Source of the DNA: Lentisphaerae bacterium WC36
GTDB lineage: Bacteria > Verrucomicrobiota > Lentisphaeria > Victivallales > SZUA-371
Direction: 5' to 3'
Length of the DNA: 64,000 nt
NCBI GenBank assembly: GCA_020683205.1
Contig: CP085689.1
Location: 2,970,230 to 3,034,229 of the forward strand
Shown: piece after piece, positions 1 through 64,000 of the stretch
Layout: the number at the start of each line of letters is the position of its first letter
Position numbering within the stretch: position 1 is the stretch's first letter
Translations under genes and position numbers: made by a program
Notes under the pieces: model-generated
Told to the model about the DNA's origin: nothing
Databases searched by the model: none
What the model saw: only the letters and a program-made list of their open reading frames with translations

Positions 1-123
1 AGTAACTGGAGTTGTTTTATATAAAACAGACAACTCTTTTTCGCTAGGCAGCTTCTCTGTATAAATTTTATTATTTATTGCTTCAATTAAGCTATCGGCA
101 ATACTTTGCGCCTTAGTTTTCAT
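1..123 (-). CDS. GntR-family transcriptional regulator, N-terminus only (runs off the window)
   Basis: Reading the minus strand from the ATG at 123 gives 41 codons open to the window edge. They begin MKTKAQSIADSLIEAI and continue with LPSEKELSVLY and TTPVT. This matches the start of the GntR winged helix-turn-helix: a first helix of the form IADSLIEAI, then the L-P-S-E-x-E-L turn that opens the DNA-recognition part. Only the first half of the DNA-binding domain is visible, so the effector domain and ligand are unknown. In the PVC group such heads are often joined to LacI-type sugar-binding domains (family knowledge, not visible here). The gene is divergent from hcp, and the 243-bp gap between them carries the hcp promoter. 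Confidence 0.72.
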   Translation of the reverse strand, partial: MKTKAQSIADSLIEAINNKIYTEKLPSEKELSVLYKTTPVT

Positions 124-290
124 TTTGTTAATCTCAATATTTATTTTGCAAAATTATTATGGTTACAATATAACACTATATTATATCATAAAACGACCAT
201 ATCTCAAAGATAATCTATGATAATTACACAACTTTTAGAAAAAATAATTAGAGCAAATTATGATAATTTAACACGCACCTAAAAAAAATA

Positions 291-319
291 TTGACAACTC
301 TATTGCAAAAAGCTATAAT
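291..319 (+). promoter_or_regulatory. Consensus sigma70-type promoter of hcp
   Basis: TTGACA at 291-296 and TATAAT at 314-319 are separated by exactly 17 bp, a perfect match to the housekeeping promoter. Transcription would start near 326, leaving a leader of about 40 nt and a good ribosome site (TTGGAGG, 354-360) six bases before the ATG at 367. No obvious FNR or NO-regulator box was identified, although AT-rich sequence upstream could hide one. Confidence 0.8.
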
Positions 320-366
320 CATAGATACTAACATTTATTAATATTATAAAAAATTGGAGGCTCTCC

Positions 367-2010
367 ATGTTTTGTTATCAATGCGAACAAACATCTCAAG
401 GAACTGGTTGTAGTTCATTTGGAGTATGTGGTAAATCCCCTGACGTTGCTAGTTTACAGGATTTATTAATGTACCAAGCAAAGTTAATTGCGAAAATTTC
501 ATCTATTCCATACCGTGAAGGCGATAAAGACTATCGTATCACAAACTATTTAATTGATGCGCTATTTACAGCTGTAACAAATGTCAATTTTTCAGTAGAC
601 AGCTTGGTTGCAATGATTAATAGATCTCTAGAGGTTTTAGATATTGCAACTGAATTAAGTGAAAAACATGGCGTAGCTGACTCTCTTGCATCACAACAAA
701 ATATCGTTCCTGTAAATGCTACAACAAGTGAATTAGTTGATATTGCAGAAAGCTTAATTCTTGATAATCGTATTGCTGTTTATTCAAAAACTATTGTGGG
801 ACTTCAGGAATTAATTTTATACGGACTAAAAGGATCCTGTGCATATTTAGACCATGCAAAACTTTTAGGCTACCATGATGATAGCTTAAATGCATTTTTA
901 GTTGAAACTTTAGCATTTTTAGCTGATAAACCAGATAGTGAAAGTACACTAATAGCTAAAGCTTTAGAAGTTGGAGATTTCAATTTAAGAGTTATGGAAC
1001 TGCTGGATAAAGCGCATAACGAAACTTTCGGAGTACCAGAACCAACAATGGTATCAGTAACTCCAAAAGCAGGTAAAGCGATTTTAGTATCAGGTCATGA
1101 TCTTGGCGATTTACAACAATTACTAATTCAAACCGAAGGTTTAGGTATTAATATTTATACTCATGGTGAAATGATTACGGCGCATAGCTACCCAGAGTTA
1201 AAAAAATTTCCACACCTTGTTGGACATTATGGAACTGCATGGCAGAACCAACGTCGTGAATTCGACCTATTCCCAGGTGCTATTTTAATGACAACAAATT
1301 GTATTCAGTTACCAAAAAGTACCTACCGAGACCGTATTTTTACAACAGATTTAGTTGCTTACGAAGGAGTCAAGCACCTTCCTCAATATCAATACTCTGA
1401 ATTAATTAATGAGGCATTGCGTCAGCCTGGCTTTGACTGTGACGGCGGAGATGTTTCTATTTTAGTTGGCTTCGGTCATAAAGCAGCATTAAGCCATGCT
1501 GAAAAAATTATCCAATTAGTTAAAGATGGGGCAATTCGCCACTTTTTCTTAATTGGTGGATGTGATGGAGCAAAGCCTGGCAGAAATTATTACACTAAAT
1601 TTGCAACCCAAGTCCCAGATGATTGTATTATTTTAACTTTAGCATGTGGTAAATATCGTTTTAATAATCTCGACTTTGGTAGCATTGATGGCATTCCACG
1701 ACTTCTTGATTGTGGACAATGTAATGACGCCTATAGCGCAATAAAAATTGCCTCTGCGCTTGCTGATGCTTTTGACTGCACAGTTAATGATTTACCTTTA
1801 AGTTTTATTCTATCGTGGTATGAACAAAAAGCTGTTGCAATTTTATTAACACTATTAAGCTTGGGAATCAAGCATATGCGTTTAGGTCCAAGCTTACCAG
1901 CATTTATTACCGAGGAAGTCCTTAATATTCTTGTTGAAAAGTTTGATATCAAACCAATTACAACTCCTGAAGAGGATTTAGCAGACATCTTAAACGATTC
2001 AGAAAAATAA
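367..2010 (+). CDS. hcp: Hybrid cluster protein (Hcp, hydroxylamine reductase / NO reductase)
   Basis: The 547-residue protein is a cytoplasmic iron-sulfur enzyme of the Hcp family. These enzymes reduce hydroxylamine in vitro and act in nitric-oxide detoxification and S-nitrosylation. The N-terminal cysteines C3, C6, C15 and C21 (spacing CX2C-X8-C-X5-C) match the class I pattern of anaerobes and would hold a cubane cluster. Ligands for the hybrid Fe-S-O cluster are visible as SGHDLGD, TTNCIQLP, GGCDGAKPGR, LACGKYRF and CGQCNDAYS. Length is normal for the class. No hcr reductase partner lies next to it. The gene stands alone, with its own consensus promoter and a terminator immediately downstream, which fits an anaerobe's stand-alone detoxification gene. 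Confidence 0.95.
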   Translation: MFCYQCEQTSQGTGCSSFGVCGKSPDVASLQDLLMYQAKLIAKISSIPYREGDKDYRITNYLIDALFTAVTNVNFSVDSLVAMINRSLEVLDIATELSEKHGVADSLASQQNIVPVNATTSELVDIAESLILDNRIAVYSKTIVGLQELILYGLKGSCAYLDHAKLLGYHDDSLNAFLVETLAFLADKPDSESTLIAKALEVGDFNLRVMELLDKAHNETFGVPEPTMVSVTPKAGKAILVSGHDLGDLQQLLIQTEGLGINIYTHGEMITAHSYPELKKFPHLVGHYGTAWQNQRREFDLFPGAILMTTNCIQLPKSTYRDRIFTTDLVAYEGVKHLPQYQYSELINEALRQPGFDCDGGDVSILVGFGHKAALSHAEKIIQLVKDGAIRHFFLIGGCDGAKPGRNYYTKFATQVPDDCIILTLACGKYRFNNLDFGSIDGIPRLLDCGQCNDAYSAIKIASALADAFDCTVNDLPLSFILSWYEQKAVAILLTLLSLGIKHMRLGPSLPAFITEEVLNILVEKFDIKPITTPEEDLADILNDSEK

Positions 2011-2022
2011 GCATTAACTAAT

Positions 2023-2054
2023 TAGAGCGCGTTTGCGCTCTAAGCATTTTTTTT
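2023..2054 (+). terminator. Rho-independent terminator of hcp
   Basis: TAGAGCGC (2023-2030), loop GTTT and GCGCTCTA (2035-2042) form a GC-rich 8-bp stem. It is followed closely by eight T residues at 2047-2054 and starts 13 bases after the hcp stop codon. Confidence 0.88.
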
Positions 2055-2068
2055 ACTGCATGACTTTT

Positions 2069-2185
2069 ATAAACTTGAAATTTAAATAAAGTTATAATAT
2101 ATTCATTTTAACAAGATTCAATATGCTGTCTTGACAAAACATTTTAGACTAGGGGAATTATTGAACTTGTTAATTTCAAGTTTAT
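2069..2185 (+). repeat. Widely spaced 14-bp perfect inverted repeat upstream of the kinase gene
   Basis: ATAAACTTGAAATT at 2069-2082 is repeated exactly in inverted form at 2172-2185. Between the arms lie a smaller CAAGA/TCTTG pair, a TTGACA at 2131-2136 without a convincing -10 box, and a second ACTTG/CAAGT pair close to the right arm. The arms could pair in RNA as the base of a branched leader of the kinase gene (start 2245), or serve as two operator copies. Function is unknown. Confidence 0.45.
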
Positions 2186-2244
2186 ATAGTAGTGAGAAAC
2201 TATAAGTAGTTTAAAAAATAGACTACGTAAAAAGGATCTACATT

Positions 2245-3774
2245 ATGCTGTATCGTTATCGAATATTAATTGCAGTAGAACATAATAATGTTGTTGAAAA
2301 ATTTCATGGCATGGAAATAGAACACCTCTTTATTATTGAAGTGGTGAAAGACCGTGAAACTATTCTCAACAAACTTACTGGCGAATATTATGACATATTA
2401 TTAATTGAAGATAAACTTCCTGGCTTAAGAATTTTTAATTTAGTAAATTTTTGTCACAAACACCTTCCTAACTTATTACCAATAATCATTACTAATAACT
2501 CTAGTATTGAAAAAGCCGTAGCATTAATTAAAGCTGGAGCATTTCATTATCTAGAATCACCTTTTTCTGCAGATAAACTTGAAACTGTTTTGAAAAATGC
2601 TGTAAAACAACTTGAAGAAAACAGTAGTAATATTAAAGTTAAATTAGAAAAAGAGCTTACATCAAAGCGTGAGCTACAAAAAAAAGAATATATTGAGAAA
2701 AAAATTAGAGCCCTCGAAGTTTTACAAATTCAAACTCAATTTAGTAATGCGCTAACATCATATGAAAGCAAAGCACAAGAATACAATGATTTTTTATCTG
2801 AAAGCAGCGAAGAATACTACACAGAAGATGCCAAAACCGTTATTTTAGAAAATGATGAAAATAAAATCGATGGACAAAATAATCTAGATGTCGAAAATTT
2901 AAACCCATTACCAGAATATAAATACATTCGTACACTTGGTGCTGGAACAATGGGAGTTGTGATGCTTGTTGAAAAAGATAATAAAAAATTTGCTTTGAAA
3001 ATTTTAAATGGTCAACTACAACATTCTCAAAAAACTACCTTTATCAAACGCTTTTTACGTGAAGCAAAAGTATTGAGCAATTTCAACCATCCAAATCTTA
3101 TTCATATATATGAATATGGTTTTCGTGACAATAGTAATATTCCATATATTTTAATGGAGTATGTAAATAGCAGAACTCTTGAGGATGTGATTAAAGAGAA
3201 TAAACTTTCTTTAGAGCAAAAAATTTATATCATCACTCAATTAGCGGCAGTTTTGACAGTCATTCATGAACAAAATATAATTCACCGCGATATCAAGCCT
3301 GGCAACATTTTAATTGATGATGAACTAAATATTAAGCTAACTGACTTTGGAATTGCCAAAGATGAAAATTCCCTAATGACCAGAGAGCATGAAATCTTAG
3401 GATCTCCAGCATATATGCCTCCTGAAGTATTTATTTCTAGCAGCAAAAGTTCTGAACAATTTGATATTTTTTCGCTAGGCGTAGTTAGCTATGAAATTCT
3501 AACAGGGAAAAAGCCATTCAAAGGGCGCAATATTAATGAACTAAAATATAATATTAAAAATTCTCGTCCACTTGAGCCACGCAAAATAAATCCATATATT
3601 TCTGAAGATTTACAAAATATTTTGAGTAGAATGTTACGCAAACGTCCAGAAGACCGTTACCAAACATCAGAAGAATTATTCAATGATTTGAATAATTTAG
3701 GGAAAAAGGACTTAACTTTTAGCGGTAGTTTATTAAGAAACCTCGTCCATAAGGCAATCCGCCACTGGGCATAA
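2245..3774 (+). CDS. Hanks-type Ser/Thr protein kinase with N-terminal degenerate receiver domain
   Basis: This 509-residue protein joins a receiver-like domain (about residues 4-125), a charged coiled-coil linker (about 125-180), an acidic stretch and a Ser/Thr kinase domain (about 225-490). Kinase motifs are complete: GAGTMG loop, ALKIL lysine, HRDIKPGNI catalytic loop, TDFGIAK, GSPAYMPPE and DIFSLGV. In the receiver fold the sequence ILLIEDKLPG places Glu55 where the phosphorylated Asp normally sits. The acidic pair is reduced to V-E, and the conserved Lys is Ser (YLESPF). I infer a pseudo-receiver locked in one state or used for protein contacts. There is no membrane segment, so it is cytoplasmic. 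It is monocistronic and ends at a terminator shared with the convergent cyclophilin gene. Substrates are unknown. Confidence 0.9.
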   Translation: MLYRYRILIAVEHNNVVEKFHGMEIEHLFIIEVVKDRETILNKLTGEYYDILLIEDKLPGLRIFNLVNFCHKHLPNLLPIIITNNSSIEKAVALIKAGAFHYLESPFSADKLETVLKNAVKQLEENSSNIKVKLEKELTSKRELQKKEYIEKKIRALEVLQIQTQFSNALTSYESKAQEYNDFLSESSEEYYTEDAKTVILENDENKIDGQNNLDVENLNPLPEYKYIRTLGAGTMGVVMLVEKDNKKFALKILNGQLQHSQKTTFIKRFLREAKVLSNFNHPNLIHIYEYGFRDNSNIPYILMEYVNSRTLEDVIKENKLSLEQKIYIITQLAAVLTVIHEQNIIHRDIKPGNILIDDELNIKLTDFGIAKDENSLMTREHEILGSPAYMPPEVFISSSKSSEQFDIFSLGVVSYEILTGKKPFKGRNINELKYNIKNSRPLEPRKINPYISEDLQNILSRMLRKRPEDRYQTSEELFNDLNNLGKKDLTFSGSLLRNLVHKAIRHWA

Positions 3775-3778
3775 AAAT

Positions 3779-3818
3779 AAAAAAGAACACCAAGAATAAT
3801 TCTTGAAGTTCTTTTTTT
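3779..3818. terminator. Bidirectional terminator between kinase and cyclophilin genes
   Basis: AAAAAGAAC ... GTTCTTTTTT frames an inner CAAGAA/TTCTTG stem. A-rich and T-rich flanks on the two sides let it work for both convergent genes (stops at 3774 and 3854). Confidence 0.75.
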
Positions 3819-3853
3819 ACAACTGTTACTCTAATTTTGGATTTAAAAAAAAA

Positions 3854-4495
3854 TTAACGCAACTGTAATGCTTTTTTAATAATTACATCTCTTAATGGCA
3901 CATTGTAATAACCTTTACGGATTGTCACTGGAACCTTTTGAATATCATCAACAACTTTCATCCCATAAACAACTTTACCAAAAACGCAATATCCGTAACC
4001 ATCTGCTGTTTTAGATTTAAAATTTAAAAAGTCGTTATCTTTAACATTAATAAAAAATTGATTACTTGCGCTATGAGGAGCTTTGGTTCGTGCCATCGCA
4101 ATAGTACCACGATCATTTTTTAAACCATTATCAGCTTCATTTTTAATTGGCTTAAGAGTTTTTTTCATAGATAAATTAACATCTAGTCCGCCACCTTGAA
4201 TCATAAAATCTTTTATCACACGGTGAAAAACCACTCCGTCATAGAGACCACTGTTAACATATTTTAAGAAATTTTCAACTGTTTTTGGCGCTTTATCTTT
4301 ATAAAGTTCAATAAATATATTGCCATAATTTGTTTTCAATTCTATAACAGGATTTTCTAAACTCTCAAGTTTAGGCGTTGGGATTTCAGAGATATCGGTT
4401 TCACGAACATTTTCATCAGAATTAAAAGTTTCACAGCCTGCAAAAGCAAATGCCATAAAAAAAACACTAACTAATAGATAAATTTTTTTCAACAT
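3854..4495 (-). CDS. Cyclophilin-type peptidyl-prolyl isomerase, lipoprotein
   Basis: The 213-residue protein starts with a lipoprotein signal peptide ending in the lipobox AFAGC (Cys20), then about 20 linker residues and one cyclophilin domain (about 50-213). Family motifs are FHRVIKDFMIQGG with the catalytic Arg, SASNQFFINV and FGKVVYGMKVV. It should catalyse cis-trans isomerisation of X-Pro bonds in proteins folding outside the cytoplasmic membrane, tethered by lipid. A GGAG ribosome site lies six bases before the ATG. It is the single gene between the purE terminator and the convergent kinase terminator. The tryptophan that makes many cyclophilins cyclosporin-sensitive is not evident. Confidence 0.9.
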   Translation of the reverse strand: MLKKIYLLVSVFFMAFAFAGCETFNSDENVRETDISEIPTPKLESLENPVIELKTNYGNIFIELYKDKAPKTVENFLKYVNSGLYDGVVFHRVIKDFMIQGGGLDVNLSMKKTLKPIKNEADNGLKNDRGTIAMARTKAPHSASNQFFINVKDNDFLNFKSKTADGYGYCVFGKVVYGMKVVDDIQKVPVTIRKGYYNVPLRDVIIKKALQLR

Positions 4496-4525
4496 GATTT
4501 TCTCCTTAAAATTTCAAGGCTTTAA

Positions 4526-4566
4526 AAAAGAAGTGAGTCTAATTTTAATAAAGACTGCACTTCTTC
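4526..4566 (-). terminator. Rho-independent terminator of purE
   Basis: AAAGAAGTG-AGTCT (4527-4540) pairs with AGACT-G-CACTTCTT (4552-4566) across an AT loop. On the minus strand the stem is followed by a run of T, directly after the purE stop codon and before the cyclophilin start. Confidence 0.8.
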
Positions 4567-4600
4567 TGATATTCTTCAAAAATTCAATTAACAGTATTAA

Positions 4601-5122
4601 TTAAATAGTACCATTAGCTAAATTTTCCTGTAACTGAGCGTCTGCTTCTTTTACAATAGCAGTTTGCTCTTTTCTGAATTCTTTTAGCTTAGCATTAATA
4701 GTTGCATCACTTAATGCCAACATACTCAATGCGTAAAGAGCAGCATTTTTAGCTCCTGCTTTACCAGCAGTAACACTTGCTACAGGAATACCTGGAGGCA
4801 TTTGCACAGTAGAATATAATGCATCAATACCATTAAATGGCTCACACGCCATTGGTAGCCCAATTACTGGTAAAGTTGTATGAGCAGCAACAACTCCACC
4901 AAGATGAGCAGCCATACCAGCAGCACAGATAAATACTTTAATACCATTTTCTTCAGCATTAGTAGCGAATTCACACGCTTCAGCTGGAGTACGATGTGCG
5001 CTCATTACACGAGCAGTAAAAGGAACATCAAATTTACGGAATAATTCAAAAGCGCCTTTTAAATTTGGTAAATCGCTAGCACTTCCCATTAAAATCGCCA
5101 CAACAGGCTTATTGTCAGTCAT
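4601..5122 (-). CDS. purE: N5-carboxyaminoimidazole ribonucleotide mutase / AIR carboxylase PurE
   Basis: The 173-residue protein is PurE of de novo purine synthesis, making 4-carboxy-AIR. Signatures are [10 protein letters not shown] near the N-terminus, the catalytic MSAHRTP loop, and the GMAAHLGGV and [11 protein letters not shown] segments. The AAHLGG variant is also found in some bacteria where PurE works directly with CO2 as an AIR carboxylase. No purK is visible nearby, so which reaction it performs is open. A strong GAGGAG-like site (AATGAGGAG) precedes the ATG. It is monocistronic with its own terminator. A nested inverted repeat at 5169-5215 lies in its probable leader. Confidence 0.93.
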
Positions 5123-5168
5123 AAAAAACTCCTCATTATATATTTATACTAATTTCCTAGGCGTTTCG

Positions 5169-5215
5169 ACTCTTTTAAGACTTCATTTATTAGAAGTTGT
5201 TATGGATAAAAGAGT
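5169..5215 (-). promoter_or_regulatory. Nested inverted repeat upstream of purE
   Basis: ACTCTTTT (5169-5176) and AAAAGAGT (5208-5215) flank an inner ACTTC (5180-5184) / GAAGT (5193-5197) hairpin. It starts about 47 bases upstream of the purE start codon. It lacks a T-run, so it is not a simple terminator, and it does not match the purine riboswitch consensus that I know. It may be an operator or a leader structure. The rest of 5123-5362 shows nothing else that I can support. Confidence 0.3.
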
Positions 5216-5362
5216 TCCAATATCTTGGATTTTTTGTGCGCCTAAATTTCAATTTTTCAGAAACGATGGAGCTAATATAGCACAAAATATCTGTTTTAAT
5301 AATCTTTTAAAGACAATTTTCTTGAGTTTAGAAAAAAAACAAAATATTTTATAAAAAACAAT

Positions 5363-5390
5363 TTGACTTTTTAAAACATTGCTGTATTTT
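5363..5390 (+). promoter_or_regulatory. Probable promoter of the tRNA-Gly pair
   Basis: TTGACT (5363-5368) and TATTTT (5385-5390) are separated by 16 bp and lie about 34 bases before the first tRNA. The -35 element is strong and the -10 element matches four of six bases. Confidence 0.5.
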
Positions 5391-5423
5391 AAAGGCTCAA
5401 AGCAATAACAGCTGCTTTAAATT

Positions 5424-5499
5424 GCGAGTGTAGCTCAGTTGGTAGAGCATCACGTTGCCAACGTGATTGTCGTGGGTTCGAATCCCATCACTCGCTCCA
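5424..5499 (+). tRNA. tRNA-Gly (anticodon GCC), copy 1
   Basis: A 76-nt cloverleaf. The acceptor stem is GCGAGTG/CACTCGC with discriminator T and encoded CCA. The D-arm is GCTC...GAGC, the anticodon stem is TCACG/CGTGA around TTGCCAA (anticodon GCC), and the T-arm is GTGGG-TTCGAAT-CCCAT. It is identical to the copy at 5542-5617. Confidence 0.97.
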
Positions 5500-5541
5500 T
5501 TTTTGAAAATTTTAGGTTCAAGTGGCCATCAAATAACTTAT

Positions 5542-5617
5542 GCGAGTGTAGCTCAGTTGGTAGAGCATCACGTTGCCAACGTGATTGTCGTGGGTTCGAA
5601 TCCCATCACTCGCTCCA
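5542..5617 (+). tRNA. tRNA-Gly (anticodon GCC), copy 2
   Basis: This is identical base for base to the upstream tRNA, including the encoded CCA. The 42-bp spacer shows no separate promoter, so both are probably processed from one transcript. A tandem duplication of the commonest glycine decoder raises gene dosage. Confidence 0.97.
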
Positions 5618-5648
5618 TTTTTCATCTACCGATAATACTTTTGTGCAA

Positions 5649-6143
5649 TTAATTCGATCCTTTCTTCTCAAAATATGTTTTTAATTGTATAATCTGTAGA
5701 TAGTTAAAGAAAAGCACAATTAATAATAAAGGCAGTCCAGCTATAATAAATGACTGACAAGGCTTTGAAATTAATAAATTTACTAATGCTGATATAAAAC
5801 CCAAACCCCAAAGATTTAAAAAGCTAAAAAAATGAGTCCTCGACTTTAATTGCAAATCTTTTCGCAATAAAAAAAGCGGTAAATATAAACAAGCCCATAT
5901 TACTAGCACCTCAATTAATGACATTGATAGTGAATATATAAACAAAAGCCCTAAGAGTTTACTTTCGACTAAACCACCAAAAACTAATAATGCCAAAATA
6001 ACTGCAACAATAAAGCTGGTAAGAAAAGATAAATTTAATAAATAAAATTTTTTATCACGTTCCCATAAAACTAAAATTAACCCAATAGTAAAAAATGCTA
6101 CACTTGTTAAACAAATAGAAATTAAAATAAATTCAAAAGTCAT
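5649..6143 (-). CDS. Hypothetical integral membrane protein (four to five helices)
   Basis: The 164-residue protein is almost entirely hydrophobic, with helices at about 4-26, 37-58, 65-90 and 105-125 and a final one at about 130-155. It ends in a short charged tail (YFEKKGSN). I do not recognise a family or catalytic motif. It follows the broken paralogue on the same strand, with an AAGGAG-like site (TAAGGAGAATTTT) before the ATG at 6143, so it was probably the last gene of that transcription unit. It could be a small transporter-like or sensor membrane protein, but nothing in the sequence decides this. Confidence 0.6.
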   Translation of the reverse strand: MTFEFILISICLTSVAFFTIGLILVLWERDKKFYLLNLSFLTSFIVAVILALLVFGGLVESKLLGLLFIYSLSMSLIEVLVIWACLYLPLFLLRKDLQLKSRTHFFSFLNLWGLGFISALVNLLISKPCQSFIIAGLPLLLIVLFFNYLQIIQLKTYFEKKGSN

Positions 6144-6160
6144 TTTTAAAATTCTCCTTA

Positions 6161-7765
6161 TTATAAATTAAATTCTTCTTCATTGGGATATTGCAATGTT
6201 CCAGCTAAACGTTGCGCAAGAATTTTCTTAACTTCAGCATCTTTAGCAATTTTTAAAGCCCGTTTGATATCTGCATCTTTCATTTTAAGAATATTAATAA
6301 TGAATTGATCTTTAACTTCTTTATTACTATCTTTTAACCCGGCGCAACACATCGTCAAATGGTAGCAAATCATAACACTCTAAAAATTTACATCGAATAT
6401 ACCAATCAGACTTATTTAAACCATTAATTATAATTTCTTTGGTAACTGGTAAATTTTTATCCTGTTATTAATATTCAAAGATGGTCTATCACCTTCATTT
6501 TTCAAATCGTTTATCTCTTTATAAATTATTTGTAACTGTTCTTTAAATAATTCATACTTCTTTTTAGGAAAATAAACAGCAATAAGAAAATTTGCTTCTT
6601 CATTGGCGATTTGTGCTATATAACGCTTTTCTAAAGATGGGGCTATTCGTTTATCAATGTAACTTTTCATAGCCAATGTTGAAATTACTTCACACAACTC
6701 ATTCCATTCTTCATCTGAAGCTTTTGGGGTTTTCTCAATAAAAATATCGAAAATCAATAGGGCGTCTTCTTTAGTTAATGGACCTAAGTTATAATTGCGA
6801 GGACTAGAACCTACTTTATTATAAATTTTTTCCTTCATCCAGTCAAGTGAACCTTTTTTAGGTGCAGTTAAAACAGTCTCGCTCCACCCATCTTTAAAAC
6901 CATTAAAAATACCCTTATCATCAAAATGAATTTTCGTCGTTGTTAAATAACGTCCATCCATTTTTTCATAAATTAAACAACTTTCTTCGTCTCTTGCAGG
7001 TTGTCCTATAAGTTCAATAATTTGTTTTTTATTCATTCCTTTTTCAAGAAATCCCATTTTTCCAAAGCGTGTTTGAATTGATTTAATCGAGTCCTCGACT
7101 TTAGCTGTTTTTTAAAATTTAATACTCGTTCCAATTTCCAAAAAGACCTCTTGAGAGACTGGTGCATGAGTAGACATTGAAGTCGCAATGCGTAAATCAT
7201 CAGACATCGCCTGAATCAACTTAACATTACCATCGCCCATGAGGTCAAAACAAAGCAGAGTACCACAATTATTAATAATGTAATTCAATTCTATAGCGCC
7301 GCATTCACAACTCCAACCACTATCTAAATAATTCAGATCTCTATCTAAATGCAATGCAAAATAAGTGTGGCCGCCAATCGCTAGGCGATATCCTTTAAAA
7401 AAAGAGTTATTAAAAACGCCCACTTCTCCGCCACTAGTTGAAATTTCATCCCCTTGCTGTTTGATTTCTAATTTAATATCTGGACGGTCAGGATAACTAA
7501 AAGAGATAAATTCATCTTCAAAAGTTTTCCAATTTACAAAACTTTTTTTGGCAGCAACAGCTCGCAATTTTTCATCTTTAAAAGCTTGTAATTTTCGCGG
7601 CATTATTTTTTCCGAATATTTTTGATAACTTTTGTCTATTGGAATAATTAAAATTTTTTCTTTAATTTCTTGAGCTGAAAGCCGTTTCGCTTGTACAAAA
7701 TTAGCACTCATTGAAGTAACACCAATTAAAACCAATAACCCAAATCTTTTAAATCCACCTACCAT
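6161..7765 (-). pseudogene. Broken paralogue of the 7791-9413 gene (nonsense codon plus frameshifts)
   Basis: The intended protein is a signal-peptide-bearing paralogue of the adjacent 540-residue protein. Translation from the ATG at 7765 keeps the same N-terminus and runs to a TAA at 7112-7114. The reading frame then continues without a shift (KTAKVEDSIKS...MGFLEKGM) and stays homologous to the intact copy to about 6450. Near 6440-6450 a shift moves homology into another frame (QDKNLPVTKEIIINGLN, matching QDEPLTKQLIIEGLN). A further shift near 6340 returns it to the frame ending at 6161 (LQYPNEEEFNL). One nonsense codon and at least two frameshifts mean it should not make the full protein. 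Fragments 7112-7765, 6428-7057 and 6161-6373 could be mistaken for separate genes. Confidence 0.85.
7451..7765 (-). repeat. 315-bp near-identical tract, copy in the pseudogene
   Basis: This block aligns without gaps to 9099-9413, offset 1648, with only four differences (about 98.7% identity). Downstream of it the two genes are only distantly similar. The abrupt edge points to gene conversion or a partial recent duplication of the 5' end. Confidence 0.9.
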
Positions 7766-7790
7766 CTTAACACTTCCCTTATTCAAATAT

Positions 7791-9413
7791 CTAATCAACT
7801 GTAAATACTCCATCGATTTCAGGCTCATCCGTAAAATCGGAATCGTCATCCTTGCAATCAATTTCATATTGAAAAGCTTCTTTTAATTTTATATTTGTCT
7901 CTTTATCAATAACCTTTTCAATATCTGATAGTTTCATTTTTCTTATTGCTTCTTCACAGTAAAACTTAGCTAATTCTTCTTTTTCATTAAATCCTTTTCT
8001 TAAGTAAATAACAGCCTCTTCAATTGGTAAAAGATATAAAAGCTCATATAAGGCTCCACGAATATTTTTATTTTTATTGTTCAAACCTTCAATAATTAAT
8101 TGTTTAGTTAATGGCTCATCTTGTTTCATACTTAGAACTATTGCTGCTACTTCATTTCTACCATCTGGATACTTAGCTTTTTGTGTTTTATTTCCTGATT
8201 TATATATTTTTCTTAACTGTGAGGAGAGCAACTGTTCCTTATTTTCAGGGGCGTAATAAGTTATGATGGAAATATCATCTCGTGAAACAATTTTTTGTTG
8301 GCATTTTTCTTCAACCATCTTTAAAATTCTTTGATCTTGAAAACCATTTTTTGCTAAAAAGCAAATTGCCTTATATAAAATCATCTTATTATAAAATTCT
8401 GCTGTGGCGATTTTTTTAACAAAAATCTTAAAAATAAGCTTAGCATCATTTTCTGTTAAAGGTGTGGGTTCATAGTTACGTTCAGCATCTGAGAACTCAG
8501 TAGTTATTTTTTCTTCAATCCATTCAAAAGACCCTTTTTCTGGTTTTGTTAAAACATAGTCATAGCAGTTCTTTTTTAAACCATGAAAAATGCCCTTCTT
8601 ATCAAATACTATTTCTGCAGTTACTAACCTTCGCCCACTAGGATATTGAAAAGTGAATAAATTCCCCTTTGTTACTATTGGTTTCCCAAGAATTTCAATT
8701 ACTTGTTCTTTACTCATATCTTTGTTTAAAAATCCTGCTCTATTATACGTCTTCTTTGCAAATACTACAGCTTCACTTAAAGTAGCAGATTTTTTTAACT
8801 TCATGCTAGAAGTTATTTCTAAAAAAATGTCTTGATGCACTGGTAAATGAGTCCATTCAAAAGTTTCTAAACGCCATCCATTGGAGAAAATCTGTACAGT
8901 CTTAGCATCGCCACTACGTAAAAGAGAAAATCGCAACAACGTTTTTTTATTAACCAAAAAAACATGATGGAAAATTGGGCCGCATAAACAATAATTAGGA
9001 CGGTAATCTTCTGCTCTTTTTAGAGCCATTTTATAATAAATGTTGTCACCAATTTTTAGAAAATAATCACGAGAAAAATTATTATCACTCTCTTTTTTCC
9101 CTTGCTGTTTGATTTCTAATTTAATATCTGGATGGTCAGGATAACTAAAAGAGATAAATTCATCTTCAAAAGTTTTCCAATTTACAAAACTTTTTTTGGC
9201 AGCAACAGCTCGCAATTTTTCATCTTTAAAAGCTTGTAATTTTCGCGGCATTATTTTTCCCGAATATTTTTGATAACTTTTGTCTATTGGAATAATTAAA
9301 ATTTTTTCTTTAATTTCTTGAGCTGAAAGCCGTTTCGCTTGTACAAAATTAGCACTCATTAAAGTAACACCAATTAAAACCAATAACCCAAATCTTTTAA
9401 ATCCATCTACCAT
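7791..9413 (-). CDS. Hypothetical secreted protein, intact member of a tandem paralogue pair
   Basis: The 540-residue protein has a Sec signal peptide (about 1-26, ending FVQA). Next come a domain with aromatic repeats (about 27-215) and a segment with the motif KDMSKEQVIEILGKPIV (about 235-255), which resembles the SmpA/BamE-type 'MTxxqVxxlLGxP' element. A helical C-terminal half follows, with HEAT-like stretches around LIIEGLNNKNKNIRGALYELLYLLP, and an acidic tail. I know no family for the whole. An AAGGAG site lies nine bases before the ATG at 9413. Its stop lies 26 bases beyond the pseudogene start, so the copies were in one unit. I infer a periplasmic or outer-membrane-associated role from the signal peptide only. 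Confidence 0.7.
   Translation of the reverse strand: MVDGFKRFGLLVLIGVTLMSANFVQAKRLSAQEIKEKILIIPIDKSYQKYSGKIMPRKLQAFKDEKLRAVAAKKSFVNWKTFEDEFISFSYPDHPDIKLEIKQQGKKESDNNFSRDYFLKIGDNIYYKMALKRAEDYRPNYCLCGPIFHHVFLVNKKTLLRFSLLRSGDAKTVQIFSNGWRLETFEWTHLPVHQDIFLEITSSMKLKKSATLSEAVVFAKKTYNRAGFLNKDMSKEQVIEILGKPIVTKGNLFTFQYPSGRRLVTAEIVFDKKGIFHGLKKNCYDYVLTKPEKGSFEWIEEKITTEFSDAERNYEPTPLTENDAKLIFKIFVKKIATAEFYNKMILYKAICFLAKNGFQDQRILKMVEEKCQQKIVSRDDISIITYYAPENKEQLLSSQLRKIYKSGNKTQKAKYPDGRNEVAAIVLSMKQDEPLTKQLIIEGLNNKNKNIRGALYELLYLLPIEEAVIYLRKGFNEKEELAKFYCEEAIRKMKLSDIEKVIDKETNIKLKEAFQYEIDCKDDDSDFTDEPEIDGVFTVD
9099..9413 (-). repeat. 315-bp near-identical tract, copy in the intact gene
   Basis: This is the partner of 7451-7765. 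The four mismatches are all transitions and all change an amino acid: Asp/Gly, Leu/Ser, Gly/Glu and His/Arg. Confidence 0.9.
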
Positions 9414-9508
9414 CTTAACACTCTCCTTATAAATGAAAAATCATTGAAAATATATTTAATATAAATTAAAATTAAACAAGAAGAAATACAAATTTTTATT
9501 AAATATTT

Positions 9509-9900
9509 TTATTTTGTAAGTCGTTGATGTAGATTTAAAGAATCTAAAAAGGTAGCGTTCTGTTCAAACATCTCACTAAGTTTATCGTCATCAATAATTA
9601 TTTTAAGTTAACTCTTGATGTCCATCATCAGTCCATATATTTCTAAATCCCAAACAAAAAGAAAACTGCACTATCTTCAGACAAAATAATAAAATTCTTA
9701 AAACCTAGCGCACTGTTTTGAAGGCAATATTTCATAGCAGATTCTGCTATATCGACAAACTCTTTAGAAACAATTTATCTATTTCAAAATTTTCAGTTGA
9801 GAGGCCCCTTGCTTATAATTGTGGAAAATTTTGATTAAAGTAATACTTCCATAAACAAAAAGTAACTATTTTTAGCCAAAATTTCTGCCACAAATTTAAC
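9509..9900 (-). pseudogene. Remnant of a decayed gene between the paralogue pair and uvrC
   Basis: This 390-bp stretch has no intact gene, but the minus strand reads protein-like in pieces. One piece is FVDIAESAMKYCLQNSALG followed by FKNFIILSEDSAVFFLFG. Another, after a frame change, is KIIIDDDKLSEMFEQNAT and on to LNLHQRLTK with a TAA at 9509-9511. Several stop codons and at least one shift separate the pieces. I do not recognise the family. The mixture of open, amphipathic peptide and stops suggests a gene in advanced decay next to another decaying gene. Confidence 0.4.
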
Positions 9901-9937
9901 TTTTCATATATTATATCACATTTTAATTATTCAATTA

Positions 9938-11407
9938 CTACTTGCCTTTTTTCAGTGCGGCGACGATTTCTTCAGCTAATTTTTCTCCAACTCCCGACAT
10001 TCTTTCTTGAATTTCAATTGCTGTTGCTTTACGAAGTTCACGTACTGATCCAAATTCTTTAAGCAATGCAATTTTACGCTTTGTTCCAACCCCTGGAATT
10101 TCATCTAACAATGACTCTTGAAGTCGTTTATTACGCAAACTACGATGATAAGTAATCGCAAATCGGTGCGCTTCATCTCGTAATGTCTGCAACAACCTCA
10201 ACGCACTACGGTGATGGTCTATTAAAATTGGCTCAGATTGATTTGGTTTAAAAACTTCTTCACGTTTTTTTGCTAATCCAATCACTGGAAATGGCGGACA
10301 ACCAATCGACTTTAACGCTTCAATAGCTGAACTTAACTGTCCCTTGCCTCCGTCAACCATTAAAAGGTCTGGCAATGGTCTACCCTCTTTTAATTTGCGT
10401 GAGAAATGACGCGTAATAACTTCATTCATCATCGCAAAGTCATCTATCTGATGAACGGTTTTAATACGAAACCGCCGATATTTTCGAGGAGCAGGTTTGC
10501 CATTTACACAACAAACCATGCTTGCAACGGCTAATTCTCCACTGATATTAGAAATATCAAACCCCTCTATCACCAATGGCTTAGTTGGCAACCCTAGAGC
10601 TTTTTGCAAATCATCAACAGCCTCCATGCCAGTAAAAGCTTGAATCTTTGCAAACCTAAAATTACGGTTCTTTGCGCCAAAGGTTTCTTCTAAATTACTA
10701 ATCATATCACGTTGTTTAGCCGCTAATTCAAATTGATTTTTGGTAGCATACTGAGCCATTTTTCCTTTTAAAACATCAGTTAGTTCACGAATATCTCCAT
10801 CAAGAACTCGCAATAATTCATTTACCTGCTGCATATATTCGTTACGGCTGACTTTTTGTAAACATGGAGCACTGCAATCTTTTATGCGTGCAGCTAAACA
10901 ATGACGGTGATCACATTCGTCAGGGATTTTAGCCGAACACATTCGCAATCGAAAATAACGGCTCAAAAATTCAACGGTATCTTTTAGAATATAACCTTTT
11001 GGGAATGGTCCAAAATAACGACACCCATCATCTTTATGAACTCGTGCTAACTGCAATTTCGGATATGGTTCGTTTAAATTAATCTTTATCATCAAAAAAC
11101 GTTTATCATCACGCATCAAAACATTATAACGGGGCGAATATTGTTTTATTAAGCGCGATTCGAGAATCAACGATTCATCTTCATTCTTTACTGTTTGATA
11201 TTCATAGTAAGCAATACTTTTGATTAGAGAGCGCAATTTAGGGTCGGCAGTTTTAAACCGTGATTGTTGAAAATATTGACTCATGCGGCGGCGAAGGTTT
11301 CTTGCTTTACCAACATAGATAACTTTACCAAAACGGTCACGGTAAATATAAACTCCGCTTGCATTTGGTATTTTACTGTTCTTAAAATTTTCTCTTGGTA
11401 TACTCAT
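9938..11407 (-). CDS. uvrC: UvrABC system protein C (excinuclease), compact form
   Basis: UvrC makes both incisions in nucleotide excision repair after UvrAB loading. Visible in order are: the GIY-YIG nuclease (about 15-95, with GVYIYRDRF and VIYVGKARNLRRRM); the cysteine cluster C-x9-C-x4-C-x7-C-x3-C (RMCSAKIPDEC...CSAPC) that carries iron-sulfur in this family; a UVR motif (about 220-250, QFELAAKQRDMI); the RNase H-like 3-prime... second nuclease domain with FDIS, MVDGGKGQ and RDEAHRFA supplying the D-D-H triad; and tandem helix-hairpin-helix motifs at the end (LDEIPGVGTKRKIALL, MSGVGEKLAEEI). At 489 residues it is about 110 shorter than the common 600-residue form. The loss lies between the UVR motif and the second nuclease. 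The gene stands alone. Confidence 0.95.
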   Translation of the reverse strand: MSIPRENFKNSKIPNASGVYIYRDRFGKVIYVGKARNLRRRMSQYFQQSRFKTADPKLRSLIKSIAYYEYQTVKNEDESLILESRLIKQYSPRYNVLMRDDKRFLMIKINLNEPYPKLQLARVHKDDGCRYFGPFPKGYILKDTVEFLSRYFRLRMCSAKIPDECDHRHCLAARIKDCSAPCLQKVSRNEYMQQVNELLRVLDGDIRELTDVLKGKMAQYATKNQFELAAKQRDMISNLEETFGAKNRNFRFAKIQAFTGMEAVDDLQKALGLPTKPLVIEGFDISNISGELAVASMVCCVNGKPAPRKYRRFRIKTVHQIDDFAMMNEVITRHFSRKLKEGRPLPDLLMVDGGKGQLSSAIEALKSIGCPPFPVIGLAKKREEVFKPNQSEPILIDHHRSALRLLQTLRDEAHRFAITYHRSLRNKRLQESLLDEIPGVGTKRKIALLKEFGSVRELRKATAIEIQERMSGVGEKLAEEIVAALKKGK

Positions 11408-11483
11408 AATAGTACTAAATTTACAACAATCTCAAAAAAAAAGCAATTTTTTTAGTTTTTTTTAAACTTTTTTAAATTTTTAT

Positions 11484-11511
11484 GGAACTTTTGCTCAGAC
11501 TAGCTGTCAAA
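11484..11511 (+). promoter_or_regulatory. ECF/sigmaE-like promoter of sRNA copy A
   Basis: GGAACTT (11484-11490), exactly 16 bp, then TCAAA (11507-11511) is the consensus geometry of sigmaE-type (ECF) promoters. The sRNA copies at 13 kb keep GGAACTT and the 16-bp spacing with TCTAT, while the spacer sequence of this copy is different. Confidence 0.6.
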
Positions 11512-11516
11512 GGTAT

Positions 11517-11580
11517 ATGTAAGTAATCTCTTTCCCTTTTTTTTAATGCCATCGTTGCTCTGCAATGATGGTTTTTTTTT
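11517..11580 (+). ncRNA. Small RNA family member A (about 60 nt, C/U-rich core plus terminator)
   Basis: The predicted transcript begins a few bases after the -10 element. It carries the unstructured core UAAGUAAUCUCUUUCCC followed by eight U, then ends in the hairpin CCATCGTTGC / GCAATGATGG (11549-11558, 11562-11571) with nine T. Two further loci at 13 kb share the 17-nt core and U-run exactly. Their terminator stems have a different sequence with the same fold. No open reading frame is present. A core rich in CUUUCCC is complementary to Shine-Dalgarno regions, so an antisense regulator of translation is the natural guess. It lies 290 bp upstream of the small secreted protein gene at 11870 and is not part of its leader, because the terminator intervenes. 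Confidence 0.65.
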
Positions 11581-11620
11581 GTAAAATTTTAAAGCATTTT
11601 TTTGAAGAATTCTTTAGTTT

Positions 11621-11690
11621 AAAAAAAATAGAGCAAACAGCTAAAGGAGGAAAGCTATTTGCTCTACAGATAATAATAGAAGTGATTTTA
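11621..11690 (-). ncRNA. Candidate small RNA with CCUCCU anti-Shine-Dalgarno loop
   Basis: On the minus strand, TATAAT (11703-11698) is followed by about 70 nt holding a small hairpin (AGATAA/TTATCT). A long terminator hairpin follows (11666-11629, stem TAGAGCAAA-AGCT), and then eight T (11628-11621). The ten-base loop reads UUCCUCCUUU, the exact complement of the AGGAGG ribosome-binding sequence. No reading frame of useful length is present, and no minus-strand gene upstream needs this terminator. The neighbouring -35 match is poor. It is distinct in sequence from the GGAACTT-driven family 40 bp away. It could alternatively be the 3' end of a longer minus-strand transcript. Confidence 0.5.
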
Positions 11691-11869
11691 TCTATTAATT
11701 ATATACGGCATTAATACTCATTACATTAACGCTTTACTCAAGATTTTAACTGTTTTTTATAAAAATAGTTGCAAATAATATTAAAAAGTAGTATAATTGA
11801 GAGCTTTGTTACAACCTTATGGTGAAATAAAATATATTTAAACAATTAATTTAATAACGGGGACTTTTT

Positions 11870-12352
11870 ATGAAGAAAATTTTTATCTATTTGCTTTCTT
11901 TAGTTGTAGTGAGCTTAAGCACACAGGCGCAAAATAACGAAACTAAATTGCCAACGACAACTCAAGAAGCAACTCCAACACAAGTTGATATGTTTTATCC
12001 TCAAATCGAAGAATCAGAAAAATTTGAACATTGGAAATCTCTAGGTGAAGGTTTTTTAGAAAGTGATTATGAACCTTCTGACTATGTATGGGTAATGCCT
12101 GCAAATTTAGGATGGGCAGTGTTTACAGCTGCAGGCAATGCTGTTTGTTGGCCTTTAAAAATTATTGGCAACGCAGCAATGGGAAATTTTGAAGTTGAAA
12201 TGTTAGTTCCTCCAGGTCGTTTCAGCGGTAAATATTTTGGAGTTCCAGGCAGTTATATTTTAGGCGGTCCTTTTTGGGCTTTAGAAAGAGCTCTTTGGAA
12301 GTGGCCTCGCTCATTGTTTAAAAAAGAACCAATGCCAGAACCAATTTTTTAA
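11870..12352 (+). CDS. Hypothetical small secreted protein
   Basis: The 160-residue protein has a Sec signal peptide (about 1-20, ending STQAQ). A Thr/Gln-rich linker follows (about 21-40), then a tryptophan- and glycine-rich body with weakly hydrophobic stretches (MPANLGWAVFTAAGNAVCWPL and VPGSYILGGPFWALERALW). I do not recognise a family. The alternating hydrophobic Trp/Gly segments suggest an envelope-associated or membrane-peripheral protein. A GGGGA-type ribosome site (ACGGGGACTTTTT) precedes the ATG. Its nearest neighbours are the sRNA genes upstream and the acetyltransferase downstream on the same strand, which has its own promoter, so an operon is not required. Confidence 0.65.
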   Translation: MKKIFIYLLSLVVVSLSTQAQNNETKLPTTTQEATPTQVDMFYPQIEESEKFEHWKSLGEGFLESDYEPSDYVWVMPANLGWAVFTAAGNAVCWPLKIIGNAAMGNFEVEMLVPPGRFSGKYFGVPGSYILGGPFWALERALWKWPRSLFKKEPMPEPIF

Positions 12353-12369
12353 ACTTCCTTTTCGGGAAA

Positions 12370-12399
12370 TTGACAATTTTATGCTATAACCTATATTAT
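12370..12399 (+). promoter_or_regulatory. Probable promoter of the acetyltransferase gene
   Basis: TTGACA (12370-12375) and TATTAT (12394-12399) are separated by 18 bp, about 45 bases before the start codon at 12445. Confidence 0.5.
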
Positions 12400-12444
12400 T
12401 CGACATGAATATTACTTAAAATTAATCAAGGGTTATAGTATAAA

Positions 12445-13014
12445 ATGTCACAGCTAACAGAAAAAGAAAAAATGATTACAGGTCAATGGTATCACCCAGG
12501 AGATAATGAATTAGACGTTGACCGCTTCAACTGTAAACTTACTCTGGAAAAATTTAACAATTCAACTACTGATCAATTCAAAGCCAGTCAAAAAATTTTA
12601 AAAGAACTTTTTGGTGCAGCTGGTTCTGACATGCACATAGAAAAAACTTTTAAGTGTGATTACGGCTACAACATCTATATTGGTGATAATATTTATATAA
12701 ACATGGACTGCTTATTTTTAGACTCAGCGCCTATTACAATCGGTAATGGGTCAATGTTTGGACCAGGAGTGCACATATATACTCCAATGCACCCTCTAGA
12801 TGCTGTAGAAAGATCAAATCTAAAAGAATATGCCCTAAAAGTTACAATTGGAAATGATGTTTGGATTGGCGGACGAGCTGTTATTTGTCCAGGAGTTACA
12901 ATTGGTGACGGAGCAGTAATTGGTGCCGGTTCAGTAGTAACAAAAAATGTTCCTGCATTTACTGTATATGGAGGGAACCCCGCAAAGTTTATAAAAAATA
13001 CATTTAAAATTTAA
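12445..13014 (+). CDS. Maltose/galactoside-type O-acetyltransferase (left-handed beta-helix)
   Basis: The 189-residue protein belongs to the Maa/LacA/NodL group, which moves acetyl from acetyl-CoA to a sugar hydroxyl. The N-terminal mac domain (about 5-60, EKEKMITGQWYHPGD) precedes hexapeptide repeats (about 70-185: YIGDNIYINM, ITIGNGSMFGPGV, VTIGNDVWIGGRAVICPGV, TIGDGAVIGAGSVV). The catalytic His lies in YTPMHPLD, equivalent to His115 of LacA. The closing GGNPAKFIK loop is the acetyl-CoA-binding end of the coil. Length is normal. The protein is cytoplasmic, probably trimeric, and its sugar acceptor cannot be read from sequence. Downstream lies the convergent sRNA pair. Confidence 0.9.
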   Translation: MSQLTEKEKMITGQWYHPGDNELDVDRFNCKLTLEKFNNSTTDQFKASQKILKELFGAAGSDMHIEKTFKCDYGYNIYIGDNIYINMDCLFLDSAPITIGNGSMFGPGVHIYTPMHPLDAVERSNLKEYALKVTIGNDVWIGGRAVICPGVTIGDGAVIGAGSVVTKNVPAFTVYGGNPAKFIKNTFKI

Positions 13015-13016
13015 AT

Positions 13017-13079
13017 AAAAAAACCATCTTTGCGGGTTAAACAAAGACGGCTCTAAAAAAGGGAAAGAGATTACTTATA
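13017..13079 (-). ncRNA. Small RNA family member B
   Basis: On the minus strand the locus reads UAAGUAAUCUCUUUCCC plus six U, then the terminator CCGTCTTTG / CAAAGATGG (13050-13042, 13032-13024) with seven T (13023-13017). Core, promoter geometry and terminator fold match copies A and C. It ends three bases from the stop of the convergent acetyltransferase gene, so an A-run, not a terminator, follows that gene on the plus strand. Confidence 0.65.
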
Positions 13080-13084
13080 ATATC

Positions 13085-13112
13085 ATAGACATCTCTTTTT
13101 TATAAAAGTTCC
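13085..13112 (-). promoter_or_regulatory. ECF/sigmaE-like promoter of sRNA copy B
   Basis: On the minus strand GGAACTT (13112-13106) and TCTAT (13089-13085) are separated by 16 bp. Confidence 0.55.
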
Positions 13113-13161
13113 ATACTTTTTTAATTTTTTTCATTTTTTCTTTAAAATATTTTATTTCTAC

Positions 13162-13224
13162 AAAAAAAAACCATCTTTGCGAATTACAAAGACGGCCTTA
13201 AAAAAGGGAAAGAGATTACTTACA
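13162..13224 (-). ncRNA. Small RNA family member C
   Basis: This copy has the same 17-nt core and U-run as A and B, followed by CCGTCTTTG / CAAAGATGG (13195-13187, 13179-13171) and nine T (13170-13162). Copies B and C form a tandem pair 145 bp apart, immediately downstream of the secreted glycosidase gene on the same strand. The rest of 13015-13323 is AT-rich spacer. Confidence 0.65.
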
Positions 13225-13229
13225 ATTAC

Positions 13230-13257
13230 ATAGACATCTCTTTTTTATAAAAGTTCC
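13230..13257 (-). promoter_or_regulatory. ECF/sigmaE-like promoter of sRNA copy C
   Basis: On the minus strand GGAACTT (13257-13251) and TCTAT (13234-13230) are separated by 16 bp, as at copy B. Confidence 0.55.
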
Positions 13258-13323
13258 CTTATTTTTGAAATTTTTAATATTTTTTTTATAAATAGCTCTT
13301 TTAAGCTCAAATAAATTTAAATA

Positions 13324-15846
13324 TTATTCAAAAGTTAAACTCCACGCAATATCGGTATTTTCAACTGAATCAATTTTAATTACCGCAATATCGCCAGCTA
13401 CTGACGTCTCAATTGAAACGTTTTTTCCACCAACGTTAGTAACTTTTTTGCCATTTAAAGCAATATAAATTTTCATAGTTTCTCCGCCAATGACTTTCGC
13501 TACGGCACTTAATTTATTATTTTGACAAAGCACATCTTGTACTTCATAATATCCTTGCATTAAATGACGGTTAGTTGATAAAACTTGAGGAACGATACTT
13601 GCTTTTTGAACTGCATAAATTTTTGCCTCGCCAGCTTGTAGTTTTTGACTAAAAACTTCAGCGCCCCCCTTTTTACCTAAATATTTTTGTGCCCAAAAAT
13701 CAAAAATATGATATTGACCATCCTTTGGTAAATTCAACCCTCCCGCATCAGCCATATCTGCACTTAGCGCAACAGAAACTTCTTTAGCATTTTTTTTATC
13801 ATTATTTACTAATGTAATGATATGTCTAGAATCCTTTGCTACTTCAAATGAATAAACTTTTGGATCGCGATAATTCCCACTTAACATATCTACAGGGCGG
13901 GCTCCTTTCCATTTATAAATGGGATACATTCGACTTAAATCATAAAGCATTTCAGGAGTCATTTCACGAAATGATGTCCCTAACTCTAAACGACCACTCA
14001 CAACATAAACCAATGTCAAAAATGTTCTTCTATCAATAGTAGACAATGGTTTTTTAGTTTTACCATCATACAATGATTTACCATCTGGATAGTAATTCAT
14101 CGCAGTCCCTGTTTTATACCAACGTAACCCTATTCTAGATGCCATTTCAGGTTCAAAATGACTTGAATCACTCCAAACGCGTTGCATATCGGCAACACCA
14201 ATAGTAGCGTCGGTATGTGGGACTTCACTTTCCCCCATTAAGCGTTCATGAATAAATGCACCTTTACCTAAGCCCTCTCGACATAATTCAAAGACTTTAC
14301 GATATGCACTTGTTGTTGTTGCATCTTTATCATCAAAGCCTCCCTCAGTGACCCACGCACTTTCTGGATAATCAAACTTAATTCCTTTAAGCCCTGCTCG
14401 ACGTAATTTAATCCAAGCATTTAAGGTATGATCTTGAAACTGCTTATCAGTATAGTCATATCTCACAAATGTTTGATGATGCATATGTGGCAAATGTAAA
14501 TAATCAATATTGTTATTAAGCATCCATTCTGGATGAGCAATTGCAAAATCATTTGATGGCATACCTGCTTGAATGTAGGTAAACATAATTCCATTTGTTT
14601 TTGCTAACTCATCTCCAAATTTCTTAAATGTATTTAATTTTTCCCTCAAAGTTCTATATTTAGCCCAATGTTCATCATCCCACCATCCCTGTTGAGTGTT
14701 ACCATGAGAACCATAACAATATGCATCTGGTTCAATACGGTATGCAACTCGAGAATACTTCAAGAAACCACTTTCTTTGGCTTTTTGAGATTCTTCCGCC
14801 ATACCATCAGAATAATTAACTTTCACGTTACCAGTACCAAATCCTCCATGTGATGTTAACCAACCACAAACTGTTGGGAAATTATATATATTTGGTTTTG
14901 CGTTGGTTTTCTTTGCCATATTTTGAGCATATAGCTCTAAATTTTTATATGGATCTGCAGTTACAATATCAACATAGTAAAAATCTTTTGACACATAAAT
15001 TCGATTTGGCTTGACTAGTTTTCCAACTGGATCAGTAATCATTAATGACATTGAAGGAGTTTTTGCTTTACCTTTTAAATTCCATGGAGCAGCTCCTGCG
15101 TCACGATTTCGGTAATAAACTACTGGATATGGGCGCATTGAATGCCCTTTTGGATACAAACTAATTTCTTTATCAGTTAACACATATTGCTTAATGTAAT
15201 CCACATAACTTAAGCCCCCTGCAACAATACTAACACGTTTATCATTCAATTTTCCTGTCAAAAGAAAATTATTTTGACCACTACGGTTTAAACCTTTTTT
15301 AATTTCAGTTCGTGAGCGTCCACCATCACCATTAAGAGTTTTAACATCTTTTAAATCTTTGCCGAATGCTAATTCTCCTTTGAACATTGGATAAATTTCG
15401 CGAATTTTCATTGGAAATTTTTGATTATTTTCAATCTCAAATCCAAAAACAACAAACGGCTGATCGTTGTAAATTGAAACCGTAAAATACTGAATTGGAC
15501 GGTAACCCGTTTGTGATTTTTTAATTGTTAATTTCTTTCCAACACCTAACTGATCATTTATATCTTCAACACCAGCTAATGAAAACGATGACTTTATCGA
15601 ACTCCAACGTGCCGTTCCTTCATCAATATAAAAAGAAGCATTCTCTATTTTTATTGCTCTATTTTTTTCATTTGTTAGTGAATACATTCCTTTTTTGAGA
15701 TCAAATTGGAATTTCACTTCTTCGTTGTCTAAGCCAACAGAGTTTTCGGATTTAAAACTCTTGGTTGGTGCTGCAGTTAAAGCTCCTGTTAACATTGTTA
15801 AAACCACACAAGCGAGTGCCTTTGTAGTAACCCTCTTTTTTTTCAT
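13324..15846 (-). CDS. Secreted glycoside hydrolase, alpha-galactosidase-like (clan GH-D type)
   Basis: The 840-residue protein has a signal peptide (ending about GALTAAP). A beta-sandwich-like N-terminal domain (about 30-300) follows, then a TIM-barrel catalytic part (about 320-640) and C-terminal beta domains. The barrel shows GLKGIKFDYPESAW, placing an Asp where GH27/GH36 enzymes have their nucleophile, and MQRVWSDSSHFEP, where a second acidic residue fits the acid/base. Family and substrate are inferred; I would not fix it to GH36 without a search. The start is the ATG at 15846, because AGAGAGGAAG lies at the right distance. An in-frame ATG seven codons earlier at 15867 has no site. Its ribosome region GGAAAAGAGAGG partly complements the nearby sRNA core. 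Confidence 0.65.
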   Translation of the reverse strand: MKKKRVTTKALACVVLTMLTGALTAAPTKSFKSENSVGLDNEEVKFQFDLKKGMYSLTNEKNRAIKIENASFYIDEGTARWSSIKSSFSLAGVEDINDQLGVGKKLTIKKSQTGYRPIQYFTVSIYNDQPFVVFGFEIENNQKFPMKIREIYPMFKGELAFGKDLKDVKTLNGDGGRSRTEIKKGLNRSGQNNFLLTGKLNDKRVSIVAGGLSYVDYIKQYVLTDKEISLYPKGHSMRPYPVVYYRNRDAGAAPWNLKGKAKTPSMSLMITDPVGKLVKPNRIYVSKDFYYVDIVTADPYKNLELYAQNMAKKTNAKPNIYNFPTVCGWLTSHGGFGTGNVKVNYSDGMAEESQKAKESGFLKYSRVAYRIEPDAYCYGSHGNTQQGWWDDEHWAKYRTLREKLNTFKKFGDELAKTNGIMFTYIQAGMPSNDFAIAHPEWMLNNNIDYLHLPHMHHQTFVRYDYTDKQFQDHTLNAWIKLRRAGLKGIKFDYPESAWVTEGGFDDKDATTTSAYRKVFELCREGLGKGAFIHERLMGESEVPHTDATIGVADMQRVWSDSSHFEPEMASRIGLRWYKTGTAMNYYPDGKSLYDGKTKKPLSTIDRRTFLTLVYVVSGRLELGTSFREMTPEMLYDLSRMYPIYKWKGARPVDMLSGNYRDPKVYSFEVAKDSRHIITLVNNDKKNAKEVSVALSADMADAGGLNLPKDGQYHIFDFWAQKYLGKKGGAEVFSQKLQAGEAKIYAVQKASIVPQVLSTNRHLMQGYYEVQDVLCQNNKLSAVAKVIGGETMKIYIALNGKKVTNVGGKNVSIETSVAGDIAVIKIDSVENTDIAWSLTFE

Positions 15847-16026
15847 AATACTTCCTCTCTTTTCCATATTAAGTGTAATAATTTATTATAACAGGACTTA
15901 AGAACATTTTTACTTTTCCCGTTATTATATAATATTATCACCACTATGAATTTTTAAAAGAGTAAATCAAGAAGAATTTAATTATAATTAGTTATGATAA
16001 TTATAATCTTTAGTTATAGCTAACTC

Positions 16027-17532
16027 TTAATCACGCTCATGGAGTATAATAACCATTTGGTCTAGTTCATAAACTAACAATTTTTTACGTTCAATTGATT
16101 TTTTTGTTTGAGGTAGTGTATTTGAAAGAAGATTGTTTAAATTAGCAATATTTTCCTTATGTTTTTGCGAATCACCAGTCAACATTAGTGTTCCTTTTGC
16201 CGATAATACTGACTCTGCTTTTGCCGCTAATTCTTTGAATTCAAACTCTTTTTTTTCTTTTTCAGCAAAATTGTTAATATAATTTCCACTAGATTTTTGG
16301 ATTCTACGTCGAATTTCAGGATACACAAAAAAACTTTCACTCAGATCAAATGCTTTTTTATGTAGTTTATATGTATAAAGCAAATCTTCTCCATTATCGG
16401 AGGCAATAAATGCATTATTAAAAGCAAGCTCTGCATTTTTATTTAATGATTCAACAATTGGTACAACAAAGCTAACAATTATAATGCTTATGGCAAAACT
16501 AACAATCACTAAAGATGCTAACCCAACAACCTTTTTAGCAGTCGAAAAGTTACTAAACGGTACTCGTAAAACTTTCTTCTTCTTTTCTAAAGAATTAATA
16601 ATATGTTCAATAACCGCTAAAACATCATTCCACGAATGAAAACGATCTGTCGGTTTTTTTGCAGTCATTCTGCGCAGTAAAATTTCGGTCCCCTGCGAAC
16701 ACTTAATCCCTTTGCTCTTTAAAAGTGGTAAGGGCATAGAAAGGTGCATTTCAATTACTTTATATATATCTTTATGGTAAAATGGTACTTCGCCAGTTAA
16801 CATCTGATAAAGGGTTATTCCCAAAGAATACATGTCGCTGGCAAAAGTTAATGGAACGTTTCGTGCTTGTTCTGGACTTATATAGTAGGGAGAGCCTTCA
16901 ACATCTTTATCCTTTGACATTGTCTCCTTAATATTTAGGGCGATCCCCAAATCAAATAAATATGCCTTATTCGTTTTATTTTCCAACATAATATTACCAG
17001 GCTTAATATCTCGATGCAAAATATGATGATTATCCCAAGCATATTTCAATGCAGAAGCAACATTATGCATAATTTTTAATGATTCAAGTTCCGAAAAATA
17101 ACCATCCTCTTCAATATGCTGCTCAACAGTTTTTCCTTTTACATATTTAATTGCCAGATAACTAATTCCCTCTTTATTACCATACTTAATTGTTGGAATA
17201 ATATTTGGATGACGTAAATCCAGCGATAAAGAAGCCTCATGTAAAAATTTTCTTATTGAAGCTACATTTCGTTCATATTTTGGAGATAAAACTTTTAGAG
17301 CAACTCTTTCATTGTGAATAACGTCTTCCGCCAAATAAACCCAGCCCATTCCCCCAGCGCCAACCAATTCTTTCACTTCAAAGTTATCAATTTTTTTACC
17401 TATTGATACTAGTGGATGCTTAAATTCTAACTGCACACAATTATAACACTTCGGACAATAGACAACCTTATGGTCTATTGGGTTAGCGTGAACTAAATCA
17501 AAATAATTTTCACAGTGCGGGCACAAGTACAT
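16027..17532 (-). CDS. Hanks-type Ser/Thr protein kinase with N-terminal zinc ribbon and a membrane anchor
   Basis: This 501-residue protein opens with a treble CxxC zinc ribbon (CPHCENYF...CPKCYNC, about residues 4-32). A kinase domain follows (about 45-310: GAGGMGWVYLAED, ALKVL, HRDIKPGNIM, LFDLGIAL, GSPYYISPEQ, DMYSLGITLYQ). Then come a basic linker, one membrane helix (about 335-360) and an extracytoplasmic C-terminal part rich in Glu and Lys (about 365-501). The magnesium-binding DFG is DLG, a common variant in bacterial kinases. Topology suggests an outside sensor and an inside kinase. It lacks PASTA repeats, so the signal is not obviously peptidoglycan. The gene is monocistronic and divergent from hisD. 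I see no gene or clear promoter in 17533-17829. Confidence 0.9.
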   Translation of the reverse strand: MYLCPHCENYFDLVHANPIDHKVVYCPKCYNCVQLEFKHPLVSIGKKIDNFEVKELVGAGGMGWVYLAEDVIHNERVALKVLSPKYERNVASIRKFLHEASLSLDLRHPNIIPTIKYGNKEGISYLAIKYVKGKTVEQHIEEDGYFSELESLKIMHNVASALKYAWDNHHILHRDIKPGNIMLENKTNKAYLFDLGIALNIKETMSKDKDVEGSPYYISPEQARNVPLTFASDMYSLGITLYQMLTGEVPFYHKDIYKVIEMHLSMPLPLLKSKGIKCSQGTEILLRRMTAKKPTDRFHSWNDVLAVIEHIINSLEKKKKVLRVPFSNFSTAKKVVGLASLVIVSFAISIIIVSFVVPIVESLNKNAELAFNNAFIASDNGEDLLYTYKLHKKAFDLSESFFVYPEIRRRIQKSSGNYINNFAEKEKKEFEFKELAAKAESVLSAKGTLMLTGDSQKHKENIANLNNLLSNTLPQTKKSIERKKLLVYELDQMVIILHERD

Positions 17533-17829
17533 AGTATTAATTGAAGGCCTTTTGTTAAATTAATTGGTAATATTTCATAATATATTCCGAAAGCTGTATA
17601 AAAATAATAACAATATTTCTGCTTCGATTCAAGTTTTTATCCTTAAATTTATGATTATTTTTTTTAGGAACTATAATTTTAGAAAATTTTTTATTTTTTT
17701 GCCATTGCATAGAATGCATTAAGATGGTATTTTTTAAGTTAAAGGTTTTTTTAATGTCTGTTATTGATTCTAAAAACTTGACCAAACCGAGTGCAGAATA
17801 AAAATCGAATTTAGGAATTTAAAAGATTT

Positions 17830-19122
17830 ATGATAAAATATAATTATAAAGATAGTAATTTTTCAACTGATATAGAAAAATTATATAACCGCCCGTCGTA
17901 TCCAGCCGAAATTGAAGATACAGTTAAAGAGGTACTCTTAGACATAAAAAATAATGGTAATGAAGCATTAATTAAATATGCTAAAAAATTCGATAGCCTA
18001 GATTTAACGTCTGAAACAATTAAAGTTTCTGATGCAGAACTTAAAGATGCTATTAGCAAAGTTGATGTCAAAGCAAAGCAAGCAATTAAACGCGCCTTAA
18101 AAAATGTTGAAAGTTTTTCAAAAGAACGCATTCCACAACCTTGGTCATTTTCTCCACGCCCTGGGGTTATTTTAGGTGAAAGATTTGAGCCAATGGAACG
18201 TATTGGCGTTTATATTCCAGGGGGAACAGCTCCTCTAGTATCAAGCGTTATTCATACTGCGGGTATTGCTAAGGCTGCAGGAGTAAAAGAGATTGTCGCA
18301 GTAACTCCTGCCAATCCAGACACAGATATTCATCCAGCGGTGCTATACGCAATGAAACAAGCTGGTGTTACAGAAATTTATCGCCTTGGCGGAATTTATG
18401 GTATTGGAGCAATGGCTTATGGAACTGGAACAATTCAGAAAGTAGAAAAAATTGTTGGACCAGGGAACGCATATGTTACTGCGGCCAAAAAATTAGTTTA
18501 CGGTGAAGTTGCAATCGATATGATTGCAGGACCATCTGAAATTATGGTTATTGCAGATGAAAGCAGTCCTGCTGAGTTTATTGCGGCTGATCTTTTGAGC
18601 CAAGCTGAACATGGTAGTGGCTTAGAGCAGGCAGTGGTTGTTTGTGATAGTGCTGAAGTGCTTAACGAAGTAGAAGTTGAAGTTAAAAAGCAAGCAGAGC
18701 TTTTAAGTCGTAGCGAAACAATTGATAAAGTTATGAATAACGGTATGTTTTTGATTCAAGTTGAATCAATGGATCAAGCAGCTGAAATTGCCAGTAAATA
18801 TGCTCCTGAACATTTGGAAATTATGTGCAAAAGTCCAGGCAAAGTAGCTAAAAAAGTAAAAGCTGCTGGAGCTATTTTTATCGGTAAATGGACTCCAGAA
18901 CCAGTAGGAGATTTTACTGCAGGACCAAGCCATGTTTTACCAACAGCAGGAAGTGGAAAATTCTTCAGCGGTTTAACTGTAGAAGGTTTTTTCCGCCGTA
19001 TGAGTATTTTAAATTATCAAAAATATGCGCTAAAAGATGAGTTAGGCGATATTATGAAATTTGCAGAACTTGAAGGTTTAGACGCACACGGACGTAGTGC
19101 TGAAATTAGGATTAAAAAATAA
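17830..19122 (+). CDS. hisD: Histidinol dehydrogenase
   Basis: HisD oxidises L-histidinol to L-histidine in two NAD-dependent steps, the end of histidine synthesis. All zinc and catalytic elements are visible: LLSQAEHGSGLEQ (Gln and His zinc ligands), KYAPEHLEIM (catalytic Glu-His), VGDFTAGPSHVLPT (zinc Asp region) and the C-terminal LDAHGRSAEIR (zinc His). NAD-site segments are GVYIPGGTAPL and KIVGPGNAYV. The 430-residue length is normal. Only two bases separate its stop from the hisC start, so the two are translationally coupled. The remaining his genes are not in the window, so the pathway is dispersed. Confidence 0.97.
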   Translation: MIKYNYKDSNFSTDIEKLYNRPSYPAEIEDTVKEVLLDIKNNGNEALIKYAKKFDSLDLTSETIKVSDAELKDAISKVDVKAKQAIKRALKNVESFSKERIPQPWSFSPRPGVILGERFEPMERIGVYIPGGTAPLVSSVIHTAGIAKAAGVKEIVAVTPANPDTDIHPAVLYAMKQAGVTEIYRLGGIYGIGAMAYGTGTIQKVEKIVGPGNAYVTAAKKLVYGEVAIDMIAGPSEIMVIADESSPAEFIAADLLSQAEHGSGLEQAVVVCDSAEVLNEVEVEVKKQAELLSRSETIDKVMNNGMFLIQVESMDQAAEIASKYAPEHLEIMCKSPGKVAKKVKAAGAIFIGKWTPEPVGDFTAGPSHVLPTAGSGKFFSGLTVEGFFRRMSILNYQKYALKDELGDIMKFAELEGLDAHGRSAEIRIKK

Positions 19123-19124
19123 TT

Positions 19125-20198
19125 ATGAAAAATTCATATTTTAGAAGTGATATTGAAAATATGACTGGCTATGTGCCTGGAGCCCAGCCACAATTTGATA
19201 ATATTATTAAATTAAATACCAATGAAAACGCATATGCGCCATCGCCAAAAGTTTTTGAAGTTATTAAAAATTTTGATGTTGCATCATTGCGTAAATATCC
19301 AGATCCAGTCAGTTTAAAATTACGTCAAACAGTAGCAAAGCTTCATGGCAATGGCTTTAATGAAAACAATGTTATTATCGGTAATGGCTCTGATGATATT
19401 TTAACAATGATTTTTCGCTCTTTTACTAGCAATAAATTACCTTTTAGCTGTGTTAATCCAACCTATTCGTTATATTTTGAATTGGCTGAAATTCAGGGTA
19501 CTGAAGCTATTAAAGTATCGTTAGATAAGAATAACAATTTTGCATTCCCTGAAATTGACGACCTTTTAAAAGAAATAAAAAAAACAAATATGTTTATTTT
19601 ACCACGCCCAAATGCGCCGACGGGAAATTCTTTTTCATTAGAAAAAATGCGTGAAATTTGTCGTAATTTTGAGGGCATTGTGGTATTTGACGAAGCTTAT
19701 GCAGATTTTGCGGAAGATAATTGTTTAGAATTAGTTAATGAATTTGATAACTGTATTGTCACTAGAACGTTGTCAAAAAGCTATTCATTAGCAGGTATTC
19801 GCCTAGGCTATGCCATTGCTAGTGAAAAAATTATTGAGGGTATGAACAAAGTTCGTGACTCATATAACATTGACGCAATAACTCAAAGCGTAGCGATTGC
19901 GGCTCTCGAAGATCAAGAATACTTTGTAAATAACGTCAAAAAAATTAAATCAACGCGTCACAGATTAGCACAGGAGCTAACCAATTTAGGATTTACAGTT
20001 TTACCATCACAGACAAACTTTTTATTTGTAATACCTCCAGATCGTGACGGTGAACGATATTACAAATATTTATATGATCATGCAATTATTACAAGATATT
20101 TTTCTGGAGAAGTAACCAAGGAGTTTGTTAGAATTAGCATTGGCAGTAATGAAGAGGTTGATTCGTTACTAAAAGTGACCAAGACATTATACTGTTAA
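19125..20198 (+). CDS. hisC: Histidinol-phosphate aminotransferase
   Basis: HisC is the PLP-dependent transaminase converting imidazole-acetol phosphate and glutamate to histidinol phosphate. Fold type I features are visible: KLNTNENAYAPSP substrate loop near the N-terminus, RKYPDP, GNGSDDIL phosphate-binding turn, PNAPTG, VFDEAYADF (PLP-pyridine Asp) and TLSKSYSLAGIRLGY with the Schiff-base Lys. The 357-residue length is typical. It is cotranscribed with hisD, and a strong terminator follows about 45 bases after its stop. Confidence 0.96.
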   Translation: MKNSYFRSDIENMTGYVPGAQPQFDNIIKLNTNENAYAPSPKVFEVIKNFDVASLRKYPDPVSLKLRQTVAKLHGNGFNENNVIIGNGSDDILTMIFRSFTSNKLPFSCVNPTYSLYFELAEIQGTEAIKVSLDKNNNFAFPEIDDLLKEIKKTNMFILPRPNAPTGNSFSLEKMREICRNFEGIVVFDEAYADFAEDNCLELVNEFDNCIVTRTLSKSYSLAGIRLGYAIASEKIIEGMNKVRDSYNIDAITQSVAIAALEDQEYFVNNVKKIKSTRHRLAQELTNLGFTVLPSQTNFLFVIPPDRDGERYYKYLYDHAIITRYFSGEVTKEFVRISIGSNEEVDSLLKVTKTLYC

Positions 20199-20243
20199 TG
20201 ATATTTTAAAAAATTATTAAGAAAAATATCATTCTTTTTGATT

Positions 20244-20318
20244 AAGCACTAAGGGGTATTTCTAAAAGTTGATTTTTAGAAGTACCCTAAATAATCGTTG
20301 GTGCTTTATTTATTTTTT
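20244..20318 (+). terminator. Two-tier terminator after hisDC
   Basis: An inner stem GGGTATTTCTAAAA / TTTTAGAAGTACCC (20254-20287) sits inside an outer AAGCAC / GTGCTT pair (20244-20249, 20301-20306), followed by T-rich sequence to 20318. The inner TTTCTAAAA/TTTTAGAA core recurs in the hairpin at 22580-22629. Confidence 0.75.
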
Positions 20319-20340
20319 TATCTAAAAGGAGTCATTGATT

Positions 20341-21579
20341 ATGAAAAAATTCCAACTATTTTTTTGTTTAGCAGTAATATTTTGTTTTCAAAACCGATTA
20401 TTTGCTGTTAGCGCGGGTGACATTGCCCCTAAAATTGAATCTATTAAGGTTCTAAATTGTCGAGCTATTACCACTAACCAGCGAGTTTTAGATAAAGATA
20501 AAAAAGATAGCAAGGAAATTGTTCAAACGCTAAAAATTAGTGACATCATTGCTAGCGCCAACGAAATTAGTGAAGCGAGTAGTGAAAAAAATAATTCAGA
20601 GCCAGTAGAACATGAATATGTTGCATTAATTTTTTGGGCAACATGGTCTCCAACTTGTCGACAAGTTTTTTCTGTATTAGAAGATTTAAATTCACTTTAT
20701 TCTGATGATGTTTTATTTTTGCTGATTTCACGTGAGGCAATTGATAAAGTTGAACGTTTTGACTCAATAGCCAAACTTAATATTCCTTTTATTATTGATG
20801 ACCAAAGCCGTACAACTTTAGATTATATGGGATACGATCAGAATTATCCGACAGTTTTTTTAATTGAAGATAACAATGAAATTCTTTGGCGAGGCGATTT
20901 AGTTGACTTTGAACGAGTAATCAAAAACCTAAAAGCGGATGATTTTGACGCTGAAAAAGAAACTCTTTTAGCAAATTACCAACACCGCTTGCGCGAAAAT
21001 ATACGCAAGGGAGATTTAAATGGTATTTTGTCGTTGAGTCAAAAAATGTTTGAAATTGACCAAAATAGTAAAGTAGCATGTCGAGCGATTTTATATGCAT
21101 TTAACCTAATTACAGAAAAACAACTAGCTATTGATTTCGTTGCTCGTTTGATAAAAGAATATCCCAAGTCATCAGCTTTGCGTTTATTATTAACTGATAT
21201 TTCAATTCGCCAAAACGTTTCACATGAAAAACTTTTTACTCTGACAAAAAATAATATTGATAAATTTTCTGATAATTATCAATTCCACAGCGACTTGTTT
21301 TGGCTGATATTTAACAATTTTAATTTTGCCAATCGCCCTCTAGACATTTTGGCTTTATGCAATCAAAAAGCATATTTAAATATTAATAATATTACAAATA
21401 AACAACTAAAGGCAAATACCCTAACTTCTCAGGCTAGATTATTGTATTTAACAGGCAAAATTCAAAAAGCATTAGAGCTTCAACAAAAAGCTTCCAAACT
21501 CTATATCACTCCATCCTGGCAACAGCAATCTATTAGTACTGAAAAATATTACCAAAAAGCTCTCAAATTAAAACTATAA
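20341..21579 (+). CDS. Secreted thioredoxin-fold protein with TPR-like C-terminal half
   Basis: The 412-residue protein has a signal peptide (ending about RLFAVSAG) and a thioredoxin-like domain (about 90-200: VALIFWATWSPTCRQVF, then NIPFIIDDQ, NYPTVFLI and ILWRGDL). A helical repeat region follows (about 210-412, with QKMFEIDQNSKVA, ARLLYLTGKIQKALELQQKA). The redox motif is S-P-T-C: the first, attacking Cys of CxxC is Ser. It may therefore trap or isomerise disulfides, or bind without catalysis. The start is the ATG at 20341, nine bases after AAGGAG; an in-frame TTG at 20335 is less likely. It has terminators on both sides, so it is monocistronic. Confidence 0.8.
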   Translation: MKKFQLFFCLAVIFCFQNRLFAVSAGDIAPKIESIKVLNCRAITTNQRVLDKDKKDSKEIVQTLKISDIIASANEISEASSEKNNSEPVEHEYVALIFWATWSPTCRQVFSVLEDLNSLYSDDVLFLLISREAIDKVERFDSIAKLNIPFIIDDQSRTTLDYMGYDQNYPTVFLIEDNNEILWRGDLVDFERVIKNLKADDFDAEKETLLANYQHRLRENIRKGDLNGILSLSQKMFEIDQNSKVACRAILYAFNLITEKQLAIDFVARLIKEYPKSSALRLLLTDISIRQNVSHEKLFTLTKNNIDKFSDNYQFHSDLFWLIFNNFNFANRPLDILALCNQKAYLNINNITNKQLKANTLTSQARLLYLTGKIQKALELQQKASKLYITPSWQQQSISTEKYYQKALKLKL

Positions 21580-21606
21580 TTTTATTGATCAAATATATTT
21601 ATAAAG

Positions 21607-21677
21607 GCAATATTAAGCTCAAAAAATCTTAAAATATTAAAAAAAAGATTCTTTTTAGTAAAAGATATTGCTTTTTT
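21607..21677 (+). terminator. Branched terminator after the thioredoxin-fold gene
   Basis: GCAATAT (21607-21613) and ATATTGC (21665-21671) enclose an inner AATCTT/AAGATT stem. TTTTTT follows directly. Confidence 0.7.
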
Positions 21678-21769
21678 CTTTCTGAACATTTATAGTCATA
21701 TTTACAAACATTTATTAGCAAAACATTAAACTAACAATTTTTAAATCCCTAAGTAAAGGAGTATTTACT

Positions 21770-22567
21770 ATGATTAGAAAGATTTTTACATTAAAAGCTT
21801 CGGCATTAAAAATCTCTTTTTTCGCACTATTTTTAATGTTATCTGTGGCATTAGTTGCTCAAGCAACTAGCGGTGGCGGCGAATGCAAGATGATGGACAA
21901 TAAAGAAGCTCAATGCTCATCTTCAATGAAAGGCAAATGTACAAAATGCAATATGAAAATGGATGAGTGCAAGTGCAAATGTACTAAATGCGACAAAATG
22001 ATGAAAGATTGCAAGTGCAAATGTACTAAATGTCACAAAATGATGAAAGAATGCAAATGCTGTAGCATGAAAGGCGATAAATGCTGTGGTAAATGTGATA
22101 AAGATATGAAAATGTGCAAATGTAAATGCACTAAATGTCATAAAATGATGAAAGAATGCAAATGCTCTAAAGAAATGATGAAAAAGGGCAAATGTTGTGG
22201 GACTTGCAAGGGCGACAAAGCTAAATGTAAAATGAAAGACATGGTTAAAGTTCCTATGATGATGGGACCAATGATGAAAATGAACAAAGAAAACATCATG
22301 GTTTGCTATAAAGTACCTGGCTATACAGAAGATGAAATCACTATCAAAGTTGAAGATCAAATGCTAATGGTCAAAGGCGAAAAAATGATGGCTGCAGGCG
22401 TCGAAGAAGATGATAAAGATGGCGATGAAGTTGAAGTTGAAAAATATTGTATGTTTAGCTCTACAATCATGTTGCCAGAAAAAGTTGATGCCAAAAAAAT
22501 GACTAAGAAAATGAAAGATGGCAAGCTTATGATTACTCTTCCTAAAATGATGATGAAGAAAAAATAA
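21770..22567 (+). CDS. Secreted Cys/Met-rich repeat protein fused to an alpha-crystallin (Hsp20) domain
   Basis: The 265-residue protein has a long signal peptide (about 1-33, ending VAQATS). About 125 residues follow with roughly 28 cysteines in near-periodic copies of CTKCxKMMKxCKCK. A methionine-rich bridge (VPMMMGPMMKMNK) leads to a C-terminal alpha-crystallin domain (about 177-260). The last shows CYKVPGYTEDEITIKVEDQ, LMVKGEK, FSSTIMLPEKVDAKK and KDGKLMITLPK, all in Hsp20 order. Cys-Lys repeats suggest thiolate metal binding as in metallothionein. The Met clusters suggest soft-metal (copper) affinity. Hsp20 domains are normally cytoplasmic, so a secreted one joined to a metal-thiolate module is unusual. 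SD AAAGGAG precedes the ATG. A ferredoxin gene follows. Metal and function are inferred. Confidence 0.85.
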   Translation: MIRKIFTLKASALKISFFALFLMLSVALVAQATSGGGECKMMDNKEAQCSSSMKGKCTKCNMKMDECKCKCTKCDKMMKDCKCKCTKCHKMMKECKCCSMKGDKCCGKCDKDMKMCKCKCTKCHKMMKECKCSKEMMKKGKCCGTCKGDKAKCKMKDMVKVPMMMGPMMKMNKENIMVCYKVPGYTEDEITIKVEDQMLMVKGEKMMAAGVEEDDKDGDEVEVEKYCMFSSTIMLPEKVDAKKMTKKMKDGKLMITLPKMMMKKK

Positions 22568-22579
22568 TATGTTAAAAAT

Positions 22580-22629
22580 GGTGTTTCTAAAAGACGTTTA
22601 AAAATTACAATTTTGTTTTTAGAAACACC
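22580..22629 (+). other. 13-bp hairpin between crystallin-fusion and ferredoxin genes
   Basis: GGTGTTTCTAAAA (22580-22592) and TTTTAGAAACACC (22617-22629) form a perfect stem just after the crystallin gene. No T-run follows on the plus strand (AAAAACAACGGAG comes next), so it is not a normal plus-strand terminator. It may stabilise or process a joint transcript with the ferredoxin gene. Its core resembles the hairpin after hisC. Confidence 0.55.
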
Positions 22630-22650
22630 AAAAACAACGGAGAATTAATA

Positions 22651-22824
22651 ATGGCTGCTGAAGTAGATCAAAACACTTGTACGGGTTGCGGGTTATGTGT
22701 TGATACATGTCCAGTTAGCGTAATTGTAATGCAAGAAGATAATAAAGCATTAGTTGAAGATGGATGTATTGATTGTGGTGCGTGTGTTGAAGAATGCCCA
22801 GTTGATGCAATTTCATTAAAATAA
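22651..22824 (+). CDS. Small 2[4Fe-4S] ferredoxin
   Basis: This 57-residue protein starts MAAEVDQNTCTGCGLC and contains two classic CxxCxxCxxxCP clusters: CTGCGLCVDTCP and CIDCGACVEECP. Size, symmetry and the VSVIVM/VDAISL segments match clostridial-type bacterial ferredoxins, low-potential electron carriers of anaerobic metabolism. The ATG at 22651 follows ACGGAG with eight bases between. It sits 83 bp after the crystallin fusion on the same strand. A shared transcript is possible, but a functional link is not shown. The gene is short enough to be missed by length cut-offs. Confidence 0.95.
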   Translation: MAAEVDQNTCTGCGLCVDTCPVSVIVMQEDNKALVEDGCIDCGACVEECPVDAISLK

Positions 22825-23250
22825 TAAATGAATGGCATCTCTAATCAAAGCTTAAGATGCCTAGAAATAATTTCGGAGTTGATCTCCGTCAAAAAAGATA
22901 GAGGTTATCTCTCTTAAACTCTTCAATTAGAGTCACTGAGAAAAAACATTTTGTTTTTCAATATCCTAAAATTTAAAAAAATTAAATGGGTTTGAAGAAT
23001 TATAAATATTTAATTAAAAAACTTTATTGTAGTAAGCATAAAGCGCTTTGACAGTTTAAAACTCTAAAAGCTGCAGGGCTAAATGTTTTAGTTTACACAA
23101 ATTCTTGAGTAGTTGACCGAATAGCTTCCTTATATTCATGATACTATTATAAAGTTTTAATCAAAAATTTATCTTTTTTCAAAATATATGAAAAACAAAA
23201 GAGCTTATGAGAATATCATTCTCAAAAAAAAGGAGTTCGCTCTTTTTTGT
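22825..23250 (+). other. Hairpin-rich non-coding stretch with a possible decayed reading frame
   Basis: No intact gene is present. The first part holds successive small stems: GGCATCT/AGATGCC (22834-22860), CGGAG/CTCCG with a five-base loop (about 22874-22888), AGAG/CTCT (about 22900-22915) and GAAAAA/TTTTTC. Around 22986-23130 one frame reads MGLKNYKYLIKKLYCSKH, then after a TGA FKTLKAAGLNVLVYTNS, then another TGA and VVDRIASLYS, which looks like a fragment of a lost gene. A further stem ACAAAAGAGC / GCTCTTTTTTGT (about 23193-23250) encloses TGAGAAT/ATTCTCA. I cannot assign a function. Confidence 0.35.
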
Positions 23251-23287
23251 TAGTTCACCATTTATTGTGATGGTGAACTATTTTTTT
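23251..23287 (+). terminator. Strong terminator whose T-run is the insertion site of the IS element
   Basis: TAGTTCACCA (23251-23260) and TGGTGAACTA (23271-23280) form a 10-bp perfect stem followed by seven T. The ATTTTTTT at 23280-23287 is the left copy of the IS target duplication. Confidence 0.85.
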
Positions 23288-23978
23288 GGTTCAAAATACT
23301 TTAACTTGAAAATTTAACCATTTAAGTTATTGCAATTCAATGAAAAAACAAATATATGATTCGTTCAAGAATTTCTGAAGCAAACTTCAGGGAAATAATT
23401 CGTTACTTTTCACTTGATATTGAGGTTAATAAAATTGTTCAACCGTCCATGCATTAATCGGATTTTGAAAGCTACGAGACAGCGTATTACTGAGTTTTGT
23501 GAAAACGAAAGTCCAATGCTGGCGAAATTGAAATTGATAGAAGCTATTTGGAGCTTGTCGCGTGCGTGGGGTCAGAGGTCAAACACATCGTTTTTTGTGC
23601 TCATCAAACGGCAAAGGCGAGTTTACACTCAGGTCGTTACAAACGGCTCTGCGAGCACACTTTTAGCGATTATTAGAGAAAAAATCAACGAAAATTCAGC
23701 CGTTTACATTGATAGACTCGTCGACGCTGGCGACAAAAAGCATTATCAAGTAAAAGATAGCGAAAATAAATATTCCAAAGGTTACAACCACATCAATGGA
23801 ATTGAAAATTTTGGTTGCTTGGTTAAAACCAGATTAGCAAAATTTAGAAATATTAACCAAAATACCTTTATTTGCACTTGAAATAGTGCGAAGTTAGGTT
23901 TAGTTGTAGAAAACAAAGACTTGTTATTTACTAATGCTAAAAATCATGAGAAATAAACCGCTTAAAGTATCCTGAACT
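23288..23978 (+). mobile_element. IS1595-family (ISXO2-like) insertion sequence, 691 bp, inactivated
   Basis: The terminal inverted repeats are GGTTCAAAATACTTTAA (23288-23304) and, inverted, AGTTCAGGATACTTTAA (from 23978), matching at 14 of 17 bases. ATTTTTTT occurs on both sides (23280-23287 and 23979-23986) as an 8-bp target duplication, the length usual for IS1595 elements. Including IR bases, 14 bases (TGAACTATTTTTTT) are directly repeated. The transposase inside is broken. Confidence 0.8.
23356..23945 (+). pseudogene. IS1595-type transposase, frameshifted
   Basis: Frame one from the ATG at 23356 reads MIRSRISEANFREIIRYFS, the typical N-terminus of these transposases, but stops after VNKIVQPSMH. 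Homology resumes in the frame open from 23414 (NRPCINRILKATRQRI, then RVYTQVVTNGSASTLLAII and the C-terminal HINGIENFGCLVKTRLAKF). The middle part that should carry the first catalytic Asp (EIEIDRSYLEL) lies in a different frame. A last shift precedes ALEIVRS near 23890. At least three frame breaks, and Gly in place of the usual Trp after IENF, mean it is dead. The 155-residue open frame at 23414-23881 should not be annotated as a gene. Confidence 0.8.
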
Positions 23979-24003
23979 ATTTTTTTAATAAATTAATACT
24001 CTT

Positions 24004-26058
24004 TTACTTAGGCTTTTGAGCTTTTTTTAGGCTTGTGATTATTTTACCAATGTCTTTAAGCTCTTTGGTCATATTTTTATGTTTATAAACATAGGCAAGC
24101 GCATAATGAATTTTAATATTGTTTGGAAAATTTTTAACAGCACTTTCTAAAATAGTTTGCGCCTTATCATATTGCTTTAAACGCAAAAGAGCTACACAGT
24201 AAGCATTAACTATTTTTTCATCAAAATTCATTAATTCGTATGCTTCAGCAAGATGTTTAACAGCTAGTTTTAGCTGCTTCGCATTAATTTCCATTAAGCC
24301 TAAATTATATAAAGCTTTGGCTTTATCTTCATTTTCAGAGCTAAACTTTAGCGCCTGCAAAAAATATTTATATGCTTTGCGATATTCTTTTTGTTCAGCT
24401 GCAATAGTTCCTAAATTCATATATGCATAGCAGTTAGTTTTTTCATATTGAAGAGCTTTTGTGAATTGCCCTACCGCTGCTGAAATATTTTTCTGTTCAA
24501 GATAGTATTTACCTAAAACATTATAATTTCGAGCCCAATTCGGTTTTGCCGCAATAGCTTCTTTTAGCATTTTTTCAGCTAATTCACCCTCTTTTTCTAA
24601 CAAAAAAGCTTCTCCAAGCATCGATGAACTAAGTGCTTTTTCAGTGCTCAAATCCTTTGGAGCAACTGGCATTACCACTAGCGCGATAGCAATAACCAAA
24701 AATGCTAACTGTGTCAACGAAATTTTCATCGAATTTTGATATTTACGATATAGTAAATTCGCACCAACAGCTGCAAGAATAAATAGCGGTACTAATATCA
24801 TAATTCTATAACGCTCCCCTGTCACTGTTATAGTTAAAGCAATCCAAGCTCCAAGAATAATCAAAATGGGTTCTTGATATAATTTCAAGCTTCGCTCACG
24901 CTTTGTAATAGCCATCAATAATGCAAAAAAACCAAACACTGCTACCACTGCAAAGAACCACTTTGCAACTCTACTTATCAACGTGTAATAACGCAATTCA
25001 TATAAGTCTGGTCCCGCAGACATTCCATAATGATTCCAAGTTAATAACGCCTTTTGTCCCAATTTTTCAGCCCATTGACTAGGATTAGTATAAATAAATT
25101 CTTTTGTTCTATCAACAAAAATATCGTTCTTGGTAACTTTTTTCTGGTCAGCTTCACGTTGAGCTTCGCCATGAATTTTTTCCCACATTGGCCCTGGCCA
25201 AATATAACAACCACCAGTCGAGCTGGCGTTGTTACCCAAGTAAAGGTTATATCCACTATTTTTCTGTATAGGAACAAAATGTCCAGCTAATTTAGTATTG
25301 TAACTCACAACCGTAACGATTAATGATAAACTGAAAATACCATAAACAATAGTTGGTAAAAAGGCAGTGAAAATATTTTTTAAATGGTACTTTTTACCTT
25401 TAATCAAATACCACAGATTTTGCCATAAATACATTACACCCAGCAAACCAACAAAAGACAACGACAATGGATGAACGATTACTGTAAAACTTCCTAAAAA
25501 AGCCCCAATAGCCAAAAATATTAACGCTTTAAACTTACTCTTATGTCGATATAAATTATAATAGATTAAGCAACTAATTAATAATGGCATCACAATAAGA
25601 AGTAATGATTCACTTAAAAATTCTGCTTGATAAAAAAACATTGGAACATAGCACATGCTAATAGCCAAAAAGATAAAGCTCACTTCTCTCATACGTCGGT
25701 AAACTCCAACAGTACGCTCTAAAGAAAAATATAGCACTAACAATGACAGCATTCCTAAAAATAATTGGATAAACCTCATCCAATAAATATTTGTATTGGT
25801 TATTTTCATCAACGCTGCTAAAAAATAAGCATAACCAGGAGCATGAATATCAACTTCTTTATATAAGAATTGACCGTGAATAATACGTTTTGCCCAATCA
25901 AAATATTCGCTACAGTCTGGACCAATAACTTGATCAAATAACGGACTACTGCTATAGTCATTTAAATAAACACACCTTAAAATGACTCCAATAATAATGA
26001 AGACCATTGCCAAGAATGATACTGAAATTGCCGACTTTCTGCGTTGAAATTTATTCAC
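24004..26058 (-). CDS. GT-C membrane glycosyltransferase (PMT/ArnT-like) with C-terminal TPRs
   Basis: The 684-residue protein starts with a GT-C fold: about 11 membrane helices in residues 10-460 and a first outer loop with an acidic motif (GPDCSEYFDWAKRI) that fits the catalytic Asp of lipid-phosphate-sugar transferases. A conserved HAPGYAYFLAAL follows. After the last helix come five or so TPR units (about 480-680, e.g. ARNYNVLGKYYLEQKNISAA, CYAYMNLGTIAAEQKEYRKA). Such enzymes transfer a sugar from a polyprenyl carrier to protein or lipid on the outer face of the membrane. The TPRs would then lie outside and may hold the acceptor. Donor and acceptor are unknown. The gene is single, upstream of HPr in divergent orientation. 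Confidence 0.8.
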   Translation of the reverse strand: MNKFQRRKSAISVSFLAMVFIIIGVILRCVYLNDYSSSPLFDQVIGPDCSEYFDWAKRIIHGQFLYKEVDIHAPGYAYFLAALMKITNTNIYWMRFIQLFLGMLSLLVLYFSLERTVGVYRRMREVSFIFLAISMCYVPMFFYQAEFLSESLLLIVMPLLISCLIYYNLYRHKSKFKALIFLAIGAFLGSFTVIVHPLSLSFVGLLGVMYLWQNLWYLIKGKKYHLKNIFTAFLPTIVYGIFSLSLIVTVVSYNTKLAGHFVPIQKNSGYNLYLGNNASSTGGCYIWPGPMWEKIHGEAQREADQKKVTKNDIFVDRTKEFIYTNPSQWAEKLGQKALLTWNHYGMSAGPDLYELRYYTLISRVAKWFFAVVAVFGFFALLMAITKRERSLKLYQEPILIILGAWIALTITVTGERYRIMILVPLFILAAVGANLLYRKYQNSMKISLTQLAFLVIAIALVVMPVAPKDLSTEKALSSSMLGEAFLLEKEGELAEKMLKEAIAAKPNWARNYNVLGKYYLEQKNISAAVGQFTKALQYEKTNCYAYMNLGTIAAEQKEYRKAYKYFLQALKFSSENEDKAKALYNLGLMEINAKQLKLAVKHLAEAYELMNFDEKIVNAYCVALLRLKQYDKAQTILESAVKNFPNNIKIHYALAYVYKHKNMTKELKDIGKIITSLKKAQKPK

Positions 26059-26291
26059 AACAAACCTCGCTAATTTTACCTTTTATCTAATAGTCATACA
26101 TGTTAGAATTGTATTTAGTAATATTGCACAAATAGCACTAAACTTCTAGAAAATTAAATGAAATAATAGCATTTTAATTGCAAAATTTATTGCATGCAAA
26201 TATATTAAGACATTTCATATATTGTTAGCATAAATAAATGTTCATGATGAAGTTGCTTTATCATTGATCATACAAATCAAAGTCAGATAAA

Positions 26292-26567
26292 ATGGTTGAA
26301 AAAATTGTCACTATCAAAAATCATGCAGGTATTCACTGCCGTCCATCAAGTGTTATATTAGAAGCAGTTGGTAAATATAAAGATGTTTCATTTAAAGTAA
26401 TTGCGCCAAATGGCGAAAGTGATTTATCAAGTATTTTGGGGCTTCTCTCACTAGGTTTACATTGCGATGACAAGGCTACTTTACAAATTTCTGGAGATAA
26501 AGAAGAAGAAATTATTGAAGAAATTGCTAGTCTTTTTGAATATGAATTTGACTTTCCTCAAGATTAA
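26292..26567 (+). CDS. HPr-family phosphocarrier protein
   Basis: The 91-residue protein is an HPr homologue. The active-site segment is NHAGIHCRPSSVI, with the phosphorylatable His in the GIHCRP position. The regulatory loop DLSSILGLLSLGLHCDD has Ser where HPr kinase acts on Ser46, although the usual Lys before it is Ser. HPr passes phosphate from enzyme I to PTS transporters or works as a regulator. Neither enzyme I, a transporter nor HprK is nearby. It might therefore be a regulatory paralogue such as NPr. No clear ribosome site is visible before the ATG (CAGATAAAATG), which suggests weak or leaderless-like initiation. Confidence 0.85.
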   Translation: MVEKIVTIKNHAGIHCRPSSVILEAVGKYKDVSFKVIAPNGESDLSSILGLLSLGLHCDDKATLQISGDKEEEIIEEIASLFEYEFDFPQD

Positions 26568-26767
26568 AACTACATTTTTTTATTTCCTACACTAGCATAA
26601 AAAAGCTAATTTTAAGAAGTGTTCCTTTGCTTTTCTTTAAAAACACTGTTACTTTAGTAGACTGTTTAAAGGTAATATATTCACCTAAGCTTATTCTATA
26701 TAATACTAATAGAGATTAATTTATAACTAAAATACCAATATAAAATTAATATTTTAAGGAGAAACAA

Positions 26768-28060
26768 ATGTTAAAAAAATTAGTGGCACTATTATTTGTG
26801 CTAACTTTATTGCTGTTTACAAGCCTTTTAGAAGCAAAAACTATTTCTTTAAGGAAAAATAACCTAAAAATAATGCTTTCAGTCGGCAATAATTCACAAT
26901 TTGATTTTTATCAACAACAAAAAGCAAGAGACACGCATTTACAACATGGGCAACTAGTTAAATTTAATATTGGCTCCAAAACTAATCCTTTTGTTATCAA
27001 TTCAGTAATTAGCAGCAATCCACTTCAACTACAATCGATAAGTTTAGCAATGAGTGGATTTCAAACGTCCTTGCTTGAAAATCCTAGTAGAGTTACGGCT
27101 CTGAACAACGATTATATTAATGGATATTATGTTTATGGAATTGATAAACTACTATCACGAACAAATAACCATAGAATGTTCAAAATTTACGCGCGATTTA
27201 ATTACTCAAAGCGTTATTACGTTAGCGTTGAAGCAACAACCTCGCGCGCAAATGAGATTGCGCAGTTGCTAAAAATAATTTCAAGCATTAAAATTGTTAA
27301 CGTTTCAGAATATGCCTCAAAACATCACAGTAATGAGTTGAAGACATTTATTAAAAACTTAGAGCTATTAAAAATTAAACACGAACCAAGCAATTACAAC
27401 TATAAGCAATTAAAGAAAAATTTAGCTAATTCGGCTAAAAATATAAATTTTTTAAGTGCGGTGGATCAGGCTGTTTATAAGAAAAATTTCATGCCAGTTG
27501 AGCTTTCTTGGTATAAAGCAAGCAGTCCAATTAAAAGGTTAATTATTTTAAGTTATTTTATCACTTATTCAAAAGATAATTTACCAGACTTTGAAAGAAA
27601 TTTCGCCCTTTTTAATAAAGAACAAGCTTTTTATCGAGATAAAGAGTTAAAATTCATTAAAGAAAATCAAGAAATGATTGCATTAGTGTTAAAAGAAACC
27701 CACAAAAAGAAAATGCGCAAAACTTTGAAAGCGATTTTAGATCCAGTTCAATATCTTGACAATGAAGGAAATATTAAAAATGAATTGCGATTATTCCAAA
27801 TGGATTCTCCTAAGTATAGTGGTATAAAAATTAATAAAGATGATATGCCCTTATTTGCGGTAATTTTTGAGAATTTCTATAAAAAGGAGCGGAGTTTATT
27901 TGTCGAATTAGAATGCCGTCTTGAAGATAACTATCAGGAAATTAATGAAGATCCTACTGCTGATGCCAATTTTATCGCAAAAGGAATTCGCATTATCGAT
28001 TATAAAAGTATCGATAAACATAAGTTCCCATCAATTCTCAAGATTAAAGTGAATAAATAA
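26768..28060 (+). CDS. Hypothetical secreted protein, first gene of the YbjQ-PrsW operon
   Basis: The 430-residue protein has a signal peptide (about 1-23, ending LLEAK). A beta-rich N-terminal half follows (about 24-180, with a Y-Y-V-S-V-E strand pattern), then a basic helical C-terminal half with many Lys and Phe. I recognise no family or catalytic motif. AAGGAG lies six bases before the ATG. Eleven bases separate its stop from the first YbjQ gene, so it heads a four-gene unit with two YbjQ-domain proteins and a PrsW-like protease. The context suggests envelope stress or metal handling, but this rests only on neighbours. Confidence 0.65.
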   Translation: MLKKLVALLFVLTLLLFTSLLEAKTISLRKNNLKIMLSVGNNSQFDFYQQQKARDTHLQHGQLVKFNIGSKTNPFVINSVISSNPLQLQSISLAMSGFQTSLLENPSRVTALNNDYINGYYVYGIDKLLSRTNNHRMFKIYARFNYSKRYYVSVEATTSRANEIAQLLKIISSIKIVNVSEYASKHHSNELKTFIKNLELLKIKHEPSNYNYKQLKKNLANSAKNINFLSAVDQAVYKKNFMPVELSWYKASSPIKRLIILSYFITYSKDNLPDFERNFALFNKEQAFYRDKELKFIKENQEMIALVLKETHKKKMRKTLKAILDPVQYLDNEGNIKNELRLFQMDSPKYSGIKINKDDMPLFAVIFENFYKKERSLFVELECRLEDNYQEINEDPTADANFIAKGIRIIDYKSIDKHKFPSILKIKVNK

Positions 28061-28071
28061 AGGAGAGAATT

Positions 28072-28392
28072 ATGATAGTTGTTAATTGCGAAGAAATTCC
28101 GGGGAAAAAAATTATCGAAGTAAAAGGATTAGTTCAAGGTAATACTGTTAGAACAAAGCATGCCGGACGAGACTTTATGGCTGTACTAAAGAATTTAGTA
28201 GGTGGCGAGTTAACTGGCTACACCGAGCTTTTGGTTGAAGCGCGCCGTCAAGCGACGGAACGAATGATGGCTCAAGCAAATGAGTTAAAAGCAAACGCCA
28301 TAATAAATGTCAGGTTTGCAACAAGTTCAGTCATGTCTGGAGCAGCGGAATTATATGTTTATGGTACAGCAGTTACTGTTGAAGACATTTAA
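28072..28392 (+). CDS. YbjQ family (UPF0145) protein, soluble
   Basis: The 106-residue protein is a stand-alone YbjQ domain, described in databases as a putative heavy-metal-binding fold that assembles into pentamers. Typical segments are EIPGKKIIEVKGLVQGN, the YTELLVEARRQATERM helix, ANAIINVRFATSS and ELYVYGTAV. Length matches E. coli YbjQ. There is no signal peptide. It is followed after 18 bases by a membrane-anchored paralogue, which suggests the two form mixed rings or a membrane-soluble pair. The metal-binding role is a family label rather than a proven function. Confidence 0.9.
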   Translation: MIVVNCEEIPGKKIIEVKGLVQGNTVRTKHAGRDFMAVLKNLVGGELTGYTELLVEARRQATERMMAQANELKANAIINVRFATSSVMSGAAELYVYGTAVTVEDI

Positions 28393-28410
28393 TTTATGGA
28401 GAAAATTTAA

Positions 28411-28860
28411 ATGTTTGATGTATTGCTAAGAATACTGGGACCATACTTAATACCTGTAGCGCTTTTCACTGCGACTTATATTATCAATTATTTTATCAAT
28501 AAAAACTTGATGAATACTATTGAAGAAAAAGAAGCAAAAGTGAAACATATTGTTTTTTCCACAAAGAAACGCATTGACCCCACTAGATATGAAGGGGCAA
28601 TTGTTGTCAAGGGCTCTGCAGTTATGGCAAACTGCTACTTTATGAAAATCATTGCTTCAATAATTAGTTTTTTTGGCGGAGAAATCGACCTATATCAAAA
28701 AATATTGAATAAAGGACGTCGATTAGCAATTGCACGTATGCTTGAAGATGCACAACTTCATGGAGCAGATACCGTCTATAATGTACGCATAGCAACAACC
28801 TCAATAAATGGCTTTGAGCTTTATGCTTACGGGACAGCTGTTAGGGAAAAAACTCAATGA
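28411..28860 (+). CDS. Membrane-anchored YbjQ-domain protein
   Basis: The 149-residue protein has one N-terminal membrane helix (about 8-30) and a YbjQ-like domain (about 45-148: IDPTRYEGAIVVKGSAV, NKGRRLAIARMLEDAQ, ADTVYNVRIATTS, FELYAYGTAV). The same residues line up with its upstream neighbour (RFATSS/RIATTS, YVYGTAV/AYGTAV), so the two arose by duplication plus gain of an anchor. Its stop codon overlaps the start of the protease gene (ATGA at 28857-28860), which gives translational coupling. Confidence 0.88.
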   Translation: MFDVLLRILGPYLIPVALFTATYIINYFINKNLMNTIEEKEAKVKHIVFSTKKRIDPTRYEGAIVVKGSAVMANCYFMKIIASIISFFGGEIDLYQKILNKGRRLAIARMLEDAQLHGADTVYNVRIATTSINGFELYAYGTAVREKTQ

Positions 28861-29600
28861 AGTCGAAATTATTTTCAGTAGCAAACGAAACTGTGTTTCA
28901 ACCAGTTGATGACAAATTTGATTGTGATAATAAATTTAAAAATATTAAATTTGAGGATAATTATTCTAACTTTGACAAAGAAATAATATTATCAATTAAA
29001 AGTGAAATTGCTTTAAAAAATAATTTGACTTCAGAATATAAAGTGCTCAATGAATTTTCTGAAAACATTTTGTTGTCTAAAAGTTATTTATTAGTTATAA
29101 TTGTTGCCCTGATAGGTGGTTTATTATCAATTCCAATCACTTTTATTTTGAGTTTTACAAATGCGACTAATAATTTTTTAACGGGAATATTAGGCACTCC
29201 ATTAATTGAAGAATTAGCAAAAGCCATCGGTTGTATTTATATTTTGGAAAAACACCCCTATTGGATAAAAAATTCTGCACAAATAATTTTTTGCTGTGTT
29301 TTTGGGGCATTAATTTTTAGCGTCGGGGAAAACTTACTCTACATTAATGTCTATCTTAATGATTTATCCTCAGATGTACTTCTAAAAGTTGCTCATTTTC
29401 GTTGGCGCTATTGCACTTTGCTTCATTTAAGTTGCTCTTTTATTGTTAGCCTTGGAATGCTAAAAGTCTACCACGGTATCAAAAGTAGTAATAAAATATT
29501 CGTTCTAAAAGAAGGAAAATTTTACTTTATTTTGGCAATAGTAATTCATATTAGTTACAACCTTCTAGCCTCTATTTTTGAAAATAAACTATTTTATTAA
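28857..29600 (+). CDS. PrsW-type intramembrane metalloprotease
   Basis: The 247-residue protein has a soluble N-terminal part (about 1-75) and six or so membrane helices. It carries the PrsW motif series: PLIEELAKAIG (paired Glu), FSVGENLLY (Glu-Asn), LLHLSCSFIVSLG (His) and AIVIHISYNLLA (His). In Bacillus, PrsW begins degradation of the anti-sigma factor RsiW and releases an ECF sigma factor. Here it is coupled to two YbjQ genes instead of a sigma/anti-sigma pair. The substrate is unknown, but ECF-type promoters elsewhere in the window make a similar role attractive. It is convergent with mutM. Confidence 0.82.
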   Translation: MKSKLFSVANETVFQPVDDKFDCDNKFKNIKFEDNYSNFDKEIILSIKSEIALKNNLTSEYKVLNEFSENILLSKSYLLVIIVALIGGLLSIPITFILSFTNATNNFLTGILGTPLIEELAKAIGCIYILEKHPYWIKNSAQIIFCCVFGALIFSVGENLLYINVYLNDLSSDVLLKVAHFRWRYCTLLHLSCSFIVSLGMLKVYHGIKSSNKIFVLKEGKFYFILAIVIHISYNLLASIFENKLFY

Positions 29601-29614
29601 ATTATTTTAATTAT

Positions 29615-30436
29615 CTATTTTTGACATTTTTTACAGTAAAATGCACTACGAGACCCAATGACCTCTTTAATAATTTCATTACGACAAACTGGACAATTTT
29701 CACCATGCTTGCCATAAACTAATAATTCCTGAACAAATTTACCTTCTTCACCATCTACACCTTTAAAGTCAGCTATAGTTGTACCTCCTGCTTCTATGGC
29801 ACGAGCTAATATTTCTTTAATATTTTTAACTAACAGTTCACACTCTTTTTTGGAAATTGAATCGGCTGTACGATATGGTGAAATTTGACATTGAAAAAGC
29901 ACTTCATTAACATAAATATTGCCAACTCCAACCACAATACTGTTATCCATCAACAACGTTTTAATTTTGACCTTGCGTTTATGAATTTTCTTATAAAGGT
30001 AGCCCCCTGTGAATTTTTCATCAAATGGCTCTATTCCTAGTTTTGCTAATATTAAAGGTTCATTTCCACGCTCATGAAGTTGTTCTAAAACCATAAACCC
30101 AAAGCGTCGTGGACAATCAAAGCGCCAACTCATTCCATTATCAAGTGATATTAAAACGTGTTCATGTTTTTTTCGTGGTTCATTATCTACAACCACACGC
30201 ATTGAACCACTCATTCCAAGATGAATAATATAACATTGATTACTATCTAGCTCGACAATAATGTAGCGTCCTCGACGACGAAAAGCTATAATTTCACTAT
30301 TAAGTTTTACATCATGTAGCGAATCAACACTATAGCGCATTTTATCAATGTAAGTATTTGTTGCAACAATCTTATGGTGAATAAGAACTTTTTCTAAAGC
30401 TTTTTTTACTGTTTCTACCTCTGGCAATTCTGGCAT
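29615..30436 (-). CDS. mutM: Formamidopyrimidine-DNA glycosylase (Fpg/MutM)
   Basis: MutM removes 8-oxoguanine and formamidopyrimidines and nicks the DNA. The 273-residue protein begins MPELPEVETV, so the catalytic N-terminal Pro and the following Glu are intact. The lesion-recognition segment includes HLGMSGSMRVV. The helix-two-turn-helix ends with VVGVGNIYVNEVLF (Asn-contact motif). The C-terminal zinc finger is CPVC...CKKC with the beta-hairpin Arg (IGSRSAFYC). The Lys common at position 57-60 is less clear (RRRGRYIIV). All parts needed for activity are present. The gene is monocistronic, divergent from the GH20 gene. Confidence 0.95.
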   Translation of the reverse strand: MPELPEVETVKKALEKVLIHHKIVATNTYIDKMRYSVDSLHDVKLNSEIIAFRRRGRYIIVELDSNQCYIIHLGMSGSMRVVVDNEPRKKHEHVLISLDNGMSWRFDCPRRFGFMVLEQLHERGNEPLILAKLGIEPFDEKFTGGYLYKKIHKRKVKIKTLLMDNSIVVGVGNIYVNEVLFQCQISPYRTADSISKKECELLVKNIKEILARAIEAGGTTIADFKGVDGEEGKFVQELLVYGKHGENCPVCRNEIIKEVIGSRSAFYCKKCQK

Positions 30437-30481
30437 AATATATCACCTCTCAATACTTAAATATTGAAACTTTTTTTACAG

Positions 30482-30512
30482 ATCAAATCTATAATATTTT
30501 TTCTGATTTGAT
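30482..30512 (+). promoter_or_regulatory. ATCAAATC/GATTTGAT dyad between mutM and the GH20 gene
   Basis: A perfect 8-bp dyad with a 15-bp centre (30482-30489, 30505-30512) lies in the 243-bp divergent gap. It could be an operator. The hairpin has no T-run. Confidence 0.3.
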
Positions 30513-30679
30513 ATTTATAATTTATCACATTTTTCATTTTTGACAACTTCTAACAGAATATAATATTTTTTTTGAAGGTTTATAAAAAACTCCCATATTT
30601 TTTTACTCTTGAAAAAAATAAAGATAATGTTAATGTATTTTAAAATTATAATTTATTAATTTAAACAATATTTTAAAGG

Positions 30680-32407
30680 GTGAAAAAAATGTTAAAAAAG
30701 ATTTGTCCCATCATTACTTCGTTGCTAGTAGGTTCTCATTTAGTTTCAACAGTTAATGCAGAAACAACTACCATTGGCTCTTGTTCAAAAAATTCTACTA
30801 CAAAACAAAATGCTTCAGAATTTAATATTATACCACAAGTAGCAAGTTTAAAGATTAATAATGGATACTTTACTTTAAGTGCAGATTCAAAAATTATTGT
30901 AGCAAAAGAGCTATGGAGCGGAGCTAAATTTTTAACAAAATATTTAGAAAATGCATCATTTCTCCCTTCAACAAAGGTTGTAACAAAGGAAATTGCAACA
31001 CAAAACTTAAATAAAAATGAAATTGCTTTCATTCTTGACAAAAATATTCCTAAAGAAGGTTACACCCTTGATATTAAGCCAGCAAATATCATTATTAAAG
31101 CTTCAAGCGCAAAAGGGGCTTTTTACGCTGTGCAAACTATTCGTCAAATGGTTGCCGATCCAACACTTTTAGAAAAAACGTCAACAGATAAAAATGTTGA
31201 AAGTATTAAATTAAAAGCGTGTTCAATTAAAGATCAACCCCGCTTTGAATACCGTGGCTTCATGATTGATTCTGCCCGCCAATTTATTGAAGTTGATGAT
31301 TTAAAAAAAATGATTGATCTAATGGCATTATATAAATTAAATAAATTTCACTGGCATTTAACTGATGACCAAGGGTGGCGTTTAGAAATAAAAAAATATC
31401 CTCGTTTAACTCAGCATGGGGCATTCCGTAAAAATACATTAATTAGTGACCATAAAATTACCATCGAAAAAGGTATTACAGAAAACCTAAAGTGGACTAA
31501 TGAGCCTTATGGAAACTTTTATTCTCAAGCAGAAGCTAAGGATATAGTCAAATATGCCGCTGAGCGTTTTATTGATGTTATCCCAGAAATTGATGTTCCA
31601 GGTCATGCAGTAGCAGCAATTAGCTCATACCCATATTTATCATGTGAAGGCAAACCTATTGATGTATGGAGCATTTGGGGAATTTCAAAAGATTTATACT
31701 GTGCGGGAAAAGATTCAAGTTTCGATTTTATCCAAAATGTGTTGGCAGAAACAATGGAAATTTTTCCAAGTAAAATCATTCACATTGGTGGAGATGAAGC
31801 TAAAAAAGACAAGTGGAAAAAGTGTCCACTGTGTCAAAAGCGTATGAAAGAAAATAACTTAAAAAATGTTCACGAATTACAAACATATTTCATTACTAGG
31901 GTTGCTAAATACGTTCAAAGCAAAGGGCGTAATGTTATTGGCTGGGACGAAATTCTTGAAGGCGGTTTAGCAAAGGATACTATGATTATGAGCTGGCGTG
32001 GTTCAAAAGGTGGTATTGAAGCAGCGAAGAAAGGGCATAATGTTGTGATGAGTCCATATACTCATGTTTATTTTGATTATTACCAAAGTAAAAATCGCAA
32101 AAATGAACCTATGGCCTATGGTGGATTTTTACCATTAAGCAAAGTATATGAGTTCGACCCAACTGCCAATTTAGATGCAAATTCGGCGAAGTTTGTTAAA
32201 GGAGGTCAGGCAAATATTTGGCGTGAATACATCCGTACTAATGATTATTTACAATATATGACATTCCCACGCTTAATGGCAGCAGCAGAATGTGTGTGGA
32301 CTCCAAAAGAAGAAAAAGATTATCAAAATTTCACAAATAAATTAGAGCAACATTATAAGCGTTTTGATGCATTAAATGTTAATTATCGTCGCCACGACAA
32401 AAAATAA
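30680..32407 (+). CDS. Secreted GH20 beta-N-acetylhexosaminidase
   Basis: The 575-residue enzyme removes terminal GlcNAc/GalNAc from glycans such as mucin, chitin fragments or host glycoproteins. A signal peptide (about 1-27) is followed by a GH20b-type alpha/beta domain (about 45-190, EIAFILDKN, YTLDI, GAFYAVQTIRQM). The (beta/alpha)8 barrel shows YRGFMIDSARQFIEV, KLNKFHWHLTDDQGWRLEI, VIPEIDVPGHA and the catalytic pair in HIGGDEAKK (about D372-E373), which does substrate-assisted catalysis. C-terminal aromatic residues NIWREY and CVWTP complete the pocket. The leader has AAAGGG as ribosome site. It is monocistronic with its own terminator. Confidence 0.95.
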   Translation: MKKMLKKICPIITSLLVGSHLVSTVNAETTTIGSCSKNSTTKQNASEFNIIPQVASLKINNGYFTLSADSKIIVAKELWSGAKFLTKYLENASFLPSTKVVTKEIATQNLNKNEIAFILDKNIPKEGYTLDIKPANIIIKASSAKGAFYAVQTIRQMVADPTLLEKTSTDKNVESIKLKACSIKDQPRFEYRGFMIDSARQFIEVDDLKKMIDLMALYKLNKFHWHLTDDQGWRLEIKKYPRLTQHGAFRKNTLISDHKITIEKGITENLKWTNEPYGNFYSQAEAKDIVKYAAERFIDVIPEIDVPGHAVAAISSYPYLSCEGKPIDVWSIWGISKDLYCAGKDSSFDFIQNVLAETMEIFPSKIIHIGGDEAKKDKWKKCPLCQKRMKENNLKNVHELQTYFITRVAKYVQSKGRNVIGWDEILEGGLAKDTMIMSWRGSKGGIEAAKKGHNVVMSPYTHVYFDYYQSKNRKNEPMAYGGFLPLSKVYEFDPTANLDANSAKFVKGGQANIWREYIRTNDYLQYMTFPRLMAAAECVWTPKEEKDYQNFTNKLEQHYKRFDALNVNYRRHDKK

Positions 32408-32428
32408 ACTCAATTTTTCTAACAATAT

Positions 32429-32462
32429 AATGTGTAACATTTTATTGTTACACATTGTTGTT
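32429..32462 (+). terminator. Terminator after the GH20 gene
   Basis: AATGTGTAACA (32429-32439) and TGTTACACATT (32446-32456) form an 11-bp perfect stem 20 bases after the stop codon, followed by GTTGTTTATTG. The T-run is imperfect. Confidence 0.65.
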
Positions 32463-32596
32463 TATTGAATTTTTAACTCCACAAAATTCACAAACAAATG
32501 TTTTTTCTATCATCATTTAAATTTATATATGCCAAATTACAACAACTATAGCATTCAATAAGTCTTTTTCTCCCCCCCTTTTTCCCCTAAAAATTA

Positions 32597-33280
32597 CTAT
32601 TTAATAAAAGTTTTTCTTACTCGTTTCGAAAAGAAGAAATATACAACCCAACCTACTTTCCATAAAATTGCTACACTAACTATAGCAATACCAATAAAAT
32701 TAATCCCAACTTTACCTAATGCTGCAATGGCACTAATTAACATCAATTTTATTTCAAACAAATAACACAGTACAGTTAGCCACACAGCACTTTTTTTCTG
32801 CCCATTAAATGATGAAAGTGTTAAAAAAATTAAAAAACAGTATGGTAAATAGGCAAAGACCGTCATTAGATTTACTTCTTGGGCATTAAATGAATGAGAT
32901 ATGCCAACAAAAACCATTACAGCTGAAGCCACTGCCATTAACACTAAACCAACAAATGGGACTATTAAAGCACCTTCAATTCCATGAGTCTTATCTTTCA
33001 TTATATTTTTTTGAAAGCTTTGCTCAACAAATTTGGAGCTACTAAATTTTGGTACTAAGTTATTTATCCCGCAAGCAGTACAAGATGTATCCGAACCTGC
33101 AAGAGACTCTGGGACAATCAAAGCCTTGCTACAATTAAAACATTCAAACTTAATGGTTGGACCAAAGCTAATATGTAAATAATCATTACTTGCGCCACAT
33201 TCTGAGCAATCTGCGCGATTTTCACGGTAATCGTTAGCATATTCTAAAATTGCTTTACAGTTTTGACACTCTACTTTCAT
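32597..33280 (-). CDS. Membrane protein with two N-terminal zinc ribbons
   Basis: The 227-residue protein opens with two CxxC...CxxC ribbons: CQNCKAIL...CSECG (about 5-30) and CFNCSKAL...CTACG (about 47-72). Four membrane helices follow (about 100-125, 135-155, 165-190, 195-218) and a basic end (FFSKRVRKTFIK). The ribbons resemble the MJ0042-type zinc-finger found on membrane proteins of PVC and delta-proteobacterial groups. Function is unknown. It is 48 bases downstream of dgt on the same strand and could be cotranscribed with it. The plus-strand gap 32408-32596 has only the GH20 terminator and a C-run. Confidence 0.7.
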   Translation of the reverse strand: MKVECQNCKAILEYANDYRENRADCSECGASNDYLHISFGPTIKFECFNCSKALIVPESLAGSDTSCTACGINNLVPKFSSSKFVEQSFQKNIMKDKTHGIEGALIVPFVGLVLMAVASAVMVFVGISHSFNAQEVNLMTVFAYLPYCFLIFLTLSSFNGQKKSAVWLTVLCYLFEIKLMLISAIAALGKVGINFIGIAIVSVAILWKVGWVVYFFFSKRVRKTFIK

Positions 33281-33328
33281 CTTTAATCCTAATGGCTGTT
33301 ATTTTCAAACAAAACAATATTTAACTAT

Positions 33329-34717
33329 TTAATTTTTTGAAATTGAAATCCCTTTAACTTTTTTATAAATACTAACTGCATATGAGTCGGTCATTCCAGA
33401 AATAAAATCAATGATATTCATCAATCTTATATAACTACTTTCAAACCACTCCTCAGATTCAACTCGATACTTTTGCGGAATTAAATGTAGCAAAGTTTTG
33501 GTATAAAAATTTGGTTTTTCACTTTCAACTTTTGCCGTCGCATAATCATTAACTGCTGTCATAAAAATATCTAACAAATTAGTTGTCAATTCAAACCCAG
33601 CAACATTAATATCAACTGCGCGGCGGTCAGTATAAATATTTTCCTTTGAATAATCATAAATTGCTTTCAACGGATCAGAAGAAGGTATTAACTTGGTAAT
33701 ATCTTCGGTAAAATCACCACGCATTATATCATCAATATTTTCTTCAAAAACTTTACTACATTGCTCAACTAAAACATTTAAAACTCTCGCTCGCAAATAT
33801 TCCACTCGCTGATCCCGTGATGAAAAATGCACTAATCTGTTATCAATTGAAGTATCTTGAATAATATCATTAAAACTATCATAAACCATTTCATAATCAA
33901 TAATTTTTAAGCTATATGCGTCTTCAAAATCAATAATTCTATAGCAAATATCATCAGCCGCTTCAACTAAAAATGCTAATGGATGACGACAATAACAATC
34001 GTCACTAAAACGAACCAAATTCAAGTGTTCCGCCAACTCGATAAAAAATTCCTGCTCACTTTTGAAAACGCTAAATTTTTGATTATTTCCGCCATAACCA
34101 AAACTCGCACTTGACGAAAAACATGGATATTTTAAAAATGAGCCCAACGTTGCGGCACACAACTGCATCCCGCCAATATTATCTGGCATTTGCAATTTCG
34201 TCAACACCCTAAATCCTTGCGCATTACCTTCATAATACAAAATATCATTAATTTCATTTTCGCTCATCTCTAAGCGCATATCTTGAGCAACTTTCGATGT
34301 AGAAAACCAATGGCGAACCGCTTCCTCTCCTGAATGTCCTAATGGAGAATTACCAATATCATGTGCTAAGCACGCTGCAGAAACTACCGAGCCAATTTCA
34401 TTAGCAAACATATTTTGCAACTTGAACTTATCACAAATAAATACTCCCGCCAAAAATCCCAAACTACGCCCAACACTAGCAGACTCAAGGCTATGAGTTA
34501 AGCGTGTCCTAATATAATCATTCTCTGCTAATGGAAAAACTTGTGCTTTATCTTGCAAACGACGAAATGCTGACGAAAAAATAATTCTATCATAATCACG
34601 CTCAAAAGCTGATCTAGTGACAATTTCTTTGAACCCAGTTAGCTCATTTTTTGGCTTTAAATTTTCTCCAAGTCGTGTTTTTGACAACAATTTATTCCAA
34701 TCCATTACTTGCGACAT
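33329..34717 (-). CDS. dgt: Deoxyguanosinetriphosphate triphosphohydrolase-like protein
   Basis: The 462-residue HD-domain enzyme hydrolyses dNTPs to nucleoside and triphosphate. Motifs in order are RTRLTHSLESASVGRSLG (first metal His), LAHDIGNSPLGHSGEEA (HD pair) and the later EAADDICYRIIDFED with the Asp ligand. Length fits the long E. coli-type Dgt with its inserted region. The best start is the ATG at 34717, because GAGG lies eight bases upstream; an in-frame TTG four codons earlier lacks a site. dNTPases lower dNTP pools and can limit phage. Allosteric and substrate preference cannot be read here. A zinc-ribbon membrane protein gene follows on the same strand. Confidence 0.9.
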   Translation of the reverse strand: MSQVMDWNKLLSKTRLGENLKPKNELTGFKEIVTRSAFERDYDRIIFSSAFRRLQDKAQVFPLAENDYIRTRLTHSLESASVGRSLGFLAGVFICDKFKLQNMFANEIGSVVSAACLAHDIGNSPLGHSGEEAVRHWFSTSKVAQDMRLEMSENEINDILYYEGNAQGFRVLTKLQMPDNIGGMQLCAATLGSFLKYPCFSSSASFGYGGNNQKFSVFKSEQEFFIELAEHLNLVRFSDDCYCRHPLAFLVEAADDICYRIIDFEDAYSLKIIDYEMVYDSFNDIIQDTSIDNRLVHFSSRDQRVEYLRARVLNVLVEQCSKVFEENIDDIMRGDFTEDITKLIPSSDPLKAIYDYSKENIYTDRRAVDINVAGFELTTNLLDIFMTAVNDYATAKVESEKPNFYTKTLLHLIPQKYRVESEEWFESSYIRLMNIIDFISGMTDSYAVSIYKKVKGISISKN

Positions 34718-34844
34718 CTGCAACCTCAATCTTTTTATTTTTTCTATGGAGTATCTGCTTAAATCCCTTATTGAGCATTAAAATAACCCTTTATAGTATG
34801 ATTTACAAATATTTTTTAGATGTAAATTCTTGCAAAATTTTGAG

Positions 34845-34878
34845 CAAAAAAAAGCGTAGCAACTAAATTACTACGCTT
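34845..34878 (-). terminator. Terminator of the Na/Pi symporter gene
   Basis: AAGCGTAG (34852-34859) and CTACGCTT (34871-34878) form an 8-bp stem, and the A-run at 34846-34853 is a T-run on the minus strand. It lies 40 bases beyond the symporter stop codon. Confidence 0.8.
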
Positions 34879-34918
34879 AATATAATACTTATTAATAACC
34901 TAAATAATTTTTATTAAA

Positions 34919-37378
34919 TTATAATTCTAAATAATGTTTTTCCATTTCAGGTAAACGTTCGGCAATATTTGCTAAATGATCACCAATGCGTTCTAACTCC
35001 GCAATCATTTCAATGAAAATAACACCCATCACCGCATCACATTCACCGCGACGTAAACGTTTAATGTGAGATTTTTCAAACAATACCGCTAAGTCATTTA
35101 TGCGTTTTTCATCTTCTAGCGCTGTCACCACATCATCTGGACTGCTCTTTACAAGTCCTTTAATTACACGATTTGACTGATCTTCAAGCAAATGCCAAAT
35201 ACGTTGTAATTCCTCAACTCCACGCTTAGAAATATTTTCCTTACTTTTTTGGGTACGACGCGTCAAACCAAGCATATTTTCAGCATGATCAGCAACACGC
35301 TCAACATCATTAATACAATGCAATAATAATGGAATTAATTCACTTTGTGGGTGCGTCAATTCACGACGGGTCAATTCAACCAAATAACTACCAATTTCAG
35401 CTTGCATTGAATCGATATGCTCTTCACGTTTTGCCATATCTACATAATCATCATCAGATAATTCGCCCGTCATAAAATGTTTATTAAATGAATCATCAAT
35501 CATCGACAATGACTCTTTTAACATTTTACGCATCGCCAAAATTACCTGCTCTAATGCCACTGTTGGTGTATCAAGAAGGTTTTTCTCTAAATACTGGTAT
35601 TCGATATGTTCCTCTTTACCAACAGGAATAACCCATGTACAAAGTTTAGCAATTAAAGGAATAAACCAAATTAATAAAAATACTACACCAACGTTAAATA
35701 ATGTATGCGCCATCGCAATATGACGGGTAATATTTTGTGGATCAGCAGCAAAAACATCACCACTAGTAATACTATTAACAATATATAAGAATACTGGAAT
35801 ATTTGTCCCTGGCCAACAAACATAGAAAAATGCAATCATGCCAATTGAGCCAACAAAGTTAAACAAAAAGTGAGCTACAGCAGCCTGTTTTGCGGGTTTA
35901 TTTGCAGGAATAGCAGCCAATGCAGCCGTAATAGTTGTACCAATATTTGTCCCTAAAATTAACGGGATAGCCGTCCAAAAGTTAATTAACCCTCCACCAG
36001 CCAATGCTAACACAATACCCATTGAAGCTGAACTTGATTGAACTAAGGTTGTCACAAGTGCGCCAATAAGAATTGCTCCAGCAATTGCACTAACAGGCAT
36101 AAAACCATTTGCTAATGGTGTACAGTCAAATTTATTAAAAGTATCTATTACTGATGGGAACGAACCTATTTGTTTTAATTCGCCCCCCATAATCCCCATA
36201 CCGAAGAATAAAACACCAAAACCAAAAATACAAGCACCCCATCCTTTCGCGACGTTACTCTTTGAGAACATTGGAATCATTGGAATAATCATACCAATTG
36301 CAATCGCTGGGAATGCTAAATTATCCAGTTTAAAAGAGATCATCTGAGCTGTAATAGTTGTACCAATATTTGCCCCAAAGACAATTCCAATTGATTGCAT
36401 TAAATTAAGAAGACCTGCATTAACAAATCCAATCACCATTACAGTACAAGCACTAGAAGATTGAATTACTGCAGTAACTAAGGCACCAGCCATTACTGCA
36501 ATCACACGGTTGCTCGCAAAAAAATGCAATAAAGATTTCATTTTATCACCAGCAATAATTTGTAACCCGTCACTCATGTTTTTCATTCCAAAAACAAATA
36601 ATGCCAATCCACCAAGAACAGTAATAACAATGCCTATAACATTAATTCCAAGTTCTTTAACCACCAAACTTCGAACAAAAAGATTATTTTTTTCATCTGC
36701 TATTTCCACCGAAATTTTGTAAGTCCCTGTTTTTGAACCCATTTTCAAGCGGTTTTCTGCCACACCTTCTTTATTCGTATAAACAACATTTTTTTCTAAT
36801 TTTGCTTTTGATTTTTTTGGAGAAGAAGAAATGTTAAAATAAACTGGGCAAGCTTCAATGGGTTTCCCATTAGCGTCAGCAATAGTTACTTTTAATGGAT
36901 CTTCAAGATAATCACCTGTCGAAGTTTCCTGCTTAGCGCCCTCAATTTTCACCCCTGAAATAAAACGCAATACAGCCGCTTTTTTCTCATTTTCTAAAGG
37001 AATTATTTTTAAATATTGATCTCCAATCGCTTTACCAGCTGAAACATCAAAAGAAATTCCACCGCCAGCATTAGCAGTTAAAACCTCTTTTGGGAAAATA
37101 AGTTTGCTACCTTCTGCTGCTTCAAGTCTAACTTTTGCATTTGCAATTTGCGTCCGACTACCTTTACCGCCGAATAGCCCCTTTTTAACAGGACCAAGCA
37201 CTTCTATTTTCACAGTTTTCTTAAACTTCTCTCCTGCTAAAGCTGTCTGCATATCGCCTTGCATTACATGCAATTTATCAACTTTAGCCTGTCCTTTTTC
37301 TTGTTTACACCCTGCAAAAAACAGCATCGTAAATGCCATCACTGTAATTACAGAGGATAAAGAGAATAACTTTTTCAA
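34919..37378 (-). CDS. Lipoprotein-type Ig domains fused to Na/Pi symporter and PhoU domain
   Basis: The 819-residue protein begins with a lipoprotein-like signal (lipobox FFAGC, Cys24). Two beta-sandwich repeats follow (about 30-240, with GKPIEACPVYFNIS and NKEGVAENRLKMG like Big_1 invasin/intimin domains). The symporter core (about 245-570) has both QSSSA repeats (AVIQSSSACTV, LVQSSSASMGI) and paired GANIGTTITA and GTNIGTTITA. A PhoU-like four-helix region forms the C-terminus (about 600-819). The core takes up phosphate with sodium, and the PhoU part would regulate it inside. The Cys would tether the N-terminus to the outer leaflet if signal peptidase II cuts. The family usually lacks this outer part. 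Confidence 0.88.
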   Translation of the reverse strand: MKKLFSLSSVITVMAFTMLFFAGCKQEKGQAKVDKLHVMQGDMQTALAGEKFKKTVKIEVLGPVKKGLFGGKGSRTQIANAKVRLEAAEGSKLIFPKEVLTANAGGGISFDVSAGKAIGDQYLKIIPLENEKKAAVLRFISGVKIEGAKQETSTGDYLEDPLKVTIADANGKPIEACPVYFNISSSPKKSKAKLEKNVVYTNKEGVAENRLKMGSKTGTYKISVEIADEKNNLFVRSLVVKELGINVIGIVITVLGGLALFVFGMKNMSDGLQIIAGDKMKSLLHFFASNRVIAVMAGALVTAVIQSSSACTVMVIGFVNAGLLNLMQSIGIVFGANIGTTITAQMISFKLDNLAFPAIAIGMIIPMIPMFSKSNVAKGWGACIFGFGVLFFGMGIMGGELKQIGSFPSVIDTFNKFDCTPLANGFMPVSAIAGAILIGALVTTLVQSSSASMGIVLALAGGGLINFWTAIPLILGTNIGTTITAALAAIPANKPAKQAAVAHFLFNFVGSIGMIAFFYVCWPGTNIPVFLYIVNSITSGDVFAADPQNITRHIAMAHTLFNVGVVFLLIWFIPLIAKLCTWVIPVGKEEHIEYQYLEKNLLDTPTVALEQVILAMRKMLKESLSMIDDSFNKHFMTGELSDDDYVDMAKREEHIDSMQAEIGSYLVELTRRELTHPQSELIPLLLHCINDVERVADHAENMLGLTRRTQKSKENISKRGVEELQRIWHLLEDQSNRVIKGLVKSSPDDVVTALEDEKRINDLAVLFEKSHIKRLRRGECDAVMGVIFIEMIAELERIGDHLANIAERLPEMEKHYLEL

Positions 37379-37429
37379 GATTTATTTACCTTTTATTTAG
37401 TTAAAATATTTTTTTATAATTTTTAAACT

Positions 37430-37475
37430 GTTATGGTTAGAGAAGTTATTTTCTCGTTAACCGACTAACTATAAC
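37430..37475 (-). promoter_or_regulatory. Inverted repeat in the leader/promoter of the symporter gene
   Basis: GTTATGGTTAG (37430-37440) and CTAACTATAAC (37465-37475) match at 10 of 11 positions and enclose GAGAA/TTCTC and a GTTAAC palindrome. It lies 50-100 bases before the symporter start. On that strand its far arm contains TATAGT, a possible -10 box, so it may be an operator overlapping the promoter. Confidence 0.35.
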
Positions 37476-37611
37476 ATAATTTTCACATTTTTAAAACAAC
37501 TATTAAACATTAATTTAATATTATTTTATTTTGCTTTTTCCCAATGCATGAATTACTTTAAGAAGTGATAATGAAAATAAAAATTAATACTGTTTAAAAT
37601 ATAGAGGAAGA

Positions 37612-40146
37612 ATGACGAAAAAAAAACTCACTCCAATGATGCAGCAATACCAAGCAATTAAAAATGAAATACCTGATGATTGCATTTTATTTTTTAGACT
37701 TGGCGATTTCTATGAGATGTTTTTTGAAGATGCGCAAAAAGCAAGTGCTCTTATGGATTTAAACTTAACGGCTCGTGGCGGAGTGCCAATGTGTGGATTT
37801 CCATACCATGCACTTGATAACCATTTGCCAAATATTTTAGAAAGTGGCGTAAAAGTTGCCATTGCCGAACAAGTTGAAGACCCAAAAGAAGCAAAAGGCA
37901 TTGTTAAACGTGAAGTTACCCGTATCATTACACCAGGAACATTAATTGACAATAACGTTTTAAACCCAAATCAAAACAATTTTTTAGTAGCCTTAACCAA
38001 GCATAAAGATGCTTTTGGTTTAGCTTCATTAGATATTAGCACTGCCGATTTTATGGTAACCGAGCTTGATAGCTATCAAAAGGTCGAGAGCGAACTCGAA
38101 CGACTAAAAGCTCGTGAATGTATTTTAACCGAAGAAACCTACACTGAATTATCGTCAGATCCAGAAATTTTTTTAAACAGTTCAATAGCATGGACCCCAT
38201 TAGATGATTGGATTTTTGCTCAAGATTTTGCAACAGATACTCTGCTACGCCAATTAGAAGTTAGTTCGCTAGATGGATTTGGTTGCCGAGACATGAACCT
38301 TGGAGTTGCTGCTGCCGGAGCAGTGCTTTATTATGCCGTTGAAAATCTACGTCATGAGGCTGGACACATTACGAAATTGCGTAGCTATTCAACTGAAAAC
38401 TATATGGAATTAGATTCTATTTCACAACGCAATTTAGAGTTGATTTCCCCTCTACATGGCAATAATAAAAAAAATACGTTACTTTACACACTAAATAAAA
38501 CGTCAACTCCAATGGGCAGTCGAATGCTAAGCGACTTATTAGTGCGCCCTATCTACAATAAACAACAAATTTGCGAACGTCTTGATGCAGTTGAATGTTT
38601 TTTCAACGATCCATTAACTTTAGCCGAAATGCAAGAAACTTTACGCGTTGTGCGAGACTTAGAGCGTATTATTGGTCGAGTTAATATTGGTAGCGCAAAC
38701 GCACGAGATTTAATAGCATTAGCAAACAGCTTAGAAATTATGCCAGCTGTAAAAGAGTTAATTGAAGGTTTTTCTTCAGAACTATTAGAAAAATTAAATT
38801 CTAATATTAATAGCTTTGAACCATTAGTAGAGTTAGTAAAAAAAGCAATTAAAGAAGAAGCGCCTATTACCATTACAGAGGGAGGCATTATTAACAACGA
38901 TTATAACGCTGAACTTGATGAATTGCGCAAAGCTTCAACCGAAGGCAAAAGTTGGCTAGCAACACTGCAAGCAGAAGAGCAGCAAAAAACTAATATTAAA
39001 AATCTCAAGATAAAATTCAATAAAGTTTTTGGTTACTATTTTGAAGTTAGCAAAGGTAATTTATCTTTAGTTCCTGATTATTTTATACGCAAACAAACAC
39101 TAGTTAACGCTGAACGCTTCATCACTCCAGAATTAAAAGAGATGGAGAGCAAAATTCTCGGTTCTGAGGAAAAAGCGAAAGCTCTTGAATATCATTTATT
39201 TCAAGAAGTTCGCAACCAGTGCTTGCAATTCACCAATGAAATCCAAGAAACGGCAAATGCCATCGCAGTTGTAGATATTATGAGTAGTTTTGCCGACTGT
39301 GCACGTATTAATAATTATGTCAGACCACATATTAGTGAAGATATTGAATTAGAAATTAAAGATGGTCGCCACCCCGTTTTAGACGCAACTATGACAGATG
39401 ATAGTTTTGTGCCAAATGATGTCCTACTAGATGGTGACGAAAATCGCATGATGATCATAACAGGTCCAAATATGGCAGGAAAATCAACTTACATACGCCA
39501 AACTGCACTATTAGTGTTAATGGCGCAAATTGGATCATTTGTGCCAGCAAGCAAGGCAACTGTTGGCTTAGTAGACCGCATTTTTACCCGTGTTGGAGCA
39601 GCAGACGATATTGCCCGAGGACAAAGTACTTTTATGGTAGAAATGGTTGAAACTGCAAATATTTTAAATCACTGTACGCCTCGAAGTTTAGTTATTTTAG
39701 ATGAAATTGGACGTGGCACAAGTACTTTTGATGGAGTTAGTATTGCTTGGGCTGTTGCTGAATTTCTACATGACACTCCAGAAAGTTGTGCTCGAACACA
39801 ATTTGCCACTCATTATCACGAATTAACTGAATTAGCAATAACTAGAAATGGCGTGAAAAATTATAATGTAGCAGTAAAAGAATATGGTGACCAAATTATT
39901 TTTTTACGCAAAATTATCACAGGTGCAGCTGACAAAAGTTATGGAATTCACGTTGCTAAGTTAGCAGGCTTACCAATTGAAATTTTAGAAAGAGCAGATG
40001 AAATTCTCGAAAATTTAGAGAACAATGCTACTAATAACGCGGGCCAACCAACATTAGCCGAATACCACCGTTTATTGTTAACTGAACAGAAAAAACGTTA
40101 TCGTAAAAAAGCTATTGAAAACGAACGTCAACAGACGTTATTTTAG
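37612..40146 (+). CDS. mutS: DNA mismatch repair protein MutS
   Basis: MutS finds mismatches and recruits MutL. The 844-residue protein has the mismatch-contacting FFRLGDFYEMF near residue 25-36 (Phe-x-Glu motif), connector and lever domains, a clamp region and the ATPase (about 590-800). The latter shows Walker A TGPNMAGKST (about 617), the ST-rich DDIARGQSTFMVEM, Walker B VILDEIGRGTSTFDG and the ATHYHEL His switch. Length and order are typical of MutS1. SD GAGGAAG precedes the ATG by two to three bases only, slightly close. No mutL is nearby. A small gene of unknown function follows after 51 bp containing three CCGTTA copies. Confidence 0.97.
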   Translation: MTKKKLTPMMQQYQAIKNEIPDDCILFFRLGDFYEMFFEDAQKASALMDLNLTARGGVPMCGFPYHALDNHLPNILESGVKVAIAEQVEDPKEAKGIVKREVTRIITPGTLIDNNVLNPNQNNFLVALTKHKDAFGLASLDISTADFMVTELDSYQKVESELERLKARECILTEETYTELSSDPEIFLNSSIAWTPLDDWIFAQDFATDTLLRQLEVSSLDGFGCRDMNLGVAAAGAVLYYAVENLRHEAGHITKLRSYSTENYMELDSISQRNLELISPLHGNNKKNTLLYTLNKTSTPMGSRMLSDLLVRPIYNKQQICERLDAVECFFNDPLTLAEMQETLRVVRDLERIIGRVNIGSANARDLIALANSLEIMPAVKELIEGFSSELLEKLNSNINSFEPLVELVKKAIKEEAPITITEGGIINNDYNAELDELRKASTEGKSWLATLQAEEQQKTNIKNLKIKFNKVFGYYFEVSKGNLSLVPDYFIRKQTLVNAERFITPELKEMESKILGSEEKAKALEYHLFQEVRNQCLQFTNEIQETANAIAVVDIMSSFADCARINNYVRPHISEDIELEIKDGRHPVLDATMTDDSFVPNDVLLDGDENRMMIITGPNMAGKSTYIRQTALLVLMAQIGSFVPASKATVGLVDRIFTRVGAADDIARGQSTFMVEMVETANILNHCTPRSLVILDEIGRGTSTFDGVSIAWAVAEFLHDTPESCARTQFATHYHELTELAITRNGVKNYNVAVKEYGDQIIFLRKIITGAADKSYGIHVAKLAGLPIEILERADEILENLENNATNNAGQPTLAEYHRLLLTEQKKRYRKKAIENERQQTLF

Positions 40147-40197
40147 CCGTTAATCCTCCGTTAAAAAACCGTTATTTTAAAATTTTGAGCTTAATTT

Positions 40198-40968
40198 ATG
40201 ACATTTAATACAATTTATTTTACCAACAAAAAATCACCAAGACGTTTAGCAGATGAAATTGCTGATATTGCTGAAAGTGACTTTAATTTAAAATTAGCGC
40301 GCCGCCCGTTTAACCGTTTTAAACCCGTAGAAACATCATGGTGGCTAGTACCAAGTGCTAAAATGCCATTTTATTCATTTGGAAAATTTTATTTCACTTG
40401 GAACGAAAAAATGATGGATTATATTGATGCAGGATTTTATATTGAAAAAGGGCTCGATAAATCATTAAAAATCCTTTACCCAAAAGCTGGCTCTAAAGGC
40501 CGAGCCCTATTAATGGAAAAACCATGGGTGTGGAATGAATTTATAGACAAATGTCAGAATGGCGGACTAGAAAAATTTATTAATGAACTTTGCAATAAAA
40601 ATAATTTCGAAACCATCTATCTGAAAATAACGGGCAACTATGTCGATGAACTTAGTTTATTTGACCCTTATGAACTAAAACAAAAAGATGAATATTTTAT
40701 TTTTGAATATAATACAGTCACTAAAAAACTAGCTATTATAGAAGCTTTTCGTGGTAAATTGTTACTCAAAAAATTCAATAAAGCAACTAATTTCAAAAAG
40801 TTAGCTTTAATTCTAAAGGAGTTTGAAAATGAACACTTTATGTGGTTAAAATTTTACATTTTTCAACGCCTAAAACTTGAAAATAATGATGACAACACTA
40901 TAGTAGAAGTGGAAAGTAAGAAGTTCTTTTCTGATTTTTTGTACTATTTTAAAGATTTTTTAAAATAG
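40198..40968 (+). CDS. Hypothetical protein downstream of mutS
   Basis: The 256-residue protein has no signal peptide or membrane helix and is rich in Phe, Tyr, Trp and Lys, with patterns such as SWWLVPSAKMPFYSFGKFYF and EFENEHFMWLKFYIFQRL. I do not recognise a family. It reads as a globular alpha/beta cytoplasmic protein. It follows mutS on the same strand without a visible terminator and could be cotranscribed, but no repair-related motif is visible. The ribosome site is poor (GAGCTTAATTT). Confidence 0.55.
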   Translation: MTFNTIYFTNKKSPRRLADEIADIAESDFNLKLARRPFNRFKPVETSWWLVPSAKMPFYSFGKFYFTWNEKMMDYIDAGFYIEKGLDKSLKILYPKAGSKGRALLMEKPWVWNEFIDKCQNGGLEKFINELCNKNNFETIYLKITGNYVDELSLFDPYELKQKDEYFIFEYNTVTKKLAIIEAFRGKLLLKKFNKATNFKKLALILKEFENEHFMWLKFYIFQRLKLENNDDNTIVEVESKKFFSDFLYYFKDFLK

Positions 40969-41044
40969 CCTTAATAGTTTTTTAATTGTACAGCTACTAC
41001 GTAACTTTGTTATGAGAAGCTAATTAAATAGGGATTTTAGTAAA

Positions 41045-41329
41045 ATGGCAACTCAAATTGTAAAAAAATTTGTGAACTTAATCGAGTTTACGGTTCTATT
41101 CTTTTTTGTAGGATTATCGGTTTATGGGGTTGTTTATACTTATGATTCAATCTCAGGAAATACCCCTCAGTCACTGTATTCTGAAAGAAGTAAAAGCAAT
41201 ATATCTGTCAAACAGATAAAATCTTCTTCGCTACAAAACATTCGCGTATATGAAGTTGATAGCAAAAAAAATAGTGACACAGATCTTGATAAAAATGATA
41301 ATGAACTTAAAATTTCTAATTTTAAATAA
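41045..41329 (+). CDS. Hypothetical small single-pass membrane protein
   Basis: The 94-residue protein has one membrane helix (about 13-35, LIEFTVLFFFVGLSVYGVVY). A polar, Ser/Lys/Asp-rich outside tail ending KISNFK follows. Its size and position suggest an accessory envelope protein, but no family is recognised. GGGATTTTAGTAAAATG gives a weak ribosome site. After it, 41330-41609 holds only an AAGAAATA/TATTTCTT dyad (about 41348-41385) and no gene that I can support. Confidence 0.55.
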   Translation: MATQIVKKFVNLIEFTVLFFFVGLSVYGVVYTYDSISGNTPQSLYSERSKSNISVKQIKSSSLQNIRVYEVDSKKNSDTDLDKNDNELKISNFK

Positions 41330-41636
41330 TTCATTACTATAATAAAAAAGAAATATTGCCAATAATTCATTGTGGGTATTTCTTATTGTCTGCTTATAAT
41401 ATTATTTTTGGTAAATTATTATTACTATTCGTCAATTGTTTTTCTTATTCATGAGAACTATAATAATACAGTTCGATAGATGAATGAGTTTATTGTGTGC
41501 GAGAATGTTGTAAAAATTTATAGCTTTTTAAACTTTTTTATTATGCTTAAATGATCGTCTTTTTCTTTGTAGCACATAATTTAACTTTTAGTAAAAAACT
41601 AAGATTAATTTGAAACAAATCAAAAAAGGGATTATA

Positions 41637-43862
41637 ATGGGCATCTTATCCAAAAAAACAGCTTTCGTTGCATCTATTTTAGCTTGTTTAATTGCTAATT
41701 TAGAGGCAAAGGCCATACCAAAACCATGGTTAAATAAAAACCTACCAGAAGAAAAACGCGTTGAACTATTGCTGAAAGAAATGACTTTAGAAGAGAAAAT
41801 TTATCAGCTAAATCAGCTGGTAAAAGGTTCCGATAAAAATGAAAACAATGTCAATATGTGGTATAAATCACAAAAGATTAATCCACTAAATGGATCATAT
41901 TTATATGCCTCTCAATCTCCAGAAATGCGCAATGCAATTCAAAAAATGGCTATTGAACAAACCCGTCTTGGCATTCCTATTATTTTTGGTTACGACGTGA
42001 TTCATGGGCTTAAAGTGATTTCTCCGATGCCTTTGGGACAGGGAGCATCTTTTAACTTAGATTTAGTAGAGCAAGCAAGTGCAACTGCGGCAAAAGAATC
42101 GCAAAGAATGGGACTTGATTGGACATTTGCTCCAATGGTTGATATTGCTTTTGACCCTCGCTGGGGAAGAATTGCTGAAGGTTATGGCGAAGATCCTTAT
42201 ATCACAAGCCGTTTTGGGGAGGCAACTGTTTATGGGCTTCAAGGGCGCAACCCGTTAAAAGATTTACCTCGCCCTGATAAAATCGGAGCTTGTTTAAAAC
42301 ATTTTGTGGCTTATGGAGCCAGTGAAGGGGGACGTGACTATAACTTTACAGCTGTTACTCGCAATGATTTATTTAATTTTTATCTACCGCCATTTAAAGC
42401 AGGTGTTGATGCAGGTGCCGTAACTTTAATGAGTGCATTTAATGACTTATCAGGCGTGCCAACTTCGGCAAACTATTTTACTGAGACAGAAATTCTTCGC
42501 AATCAATGGGGTTTCGATGGCTTCATTGTTAGTGACTGGGGTTCAGTGGTTCAATTAATTAACCAAGGCTATGCTAAAAATCGCAGCCAAGCAGCAAAAT
42601 TAGCTCTTGAGGCTGGGACTGACATGGATATGGTTGATAAAGTTTATATTGAAAATTTAGAAAAATTAGTGCAAAATAATGAACTAGACGTCAAAGTTAT
42701 CGATGAATCAGTTAAAAGAATTTTACGCATTAAGTTTCGCTTAGGATTGTTCGATAATCCATATGTAAAAATATATCCAAAAGAAGAACGTTATTATGCC
42801 AAAGAAGATTTAGCAATAGCACGAAAACTTGCAGAAGAAAGTTTTGTTTTATTAGAAAACAACAACAATACTTTACCTTTAAAAGCGAAAAATATTAAAA
42901 CTATTGCATTGATTGGTCCTGCTGCAGATGATGCAGTAACAATGTTAGGACCTTGGAGAGGTCACGCTGAGCCTAATAAAACTCCTACATTGAAAGATGC
43001 TTTAGAAAAACAATTTGCCGATAATATTAAAATTATCTATCAAAAAGGCTGTGACTACAAAAAAAGAAATCTTAACCTTGACACTGAAAAGTTAGCAGAG
43101 GCTGACGTTACAATCGTTTGTATTGGAGAAAATGGCAAACCTAGTAGCGAAAATAATTCTCGTAGTGGTATCTACCTAGAGGGCGATCAAAATAAATTAA
43201 TTCAAGAAGTAAAAAAGCATAGCAAAAAAGTTGTGTCATTGTTATTTACAGCTCGTCCTCTAGAACTAGAAACTATCAAGAAAAACTCTGATGCGCTCAT
43301 GGTAACATGGTATCCTGGCAGTGAAGGGGCAAATGCCATCATAAATGTTCTATTTGGTAAAGTTGCTCCAAGTGGTAAATTAACAGCAACCTTTCCTCGC
43401 TATGTCGGACAAGTACCAATTCACTATAACCGTAGAAATTGTGCAAGAACAGGAGGTCAAGGTAACTATAGAGACGCTAGCACTAAACCTTTATATAGTT
43501 TTGGAACAGGTAAATCATACACTACATTTAAATATAGCAATTTAAAATTAAGTAATAATGAAGTCTCTAAAGGAGAAAAAATCACTGCTACTGTTACAGT
43601 AACTAACACAGGAAATATTGACGCAAAAGAGGCAGTAATTTGGTACATTACCGATCCATATGCAACAATTACTCGTCCTCGCAAAGAGGTTAAGTTCTTT
43701 GAGAAAAAATTAGTTAAAGCGCAAGAAAGTATTACTTATTCTTTTGAAATTGATCCTATAAAATCATTTGGTTATTATGATGATAATGGTAAATTAATTC
43801 TTGATAAAGGCGAAATTATTTTACAAGTAGGCAATCAAAAAGCTAAAATTATGTGTAAATAG
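41637..43862 (+). CDS. Secreted GH3 beta-glucosidase
   Basis: The 741-residue enzyme is a BglX-type family 3 glycosidase cutting terminal beta-glucosidic bonds. A signal peptide (ending about LEAKA) is followed by the (beta/alpha)8 domain (PLLFGYDVIHG-type segment IIFGYDVIHGLK, DWTFAPMVDIAFDPRWGR, GACLKHFVAYG, TLMSAFNDLSGVP). The nucleophile Asp sits in FIVSDWGSV (about residue 300). Next comes the alpha/beta sandwich (LIGPAADDAVTMLGPW) and a C-terminal fibronectin-III-like domain (KITATVTVTNTGNIDAKE). The start is the ATG at 41637: AAAGGG lies six bases upstream, and the in-frame TTG at 41610 would disrupt the signal peptide. Ten bases of this leader (AAAAAAGGGA) complement the 11/13-kb sRNA core. 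Confidence 0.93.
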   Translation: MGILSKKTAFVASILACLIANLEAKAIPKPWLNKNLPEEKRVELLLKEMTLEEKIYQLNQLVKGSDKNENNVNMWYKSQKINPLNGSYLYASQSPEMRNAIQKMAIEQTRLGIPIIFGYDVIHGLKVISPMPLGQGASFNLDLVEQASATAAKESQRMGLDWTFAPMVDIAFDPRWGRIAEGYGEDPYITSRFGEATVYGLQGRNPLKDLPRPDKIGACLKHFVAYGASEGGRDYNFTAVTRNDLFNFYLPPFKAGVDAGAVTLMSAFNDLSGVPTSANYFTETEILRNQWGFDGFIVSDWGSVVQLINQGYAKNRSQAAKLALEAGTDMDMVDKVYIENLEKLVQNNELDVKVIDESVKRILRIKFRLGLFDNPYVKIYPKEERYYAKEDLAIARKLAEESFVLLENNNNTLPLKAKNIKTIALIGPAADDAVTMLGPWRGHAEPNKTPTLKDALEKQFADNIKIIYQKGCDYKKRNLNLDTEKLAEADVTIVCIGENGKPSSENNSRSGIYLEGDQNKLIQEVKKHSKKVVSLLFTARPLELETIKKNSDALMVTWYPGSEGANAIINVLFGKVAPSGKLTATFPRYVGQVPIHYNRRNCARTGGQGNYRDASTKPLYSFGTGKSYTTFKYSNLKLSNNEVSKGEKITATVTVTNTGNIDAKEAVIWYITDPYATITRPRKEVKFFEKKLVKAQESITYSFEIDPIKSFGYYDDNGKLILDKGEIILQVGNQKAKIMCK

Positions 43863-43893
43863 TTAGCAATAGCTCATATTACATTTTAAATTT

Positions 43894-43933
43894 AAAAACC
43901 TTCTTTTGAATTTTTAAAAGAAGGTTTTTGTTT
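43894..43933. terminator. Bidirectional terminator between GH3 and cupin-lipoprotein units
   Basis: AAAAACCTTCTTTT (43894-43907) and AAAAGAAGGTTTTT (43916-43929) form a 14-bp perfect stem with T-runs in both directions between convergent genes. Confidence 0.9.
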
Positions 43934-43984
43934 AATGTGAACTTCATAAGACTTAGTTTTCAAACAAACCTAAACAACTAAGGA

Positions 43985-44284
43985 CTATTCACTTTTTTTC
44001 ATGGCTTCATTAAGTTTTGAATCCACTCCTCTTTTCATATCATAATTTAAGTCTTCAATATTTTTTATCTCTTCAGCCATTTCTCTATCAATTGTTTCAC
44101 CACTAATTGTTTTACGAGTTTTAATTTTTTTAGGAGGAAAATAACGTTCAATTTTAACACGTTCTTCATCATTTTCTTCATCATTTTCTTCATTATCTTC
44201 AATATCCTCATCATTATCGCTTTGATCTTCTTGACTGTCTTCTTTTTTTGCTTCTTTTTGGCGCTCCACTTCATCTCTAAGCTC
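43985..44284 (-). pseudogene. Acidic tail in frame after the TAA of the cupin lipoprotein gene
   Basis: Directly after the TAA at 44285-44287 the same frame stays open for 99 codons (ELRDEVERQKEAKKED, then a run of Glu/Asp/Asn, then RYFPPKKIKTRKTISGETID) and ends at 43985. The Glu/Lys coiled-coil pattern before the stop (KQKELGIKDQAEQ) continues smoothly after it, as if one gene had gained a nonsense codon (CAA to TAA fits). Alternatively it is a separate gene starting at the GTG at 44269 with a poor ribosome site, or it is reached by readthrough. The long acidic run (DNDEDIEDNEENDEENDEE) is unusual for this window. Confidence 0.5.
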
Positions 44285-45115
44285 TTATTGCTCTGCTTGA
44301 TCTTTTATTCCCAATTCTTTTTGCTTTCTAATTAATTCAGCCTCTTCCTTTGGATTTTTATAAGTTGGTGCCATTTTTTCATCTTTTTTCAGAACTTCTA
44401 GCTTTTTAACTTGAGTTTCAACTTTACCAGGAATTGTTCCTGCTCCCTTAGGAAAAGTCTGATCTTGAAACGAATCATCACTCTTGTCCAGTTCACGTTT
44501 ATCATTAACTTTAATATCATGTACAATGTCTTTATATTTAATTTTTGCGACTTGGTAAAACTTATCTAGGTAATCAGTCGTCACTGCGGGCTGAGCAAAA
44601 ACTAATATCGATAACGGTGTTTTCGTAGTATTAGACAACTTTATAGCTGGAATTTGTGGACTAACAATCAATGTAGAGGCAGGTTTCAAAATATAAGCAT
44701 TATTTAAGCCATAAAGCACTCCATAACCTTTTAAAACAACTATTGAATATTTATGCTGATTTGAAGGAATGATAACTTTTTCACGAGGACCAATCACCAC
44801 TGCTGAAATACTAAACCCTTCTGCGGGATCCATTTCACATGGTTCACTTAATAGTAATGTTAAAAATGAATTCTTAGTATTAGTCAGTTGATAATTAGCA
44901 GTTTCTTCAAGATCAGCAACTCTAATTTGACGAGTGTCGTGCATTGTCAACTTCATACTTTGCGGACGCATTAAACGCATATCAAGGTCAGTTTCATCAT
45001 CATTAGAAGCACACCCAGTTAAAGTTGACAGAATGCTAATTGCCACCAAAAGCATCATAAAAAGGCGTAATTGCTTTAACATCAGCAAATTTTTTAAAGC
45101 GTTATTGATTTTCAT
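44285..45115 (-). CDS. Cupin-fold lipoprotein
   Basis: The 276-residue protein has a long signal with lipobox LTGCAS (about Cys35). A cupin-like beta-barrel follows (about 105-185: GPREKVIIPSNQHKYSIVVL, KGYGVLYGLNNAYILKPAS, SPQIPAIKLSNTTKTPLSI), then a charged coiled-coil tail. The metal-binding His pair of catalytic cupins is not complete, so a binding or structural role is more likely. The start is the ATG at 45115 with AGAGGAG eight bases before it; an upstream in-frame ATG at 45181 overlaps the small lipoprotein gene. The frame continues past the stop into an acidic tail (43985-44284). It is cotranscribed with the 56-residue gene at 45138-45308. Confidence 0.75.
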   Translation of the reverse strand: MKINNALKNLLMLKQLRLFMMLLVAISILSTLTGCASNDDETDLDMRLMRPQSMKLTMHDTRQIRVADLEETANYQLTNTKNSFLTLLLSEPCEMDPAEGFSISAVVIGPREKVIIPSNQHKYSIVVLKGYGVLYGLNNAYILKPASTLIVSPQIPAIKLSNTTKTPLSILVFAQPAVTTDYLDKFYQVAKIKYKDIVHDIKVNDKRELDKSDDSFQDQTFPKGAGTIPGKVETQVKKLEVLKKDEKMAPTYKNPKEEAELIRKQKELGIKDQAEQ

Positions 45116-45137
45116 TTTACTACTCCTCTTAAATTTT

Positions 45138-45308
45138 TTATCGCCAAGTGTCATACTTTTTGAATGGCTCATAGCGCTCATCCCCAGCCTCTGGCATTGT
45201 TTGATAAGTGCATGAACATGAGATAATTAACAGCAAAACAAGCAAGCTAGTTATTAAGATAATATGACCTATAATTTTTAAAGTTTCTGCTTCAAGTTTT
45301 ATTTTCAT
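45138..45308 (-). CDS. Small 56-residue lipoprotein-like membrane protein
   Basis: The minus strand from the ATG at 45308 reads MKIKLEAETLKIIGHIILIT, a hydrophobic stretch (SLLVLLLIIS), CSCTYQTMPEAGDERYEPFK and KYDTWR, then TAA at 45138-45140. GGGAGCAG precedes the ATG. A Cys after the hydrophobic segment (IISC) could be a lipobox, or the protein may stay as a single-pass membrane protein with a short outside tail. The next gene begins 22 bases later with its own AGGAG, so both belong to one unit. Length and ribosome sites support it as a real gene that length filters omit. Confidence 0.7.
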   Translation of the reverse strand: MKIKLEAETLKIIGHIILITSLLVLLLIISCSCTYQTMPEAGDERYEPFKKYDTWR

Positions 45309-45437
45309 AGTTCTGCTCCCTGTGTGAAATTATAAGAGCCCTCATCTATGATTATAGAAGTTAAATAAAATTTTAGCAATAATTATTAGTATAAAATAAT
45401 AATTTAAGAGTATTTTGTAAAAAGTAAAAAAATAAAA

Positions 45438-45920
45438 CTATTTTTTTACCATCAAAACAACTGCCTCAGCAGCAATACCTTCTCCACGACCTGTGAAGCC
45501 TAGCTTTTCAGTTGTTGTAGCTTTTACAGAAATTTGAGTTAAATCGCAATCGAAAAGTTCAGATAAATTTTGACGCATTTGCTGAATAAAAGGAGTAAGT
45601 TTTGGATGTTGCGCAATAATGGTTAAATCTAAGTTTCCCAGCGCCCAACTTTGAAGTTCTTTGGAGTCAAGAATATATTTTAATAATAACATACTAGAAA
45701 TACCTTTATATTGTGGGTCATTATCAGGAAACCAATTCCCAATATCACCAAGAGCAAGCGCTCCGAGTATCGCATCAGCAATAGCATGAAGCGCAACATC
45801 GGCGTCACTATGACCTAATAGACCTAAATGGTAGTCAATTTCAACACCACAAAGAATTAATTGTCGTTTTTCGATTAATTTATGAACGTCATAACCACTG
45901 CCAATTCTAATATTTTGCAT
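45438..45920 (-). CDS. ispF: 2-C-methyl-D-erythritol 2,4-cyclodiphosphate synthase
   Basis: IspF closes the cyclodiphosphate ring in the MEP pathway of isoprenoid synthesis. The 160-residue protein has the zinc ligands of the family in RIGSGYDVHKL (Asp, His) and LLGHSDADVALHAIADA (second His). It also has DIGNWFPDNDPQYKG and the C-terminal VKATTTEKLGFTGRGEGIAAEAV, which shapes the hydrophobic cavity and CDP pocket. Size is standard for the trimer. The partner ispD is not adjacent. It is divergent from glnS. Confidence 0.96.
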   Translation of the reverse strand: MQNIRIGSGYDVHKLIEKRQLILCGVEIDYHLGLLGHSDADVALHAIADAILGALALGDIGNWFPDNDPQYKGISSMLLLKYILDSKELQSWALGNLDLTIIAQHPKLTPFIQQMRQNLSELFDCDLTQISVKATTTEKLGFTGRGEGIAAEAVVLMVKK

Positions 45921-46050
45921 TTTTCACTCGAATTTTACTGTATTAAAGGTGGATTTATCACTAAACTATATTGAAATATAATTCTAGAAGCATTATTTTA
46001 AAGCGAAAATAAAATAAATTAAACAAATTAGATAAACAGGTTTTTATAAG

Positions 46051-47739
46051 ATGAACGATTTAGAAAATAATAATGTAGAAAATGGTTTAAACAATTTTAT
46101 TACCGAAATCATTGATAATGATATCGCTAATAATAAAAATAATGGTGCGGTTATTACTCGTTTCCCACCTGAACCAAACGGTTATTTACATATTGGTCAT
46201 GCTCAAGCAATTTGGTTGAACTTTTCTATTGCGAAGAAATTTGGCGGAAAATGTCATCTGCGGATGGATGACACAAATCCAGAAAAAGAGAGTATTGAAT
46301 ATGCCAACGCTATTCAAGAAGACGTGAAATGGTTAGGTTGGGACTGGAACGATGATCTATATTTTGCTAGCGATTATTATCAGCAATTATATAATTATGC
46401 TATAGAATTAATATCCTCAGGCAAAGCATATGTTTGTGATTTAAGCCCAGATGAGTTCCGTGAATATAAAGGCACTTTAAAAGAGCCAGGTCGCCCATCT
46501 CCATTCCGTAACCGTTCTGTTGAAGAAAACTTAACGTTATTTGAAGAGATGAAAAACGGCAAATATGCTGACGGAGAAAAATGTTTACGAGCAAAAATCG
46601 ATATGGAACATCCAAATATTTTAATGCGCGACCCTGCAATTTATCGTATTCGTCGTGCACATCATTATCGCACGTTAGACAAATGGTGTATTTATCCAAT
46701 TTACGACTTTGCTCACCCATTAGAAGATGCGATTGAAAATATTACGCACTCAATCTGTACTTTAGAATTTGAAGTTCACCGTCCTTTATATAACTGGTTT
46801 GTTGAAAACACTAGCGTTAAGGCAACTCCACAGCAAATTGAATTTTCACGTTTGGATTTATCAGGAACTATGATGAGTAAACGTAAATTATTACAATTAG
46901 TTGAAGAGGGCGTCGTTGCAGGTTGGGATGACCCACGTATGCCTACAGTTAGTGGCTTGCGTCGTCGTGGTTACACACCTGAAGCAATTAATAATTTCTG
47001 TGAAAAAGCTGGTATTACTAAATTTAAAGGCATCATCGATTTATCTCTTTTAGAACACTGCGTTCGCGAGGATTTAAATAAACATGCATCACGTTACCTT
47101 GCAGTAATGAATCCACTAAAAGTGACTATTAGCAACTGGGAAGAGGGGAGAGTTGATATTCTTGAGGGCGTAAACAACCCTGAAGATGAGACTGCTGGCA
47201 CTCGTGAAATTCCATTCTCTAAGCATTTATACATTGATCGCAATGATTTTATGGAAAATGCTCCAAAGAAATTTTTCCGTTTATCAGAGGGGCGTGAAGT
47301 TCGTTTACGTTATGCTTACTACATTACCTGTGATGAAGTTATTAAAGATGAGAACGGCGAAGTTATCGAACTTATTTGTAGCTATGATCCAGAATCACGT
47401 GGTGGAAAATCGCCTGATGGGCGTCGTGTTAAAGGTACAATTCATTGGGTTTCAGTAGAGCATGCTGCTAAAGCAGAAGTTCGCCTTTATGATCGTTTAT
47501 TTGCAACAGAGCGTCCAGGAACTGACGATGCAGTAGATTTTCATAGTGAATTGAATTCTGAATCATTAACAGTGGTTGATGCATATTTAGAGCCAGCTTT
47601 AGCAAACAGCGATGTTACTAAAACAGTTCAGTTTGAGCGTCAAGGATATTTCTGTAAAGATAAAGACTCAACTGCAGAAAAAATCATTTTTAATCGTACA
47701 GCTTCTTTAAGAGATTCATGGGCAAAGAAAAAGAAATAG
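46051..47739 (+). CDS. glnS: Glutaminyl-tRNA synthetase
   Basis: The 562-residue class I synthetase charges tRNA-Gln directly. The family motifs are RFPPEPNGYLHIGHAQ (HIGH box), the DDTNPEKE segment and YDFAHPLEDAIENITHS in the active site. The KMSKS-like loop is TMMSKRKLL, and the C-terminal beta-barrels bind the anticodon (CSYDPESRGGKSPDGRRVKG). Its presence shows that this organism need not use the GatCAB amidation route for Gln. The first 22 residues (Asn/Glu-rich) are a short leader. Ribosome site AGG is weak. A long terminator follows. Confidence 0.97.
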   Translation: MNDLENNNVENGLNNFITEIIDNDIANNKNNGAVITRFPPEPNGYLHIGHAQAIWLNFSIAKKFGGKCHLRMDDTNPEKESIEYANAIQEDVKWLGWDWNDDLYFASDYYQQLYNYAIELISSGKAYVCDLSPDEFREYKGTLKEPGRPSPFRNRSVEENLTLFEEMKNGKYADGEKCLRAKIDMEHPNILMRDPAIYRIRRAHHYRTLDKWCIYPIYDFAHPLEDAIENITHSICTLEFEVHRPLYNWFVENTSVKATPQQIEFSRLDLSGTMMSKRKLLQLVEEGVVAGWDDPRMPTVSGLRRRGYTPEAINNFCEKAGITKFKGIIDLSLLEHCVREDLNKHASRYLAVMNPLKVTISNWEEGRVDILEGVNNPEDETAGTREIPFSKHLYIDRNDFMENAPKKFFRLSEGREVRLRYAYYITCDEVIKDENGEVIELICSYDPESRGGKSPDGRRVKGTIHWVSVEHAAKAEVRLYDRLFATERPGTDDAVDFHSELNSESLTVVDAYLEPALANSDVTKTVQFERQGYFCKDKDSTAEKIIFNRTASLRDSWAKKKK

Positions 47740-47761
47740 AACTAGTTTGCTTTTTATTGCC

Positions 47762-47817
47762 AAAAAATGCAATAAGTTAATGGAAAACATTAATTTGTTG
47801 CATTTTTGTTTTTTTAT
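47762..47817 (+). terminator. Long terminator after glnS
   Basis: AAAAAATGCAATAAGTTAATG pairs with CATTAATTTGTTGCATTTTT around a short GAAAA-type loop, with mismatches, followed by GTTTTTTTA. Confidence 0.85.
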
Positions 47818-47868
47818 ATTATATTTATAAAAACAATGAATAAAAAATTAGCATAAAATTTACTAAAA

Positions 47869-48291
47869 ATGACAGAAAAAACGTTAAATTTCCTTAACTT
47901 CAAAAAACAGTCAAAAGTTTTTAAAATTTTGACCGTTTCTGTGCTATTTTTTATTGTTTCAATGCTCTCAACGAGCAAGTTAGTTCACTCTTATTATCAT
48001 ATTATAACACCAACAAATTGTCAGCACCATCAAAAAGCTGAGCATAATATCCATAAGAATCACTATCATAACTCCTCTGATGTACTAAAGTTTACTAATA
48101 CGGAAGAAAATAACCTCAGGCTTATAAATAGCTGCTTCTTATGCCAGAATTATACTGATTTAACATTAATTAATACGAAAAAAAATATTTTCTGCACTCC
48201 TTTTAAAGTTATAGAAAATACAAATTATAACCCGTTAAGATCACAAAGCTATACCTTCCACTATGGGGCAAGAGCACCTCCCATCTCCTAA
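47869..48291 (+). CDS. His-rich membrane-anchored protein (metal-related, hypothetical)
   Basis: The 140-residue protein has one membrane helix or signal anchor (about 20-42). A His-rich stretch follows (HSYYHIITPTNCQHHQKAEH, then NIHKNHYHNSS), a CxxC-like NSCFLCQN and a terminal GARAPPIS. The histidine block, Cys pair and final R-x-P-P tail resemble small proteins next to metal transport genes (DUF2946-like), but I cannot confirm the family. It has no good ribosome site (ACTAAAAATG). The next gene, a pseudopilin, is also His-rich, so both may bind a transition metal such as zinc. Confidence 0.6.
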   Translation: MTEKTLNFLNFKKQSKVFKILTVSVLFFIVSMLSTSKLVHSYYHIITPTNCQHHQKAEHNIHKNHYHNSSDVLKFTNTEENNLRLINSCFLCQNYTDLTLINTKKNIFCTPFKVIENTNYNPLRSQSYTFHYGARAPPIS

Positions 48292-48437
48292 ATTTATCCA
48301 TAAAATTATTTCTAAAAATGTCTCTAATTTAATGTGCCATGTTTAGAAAAAATCACTATTTTAAAAAGCTAGATTAAATATCAATTTAGCAACACTATTT
48401 TTGTATAAAGATTAAATATGAATTTAAAAATTATACG

Positions 48438-48468
48438 TTCTCAATTGATTTCTGATAATTATTGAGAA
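48438..48468 (+). promoter_or_regulatory. TTCTCAAT/ATTGAGAA dyad before the His-rich pseudopilin
   Basis: A perfect 8-bp dyad with a 15-bp centre lies just before the ribosome site (TTTTGGAGA) of the gene at 48485. It may be an operator or a leader hairpin controlling access. It is not a good match to the Zur/Fur boxes that I know. Confidence 0.35.
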
Positions 48469-48484
48469 TTGTTTTGGAGATAAA

Positions 48485-49201
48485 ATGAAAAAATTTACTT
48501 TAATAGAATTATTGATAGTTGTAGCCATTATCGCTATTTTGGCAGGAATGTTAATGCCTGCTCTTAATTCAGCTCGTGAAAAAGGGCGTTCTGTATACTG
48601 TTTAAACAATCAAAAACAAACAGCCATTTCTTTATTGCTTTATGCAGATGATCACGATGGACGCTTCCCTCAAATTTACGAAGGAACATTTGCTAATCCT
48701 GAAAAATTAGAACATGAACATGAAGAAGGACATGGCCATGAACACGAAACAGGGCATGAACACAATAACTGGTTTGTTCCCTTGAATGAACATTATAACT
48801 ATAAAAGCGAATATTTGCGTTGCCGTTCAGATGAATATTGGAATCATGATCATCAAAGTTATATGATGAACCGGATTTTCATTTTTGGATTACCTCATTT
48901 TAAAGCTGATTCATCAACAATTATTATGTCTGAACGTGGCGAAGATGAAAATAAGGACCCATTTTGCGAGCAAGACTATAATGCCGCATCACATGTTGAT
49001 GACTGGGAAAATAAGGTTTCTTCCGAACGCCATATGGATCGTCCAAACTTTTTATATGTAGACGGTCATGCTGAAGCTTTAAAATTTGAGTCTACGGTTG
49101 GAGATCATTCTATTCAATCTAACCAACACTTCTCAAAACAGCTAGTTGGACATGATTACGTTGAAGATAGCTCTGGAGGACATGATGATCATGATCACTA
49201 A
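48485..49201 (+). CDS. Type II/IV pseudopilin-like protein with His-rich metal-binding segments
   Basis: The 238-residue protein begins MKKFTLIELLIVVAIIAILA, a class III prepilin signal with a very short leader, Phe at +1 and the conserved Glu5. The following GMLMPALNSAREKGRSVYC is typical of the large secreted 'prepilin-type N-terminal domain' family of Lentisphaerota and Planctomycetota, as is the C-terminal FLYVDGHAEAL (H-X9-DG signature). Unusual is a His/Glu insert (EHEHEEGHGHEHETGHEHNN, about 78-97) and a His/Asp tail (GGHDDHDH). I infer metal capture at the surface. GGAG lies seven bases before the ATG. Processing would need a prepilin peptidase, not seen in the window. Confidence 0.88.
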   Translation: MKKFTLIELLIVVAIIAILAGMLMPALNSAREKGRSVYCLNNQKQTAISLLLYADDHDGRFPQIYEGTFANPEKLEHEHEEGHGHEHETGHEHNNWFVPLNEHYNYKSEYLRCRSDEYWNHDHQSYMMNRIFIFGLPHFKADSSTIIMSERGEDENKDPFCEQDYNAASHVDDWENKVSSERHMDRPNFLYVDGHAEALKFESTVGDHSIQSNQHFSKQLVGHDYVEDSSGGHDDHDH

Positions 49202-49237
49202 CTTTTAACTAATTGCTTTTAAAAGTTATATAAAAAT

Positions 49238-49278
49238 AAAAAAACACTACTTAATAATCATTAAAGTAGTGTTTTTTT
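49238..49278. terminator. Bidirectional terminator between pseudopilin gene and ilvN/ilvH
   Basis: AAAAACACTACTT and AAGTAGTGTTTTTTT (49239-49252, 49264-49278) form a 13-bp stem with flanking A- and T-runs between convergent genes. Confidence 0.88.
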
Positions 49279-49299
49279 AAATAATATTTTGACTTAAAA

Positions 49300-49788
49300 T
49301 TATGCTTTTCCTTCGTTCTCAGAAATAGCAATTCTTCCAGAACGAGCAATATCAATAATTCCGTAATCACGAATTAATTCAATAAAATTATCAATTTGTT
49401 TTGGAGTTCCTGATAGTTCAACGCCTAGTTCTTCAGCGTGAACTGTCAAAATTTTGCCATCAAACAATTCAACTAACTGGACGATATCACTGCGGTTTTC
49501 TTTAGTTGTTTTAACCTTTAAAACAATCATTTCGCGCTCAATAAAGTCAACTCCAGTCAAATCTGTAACAGCAATAACTTCAACTAATTTATTAAGCTGT
49601 TTATCAATTTGTTCAATTATTGCATCATCACCTTTAGTAACAATTGTCATTTTCGAAATTTTTGGGTCATGAGTTGGACTAACAGTCAAGCTACAGATGT
49701 TATAACCACGTCCACTAAAAAGCCCTGCAACACGTGATAATACACCAAAATTATTCTCTACTAGAACGCTAATTGTATGTTCTTCCAT
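49300..49788 (-). CDS. ilvH: Acetolactate synthase small (regulatory) subunit
   Basis: The 162-residue protein is the ACT-domain subunit that activates acetohydroxyacid synthase and gives valine feedback. It begins with HTISVLVENNFGVLSRVAGLF and GRGYNICSLTVSPTHDP (first ACT domain, with the valine-binding loop), followed by SKMTIVTKGD, DLTGVDFIEREMIVLKVK and a second ACT-like part. The length is normal. The catalytic subunit ilvB is normally adjacent but is absent here, so the subunit genes are split in this genome. It is divergent from nothing useful; upstream 49789-49897 separates it from the cardiolipin synthase gene on the same strand. Confidence 0.95.
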   Translation of the reverse strand: MEEHTISVLVENNFGVLSRVAGLFSGRGYNICSLTVSPTHDPKISKMTIVTKGDDAIIEQIDKQLNKLVEVIAVTDLTGVDFIEREMIVLKVKTTKENRSDIVQLVELFDGKILTVHAEELGVELSGTPKQIDNFIELIRDYGIIDIARSGRIAISENEGKA

Positions 49789-49897
49789 AATATAATTAAT
49801 TCCTATTTTAAATCTGTATTGTAAATCATTTGTCTTTAATTTAACATTGTTTTACCATAAAGAAAAGTATAATAGAGTTTTTTGCTAAAAAATTTTT

Positions 49898-51418
49898 CTA
49901 TAAAATAGGTGTAAAGAGGTGACTAATATTTTCTAATAAAATTTGTGACAACTTTTTGTCTTGAAGATGTTCTAACGTTATTTCTTCACTATTATCTAAT
50001 TCATGCTGTAGTTGTTTGATAACATCTTGAACAAAAGAACTGTTTTCAACAACAAAGTCAAGTTCATAATTAAGAATAAAGCTTCGGACATCACAATTGC
50101 TTGAACCCATCATAACAGTTTTATTGTCAACAACCATAGCTTTTACATGAGAAAATATTCCTTGTTTTTCAAAAATGCGAACATTTTGTTTTAGTAAATT
50201 TTCATAAAGATAACTACTCGCATAACGCATAAAAATATGATCATTATGCGCTGGCAAAATAATCTTCACCTCAACACCTCGCGCCACTGCTAATTCTAAC
50301 ATTCTTATAAAAGATACTTCTGGCGTAAAATATGGAGTCATAATTGTTAAACTTTTTTTAGCGCTAGCCACCGCACTAAAAAAAAACTTTGCTGAACCTC
50401 CTTCTCGCTGTCCAGCTCCGGACTCTACCACTCGTACATGGCCATTATCTTTAATTAACCTTGGGGTTGGAAAATTTTCTTTAGTTAAAAAATTCACTCC
50501 TCCCTCATTGCCTGAGAAACTCCAATCACGCAAAAAAATGTACTGAAATTTACTAACAGCACTACCTTTAATCTTACAGTGTAAATCATGAATATAGCGT
50601 ATCTTAGGAACTTTTTCGAGACGCATATTATCTGCACTGATATTAAGTCCCCCTGTAAAGGCAACTTTTCCGTCAACAATCAACAATTTACGGTGATTTC
50701 TCATTTGAACACGCCACGGAGTAAAAATATTAAATTTTGAAAAAGCATACATTTTAAAATTATCATTATTTCTATTGCGGAATTTATATCGCAACAATCC
50801 CCAAAATGAATAAAAACTACCCAATCGGTCATAAATAATTCTGACTTTTACTCCTTGTTGGGACTTTTCTTCCAACAATGCAAAAAGCTTTTTGCCGACT
50901 TCATCATCCATCAAAATATAAGATGATAAATGAATACTATAATGTGCTTTCATTATCTCTTTTTCCATTTCAGGATAAGCACGTGAACCATCAGATAATA
51001 ATTTTAAGGTATTATTAGATAAAATTTCACAATTTTCAAGTAAACTATCAAGCTGGAAGTTTATCGACCCTTTTCTAGCACAATCATTTACTTGAAATTT
51101 ATTAATAATACCTTGATACTTTTTTAAACCTTCCGCTGAAGCATATTTTTCTTGTAAAAAATCTAGCCTCGAACGAGATACGGCTCTCCCCAAAGTATAA
51201 AAACGGTTAAATCCAAAAAATAAATACAACACTATTCCAATAATTGGAATAACAATAACAACAACCAACCATAATGTAGTCGAAACTGAATTACTACGTT
51301 TTGTCAGTAATATATGAATGCACAATGTCATCTCAATTAAAGCAACAACTGCAAACGTAATTGATGACCATGGTTCAATTAAAATATTTATCATTGCATA
51401 AAGAAAATTTGTCGACAT
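49898..51418 (-). CDS. cls: Cardiolipin synthase (phospholipase D family)
   Basis: The 506-residue enzyme makes cardiolipin from two phosphatidylglycerols. Two N-terminal membrane helices (about 12-35 and 43-66, ending IVLYLFFGFNRF) are followed by two PLD domains. The HxK motifs are HRKLLIVDGKVAFTGGLN and HVKAMVVDNKTVMMGSSN, each with Asp and Gly downstream. Length and order fit ClsA. Nothing catalytic is missing. The gene begins MSTNFLYAMIN; a weak site lies in front (GGTGAAAA). It is divergent from the Mur-ligase-type gene. Confidence 0.94.
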   Translation of the reverse strand: MSTNFLYAMINILIEPWSSITFAVVALIEMTLCIHILLTKRSNSVSTTLWLVVVIVIPIIGIVLYLFFGFNRFYTLGRAVSRSRLDFLQEKYASAEGLKKYQGIINKFQVNDCARKGSINFQLDSLLENCEILSNNTLKLLSDGSRAYPEMEKEIMKAHYSIHLSSYILMDDEVGKKLFALLEEKSQQGVKVRIIYDRLGSFYSFWGLLRYKFRNRNNDNFKMYAFSKFNIFTPWRVQMRNHRKLLIVDGKVAFTGGLNISADNMRLEKVPKIRYIHDLHCKIKGSAVSKFQYIFLRDWSFSGNEGGVNFLTKENFPTPRLIKDNGHVRVVESGAGQREGGSAKFFFSAVASAKKSLTIMTPYFTPEVSFIRMLELAVARGVEVKIILPAHNDHIFMRYASSYLYENLLKQNVRIFEKQGIFSHVKAMVVDNKTVMMGSSNCDVRSFILNYELDFVVENSSFVQDVIKQLQHELDNSEEITLEHLQDKKLSQILLENISHLFTPIL

Positions 51419-51564
51419 TTTTCACCAATAATTTGATTAGGTAGATAAAAACTAATATAACGCTGAGAAAAAATATTGCAATTCCTTGAAAATAGGCCTT
51501 TTAAAACTTAAATTTAAAAAAGCTATTAGTAATTAATTTAAATCTATAACAATATGAAAATATA

Positions 51565-53025
51565 ATGAATCATAACAACAAAACAATTCACTTTATTGGC
51601 GTCGGTGGAATCGGCATGAGTGGTCTAGCTCAAATGTATAAAGATTTAGGATTTAATGTCACAGGCAGCGACCGAGGTTATGGAAAAAGTGAAAACGAAA
51701 CTATTTTTAGACCTTTAGAAAATTATGACATTAAGATTTATCCTCAAGATGGCAGTTTTTTAAATAATATTAATCAAAAATTCAATACAAAAAGCGAAAA
51801 TGTAAAAGTTGTCTATTCTAGCGCTATTGAAAATAGTAATGAAGATATGATAACTTCTCTAAATAATAATTTACAACTATTGCACCGTTCTAAAGCATTA
51901 GCAGAGGCAATTCAGTTAAAAAACAGCCAAAACAACGAACAAAAAATTTATTCAATTGCAATTGCAGGCAGTTGTGGAAAGACCACTGTTAGTGCATATA
52001 CAGCCGAAATGCTACAATTATTGACTAATAAAAGCAGTTTCTTATGTGGAGGAATTGTTAACAGGTTTGCGAGCAAAGCATCAGTAGGAAACTACTTTTC
52101 CCCAGCAAAGCCACTTTATTTTACATTTGAAGCTGATGAAAGCGATAAAAGCATTACCAACTACAGTGTCGATTATGCCATAATTTTAAATGCTGAAAAC
52201 GATCACTATTCACGAGAAGAACTCATATCTGTTTTTACTGAATTTATCAAAAAAATTCGTTGTGGAGCTGTTATTGAATACGACCTTTATCAAGAATTTC
52301 CTAAAGATATTTTTTATAATATAAAAATCAAGACATTTTCAGCAACCAATTCAAAGGCTGACTTCTTTGTCGCAGATTATGCTTCTTTACAGGGACATTA
52401 CAACACCATTATTACAGACAGTTCCAATAAAAATTATGAAATTGAGATGATAACTCCAGGAATTCACAATGCTTCAAATATTTCTAGCATTATTGCGTTA
52501 TTTTCGTTACTTGACTTAAACCTAGATCAAGCAAGTAAAAGATTCATAGAGCTGCAAGGGGCATGGCGTAGATTCGACTATCAAGGAAAATTAAAATCTC
52601 AAGCTAAAGTTTTTGATGACTATGCGCACAATGTGAGCAAATTAAAATCCTGCTTGTACTCAGCTAGAGAAGCAAAATTAACAATAAAAAATAAAATTTT
52701 TTATATTTTTCAACCTCATGGGTTTGGTCCATTAAAATTAATGGCAGAGGATCTTTTAGAAATGTTAGAGGATGAGCTGACCAAAAATGAACACTTTATA
52801 TTTCTACCTGTTTACTATGCAGGTGGTACAACATCATTCACTCCAACATCTAAAGAAATAGTCAAGAATCACAAAACAGAAAAAAATATTTCCTACTGTG
52901 AAGATCGTGCAAAAGTTGCAGAAATTATTCATGAAAATTCTAACTTAGGAGATGTTATTGTTATTGCAGGAGCACGTGATAATTCGTTAGCCGTTTGGAG
53001 TAAAGAATTAACTGAAAACAAATAA
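51565..53025 (+). CDS. Mur ligase of the MurC/Mpl type
   Basis: The 486-residue protein has the three Mur ligase domains. The nucleotide fold HFIGVGGIGMSGLAQMYKD (about 9-27) is of MurC type. The ATP site is AGSCGKTTVSAYTAEM (about 135-150), then FEADESDKSI and ILNAENDHYSREEL. The C-terminal domain shows WRRFDYQG, FDDYAHNVSKLKS and ARDNSLAVW. MurC adds L-Ala to UDP-MurNAc and Mpl adds a recycled peptide. The usual DDY-x-HHP is DDYAHNV, and the gene stands away from a mur cluster, so recycling (Mpl-like) or a divergent MurC are both possible. I leave the symbol open. No clear ribosome site is seen (ATATAATG). Confidence 0.8.
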   Translation: MNHNNKTIHFIGVGGIGMSGLAQMYKDLGFNVTGSDRGYGKSENETIFRPLENYDIKIYPQDGSFLNNINQKFNTKSENVKVVYSSAIENSNEDMITSLNNNLQLLHRSKALAEAIQLKNSQNNEQKIYSIAIAGSCGKTTVSAYTAEMLQLLTNKSSFLCGGIVNRFASKASVGNYFSPAKPLYFTFEADESDKSITNYSVDYAIILNAENDHYSREELISVFTEFIKKIRCGAVIEYDLYQEFPKDIFYNIKIKTFSATNSKADFFVADYASLQGHYNTIITDSSNKNYEIEMITPGIHNASNISSIIALFSLLDLNLDQASKRFIELQGAWRRFDYQGKLKSQAKVFDDYAHNVSKLKSCLYSAREAKLTIKNKIFYIFQPHGFGPLKLMAEDLLEMLEDELTKNEHFIFLPVYYAGGTTSFTPTSKEIVKNHKTEKNISYCEDRAKVAEIIHENSNLGDVIVIAGARDNSLAVWSKELTENK

Positions 53026-53078
53026 GGCATTTTATTTCTGCATCGCAACTATTTTGTAATAATAGATTCTATAAAAAT

Positions 53079-53115
53079 AAAAAAGGCATTTCAAAATATG
53101 AAACGCCTTTTTTAT
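53079..53115. terminator. Bidirectional terminator at the end of the pilus operon
   Basis: AAAAAAGGC-A-TTTC (53080-53092) pairs with GAAA-C-GCCTTTTTT (53100-53113). A- and T-runs flank the stem between the convergent ligase and secretin genes. Confidence 0.85.
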
Positions 53116-53132
53116 TTTTATCACTTTTAAAC

Positions 53133-55574
53133 TTAGTAAGTGAATGGAACTCTGCCTCTAACTTCACGCTCACGCACAGGAGAACCATCAGGCTCTACTA
53201 GACGACATTGTAACAGAATTAAAAGATTAACTTTATTTGACTCTGTACCTTGTGTTGTAAAGAAACGTCCAAAAAATGGAATATCTCCTAAGAAAGGTAC
53301 TTTATCATTAATGTAATTGATTCTATCTTCAATCACACCACCAATTAAAATTGTTTCACCATCATTAACAGTTACTGTTGTACTAAGTTGACGACGTGCA
53401 ATAACTGCTTTCTGGAACAACGTTTCTACAATTTCTCCATTAACCTCTGTTTCAAAACGATATTCATCAAAACGAACAAATTCTTGTATTACAGGCTGAA
53501 TGTCAAGTGTGATACTGTATCTATCACTATTGATTGTAGGAGTAACATTTAAAGTAATACCTAATTGCTCTGCTTCATCAAAATCAGGAATAGGACTAAC
53601 AGTAATAACGTTTACGCCCCCAGCATTACCACCAGAACCAGCAATGGTTTGAGTTACAATCTCAGGATCAGAGTACTCATCAGGAAAGTAACGTTCTTCA
53701 AACAAACGTATACTTGCTTCACGATTATTCATTGTTGTCACACGTGGTGATGACATAACATCTGATGAATAAGCATTGTTAATAGCTTGAAGTGTTCCTT
53801 GAAAAGCAACATCATTATCAGTCATTACTTGACCTTGGACATAACTTCCTCCTCCAAGATCATTACCACCTGTATTTAAGTTAATTGCTCTGAAGTTATT
53901 GTTCATTGGATTTGTATGTTGTTCATTAATGAACCACGAAAAGCCCAACGCATCAACATCATCTTGACTAATTTCAATAAATTTAGCAGAAATCAAAACC
54001 ATTGGGTCTTCAACATTTAATTCTTCATTAATAATACTTTCAATTTGGCGTAATGCCTCAGGCGTATTTGTCGCAACTAAGCGACTTACACGTGGATCAT
54101 ACATAATCTGACTTCCCGCAGGAAATTTCACACCACGATTTTGAAAAGTAGTACGTAGTTCGGCAGAACTAGAAGTTTCACTAACAGCTTCACGCTCTAA
54201 TGGAAAGACCTTAGTTTCTAAATCATCTAGTCTAACATCTGGAGCAGCAATAACTACTGCGTGACTTTCAATTTTATACTTTAATCCAGAAATATTACAA
54301 ATTTTTTCGATTACAGCCCCTAAAGAAATTTCTTCTGTGAAGTTGAATGAAAGAAGTGCATCTCTATTAAATTCAGCAGCCTCATCTACCTGAATAGGAT
54401 TATTCGAGCCAGCATCTGGTTCATCTCCAAAACCTTCATCATTGTATCCTTCTTCTTCGTCAAAAGAAGTACCACCGCTATCATCTCCTCCGCCGAAATC
54501 GTCACCAAAATCGCCTTCGTCACCTTCGTCATCTGGGGTATTAACAGCTGTATCAGTCGGAGTTGAAGCAGCCTCTACATTTTCAAATCTCGTAAAAATA
54601 TTAATTCCTTCGCCATCTGGATCTTCTTCTTTCGCTTGCTGACGAATAAAATCAATAATATCATCAATTTTTTGATTCTCGATGCTAACACCAGAAATTT
54701 TAATTGTACGAAGTTTCGTTTGTAAAATAGTTTCTACTGTTTTAACGATAGCTCCTGTTTCAATGCTATTAGTCACACCAGAATAAGTTCTATCAGGAAT
54801 AGGAGGAGCAGAGTTGAATGCAACCTCAGAAATTGCTTCTCTATGCAATGCATCACGTCGTTGATATGCTTGCTTACGAATTTCGATAACTGTACGTTTT
54901 AAATAATATGTTGCAAGAGTATTAGTATTTTCCATAATCAATACATCTTCAAACAATTTTTTAGCTTCTAAATAACGTTTTGCGGCAAAAAGAGCCTTAC
55001 CTTGGGCTAGATAGGTTGCAATTTTTTCTTTTTTCTCTTCAATACCGGGATAAACAGATTCTGCTTTTTGTTCTTCTTTAGATGCAACATATTTTTTCTT
55101 GCTCATTGCATCATCAATCATTTGTTGAATCATGTCTGAATTTGCTGGACTAAAACGTTTTGCCTCATAAAGAAACTTAACAGCTTCATCAAAGCGTTTT
55201 GATTCAATTTTTGTACTACCCAAATACATAGCTTTTTTTGCAAGTTCAATATTTGCTAAAAAGACCTGATTTGCACAATAATTTATTTGTTCATTAATTT
55301 TAGGGCTATCAGTTTTAATATCAGTATAAAGCTGAATTGCTTTTTTATATTTAATAATTGCAGCCGAATATAAATTTTTTAAATAATCAGTATCACCTGC
55401 TAGTTGAACTTTTCTAGCACTTCTAAAAGCCTCTTCATATGAAGTATTAGTTCTTGAAACTGAACCATGAATAGATTCTGCTTCCGGAGAAAGCTTTACA
55501 GCCTTATCTTCTGCTTCTAAACTAAGCAGTGTAAACGTCACACATAATGTAAACAGCAATTTTGTATATTTCAT
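53133..55574 (-). CDS. Secretin (GspD/PilQ superfamily), second of a tandem pair
   Basis: The 813-residue outer-membrane channel protein has a signal peptide (about 1-21). A TPR-like helical N-terminal half follows (about 50-240, with FDEAVKFLYEAKRFSPANS and YLEAKKLFEDVLIMENTNT). Then come an STN-like small domain with a very acidic Gly/Asp insert (about 340-385, DEGDFGDDFGGGDD), an N1-type domain (AAPDVRLDDLE and NTPEALRQIESII) and the secretin core (VLISAKFIEISQ, SPRVTTMNNREASI, LNVTPTIN, LIGGVIEDR, VPFLGDIPFFGRFF). It should form the pore for a type IV pilus or type II-like system. It resembles Akkermansia Amuc_1098 in context. It lies 27 bases after its paralogue and ends the operon. Confidence 0.93.
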   Translation of the reverse strand: MKYTKLLFTLCVTFTLLSLEAEDKAVKLSPEAESIHGSVSRTNTSYEEAFRSARKVQLAGDTDYLKNLYSAAIIKYKKAIQLYTDIKTDSPKINEQINYCANQVFLANIELAKKAMYLGSTKIESKRFDEAVKFLYEAKRFSPANSDMIQQMIDDAMSKKKYVASKEEQKAESVYPGIEEKKEKIATYLAQGKALFAAKRYLEAKKLFEDVLIMENTNTLATYYLKRTVIEIRKQAYQRRDALHREAISEVAFNSAPPIPDRTYSGVTNSIETGAIVKTVETILQTKLRTIKISGVSIENQKIDDIIDFIRQQAKEEDPDGEGINIFTRFENVEAASTPTDTAVNTPDDEGDEGDFGDDFGGGDDSGGTSFDEEEGYNDEGFGDEPDAGSNNPIQVDEAAEFNRDALLSFNFTEEISLGAVIEKICNISGLKYKIESHAVVIAAPDVRLDDLETKVFPLEREAVSETSSSAELRTTFQNRGVKFPAGSQIMYDPRVSRLVATNTPEALRQIESIINEELNVEDPMVLISAKFIEISQDDVDALGFSWFINEQHTNPMNNNFRAINLNTGGNDLGGGSYVQGQVMTDNDVAFQGTLQAINNAYSSDVMSSPRVTTMNNREASIRLFEERYFPDEYSDPEIVTQTIAGSGGNAGGVNVITVSPIPDFDEAEQLGITLNVTPTINSDRYSITLDIQPVIQEFVRFDEYRFETEVNGEIVETLFQKAVIARRQLSTTVTVNDGETILIGGVIEDRINYINDKVPFLGDIPFFGRFFTTQGTESNKVNLLILLQCRLVEPDGSPVREREVRGRVPFTY

Positions 55575-55601
55575 TATCTAAGTATCCTCCAATAATGCTA
55601 A

Positions 55602-58001
55602 TTAACGACGGTAATCCGGAGTTCCGTCTTTTTCAATTGAACGAATCGGCACTCCACTGTAATCAACCAAGCGCGCGTTAATAAATATCAACAAATTAGA
55701 CTTAACTTTAGAGTCATATTGTGCAGTAAAAAATCCACCGAAAAATGGTACTTCAGCAAAACCAGGATATTTATCTTCGATTTTTTGTACTTCTTCACGA
55801 ATAATACCGCCAATCACAATACTTTCGCCATCGTACAACTTAATTGTTGATCTTACTTCACGACGTGCGATTCTAGGCATCGCAATAACTCCTTCGTAGT
55901 TCTCACCAGTAGCTGACTGAGTAATAACAAATGGATATTCATCATAACCTACAAAGTTTGCTACACGAGGGTGTACTGTTAAGGTAATTGTATAGTTATT
56001 TGTAGCTACTGTAGCATCCACATCTAAGGTAATACCTAAATCCTGACCATCATCTTCAAACTCAGGAACTGGTGGAACAATTTGTACAGTACTATCATTT
56101 ACATTAACTTCTGGGTCTTCCCATGAATCAGGGAAGAATCGAGTTTGAACCATCTGAATGAAAGCACTTGTTCCTGATGTTGCCAAAATTTTTGGTGCTG
56201 ATAGTACTTCATTACGTGTATTGTTGTTTAAACCATATACGGTAAGAGTTAAAACTGAGTTTGTTCCTTCAATAAGATTTGGAATAATTCTCAAATCATC
56301 AACAATTTTACCTGGGAACGGAGCATCAATAGTATTATTAGGAACTGGAGCTGTACCAAAACCTGTCCAGTGTCTAACAGAAGGCTGAATTAAAATGTAA
56401 TCATCTCCATTAGTATCTGATACTCCAAAGAACCAATCAAAACCTAGTTCAAAAACACTTTGCTCTGTTAACTCAATTAATTTTGCTTCAATTAAAATCA
56501 TTGGAGTTGCAATATCTAACTGATCAATTAAGTCTTTAATTTTTCTTAACTGCTCTGGAGTATTAGTAACGACCAATTGTGTATTACGAGCATTATACGT
56601 AATCTTTGAATCAGGTCCAAAAATCACACCCGCATTAGAGAAGTACTCCTTCAATGCCGCATCATCACTTCTTGCAGCTTGTCCAGCACTTCCTACTCCT
56701 TCACTTTCTGTGATAAAATCTTCACCTAAATCACCGCCTTCAGCATCTGGATCTAACAAATCAACAGATGAACTTCCTGCTCCTCCACCAACTATAGAAT
56801 TATAAAAGTCATTCTTTATTGGGAAACGTCTTGTCGCTACAGGAGTAACACCTTTATCCCCTATGCTTAAAGTATTATTTTCAACACTATAATTTAATCC
56901 TGTTGCTTGACAAACATATTTGACAAGTTCAATTAATGGAATATTTGTGAATCGTAATGTTACGTTTGGAATTGAACTTGCTTCAGAAGATATTTTTGAT
57001 AAAATATTAATACCAATTTTTTCTTCATCGGCTTCAATACTTAATTCGCGCAATTCGCTAATAACTGAAAAAATATTTGAATCTTCCCATGAAACATATG
57101 ATACGATAGTAGATTGTAACTTATCATATAAAGAACCAGCTTCAATTGATGCAATGGATGGACTTGGCAAATCAATTGTTACTGAATCTGATGGTGGCAC
57201 AGGACTAATCCAACGCCACGCTGCATCAGCAGTGATATCCTCAAAAGCTACTGCACGTCGATTCTGTCCAGCAATATAAATTTCTTGATAAACTTTCTTT
57301 AACATACGACCAGCGTTAACATTCAATGGATCAATAATTAAAACAGCTTCAAGCTTATCTCTTGACTCAGTGTAAAGTTGGTTTTCCATTAGAACTTTTG
57401 CTTCTGCTAACCATGAAGTCGCTTTTTCGTCACGTTGTTCACGTTCAAAATCAACTGCCTCAATTGCAATCTTTTCTTTAAAATTGTTAGCACTTAATGC
57501 TTTATCACACTTTTTTATTAGTTCATCTGCTCTCTCAGCAAAAAAATCATCAGCTTGCTTAGCTTTCAAAGCTAACTTCTTAGCATTTTGATAATCTTTT
57601 TTGATTACAAAAAATGTATTTGCAGTATTCCATAAGGTCGTTCCCCAAGAACGAACTAACTTTCTTTTATAGTTAGTAATCGCAGTACGCTTAAAATTAA
57701 CGTACGCACCACCAATCTTTTTTAGTTCTTCCAGAGCAAGAGTGCATTTTTCAATAGCCTCTACATACTTTTCTTGTTCATCAAACTTTTTTGCTGCTTC
57801 AAAGAGAAAATCAGCCTTAGCAAAAATTTCTTCACGCTGTTTTTTATACTCCTTGCTCAAACGTTCCTTGTCTACTGACTGTAATGGCACAGCACTTGTA
57901 CTACCATAAACACTAACACTTTGAACTGCTAGAGATAACAAAACTAGTGTGAATAAAAATTTCCCACCATTCACCACCTGATTGTTTCGCTTTATAACCA
58001 T
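55602..58001 (-). CDS. Secretin (GspD/PilQ superfamily), first of a tandem pair
   Basis: The 799-residue paralogue has the same plan: signal peptide (about 8-33), TPR-like part (about 45-260), a short STN-like domain (NVTLRFTNIPLIELVKYVCQ), an acidic/Ser-rich insert (about 415-445) and an N1-type domain (ARNTQLVVTNTPEQLRKIKD). The secretin core follows (LIEAKLIELTEQSVFELGFDWFF, VLSAPKILATSG, GITLDVDATVA, IVIGGIIREE, VPFFGGFF). The last motif ends GGFF-TAQ instead of FGRFF. A hydrophobic start MVIKRNNQVVNGGKFLFT is consistent with export. Two secretins side by side could form a mixed ring or two separate pores. It lies 122 bases after the preceding gene of the operon. Confidence 0.92.
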   Translation of the reverse strand: MVIKRNNQVVNGGKFLFTLVLLSLAVQSVSVYGSTSAVPLQSVDKERLSKEYKKQREEIFAKADFLFEAAKKFDEQEKYVEAIEKCTLALEELKKIGGAYVNFKRTAITNYKRKLVRSWGTTLWNTANTFFVIKKDYQNAKKLALKAKQADDFFAERADELIKKCDKALSANNFKEKIAIEAVDFEREQRDEKATSWLAEAKVLMENQLYTESRDKLEAVLIIDPLNVNAGRMLKKVYQEIYIAGQNRRAVAFEDITADAAWRWISPVPPSDSVTIDLPSPSIASIEAGSLYDKLQSTIVSYVSWEDSNIFSVISELRELSIEADEEKIGINILSKISSEASSIPNVTLRFTNIPLIELVKYVCQATGLNYSVENNTLSIGDKGVTPVATRRFPIKNDFYNSIVGGGAGSSSVDLLDPDAEGGDLGEDFITESEGVGSAGQAARSDDAALKEYFSNAGVIFGPDSKITYNARNTQLVVTNTPEQLRKIKDLIDQLDIATPMILIEAKLIELTEQSVFELGFDWFFGVSDTNGDDYILIQPSVRHWTGFGTAPVPNNTIDAPFPGKIVDDLRIIPNLIEGTNSVLTLTVYGLNNNTRNEVLSAPKILATSGTSAFIQMVQTRFFPDSWEDPEVNVNDSTVQIVPPVPEFEDDGQDLGITLDVDATVATNNYTITLTVHPRVANFVGYDEYPFVITQSATGENYEGVIAMPRIARREVRSTIKLYDGESIVIGGIIREEVQKIEDKYPGFAEVPFFGGFFTAQYDSKVKSNLLIFINARLVDYSGVPIRSIEKDGTPDYRR

Positions 58002-58122
58002 GTTCCATCCTCAAATTATATATTAACTTAATTACTACTTCACAAATTCATAATTTAATTATTATCTACTTAAATTAACATAATAACTAAAAATTGCCAA
58101 TTTTTTTTAAATTTTCTTAAAT

Positions 58123-59331
58123 TTAACGCATTCTTCTTGATCTTGATGAGGGTCTTCGAGCTCGAGATCCTGATCTTGGTCGAACTGTACTACGATTAGG
58201 ACCAATGCTAAAGTTTGCTTCTGGTCCAACTGTATACACCTTACCTGTTTCCAAATCTTTTAAATCTACTTTATTTTCAATACTAGAATAAATTTTTGTA
58301 ACTTTATATTTATGTTCTTTTCTATAACCTTCAGTTCCATATTTTGGAAATGACATTAGTATTGTAATCATATCATTTAACTTAACATTATAGTTAATAG
58401 TGTTATTTGAAATATCTTTAATATCAGCCACGACATCTTTAGAATAAACTTCTTGATTTTCAACTAAATTAAGAACATTTTTCTCATCGTCTTTTTGTAC
58501 TAAAGTCAACTGCGGCAAAGCACCCTGACCATTAGGAGCACTCACCTTAGCTACGCTCTTAGCAACATAAGATACACCATCAACCTCAATAACATCATTT
58601 AATCTTATTCTTTGATTTTTGCCCCAGCTATCATTCTTTTTAAATGTAACACGTAAAAACCATGTTCTAGCACCTAACTGCCTCGCTTCAATTAATTTCA
58701 CTCCAATAATTGGCTTAGTAATTTTATTCACATATAAGCGTAATACTGGTGCAGGGTAACTTGTTGGATCGTTGGGATTAGTATCTTGTGTGATTTCATA
58801 TGCTGTTGAAAAACCGTCTTTATCAAGATCTTGAAGTCCATCAAAAGGATTACATGGATTCAATCCAATACGACGCTCCATCTCATCTGGAATACCATCA
58901 CCATCTGAATCAATCGTGCGAATATCTACAAGAACCTTCTTTGGTAAAGCGCCACCACAGTATGGGCATGCTTTTTCACCAAGATAATCAAAACGAATTA
59001 ATGCAGGATGCTGTAATGCTTCTGGTTCAGAAGTACATTTTGGGCAAAAAGTCACATTTAATGGTTGAGTAAAATCTGTATACTCTCCTACCCCATTTTG
59101 ATTACGGCGCTTCGACTTAACCCATATCATATCCTTAGTAGCTTCTTCTGTAATTTTTTGCTCATTTTGATCTGGCAATACAGGTTTATATGCCTTATCT
59201 CTAATTTTAATCACAACATCTATATCACGATTTGCTTCAACAACCTTCAACTGAATCACTAACGATGCTATAAAAACAATCAAGAACACAGCCAAAATCA
59301 ATTTTTCATAATGCTTTTTCAAAAAATTCAT
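58123..59331 (-). CDS. Pilus-operon membrane protein with zinc ribbon and thrombospondin-3-like Ca repeats (Amuc_1099-like position)
   Basis: The 402-residue protein has one N-terminal membrane helix (about 10-32) and then lies outside the membrane. A split CxxC ribbon (FCPKCTS ... ACPYCGG, about 96-125) precedes two Asp-rich loops typical of thrombospondin type 3 calcium repeats (DSDGDGIPDEME and DLDKDGFSTAYE with NPNDPTSYP). Beta-rich modules resembling PilP-like or N0 domains follow, and a 25-residue Arg/Ser tail (SRARRPSSRSRRMR) forms the end. By operon position it corresponds to Akkermansia Amuc_1099 and might link the inner-membrane PilMNO platform to the secretin. The ribbon-plus-calcium combination is unusual. 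Confidence 0.75.
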   Translation of the reverse strand: MNFLKKHYEKLILAVFLIVFIASLVIQLKVVEANRDIDVVIKIRDKAYKPVLPDQNEQKITEEATKDMIWVKSKRRNQNGVGEYTDFTQPLNVTFCPKCTSEPEALQHPALIRFDYLGEKACPYCGGALPKKVLVDIRTIDSDGDGIPDEMERRIGLNPCNPFDGLQDLDKDGFSTAYEITQDTNPNDPTSYPAPVLRLYVNKITKPIIGVKLIEARQLGARTWFLRVTFKKNDSWGKNQRIRLNDVIEVDGVSYVAKSVAKVSAPNGQGALPQLTLVQKDDEKNVLNLVENQEVYSKDVVADIKDISNNTINYNVKLNDMITILMSFPKYGTEGYRKEHKYKVTKIYSSIENKVDLKDLETGKVYTVGPEANFSIGPNRSTVRPRSGSRARRPSSRSRRMR

Positions 59332-59361
59332 ATTTATATTCCTTTTTCTTACTAATATTCT

Positions 59362-60795
59362 CTATTGTTTTAGGTTATCGCCAACGTAGATTGTATAATC
59401 AATAACCAACTGAACTTGTACGTCTTTATTTGCACCAATTACCAACTCACCATACCCGGGAAATTTATCCATCGCTGTTGCATCCTTCTTAGCTTTTTGA
59501 CGATCTAACTCTGCTTGTTGCTCTGCTGTAATCTCTTCAGGCGTTTGAGTAGGTTGCTGAGGTTGATATGAATCTTCCTCGTCTTCATCAGAGGACATCC
59601 CCCCACCCATGCTTGGGGTATAACTTGAAGCAGAAGATCCTTTAATATTTGGATACTGATAAAACCCTCCAGAAATATAACCATCTTCGCCTAAATCACG
59701 ATATAATTTTGCAACAGCTTGAGATTTTAATCCCTCAACCAACGATTTGTAGTATGACCCTACTCTCGTTGAATCTGATTCAAGTCCACGTGCATTTTGT
59801 CTTACTATCTTAATAGCTTTAATTGTATAAACTCGGTTTGACTTATACGCTTCATTTAAGTTTGTCATAAACTGGCGCAAACTCTCAAGGTTACTCAAAA
59901 AATCAATTGTATAACGATAAACTTCAAATTTACCGTCAGTAACTGGAGCCAAACTTTCATTTTTAAATGAAGATAAACGTAATATTGAAGAATCCGCTAA
60001 ACGTTTCAACAAATCAAAAGTAATATCTAATTGTTTTATATAAATTGGAATATTTTTTAAACGTGGCACTTCTTGAGCTGTTAAGCCGAAAGTAAAATAG
60101 CTTCTTAATGCTGGATTATAGAAGCAATCCTTGCTATCTAAATATTTCAACACAGCATCTCTTTGATCATTTAAATAACGACGCGATGCGGTTTGTAGCA
60201 TCGTACGGTTGATACCAATAGTATCTAAGAAAAAAGGCATTTTAGAAGCTAAAGTTCTATAATCCTTCATTTTAACGCCTAATGACATTCTATCGAACTG
60301 TAACTCAAATGCTTTAATTGCATCCGTTAACACATCTTGAGGGATAGGTTCAAAGCCATCAATATCCTTCGTTAAGGAATCATTAATTTTTAAGAACTTC
60401 ATTCCCATCTGCAAGCTAGATGTTTCAGAAATCCATTTTTGTTTAATCTTTTCAATGTATTTATCATAATCTAAATCAGGCAACTTAGCTTCAACTACTT
60501 CACGAAATTTCTCGCCAGCTTTAGCATATGGTTTTCCAAAATAACCTTGCAATTCTTTAACTAAAGCTGCAATACGTTCTTGGTCTGCTTTAACCGCATT
60601 TAAGTTCTCGACCTGAGGCGCAACTGGTGCTCGCTCTAACTTATCACGAGTGCTTTTCGCTTTTTCTACACGCTGATTTGCAACATCATAGGCTTGAATT
60701 TCTTTCCAAAACAAAAAACCTAGGTATCCAGAAACACCTAAAGTTATGACCAAAACAATCGTCAAAGCAATATTTTTCTTAATAAAATCCATCAT
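59362..60795 (-). CDS. PilO-like / Amuc_1100-like coiled-coil membrane protein
   Basis: The 477-residue protein has an N-terminal membrane helix (about 8-30), a coiled coil (about 32-90, with VEKAKSTRDKLE and LVKELQGYF), a helical middle and a predicted ferredoxin-like C-terminal part. Between them is a Gly/Ser/Gln-rich linker (about 385-425, MGGGMSSDEDEEDSYQPQQP). This is the PilO plan. Its place between the PilM-like gene and the Amuc_1099-like gene is that of Amuc_1100, the surface protein of Akkermansia. Overall length exceeds Amuc_1100 by about 160 residues. It would pair with the PilN part of its neighbour as the inner-membrane alignment complex. Confidence 0.75.
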   Translation of the reverse strand: MMDFIKKNIALTIVLVITLGVSGYLGFLFWKEIQAYDVANQRVEKAKSTRDKLERAPVAPQVENLNAVKADQERIAALVKELQGYFGKPYAKAGEKFREVVEAKLPDLDYDKYIEKIKQKWISETSSLQMGMKFLKINDSLTKDIDGFEPIPQDVLTDAIKAFELQFDRMSLGVKMKDYRTLASKMPFFLDTIGINRTMLQTASRRYLNDQRDAVLKYLDSKDCFYNPALRSYFTFGLTAQEVPRLKNIPIYIKQLDITFDLLKRLADSSILRLSSFKNESLAPVTDGKFEVYRYTIDFLSNLESLRQFMTNLNEAYKSNRVYTIKAIKIVRQNARGLESDSTRVGSYYKSLVEGLKSQAVAKLYRDLGEDGYISGGFYQYPNIKGSSASSYTPSMGGGMSSDEDEEDSYQPQQPTQTPEEITAEQQAELDRQKAKKDATAMDKFPGYGELVIGANKDVQVQLVIDYTIYVGDNLKQ

Positions 60796-60811
60796 ATTTT
60801 AGCACCTACCC

Positions 60812-62683
60812 TTAGTTATTTTGTATCGCAGACTCATTGTCTTGAGCAACTTCAATATTTTCTTTAATTGGAACAACTAGTGTAAATTGTTCAATATTTT
60901 CTCCTGGTTGAACAGGCTTAAAAATCGGCATTGTTATTGGATTTTTCTGTGCACTGCTAGATGTTAAATCAACCCAAGGCGACTTTAATAAATTTTCTCT
61001 ATAGATATCTGCAGCAGTTTTTGACTTGTTATCGTTTTCTACAAATGCACTACAAGTGATAACAATCGTTTTCACATCTAATTTAACAACAAAAGCCGGT
61101 CCCTTAGAGCTCCCCTCTTCATCATCATAATTTGAAGACGAGCCACCTTGCCCGCTAGAATACGCTCCGAAACTAAAACTTGGTTTCTGAGCTGAACGCC
61201 TTGATCCTTCTTCGTCATCATAATTCATTGAACCTGTAGTAGCAACTGTTCCATTTGGATCAAAAGCCTCAATCCATACGTTATCAGGCAACCTGCTTTG
61301 AAAATCATTAAGAATTTGAGTCCATTTTGTTCGCTCTTGTAATCTTTTTAAATCTGCTTCAAAATCAGTAGCTAAAGTACCAACATCACCATTAATCTTC
61401 TTGATATCTTCATGAATTTTCTCAAAATTACAGCTATCTTTTGCTGCAACATTTGCCACATCGCCCATATGTTTAGCAACACTTTTTAATGTATATAAAT
61501 TTACTACTAACAACATAATTACAGTAATTGCACTTGCTACGAAATAGATCCGTTTTTTTGCGAAATCACGTTGTTGTTTAATTTTTTCAGGCACTAGACT
61601 AATCTCTACTGGGCAATGTAAGCCATGGCTCAAACCAAGACCAATTACTTCACTAAAAGTATGGGCTACTTCAGACAATTTTTGTTTATCGATATTCTCA
61701 CTAATTGTTAAAACTTTAAATGGGTTCAAAAATTCAACAGGAACACGCAGTTTTTCAGAGAAGAAGCGAGGAGCATATGCCATAATTGAACTACCACCCG
61801 CCAAATAAACTTTTTTCGGAGCCGAACCGCTATGCTGTGAACGGTACACATTAATTGAACGGTTAATTTCACCGTGAAGACGCGTCATTACATTTCTAAC
61901 AATTTTTGAAACGGTTGCAGCAACCTGAGAATCAGGCTCTTCATACGCTCCTCCAAGAGCAACGAAACCATGGCGACGTTTCATTTCCTCAGCTTTTTTG
62001 TACGGAACTCCAAACTCCTTAGCAATTTGTTGTGTAATTGTATGTCCAGCAATATTTATTGTTCTAATAAACAAATTTCCATGGTCTAGAAATAATAATG
62101 TTGTCGATTTTCCACCAATATTTATTAATAACTCACAGCCATCATAGCCAACATCATTGGCATAACAAGCGTTATATGAAGCGCTAGGAGAAACTTCAAC
62201 ACTAATAACATTTTTACCTATCCCTTCAATTGTTTCAATAATTGAGGTAATAAAATCATTTTTAACAACCACAATCATTACATCGGCTTCACCATTGCTA
62301 TCTTCAGCGTTTGGATCGTTTAGCAATTGATAATCCCACGCAATCTCGTTTGCGGCATAAGGAATATTTTGTAAAGCTTCATAAGCAATGATTTGCTCAA
62401 TTCTCTCAGAGGACTCCCCTCCTAGAGCTAAGTTATTTGCAAACCTTACAAACGAAGATTTCCCAGACAAAGAAACTCTCACGTTTTTTGAACTGAAATC
62501 TTTTAACTTATCTTTTAAAATTGAATTGACAACCTCAAGGTTCGGGTTGTTAGTGTCAACTGGATACTCAGAAAATGAAAACTTTTCCAAACACAATCCA
62601 CCTTCAGCTGGATACAAAAACTCCGCAAACTTCAGGCTATCGCTACCAATGTCTATCGCCAATATAGATTCACTTTTCGCCAT
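60812..62683 (-). CDS. PilM-PilN fusion protein of a type IV pilus system
   Basis: The 623-residue protein starts with an actin-like PilM domain (about 1-355: LAIDIGSDSLKFAEF, NIGGKSTTLLFLDHG, VYLAGGSSIMAYAP). A membrane helix follows (about 378-398), then a coiled coil and a PilN-type end with WTQILNDFQSRLPDNVWIEAF (about 455-475). Normally PilM and PilN are separate and PilM binds the PilN N-terminus; here they are covalently joined. A Ser/Gly/Asp-rich insert with two NYDDEEGS copies (about 485-530) interrupts the PilN fold. Start and preceding stop overlap by one base (TAATG). It corresponds in position to Amuc_1101. Confidence 0.88.
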   Translation of the reverse strand: MAKSESILAIDIGSDSLKFAEFLYPAEGGLCLEKFSFSEYPVDTNNPNLEVVNSILKDKLKDFSSKNVRVSLSGKSSFVRFANNLALGGESSERIEQIIAYEALQNIPYAANEIAWDYQLLNDPNAEDSNGEADVMIVVVKNDFITSIIETIEGIGKNVISVEVSPSASYNACYANDVGYDGCELLINIGGKSTTLLFLDHGNLFIRTINIAGHTITQQIAKEFGVPYKKAEEMKRRHGFVALGGAYEEPDSQVAATVSKIVRNVMTRLHGEINRSINVYRSQHSGSAPKKVYLAGGSSIMAYAPRFFSEKLRVPVEFLNPFKVLTISENIDKQKLSEVAHTFSEVIGLGLSHGLHCPVEISLVPEKIKQQRDFAKKRIYFVASAITVIMLLVVNLYTLKSVAKHMGDVANVAAKDSCNFEKIHEDIKKINGDVGTLATDFEADLKRLQERTKWTQILNDFQSRLPDNVWIEAFDPNGTVATTGSMNYDDEEGSRRSAQKPSFSFGAYSSGQGGSSSNYDDEEGSSKGPAFVVKLDVKTIVITCSAFVENDNKSKTAADIYRENLLKSPWVDLTSSSAQKNPITMPIFKPVQPGENIEQFTLVVPIKENIEVAQDNESAIQNN

Positions 62684-63366
62684 TACTGTACTTCTTCCTC
62701 TTTGATCAGGTCATATTCTTGAATATTAATAAAACTCCATGCAGATCTATTTTTAGGGTAAATTCCACCTTTAATTTTTGCTGCATCTTCATTATTATCA
62801 ATTTTATTAAAAACTGCTTTTGTATTTGTTTTTTTAGCCGATTTACGCATACCTTCATTTGAAGAATACCATACTGCTAAAGATTTCCCTTCGCTATTAT
62901 AGAGCGTTGCTCTTATAAAAATTGTTTTATTTAAAGCCGCTAAAACATTCTTCCCTTCATAGACAAAATAACGCTGCATAATTATAGGCGGAACAACAGC
63001 CAATGCTTTATGCACTTTTCCATCTACGGCAATTGACCAATAATTAGTACGTCCTGTCACTACTCCTAACGTAGGTTTGTTTCCAACCAATAAATATGTT
63101 AAAATTTCCCACTTTATATACGGATTATCAATAAAAGCATAAGGTTTGCTCTTTATTTTTGAAGTTTGCTTTGGCATTTTGTAAGATAGGTTTATCACCA
63201 ACCATTTATTATAAGTACTAGTCACATTAAAACCATTAACTATTTTATAGTTTGGCGCTGCCGTAAACTGGACTTTCATTTCTGTTTCGGTAATTCTACT
63301 AACTGCAAAAACATTAAAACTAATACAGCATATTCCCAACAGTAAAAGTTGCTTCAAAGCTTTCAT
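62683..63366 (-). CDS. Secreted protein of the pilus operon (Amuc_1102-like position)
   Basis: The 227-residue protein has a signal peptide (about 1-21, ending FNVFA) and a single beta-rich domain with YNKWLVINLSYKMP, YIKWEILTYLLVG, TNYWSIAVDGKVHKAL and YNSEGKSLAVWYSS. I know no named domain, but its position at the head of the pilM-pilO-secretin series is that of Amuc_1102. Its stop overlaps the pilM start. It probably acts in the periplasm or at the surface with the pilus complex. The ribosome site is AAGGA. Confidence 0.65.
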   Translation of the reverse strand: MKALKQLLLLGICCISFNVFAVSRITETEMKVQFTAAPNYKIVNGFNVTSTYNKWLVINLSYKMPKQTSKIKSKPYAFIDNPYIKWEILTYLLVGNKPTLGVVTGRTNYWSIAVDGKVHKALAVVPPIIMQRYFVYEGKNVLAALNKTIFIRATLYNSEGKSLAVWYSSNEGMRKSAKKTNTKAVFNKIDNNEDAAKIKGGIYPKNRSAWSFINIQEYDLIKEEEVQ

Positions 63367-63407
63367 TTTTCAAGTATCCTTATTTTAGCCTTTAAAAAAC
63401 ATCTAAA

Positions 63408-63442
63408 TTCTTAAAGAGAAACCTTAAACTTCTCTTTAAGAA
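63408..63442 (-). terminator. Strong hairpin between secG and the pilus operon
   Basis: TTCTTAAAGAGAA (63408-63420) and TTCTCTTTAAGAA (63430-63442) form a 13-bp perfect stem with a nine-base loop. On the minus strand a TTTAGATGTTTTTT stretch follows. It may end secG transcription or attenuate read-through into the pilus genes. A second palindrome, GCAAAAATAAA/TTTATTTTTGC (63494-63516), overlaps the secG stop codon. Confidence 0.55.
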
Positions 63443-63506
63443 CCCTACGTAATATTAAATTTTAAATCTCTTAAAACTGCCCTTTTTCCAGTCGCAAAAA
63501 TAAATT

Positions 63507-63893
63507 TTATTTTTGCTCTAATTTACTGTCTACTTGCTCTGTTGTAGACTTTGTCACTACTTTTTTTGTCTCTTTGTTTTTATCGATTACAACTCCACTA
63601 TCAACAGTGCTTGTTGTTTCTATGTTAGATTGTGATTCTGCTAGCTTTGAACCATCATTTTTCTTTGAATTGAGTAAGGATAAAGCAAATATCAAGATAA
63701 AAAATAATGAAATAAAAATCACTGTCAATTTAGACAAATGACTAACTGCATGAGCTCCAAACACAGCCTCTCCTATTCCGCCAAATGAACCGCCAAAGCC
63801 TCCACTTTTAGAAGGTTGAACTAAAACTAGCCCGATGATCATTAATGCAATCAAAATTACCGCTGAAAACAACACTATTCCTAATACGCTCAT
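63507..63893 (-). CDS. secG: Protein translocase subunit SecG
   Basis: SecG is the small two-helix subunit of the SecYEG channel. The 128-residue protein shows helix one (about 3-25, LFSAVILIALMIIGLVLVQ), the family loop QPSKSGGFGGSFGG (rich in Gly with Gln-Pro start), helix two (about 55-75) and a variable Lys/Thr/Ser tail of about 50 residues, longer than in E. coli. It is followed after 140 bases by the pilus genes and may share their upstream control. The promoter lies in 63894-64000 or beyond; no clear elements were identified. Confidence 0.95.
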   Translation of the reverse strand: MSVLGIVLFSAVILIALMIIGLVLVQPSKSGGFGGSFGGIGEAVFGAHAVSHLSKLTVIFISLFFILIFALSLLNSKKNDGSKLAESQSNIETTSTVDSGVVIDKNKETKKVVTKSTTEQVDSKLEQK

Positions 63894-64000
63894 TATATTT
63901 TATTATTCCTTATTTTTAAATCTTATCTCTAAATGTTAATCGTCTGTAAAACAAACGGAAAATACTGTATACCATATTTTTAAAAAAAACAAGTCATTTC

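Follow-up and report, generated by a model that had tools for sequence, protein, structure and literature searches.

A predicted exported Hsp20-family protein with a cysteine- and methionine-rich repeat arm in Lentisphaerae bacterium WC36

Small heat-shock proteins are commonly regarded as cytosolic. In a review of the stress-responsive chaperones of the bacterial periplasm, they are named only as the cytosolic IbpA and IbpB (PMC8144458). The locus analyzed here raises the question of what a heat-shock domain might do when it appears to be sent out of the cytoplasm together with a repeat that is crowded with thiols. A stretch of 64,000 nucleotides (the window) was analyzed, in which an intact ORF on the forward strand agrees in its ATG start and length with an earlier note on this DNA. 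That note had read a signal peptide, a Cys repeat, a Met-rich hinge and an Hsp20 domain in one protein of 265 residues, and every one of these parts was found, as follows:

21755..21761, + strand: Shine-Dalgarno-like AAAGGAG, 8 nt 5′ of the ATG (direct reading)
21770..22567, + strand: CDS of the predicted exported Cys/Met-repeat Hsp20 protein, 265 aa (ORF with ATG start)
21770..21868, + strand: predicted signal peptide, residues 1–33 (basic start, hydrophobic core, cleavage-like site between AQA and T, no lipobox Cys)
21884..22228, + strand: Cys/Met/Lys-rich arm, residues 39–153 (115 residues), with 28 Cys arranged in 8 CxC, 3 CC and 7 CxxC
22232..22282, + strand: Met-rich hinge, MKDMVKVPMMMGPMMKM, residues 155–171 (sequence reading)
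22274..22558, + strand: Hsp20 / alpha-crystallin domain, residues 169–263 (Pfam, structure model, fold search, alignment)

Our preferred reading of the product is a holdase of the envelope whose client-binding arm has given way to a metallothionein-like repeat that buffers soft metals; we judge the chances for and against it to be about even.

The host genome, assembled as one 3.66-Mb contig, contains a single copy of the gene, and a genome-wide scan revealed three Hsp20s in all, with the other two forming a tandem pair that lacks export signals. An artefact or wrong frame was rejected, since the opposite-strand ORF at 21923–22360, which begins with TTG, only reflects the Lys and Met codons as His and Phe; a horizontal or mobile origin was likewise rejected, with no match in plasmids or viral contigs and a GC content of 34% for the gene vs 33% for the window. 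The neighbors of the gene are hisD, hisC, a TlpA-like protein and a ferredoxin (57 residues, 22651–22824, 3′ of the gene), and no metal-handling gene adjoins it among these; a heavy-metal P-type ATPase, with a score at the family cut-off, is encoded elsewhere in the genome. The protein encoded just upstream (20335–21579) is an exported TlpA/ResA-like protein with a thioredoxin fold, whose CxxC site reads WSPTCRQ, the first Cys having been lost. A conserved neighborhood was also considered and rejected, as the TlpA-like homologues found in the three family members have unrelated neighbors and no adjacent Hsp20. Between the gene and the ferredoxin gene, one further element was observed:

22579..22630, + strand: inverted repeat (strand fold −17.6 kcal/mol, z −2.86)

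This repeat has a long loop and folds better than shuffled sequences, and it is possibly a terminator or RNA element. Elsewhere in the window, an IS1595-type transposase domain (PF12762, 30 bits), possibly a remnant, was detected in the ORF 23414–23881, approximately 850 bp downstream. The adjacent minus-strand ORFs 7112–7867 and 7791–9413 (within 7112–9413) have near-identical N-terminal halves (KRFGLLVLIGVT.MSANFVQAKRLSAQEIKEK); here, a gene for an exported protein has recently been duplicated in tandem.

The C-terminal half can be assigned to the Hsp20 / alpha-crystallin family by profile and by modeled fold. The Pfam model HSP20 (PF00011) scored 56.1 bits against a cut-off of 20.8 (59.7 bits in the genome-wide scan), and PDB sequence matches of the domain, with E-values down to 1e-7, included fission yeast Hsp16 and, among the best, plant chloroplast Hsp21. 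An AlphaFold2 model of the domain, for which the input was the window sequence together with viral-contig relatives, gave seven strands with a pLDDT of 81.5 and a pTM of 0.68, and the best 50 Foldseek matches of this model in the PDB were all small heat-shock proteins or crystallins. The earlier note had staked this assignment on profile and structure comparison, and both the Pfam and the fold matches bear it out. Its claim of a complete sandwich holds for the core, which keeps the key residues PG, GxL and LP as well as the predicted fold, but not for the usual C-terminal IxI tail, which is absent, the domain ending in LPKMMMKKK right after the last strand. An IxI/V tail serves oligomer assembly in Hsp20s and is usual, though not needed for membership of the family, which is defined by the Pfam domain. 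Many of the core positions of the domain are occupied by Met.

The N-terminus has a best 17-residue mean hydropathy of 2.37, which lies within the range of other exported Hsp20s, and from its sequence we infer both the cleavage of the signal peptide and the location of the protein. The mature protein (232 residues) would contain 57 Lys, 37 Met, 30 Cys, two His and neither Arg nor Trp, with a computed pI of about 9.05 and a net charge of about +22. That export of an Hsp20 would in itself be unprecedented, as the earlier note held, was contradicted by many Hsp20s with a signal peptide or an anchor in the same order, two of these relatives being in the same family; a signal peptide, lipoprotein signal or membrane anchor precedes the Hsp20 domain at the loci L007, L011, L015, L185, L186, L187, L188 and L177. 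Among 93 Hsp20 frames of the order, which were gathered by similarity and frame length and assigned to export classes by inspection and a crude hydropathy score, an IxI-type tail was present in all 80 non-exported frames and absent from six of the 13 exported ones, the WC36 protein included (Fisher p 2e-6, indicative only).

A tail-less, membrane-anchored group of Hsp20s was obtained from the genomes G003 and G001 of the window's family and from G008, G015, G021 and G033, with loci in the order at L196 1053–1790, L197 7028–8032, L198 10541–11383, L199 1909–2886, L205 1501–2262 and L206 1504–2259. A Met-rich patch precedes the domain in this group, such as MQQMARQMMLEMDRNMPM in L205, and the four members placed in the tree form a well-supported clade (100/98); no description of these proteins was present in the papers found. 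Hsp20s that are exported and carry Met-rich arms are thus a well-established kind of protein in the order. The traits of this envelope clade (export or anchoring, a Met-rich arm and the missing IxI tail) are all present in the WC36 protein, which shares with its members the exported N-terminus, the Met-rich patch before the domain and an end after the last strand without IxI; the relatives differ in carrying a membrane anchor and a Pro/Gln-rich linker with almost no Cys, whereas the WC36 protein has a predicted cleavable signal peptide. In the free tree, its domain lies on a very long branch among ordinary Hsp20s, and a tree constraining this long branch into the tail-less clade did equally well (AU p 0.55), with a gain of 0.63 log units. 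The profile of the tail-less clade gave 58.8 bits for the ordinary Hsp20 of the host vs 37.7 bits for the WC36 protein.

A domain so divergent, on a long and Met-rich branch, might have lost its chaperone function. The protein would then be an exported metal sequestrator, with the Hsp20 domain serving only as a scaffold for oligomerisation or stability, a reading that draws on the very long branch and abnormal composition of the domain, the loss of the IxI tail, the Met at many core positions and the arm as the most distinctive part of the protein. We consider it unlikely, with the sandwich residues PG, GxL and LP and the predicted fold being intact, and with the tail-less Hsp20s of relatives forming a supported clade, so that loss of the tail alone does not imply decay.

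The arm holds 28 of the Cys residues, with two more in the Hsp20 domain, and has no aromatic residue. Its periodicity of approximately 14 residues (CTKCxKMMKxCKCK) corresponds to five DNA units of 42 nt:

21938..21979, + strand: repeat unit 1, CTKCNMKMDECKCK
21980..22021, + strand: repeat unit 2, CTKCDKMMKDCKCK
22022..22063, + strand: repeat unit 3, CTKCHKMMKECKCC
22085..22126, + strand: repeat unit 4 (degenerate), CGKCDKDMKMCKCK
22127..22168, + strand: repeat unit 5, CTKCHKMMKECKCS, identical to unit 3 in 39 of 42 nt

Pairwise identities among the units range from 27 to 39 of 42 bases, and the pattern CTKCxKMMKxCKC fits three of the five, while the other two are degenerate. This DNA repeat supports the internal expansion that had been suspected from the protein. 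Units 3 and 5 differ by two synonymous codon changes in their common 13-residue core and by one amino-acid change at the last position, and as these differences are mostly synonymous, the protein sequence is suggested to have been kept. These differences fit a duplication of recent date after which the Cys/Lys/Met pattern was retained, though one gene cannot prove selection. The same duplication could be taken to mean a low-complexity expansion with no role in metal binding, or a structural envelope protein crosslinked by disulfides, whose bias came from replication slippage in an AT-rich gene, and the absence of the repeat from relatives outside the host genome would agree with this. Such an origin is nevertheless very unlikely in our judgment: the composition is biased in a very specific way, with regularly spaced Cys, almost no His and no Arg, units 3 and 5 are separated by one amino acid and two codon changes that are synonymous, and neither DsbB nor VKOR, which would form disulfides, was found in the host genome.

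The arm satisfies the metallothionein trait of high Cys in CxC, CC and CxxC arrays with few aromatics. The description "metallothionein-like" in the earlier note is accordingly apt for composition, but it does not extend to any family model or solved structure, none of which was significantly matched. No Pfam family matched the arm alone better than E 0.17, no Pfam metallothionein matched it even at E 10, no NCBIfam metallothionein matched the whole protein, and a PDB sequence search with the arm alone gave no significant match; the whole protein, modeled by AlphaFold without an alignment, reached a pLDDT of 45.8. Searches for such a Cys arm in the rest of the host genome, in 137 genomes from the order and in 198 from the class revealed none, and 388 genomes of the phylum gave only weak matches (E 0.003–0.1), four of which were examined and looked like chance. 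In 84,980 species genomes, a close-relative scan revealed no such arm, and the degenerate pattern CKCxKC-x6-CKC was located at 35 loci, none with an Hsp20 in frame, both scans being blind to other Cys spacing or to codons outside the pattern. When the frames of these 35 loci were read through, they were rejected as relatives of the repeat, being unrelated Cys-rich or chance sequences. In searches of open-access papers, no account was found of an exported Hsp20 that carries a metallothionein-like repeat.

Hence, the view of the earlier note that no described family joins an exported Hsp20 to a thiolate repeat is upheld for the Cys arm and not for the export. The Cys/Met/Lys arm appears so far to be unique to this protein within the collections searched; it is known from one genome only, and it is possibly a single-species oddity. 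Secreted Cys-rich segments fused to domains other than Hsp20 do exist in the order: at L006 2419–2967 (+), a protein with a signal peptide combines a rhodanese domain (PF00581, 51 bits) with the Cys-rich stretch CKCDSCECDSCGCKGC. Its gene, from another family of the order, has an ordinary Hsp20 gene approximately 300 bp away.

The dense CxC, CC and CxxC thiols, set among Lys and Met with almost no His, point, by analogy with metallothioneins, to an arm that would bind soft metals through thiolates. By extrapolation, 28 Cys could hold approximately 7–10 Zn(II), or more Cu(I), if metallothionein stoichiometry held. The window encodes a hydroxylamine-reductase-like (HCP) protein, which suggests that the host is an anaerobe, and neither DsbB nor VKOR was found in the genome; taken together, these observations mean that exported thiols could stay reduced. 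Under our preferred reading, Sec would export the protein, which would be released in soluble form, at 26 kDa, into the periplasm, where the alpha-crystallin half would dimerise and hold unfolding envelope proteins. Because the IxI tail is absent, dimers or small assemblies would be expected, vs the large cages of ordinary Hsp20s. The arm would hold Cu(I), Zn(II) or ions of the Cd/Ag/Hg type in thiolate clusters, with Met of the repeat and hinge as additional Cu(I) ligands, and metal buffering would be coupled with the protection of envelope proteins. Of these properties, metal binding and chaperone activity, the oligomeric state and the link between the two halves are our inferences. In favor of this reading also stand the heavy-metal P-type ATPase of the genome and, as a precedent, HspA of Helicobacter pylori. 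Against it, we count that no metal gene adjoins the gene, that no arm-bearing orthologue was found, that the domain is so divergent and Met-rich and that the arm matched no metallothionein model. A stronger form, in which metal loading of the Cys/Met arm controls the Hsp20 holdase and ties envelope proteostasis to soft-metal status, is doubtful.

The same thiols might instead respond to redox state, with oxidative stress oxidising the Cys clusters, perhaps zinc-loaded, so that the arm opens and client holding is switched on, much as zinc and thiols act in Hsp33 and Met oxidation acts in plant Hsp21. The very many CxC and CxxC motifs, the Met-rich hinge adjoining the heat-shock domain and the exported thioredoxin-fold protein encoded just upstream would suit a switch of this kind, as would the behavior of Hsp21, by E-value the best PDB sequence match, which changes conformation upon reversible Met oxidation (PMC5427286). 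Set against these are a number of Cys (28) far above the need, the lack of a CxxC in that upstream protein (WSPTCRQ), and the failure to find DsbB or VKOR for disulfide resetting in the host genome, and we give little credence to a redox switch.

The order carries exported Hsp20s in several families, part of them without the oligomer-building tail, and what is new on this little-described background is an Hsp20 with an unprecedented Cys-repeat arm. If this arm binds metal, the envelope holdase proposed here would offer a natural case in which to test how the arm of a small heat-shock protein can be rewired for metal sensing or buffering outside the cytoplasm.

Among known systems, Hsp33 is a thiol- and zinc-containing chaperone, cytosolic and with four Cys; it compares with the WC36 protein only in how it works, as its fold is different, and no Pfam Hsp33 match was found in the protein. 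By sequence, plant chloroplast Hsp21 (PDB 7bzw, 5nms) appears to be the closest among solved structures, sharing the small heat-shock domain. It is organelle-targeted and has a Met-rich N-terminal arm tied to redox regulation, with its dodecamer held by C-terminal tails (PMC5427286); unlike the WC36 protein, it possesses such tails, lacks a Cys repeat and does not belong to the exported proteins of bacteria. The bacterial metallothioneins SmtA and MymT and the exported Cu(I) store Csp1 (PMC7558416) likewise place many thiols in one small protein, but they are not fused to a chaperone and the arm has no Pfam match to any of them, and Csp1 further differs in its rigid four-helix bundle and Tat signal. 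The closest functional precedent is HspA of Helicobacter pylori, a GroES whose C-terminal extension, rich in His and Cys, binds nickel and serves in its storage and detoxification (PMC3856676). It differs in its GroES fold and co-chaperonin role and in its short, His-rich nickel extension at the opposite end, while, like the WC36 protein as proposed, it is a heat-shock chaperone bearing a metal-binding extension.
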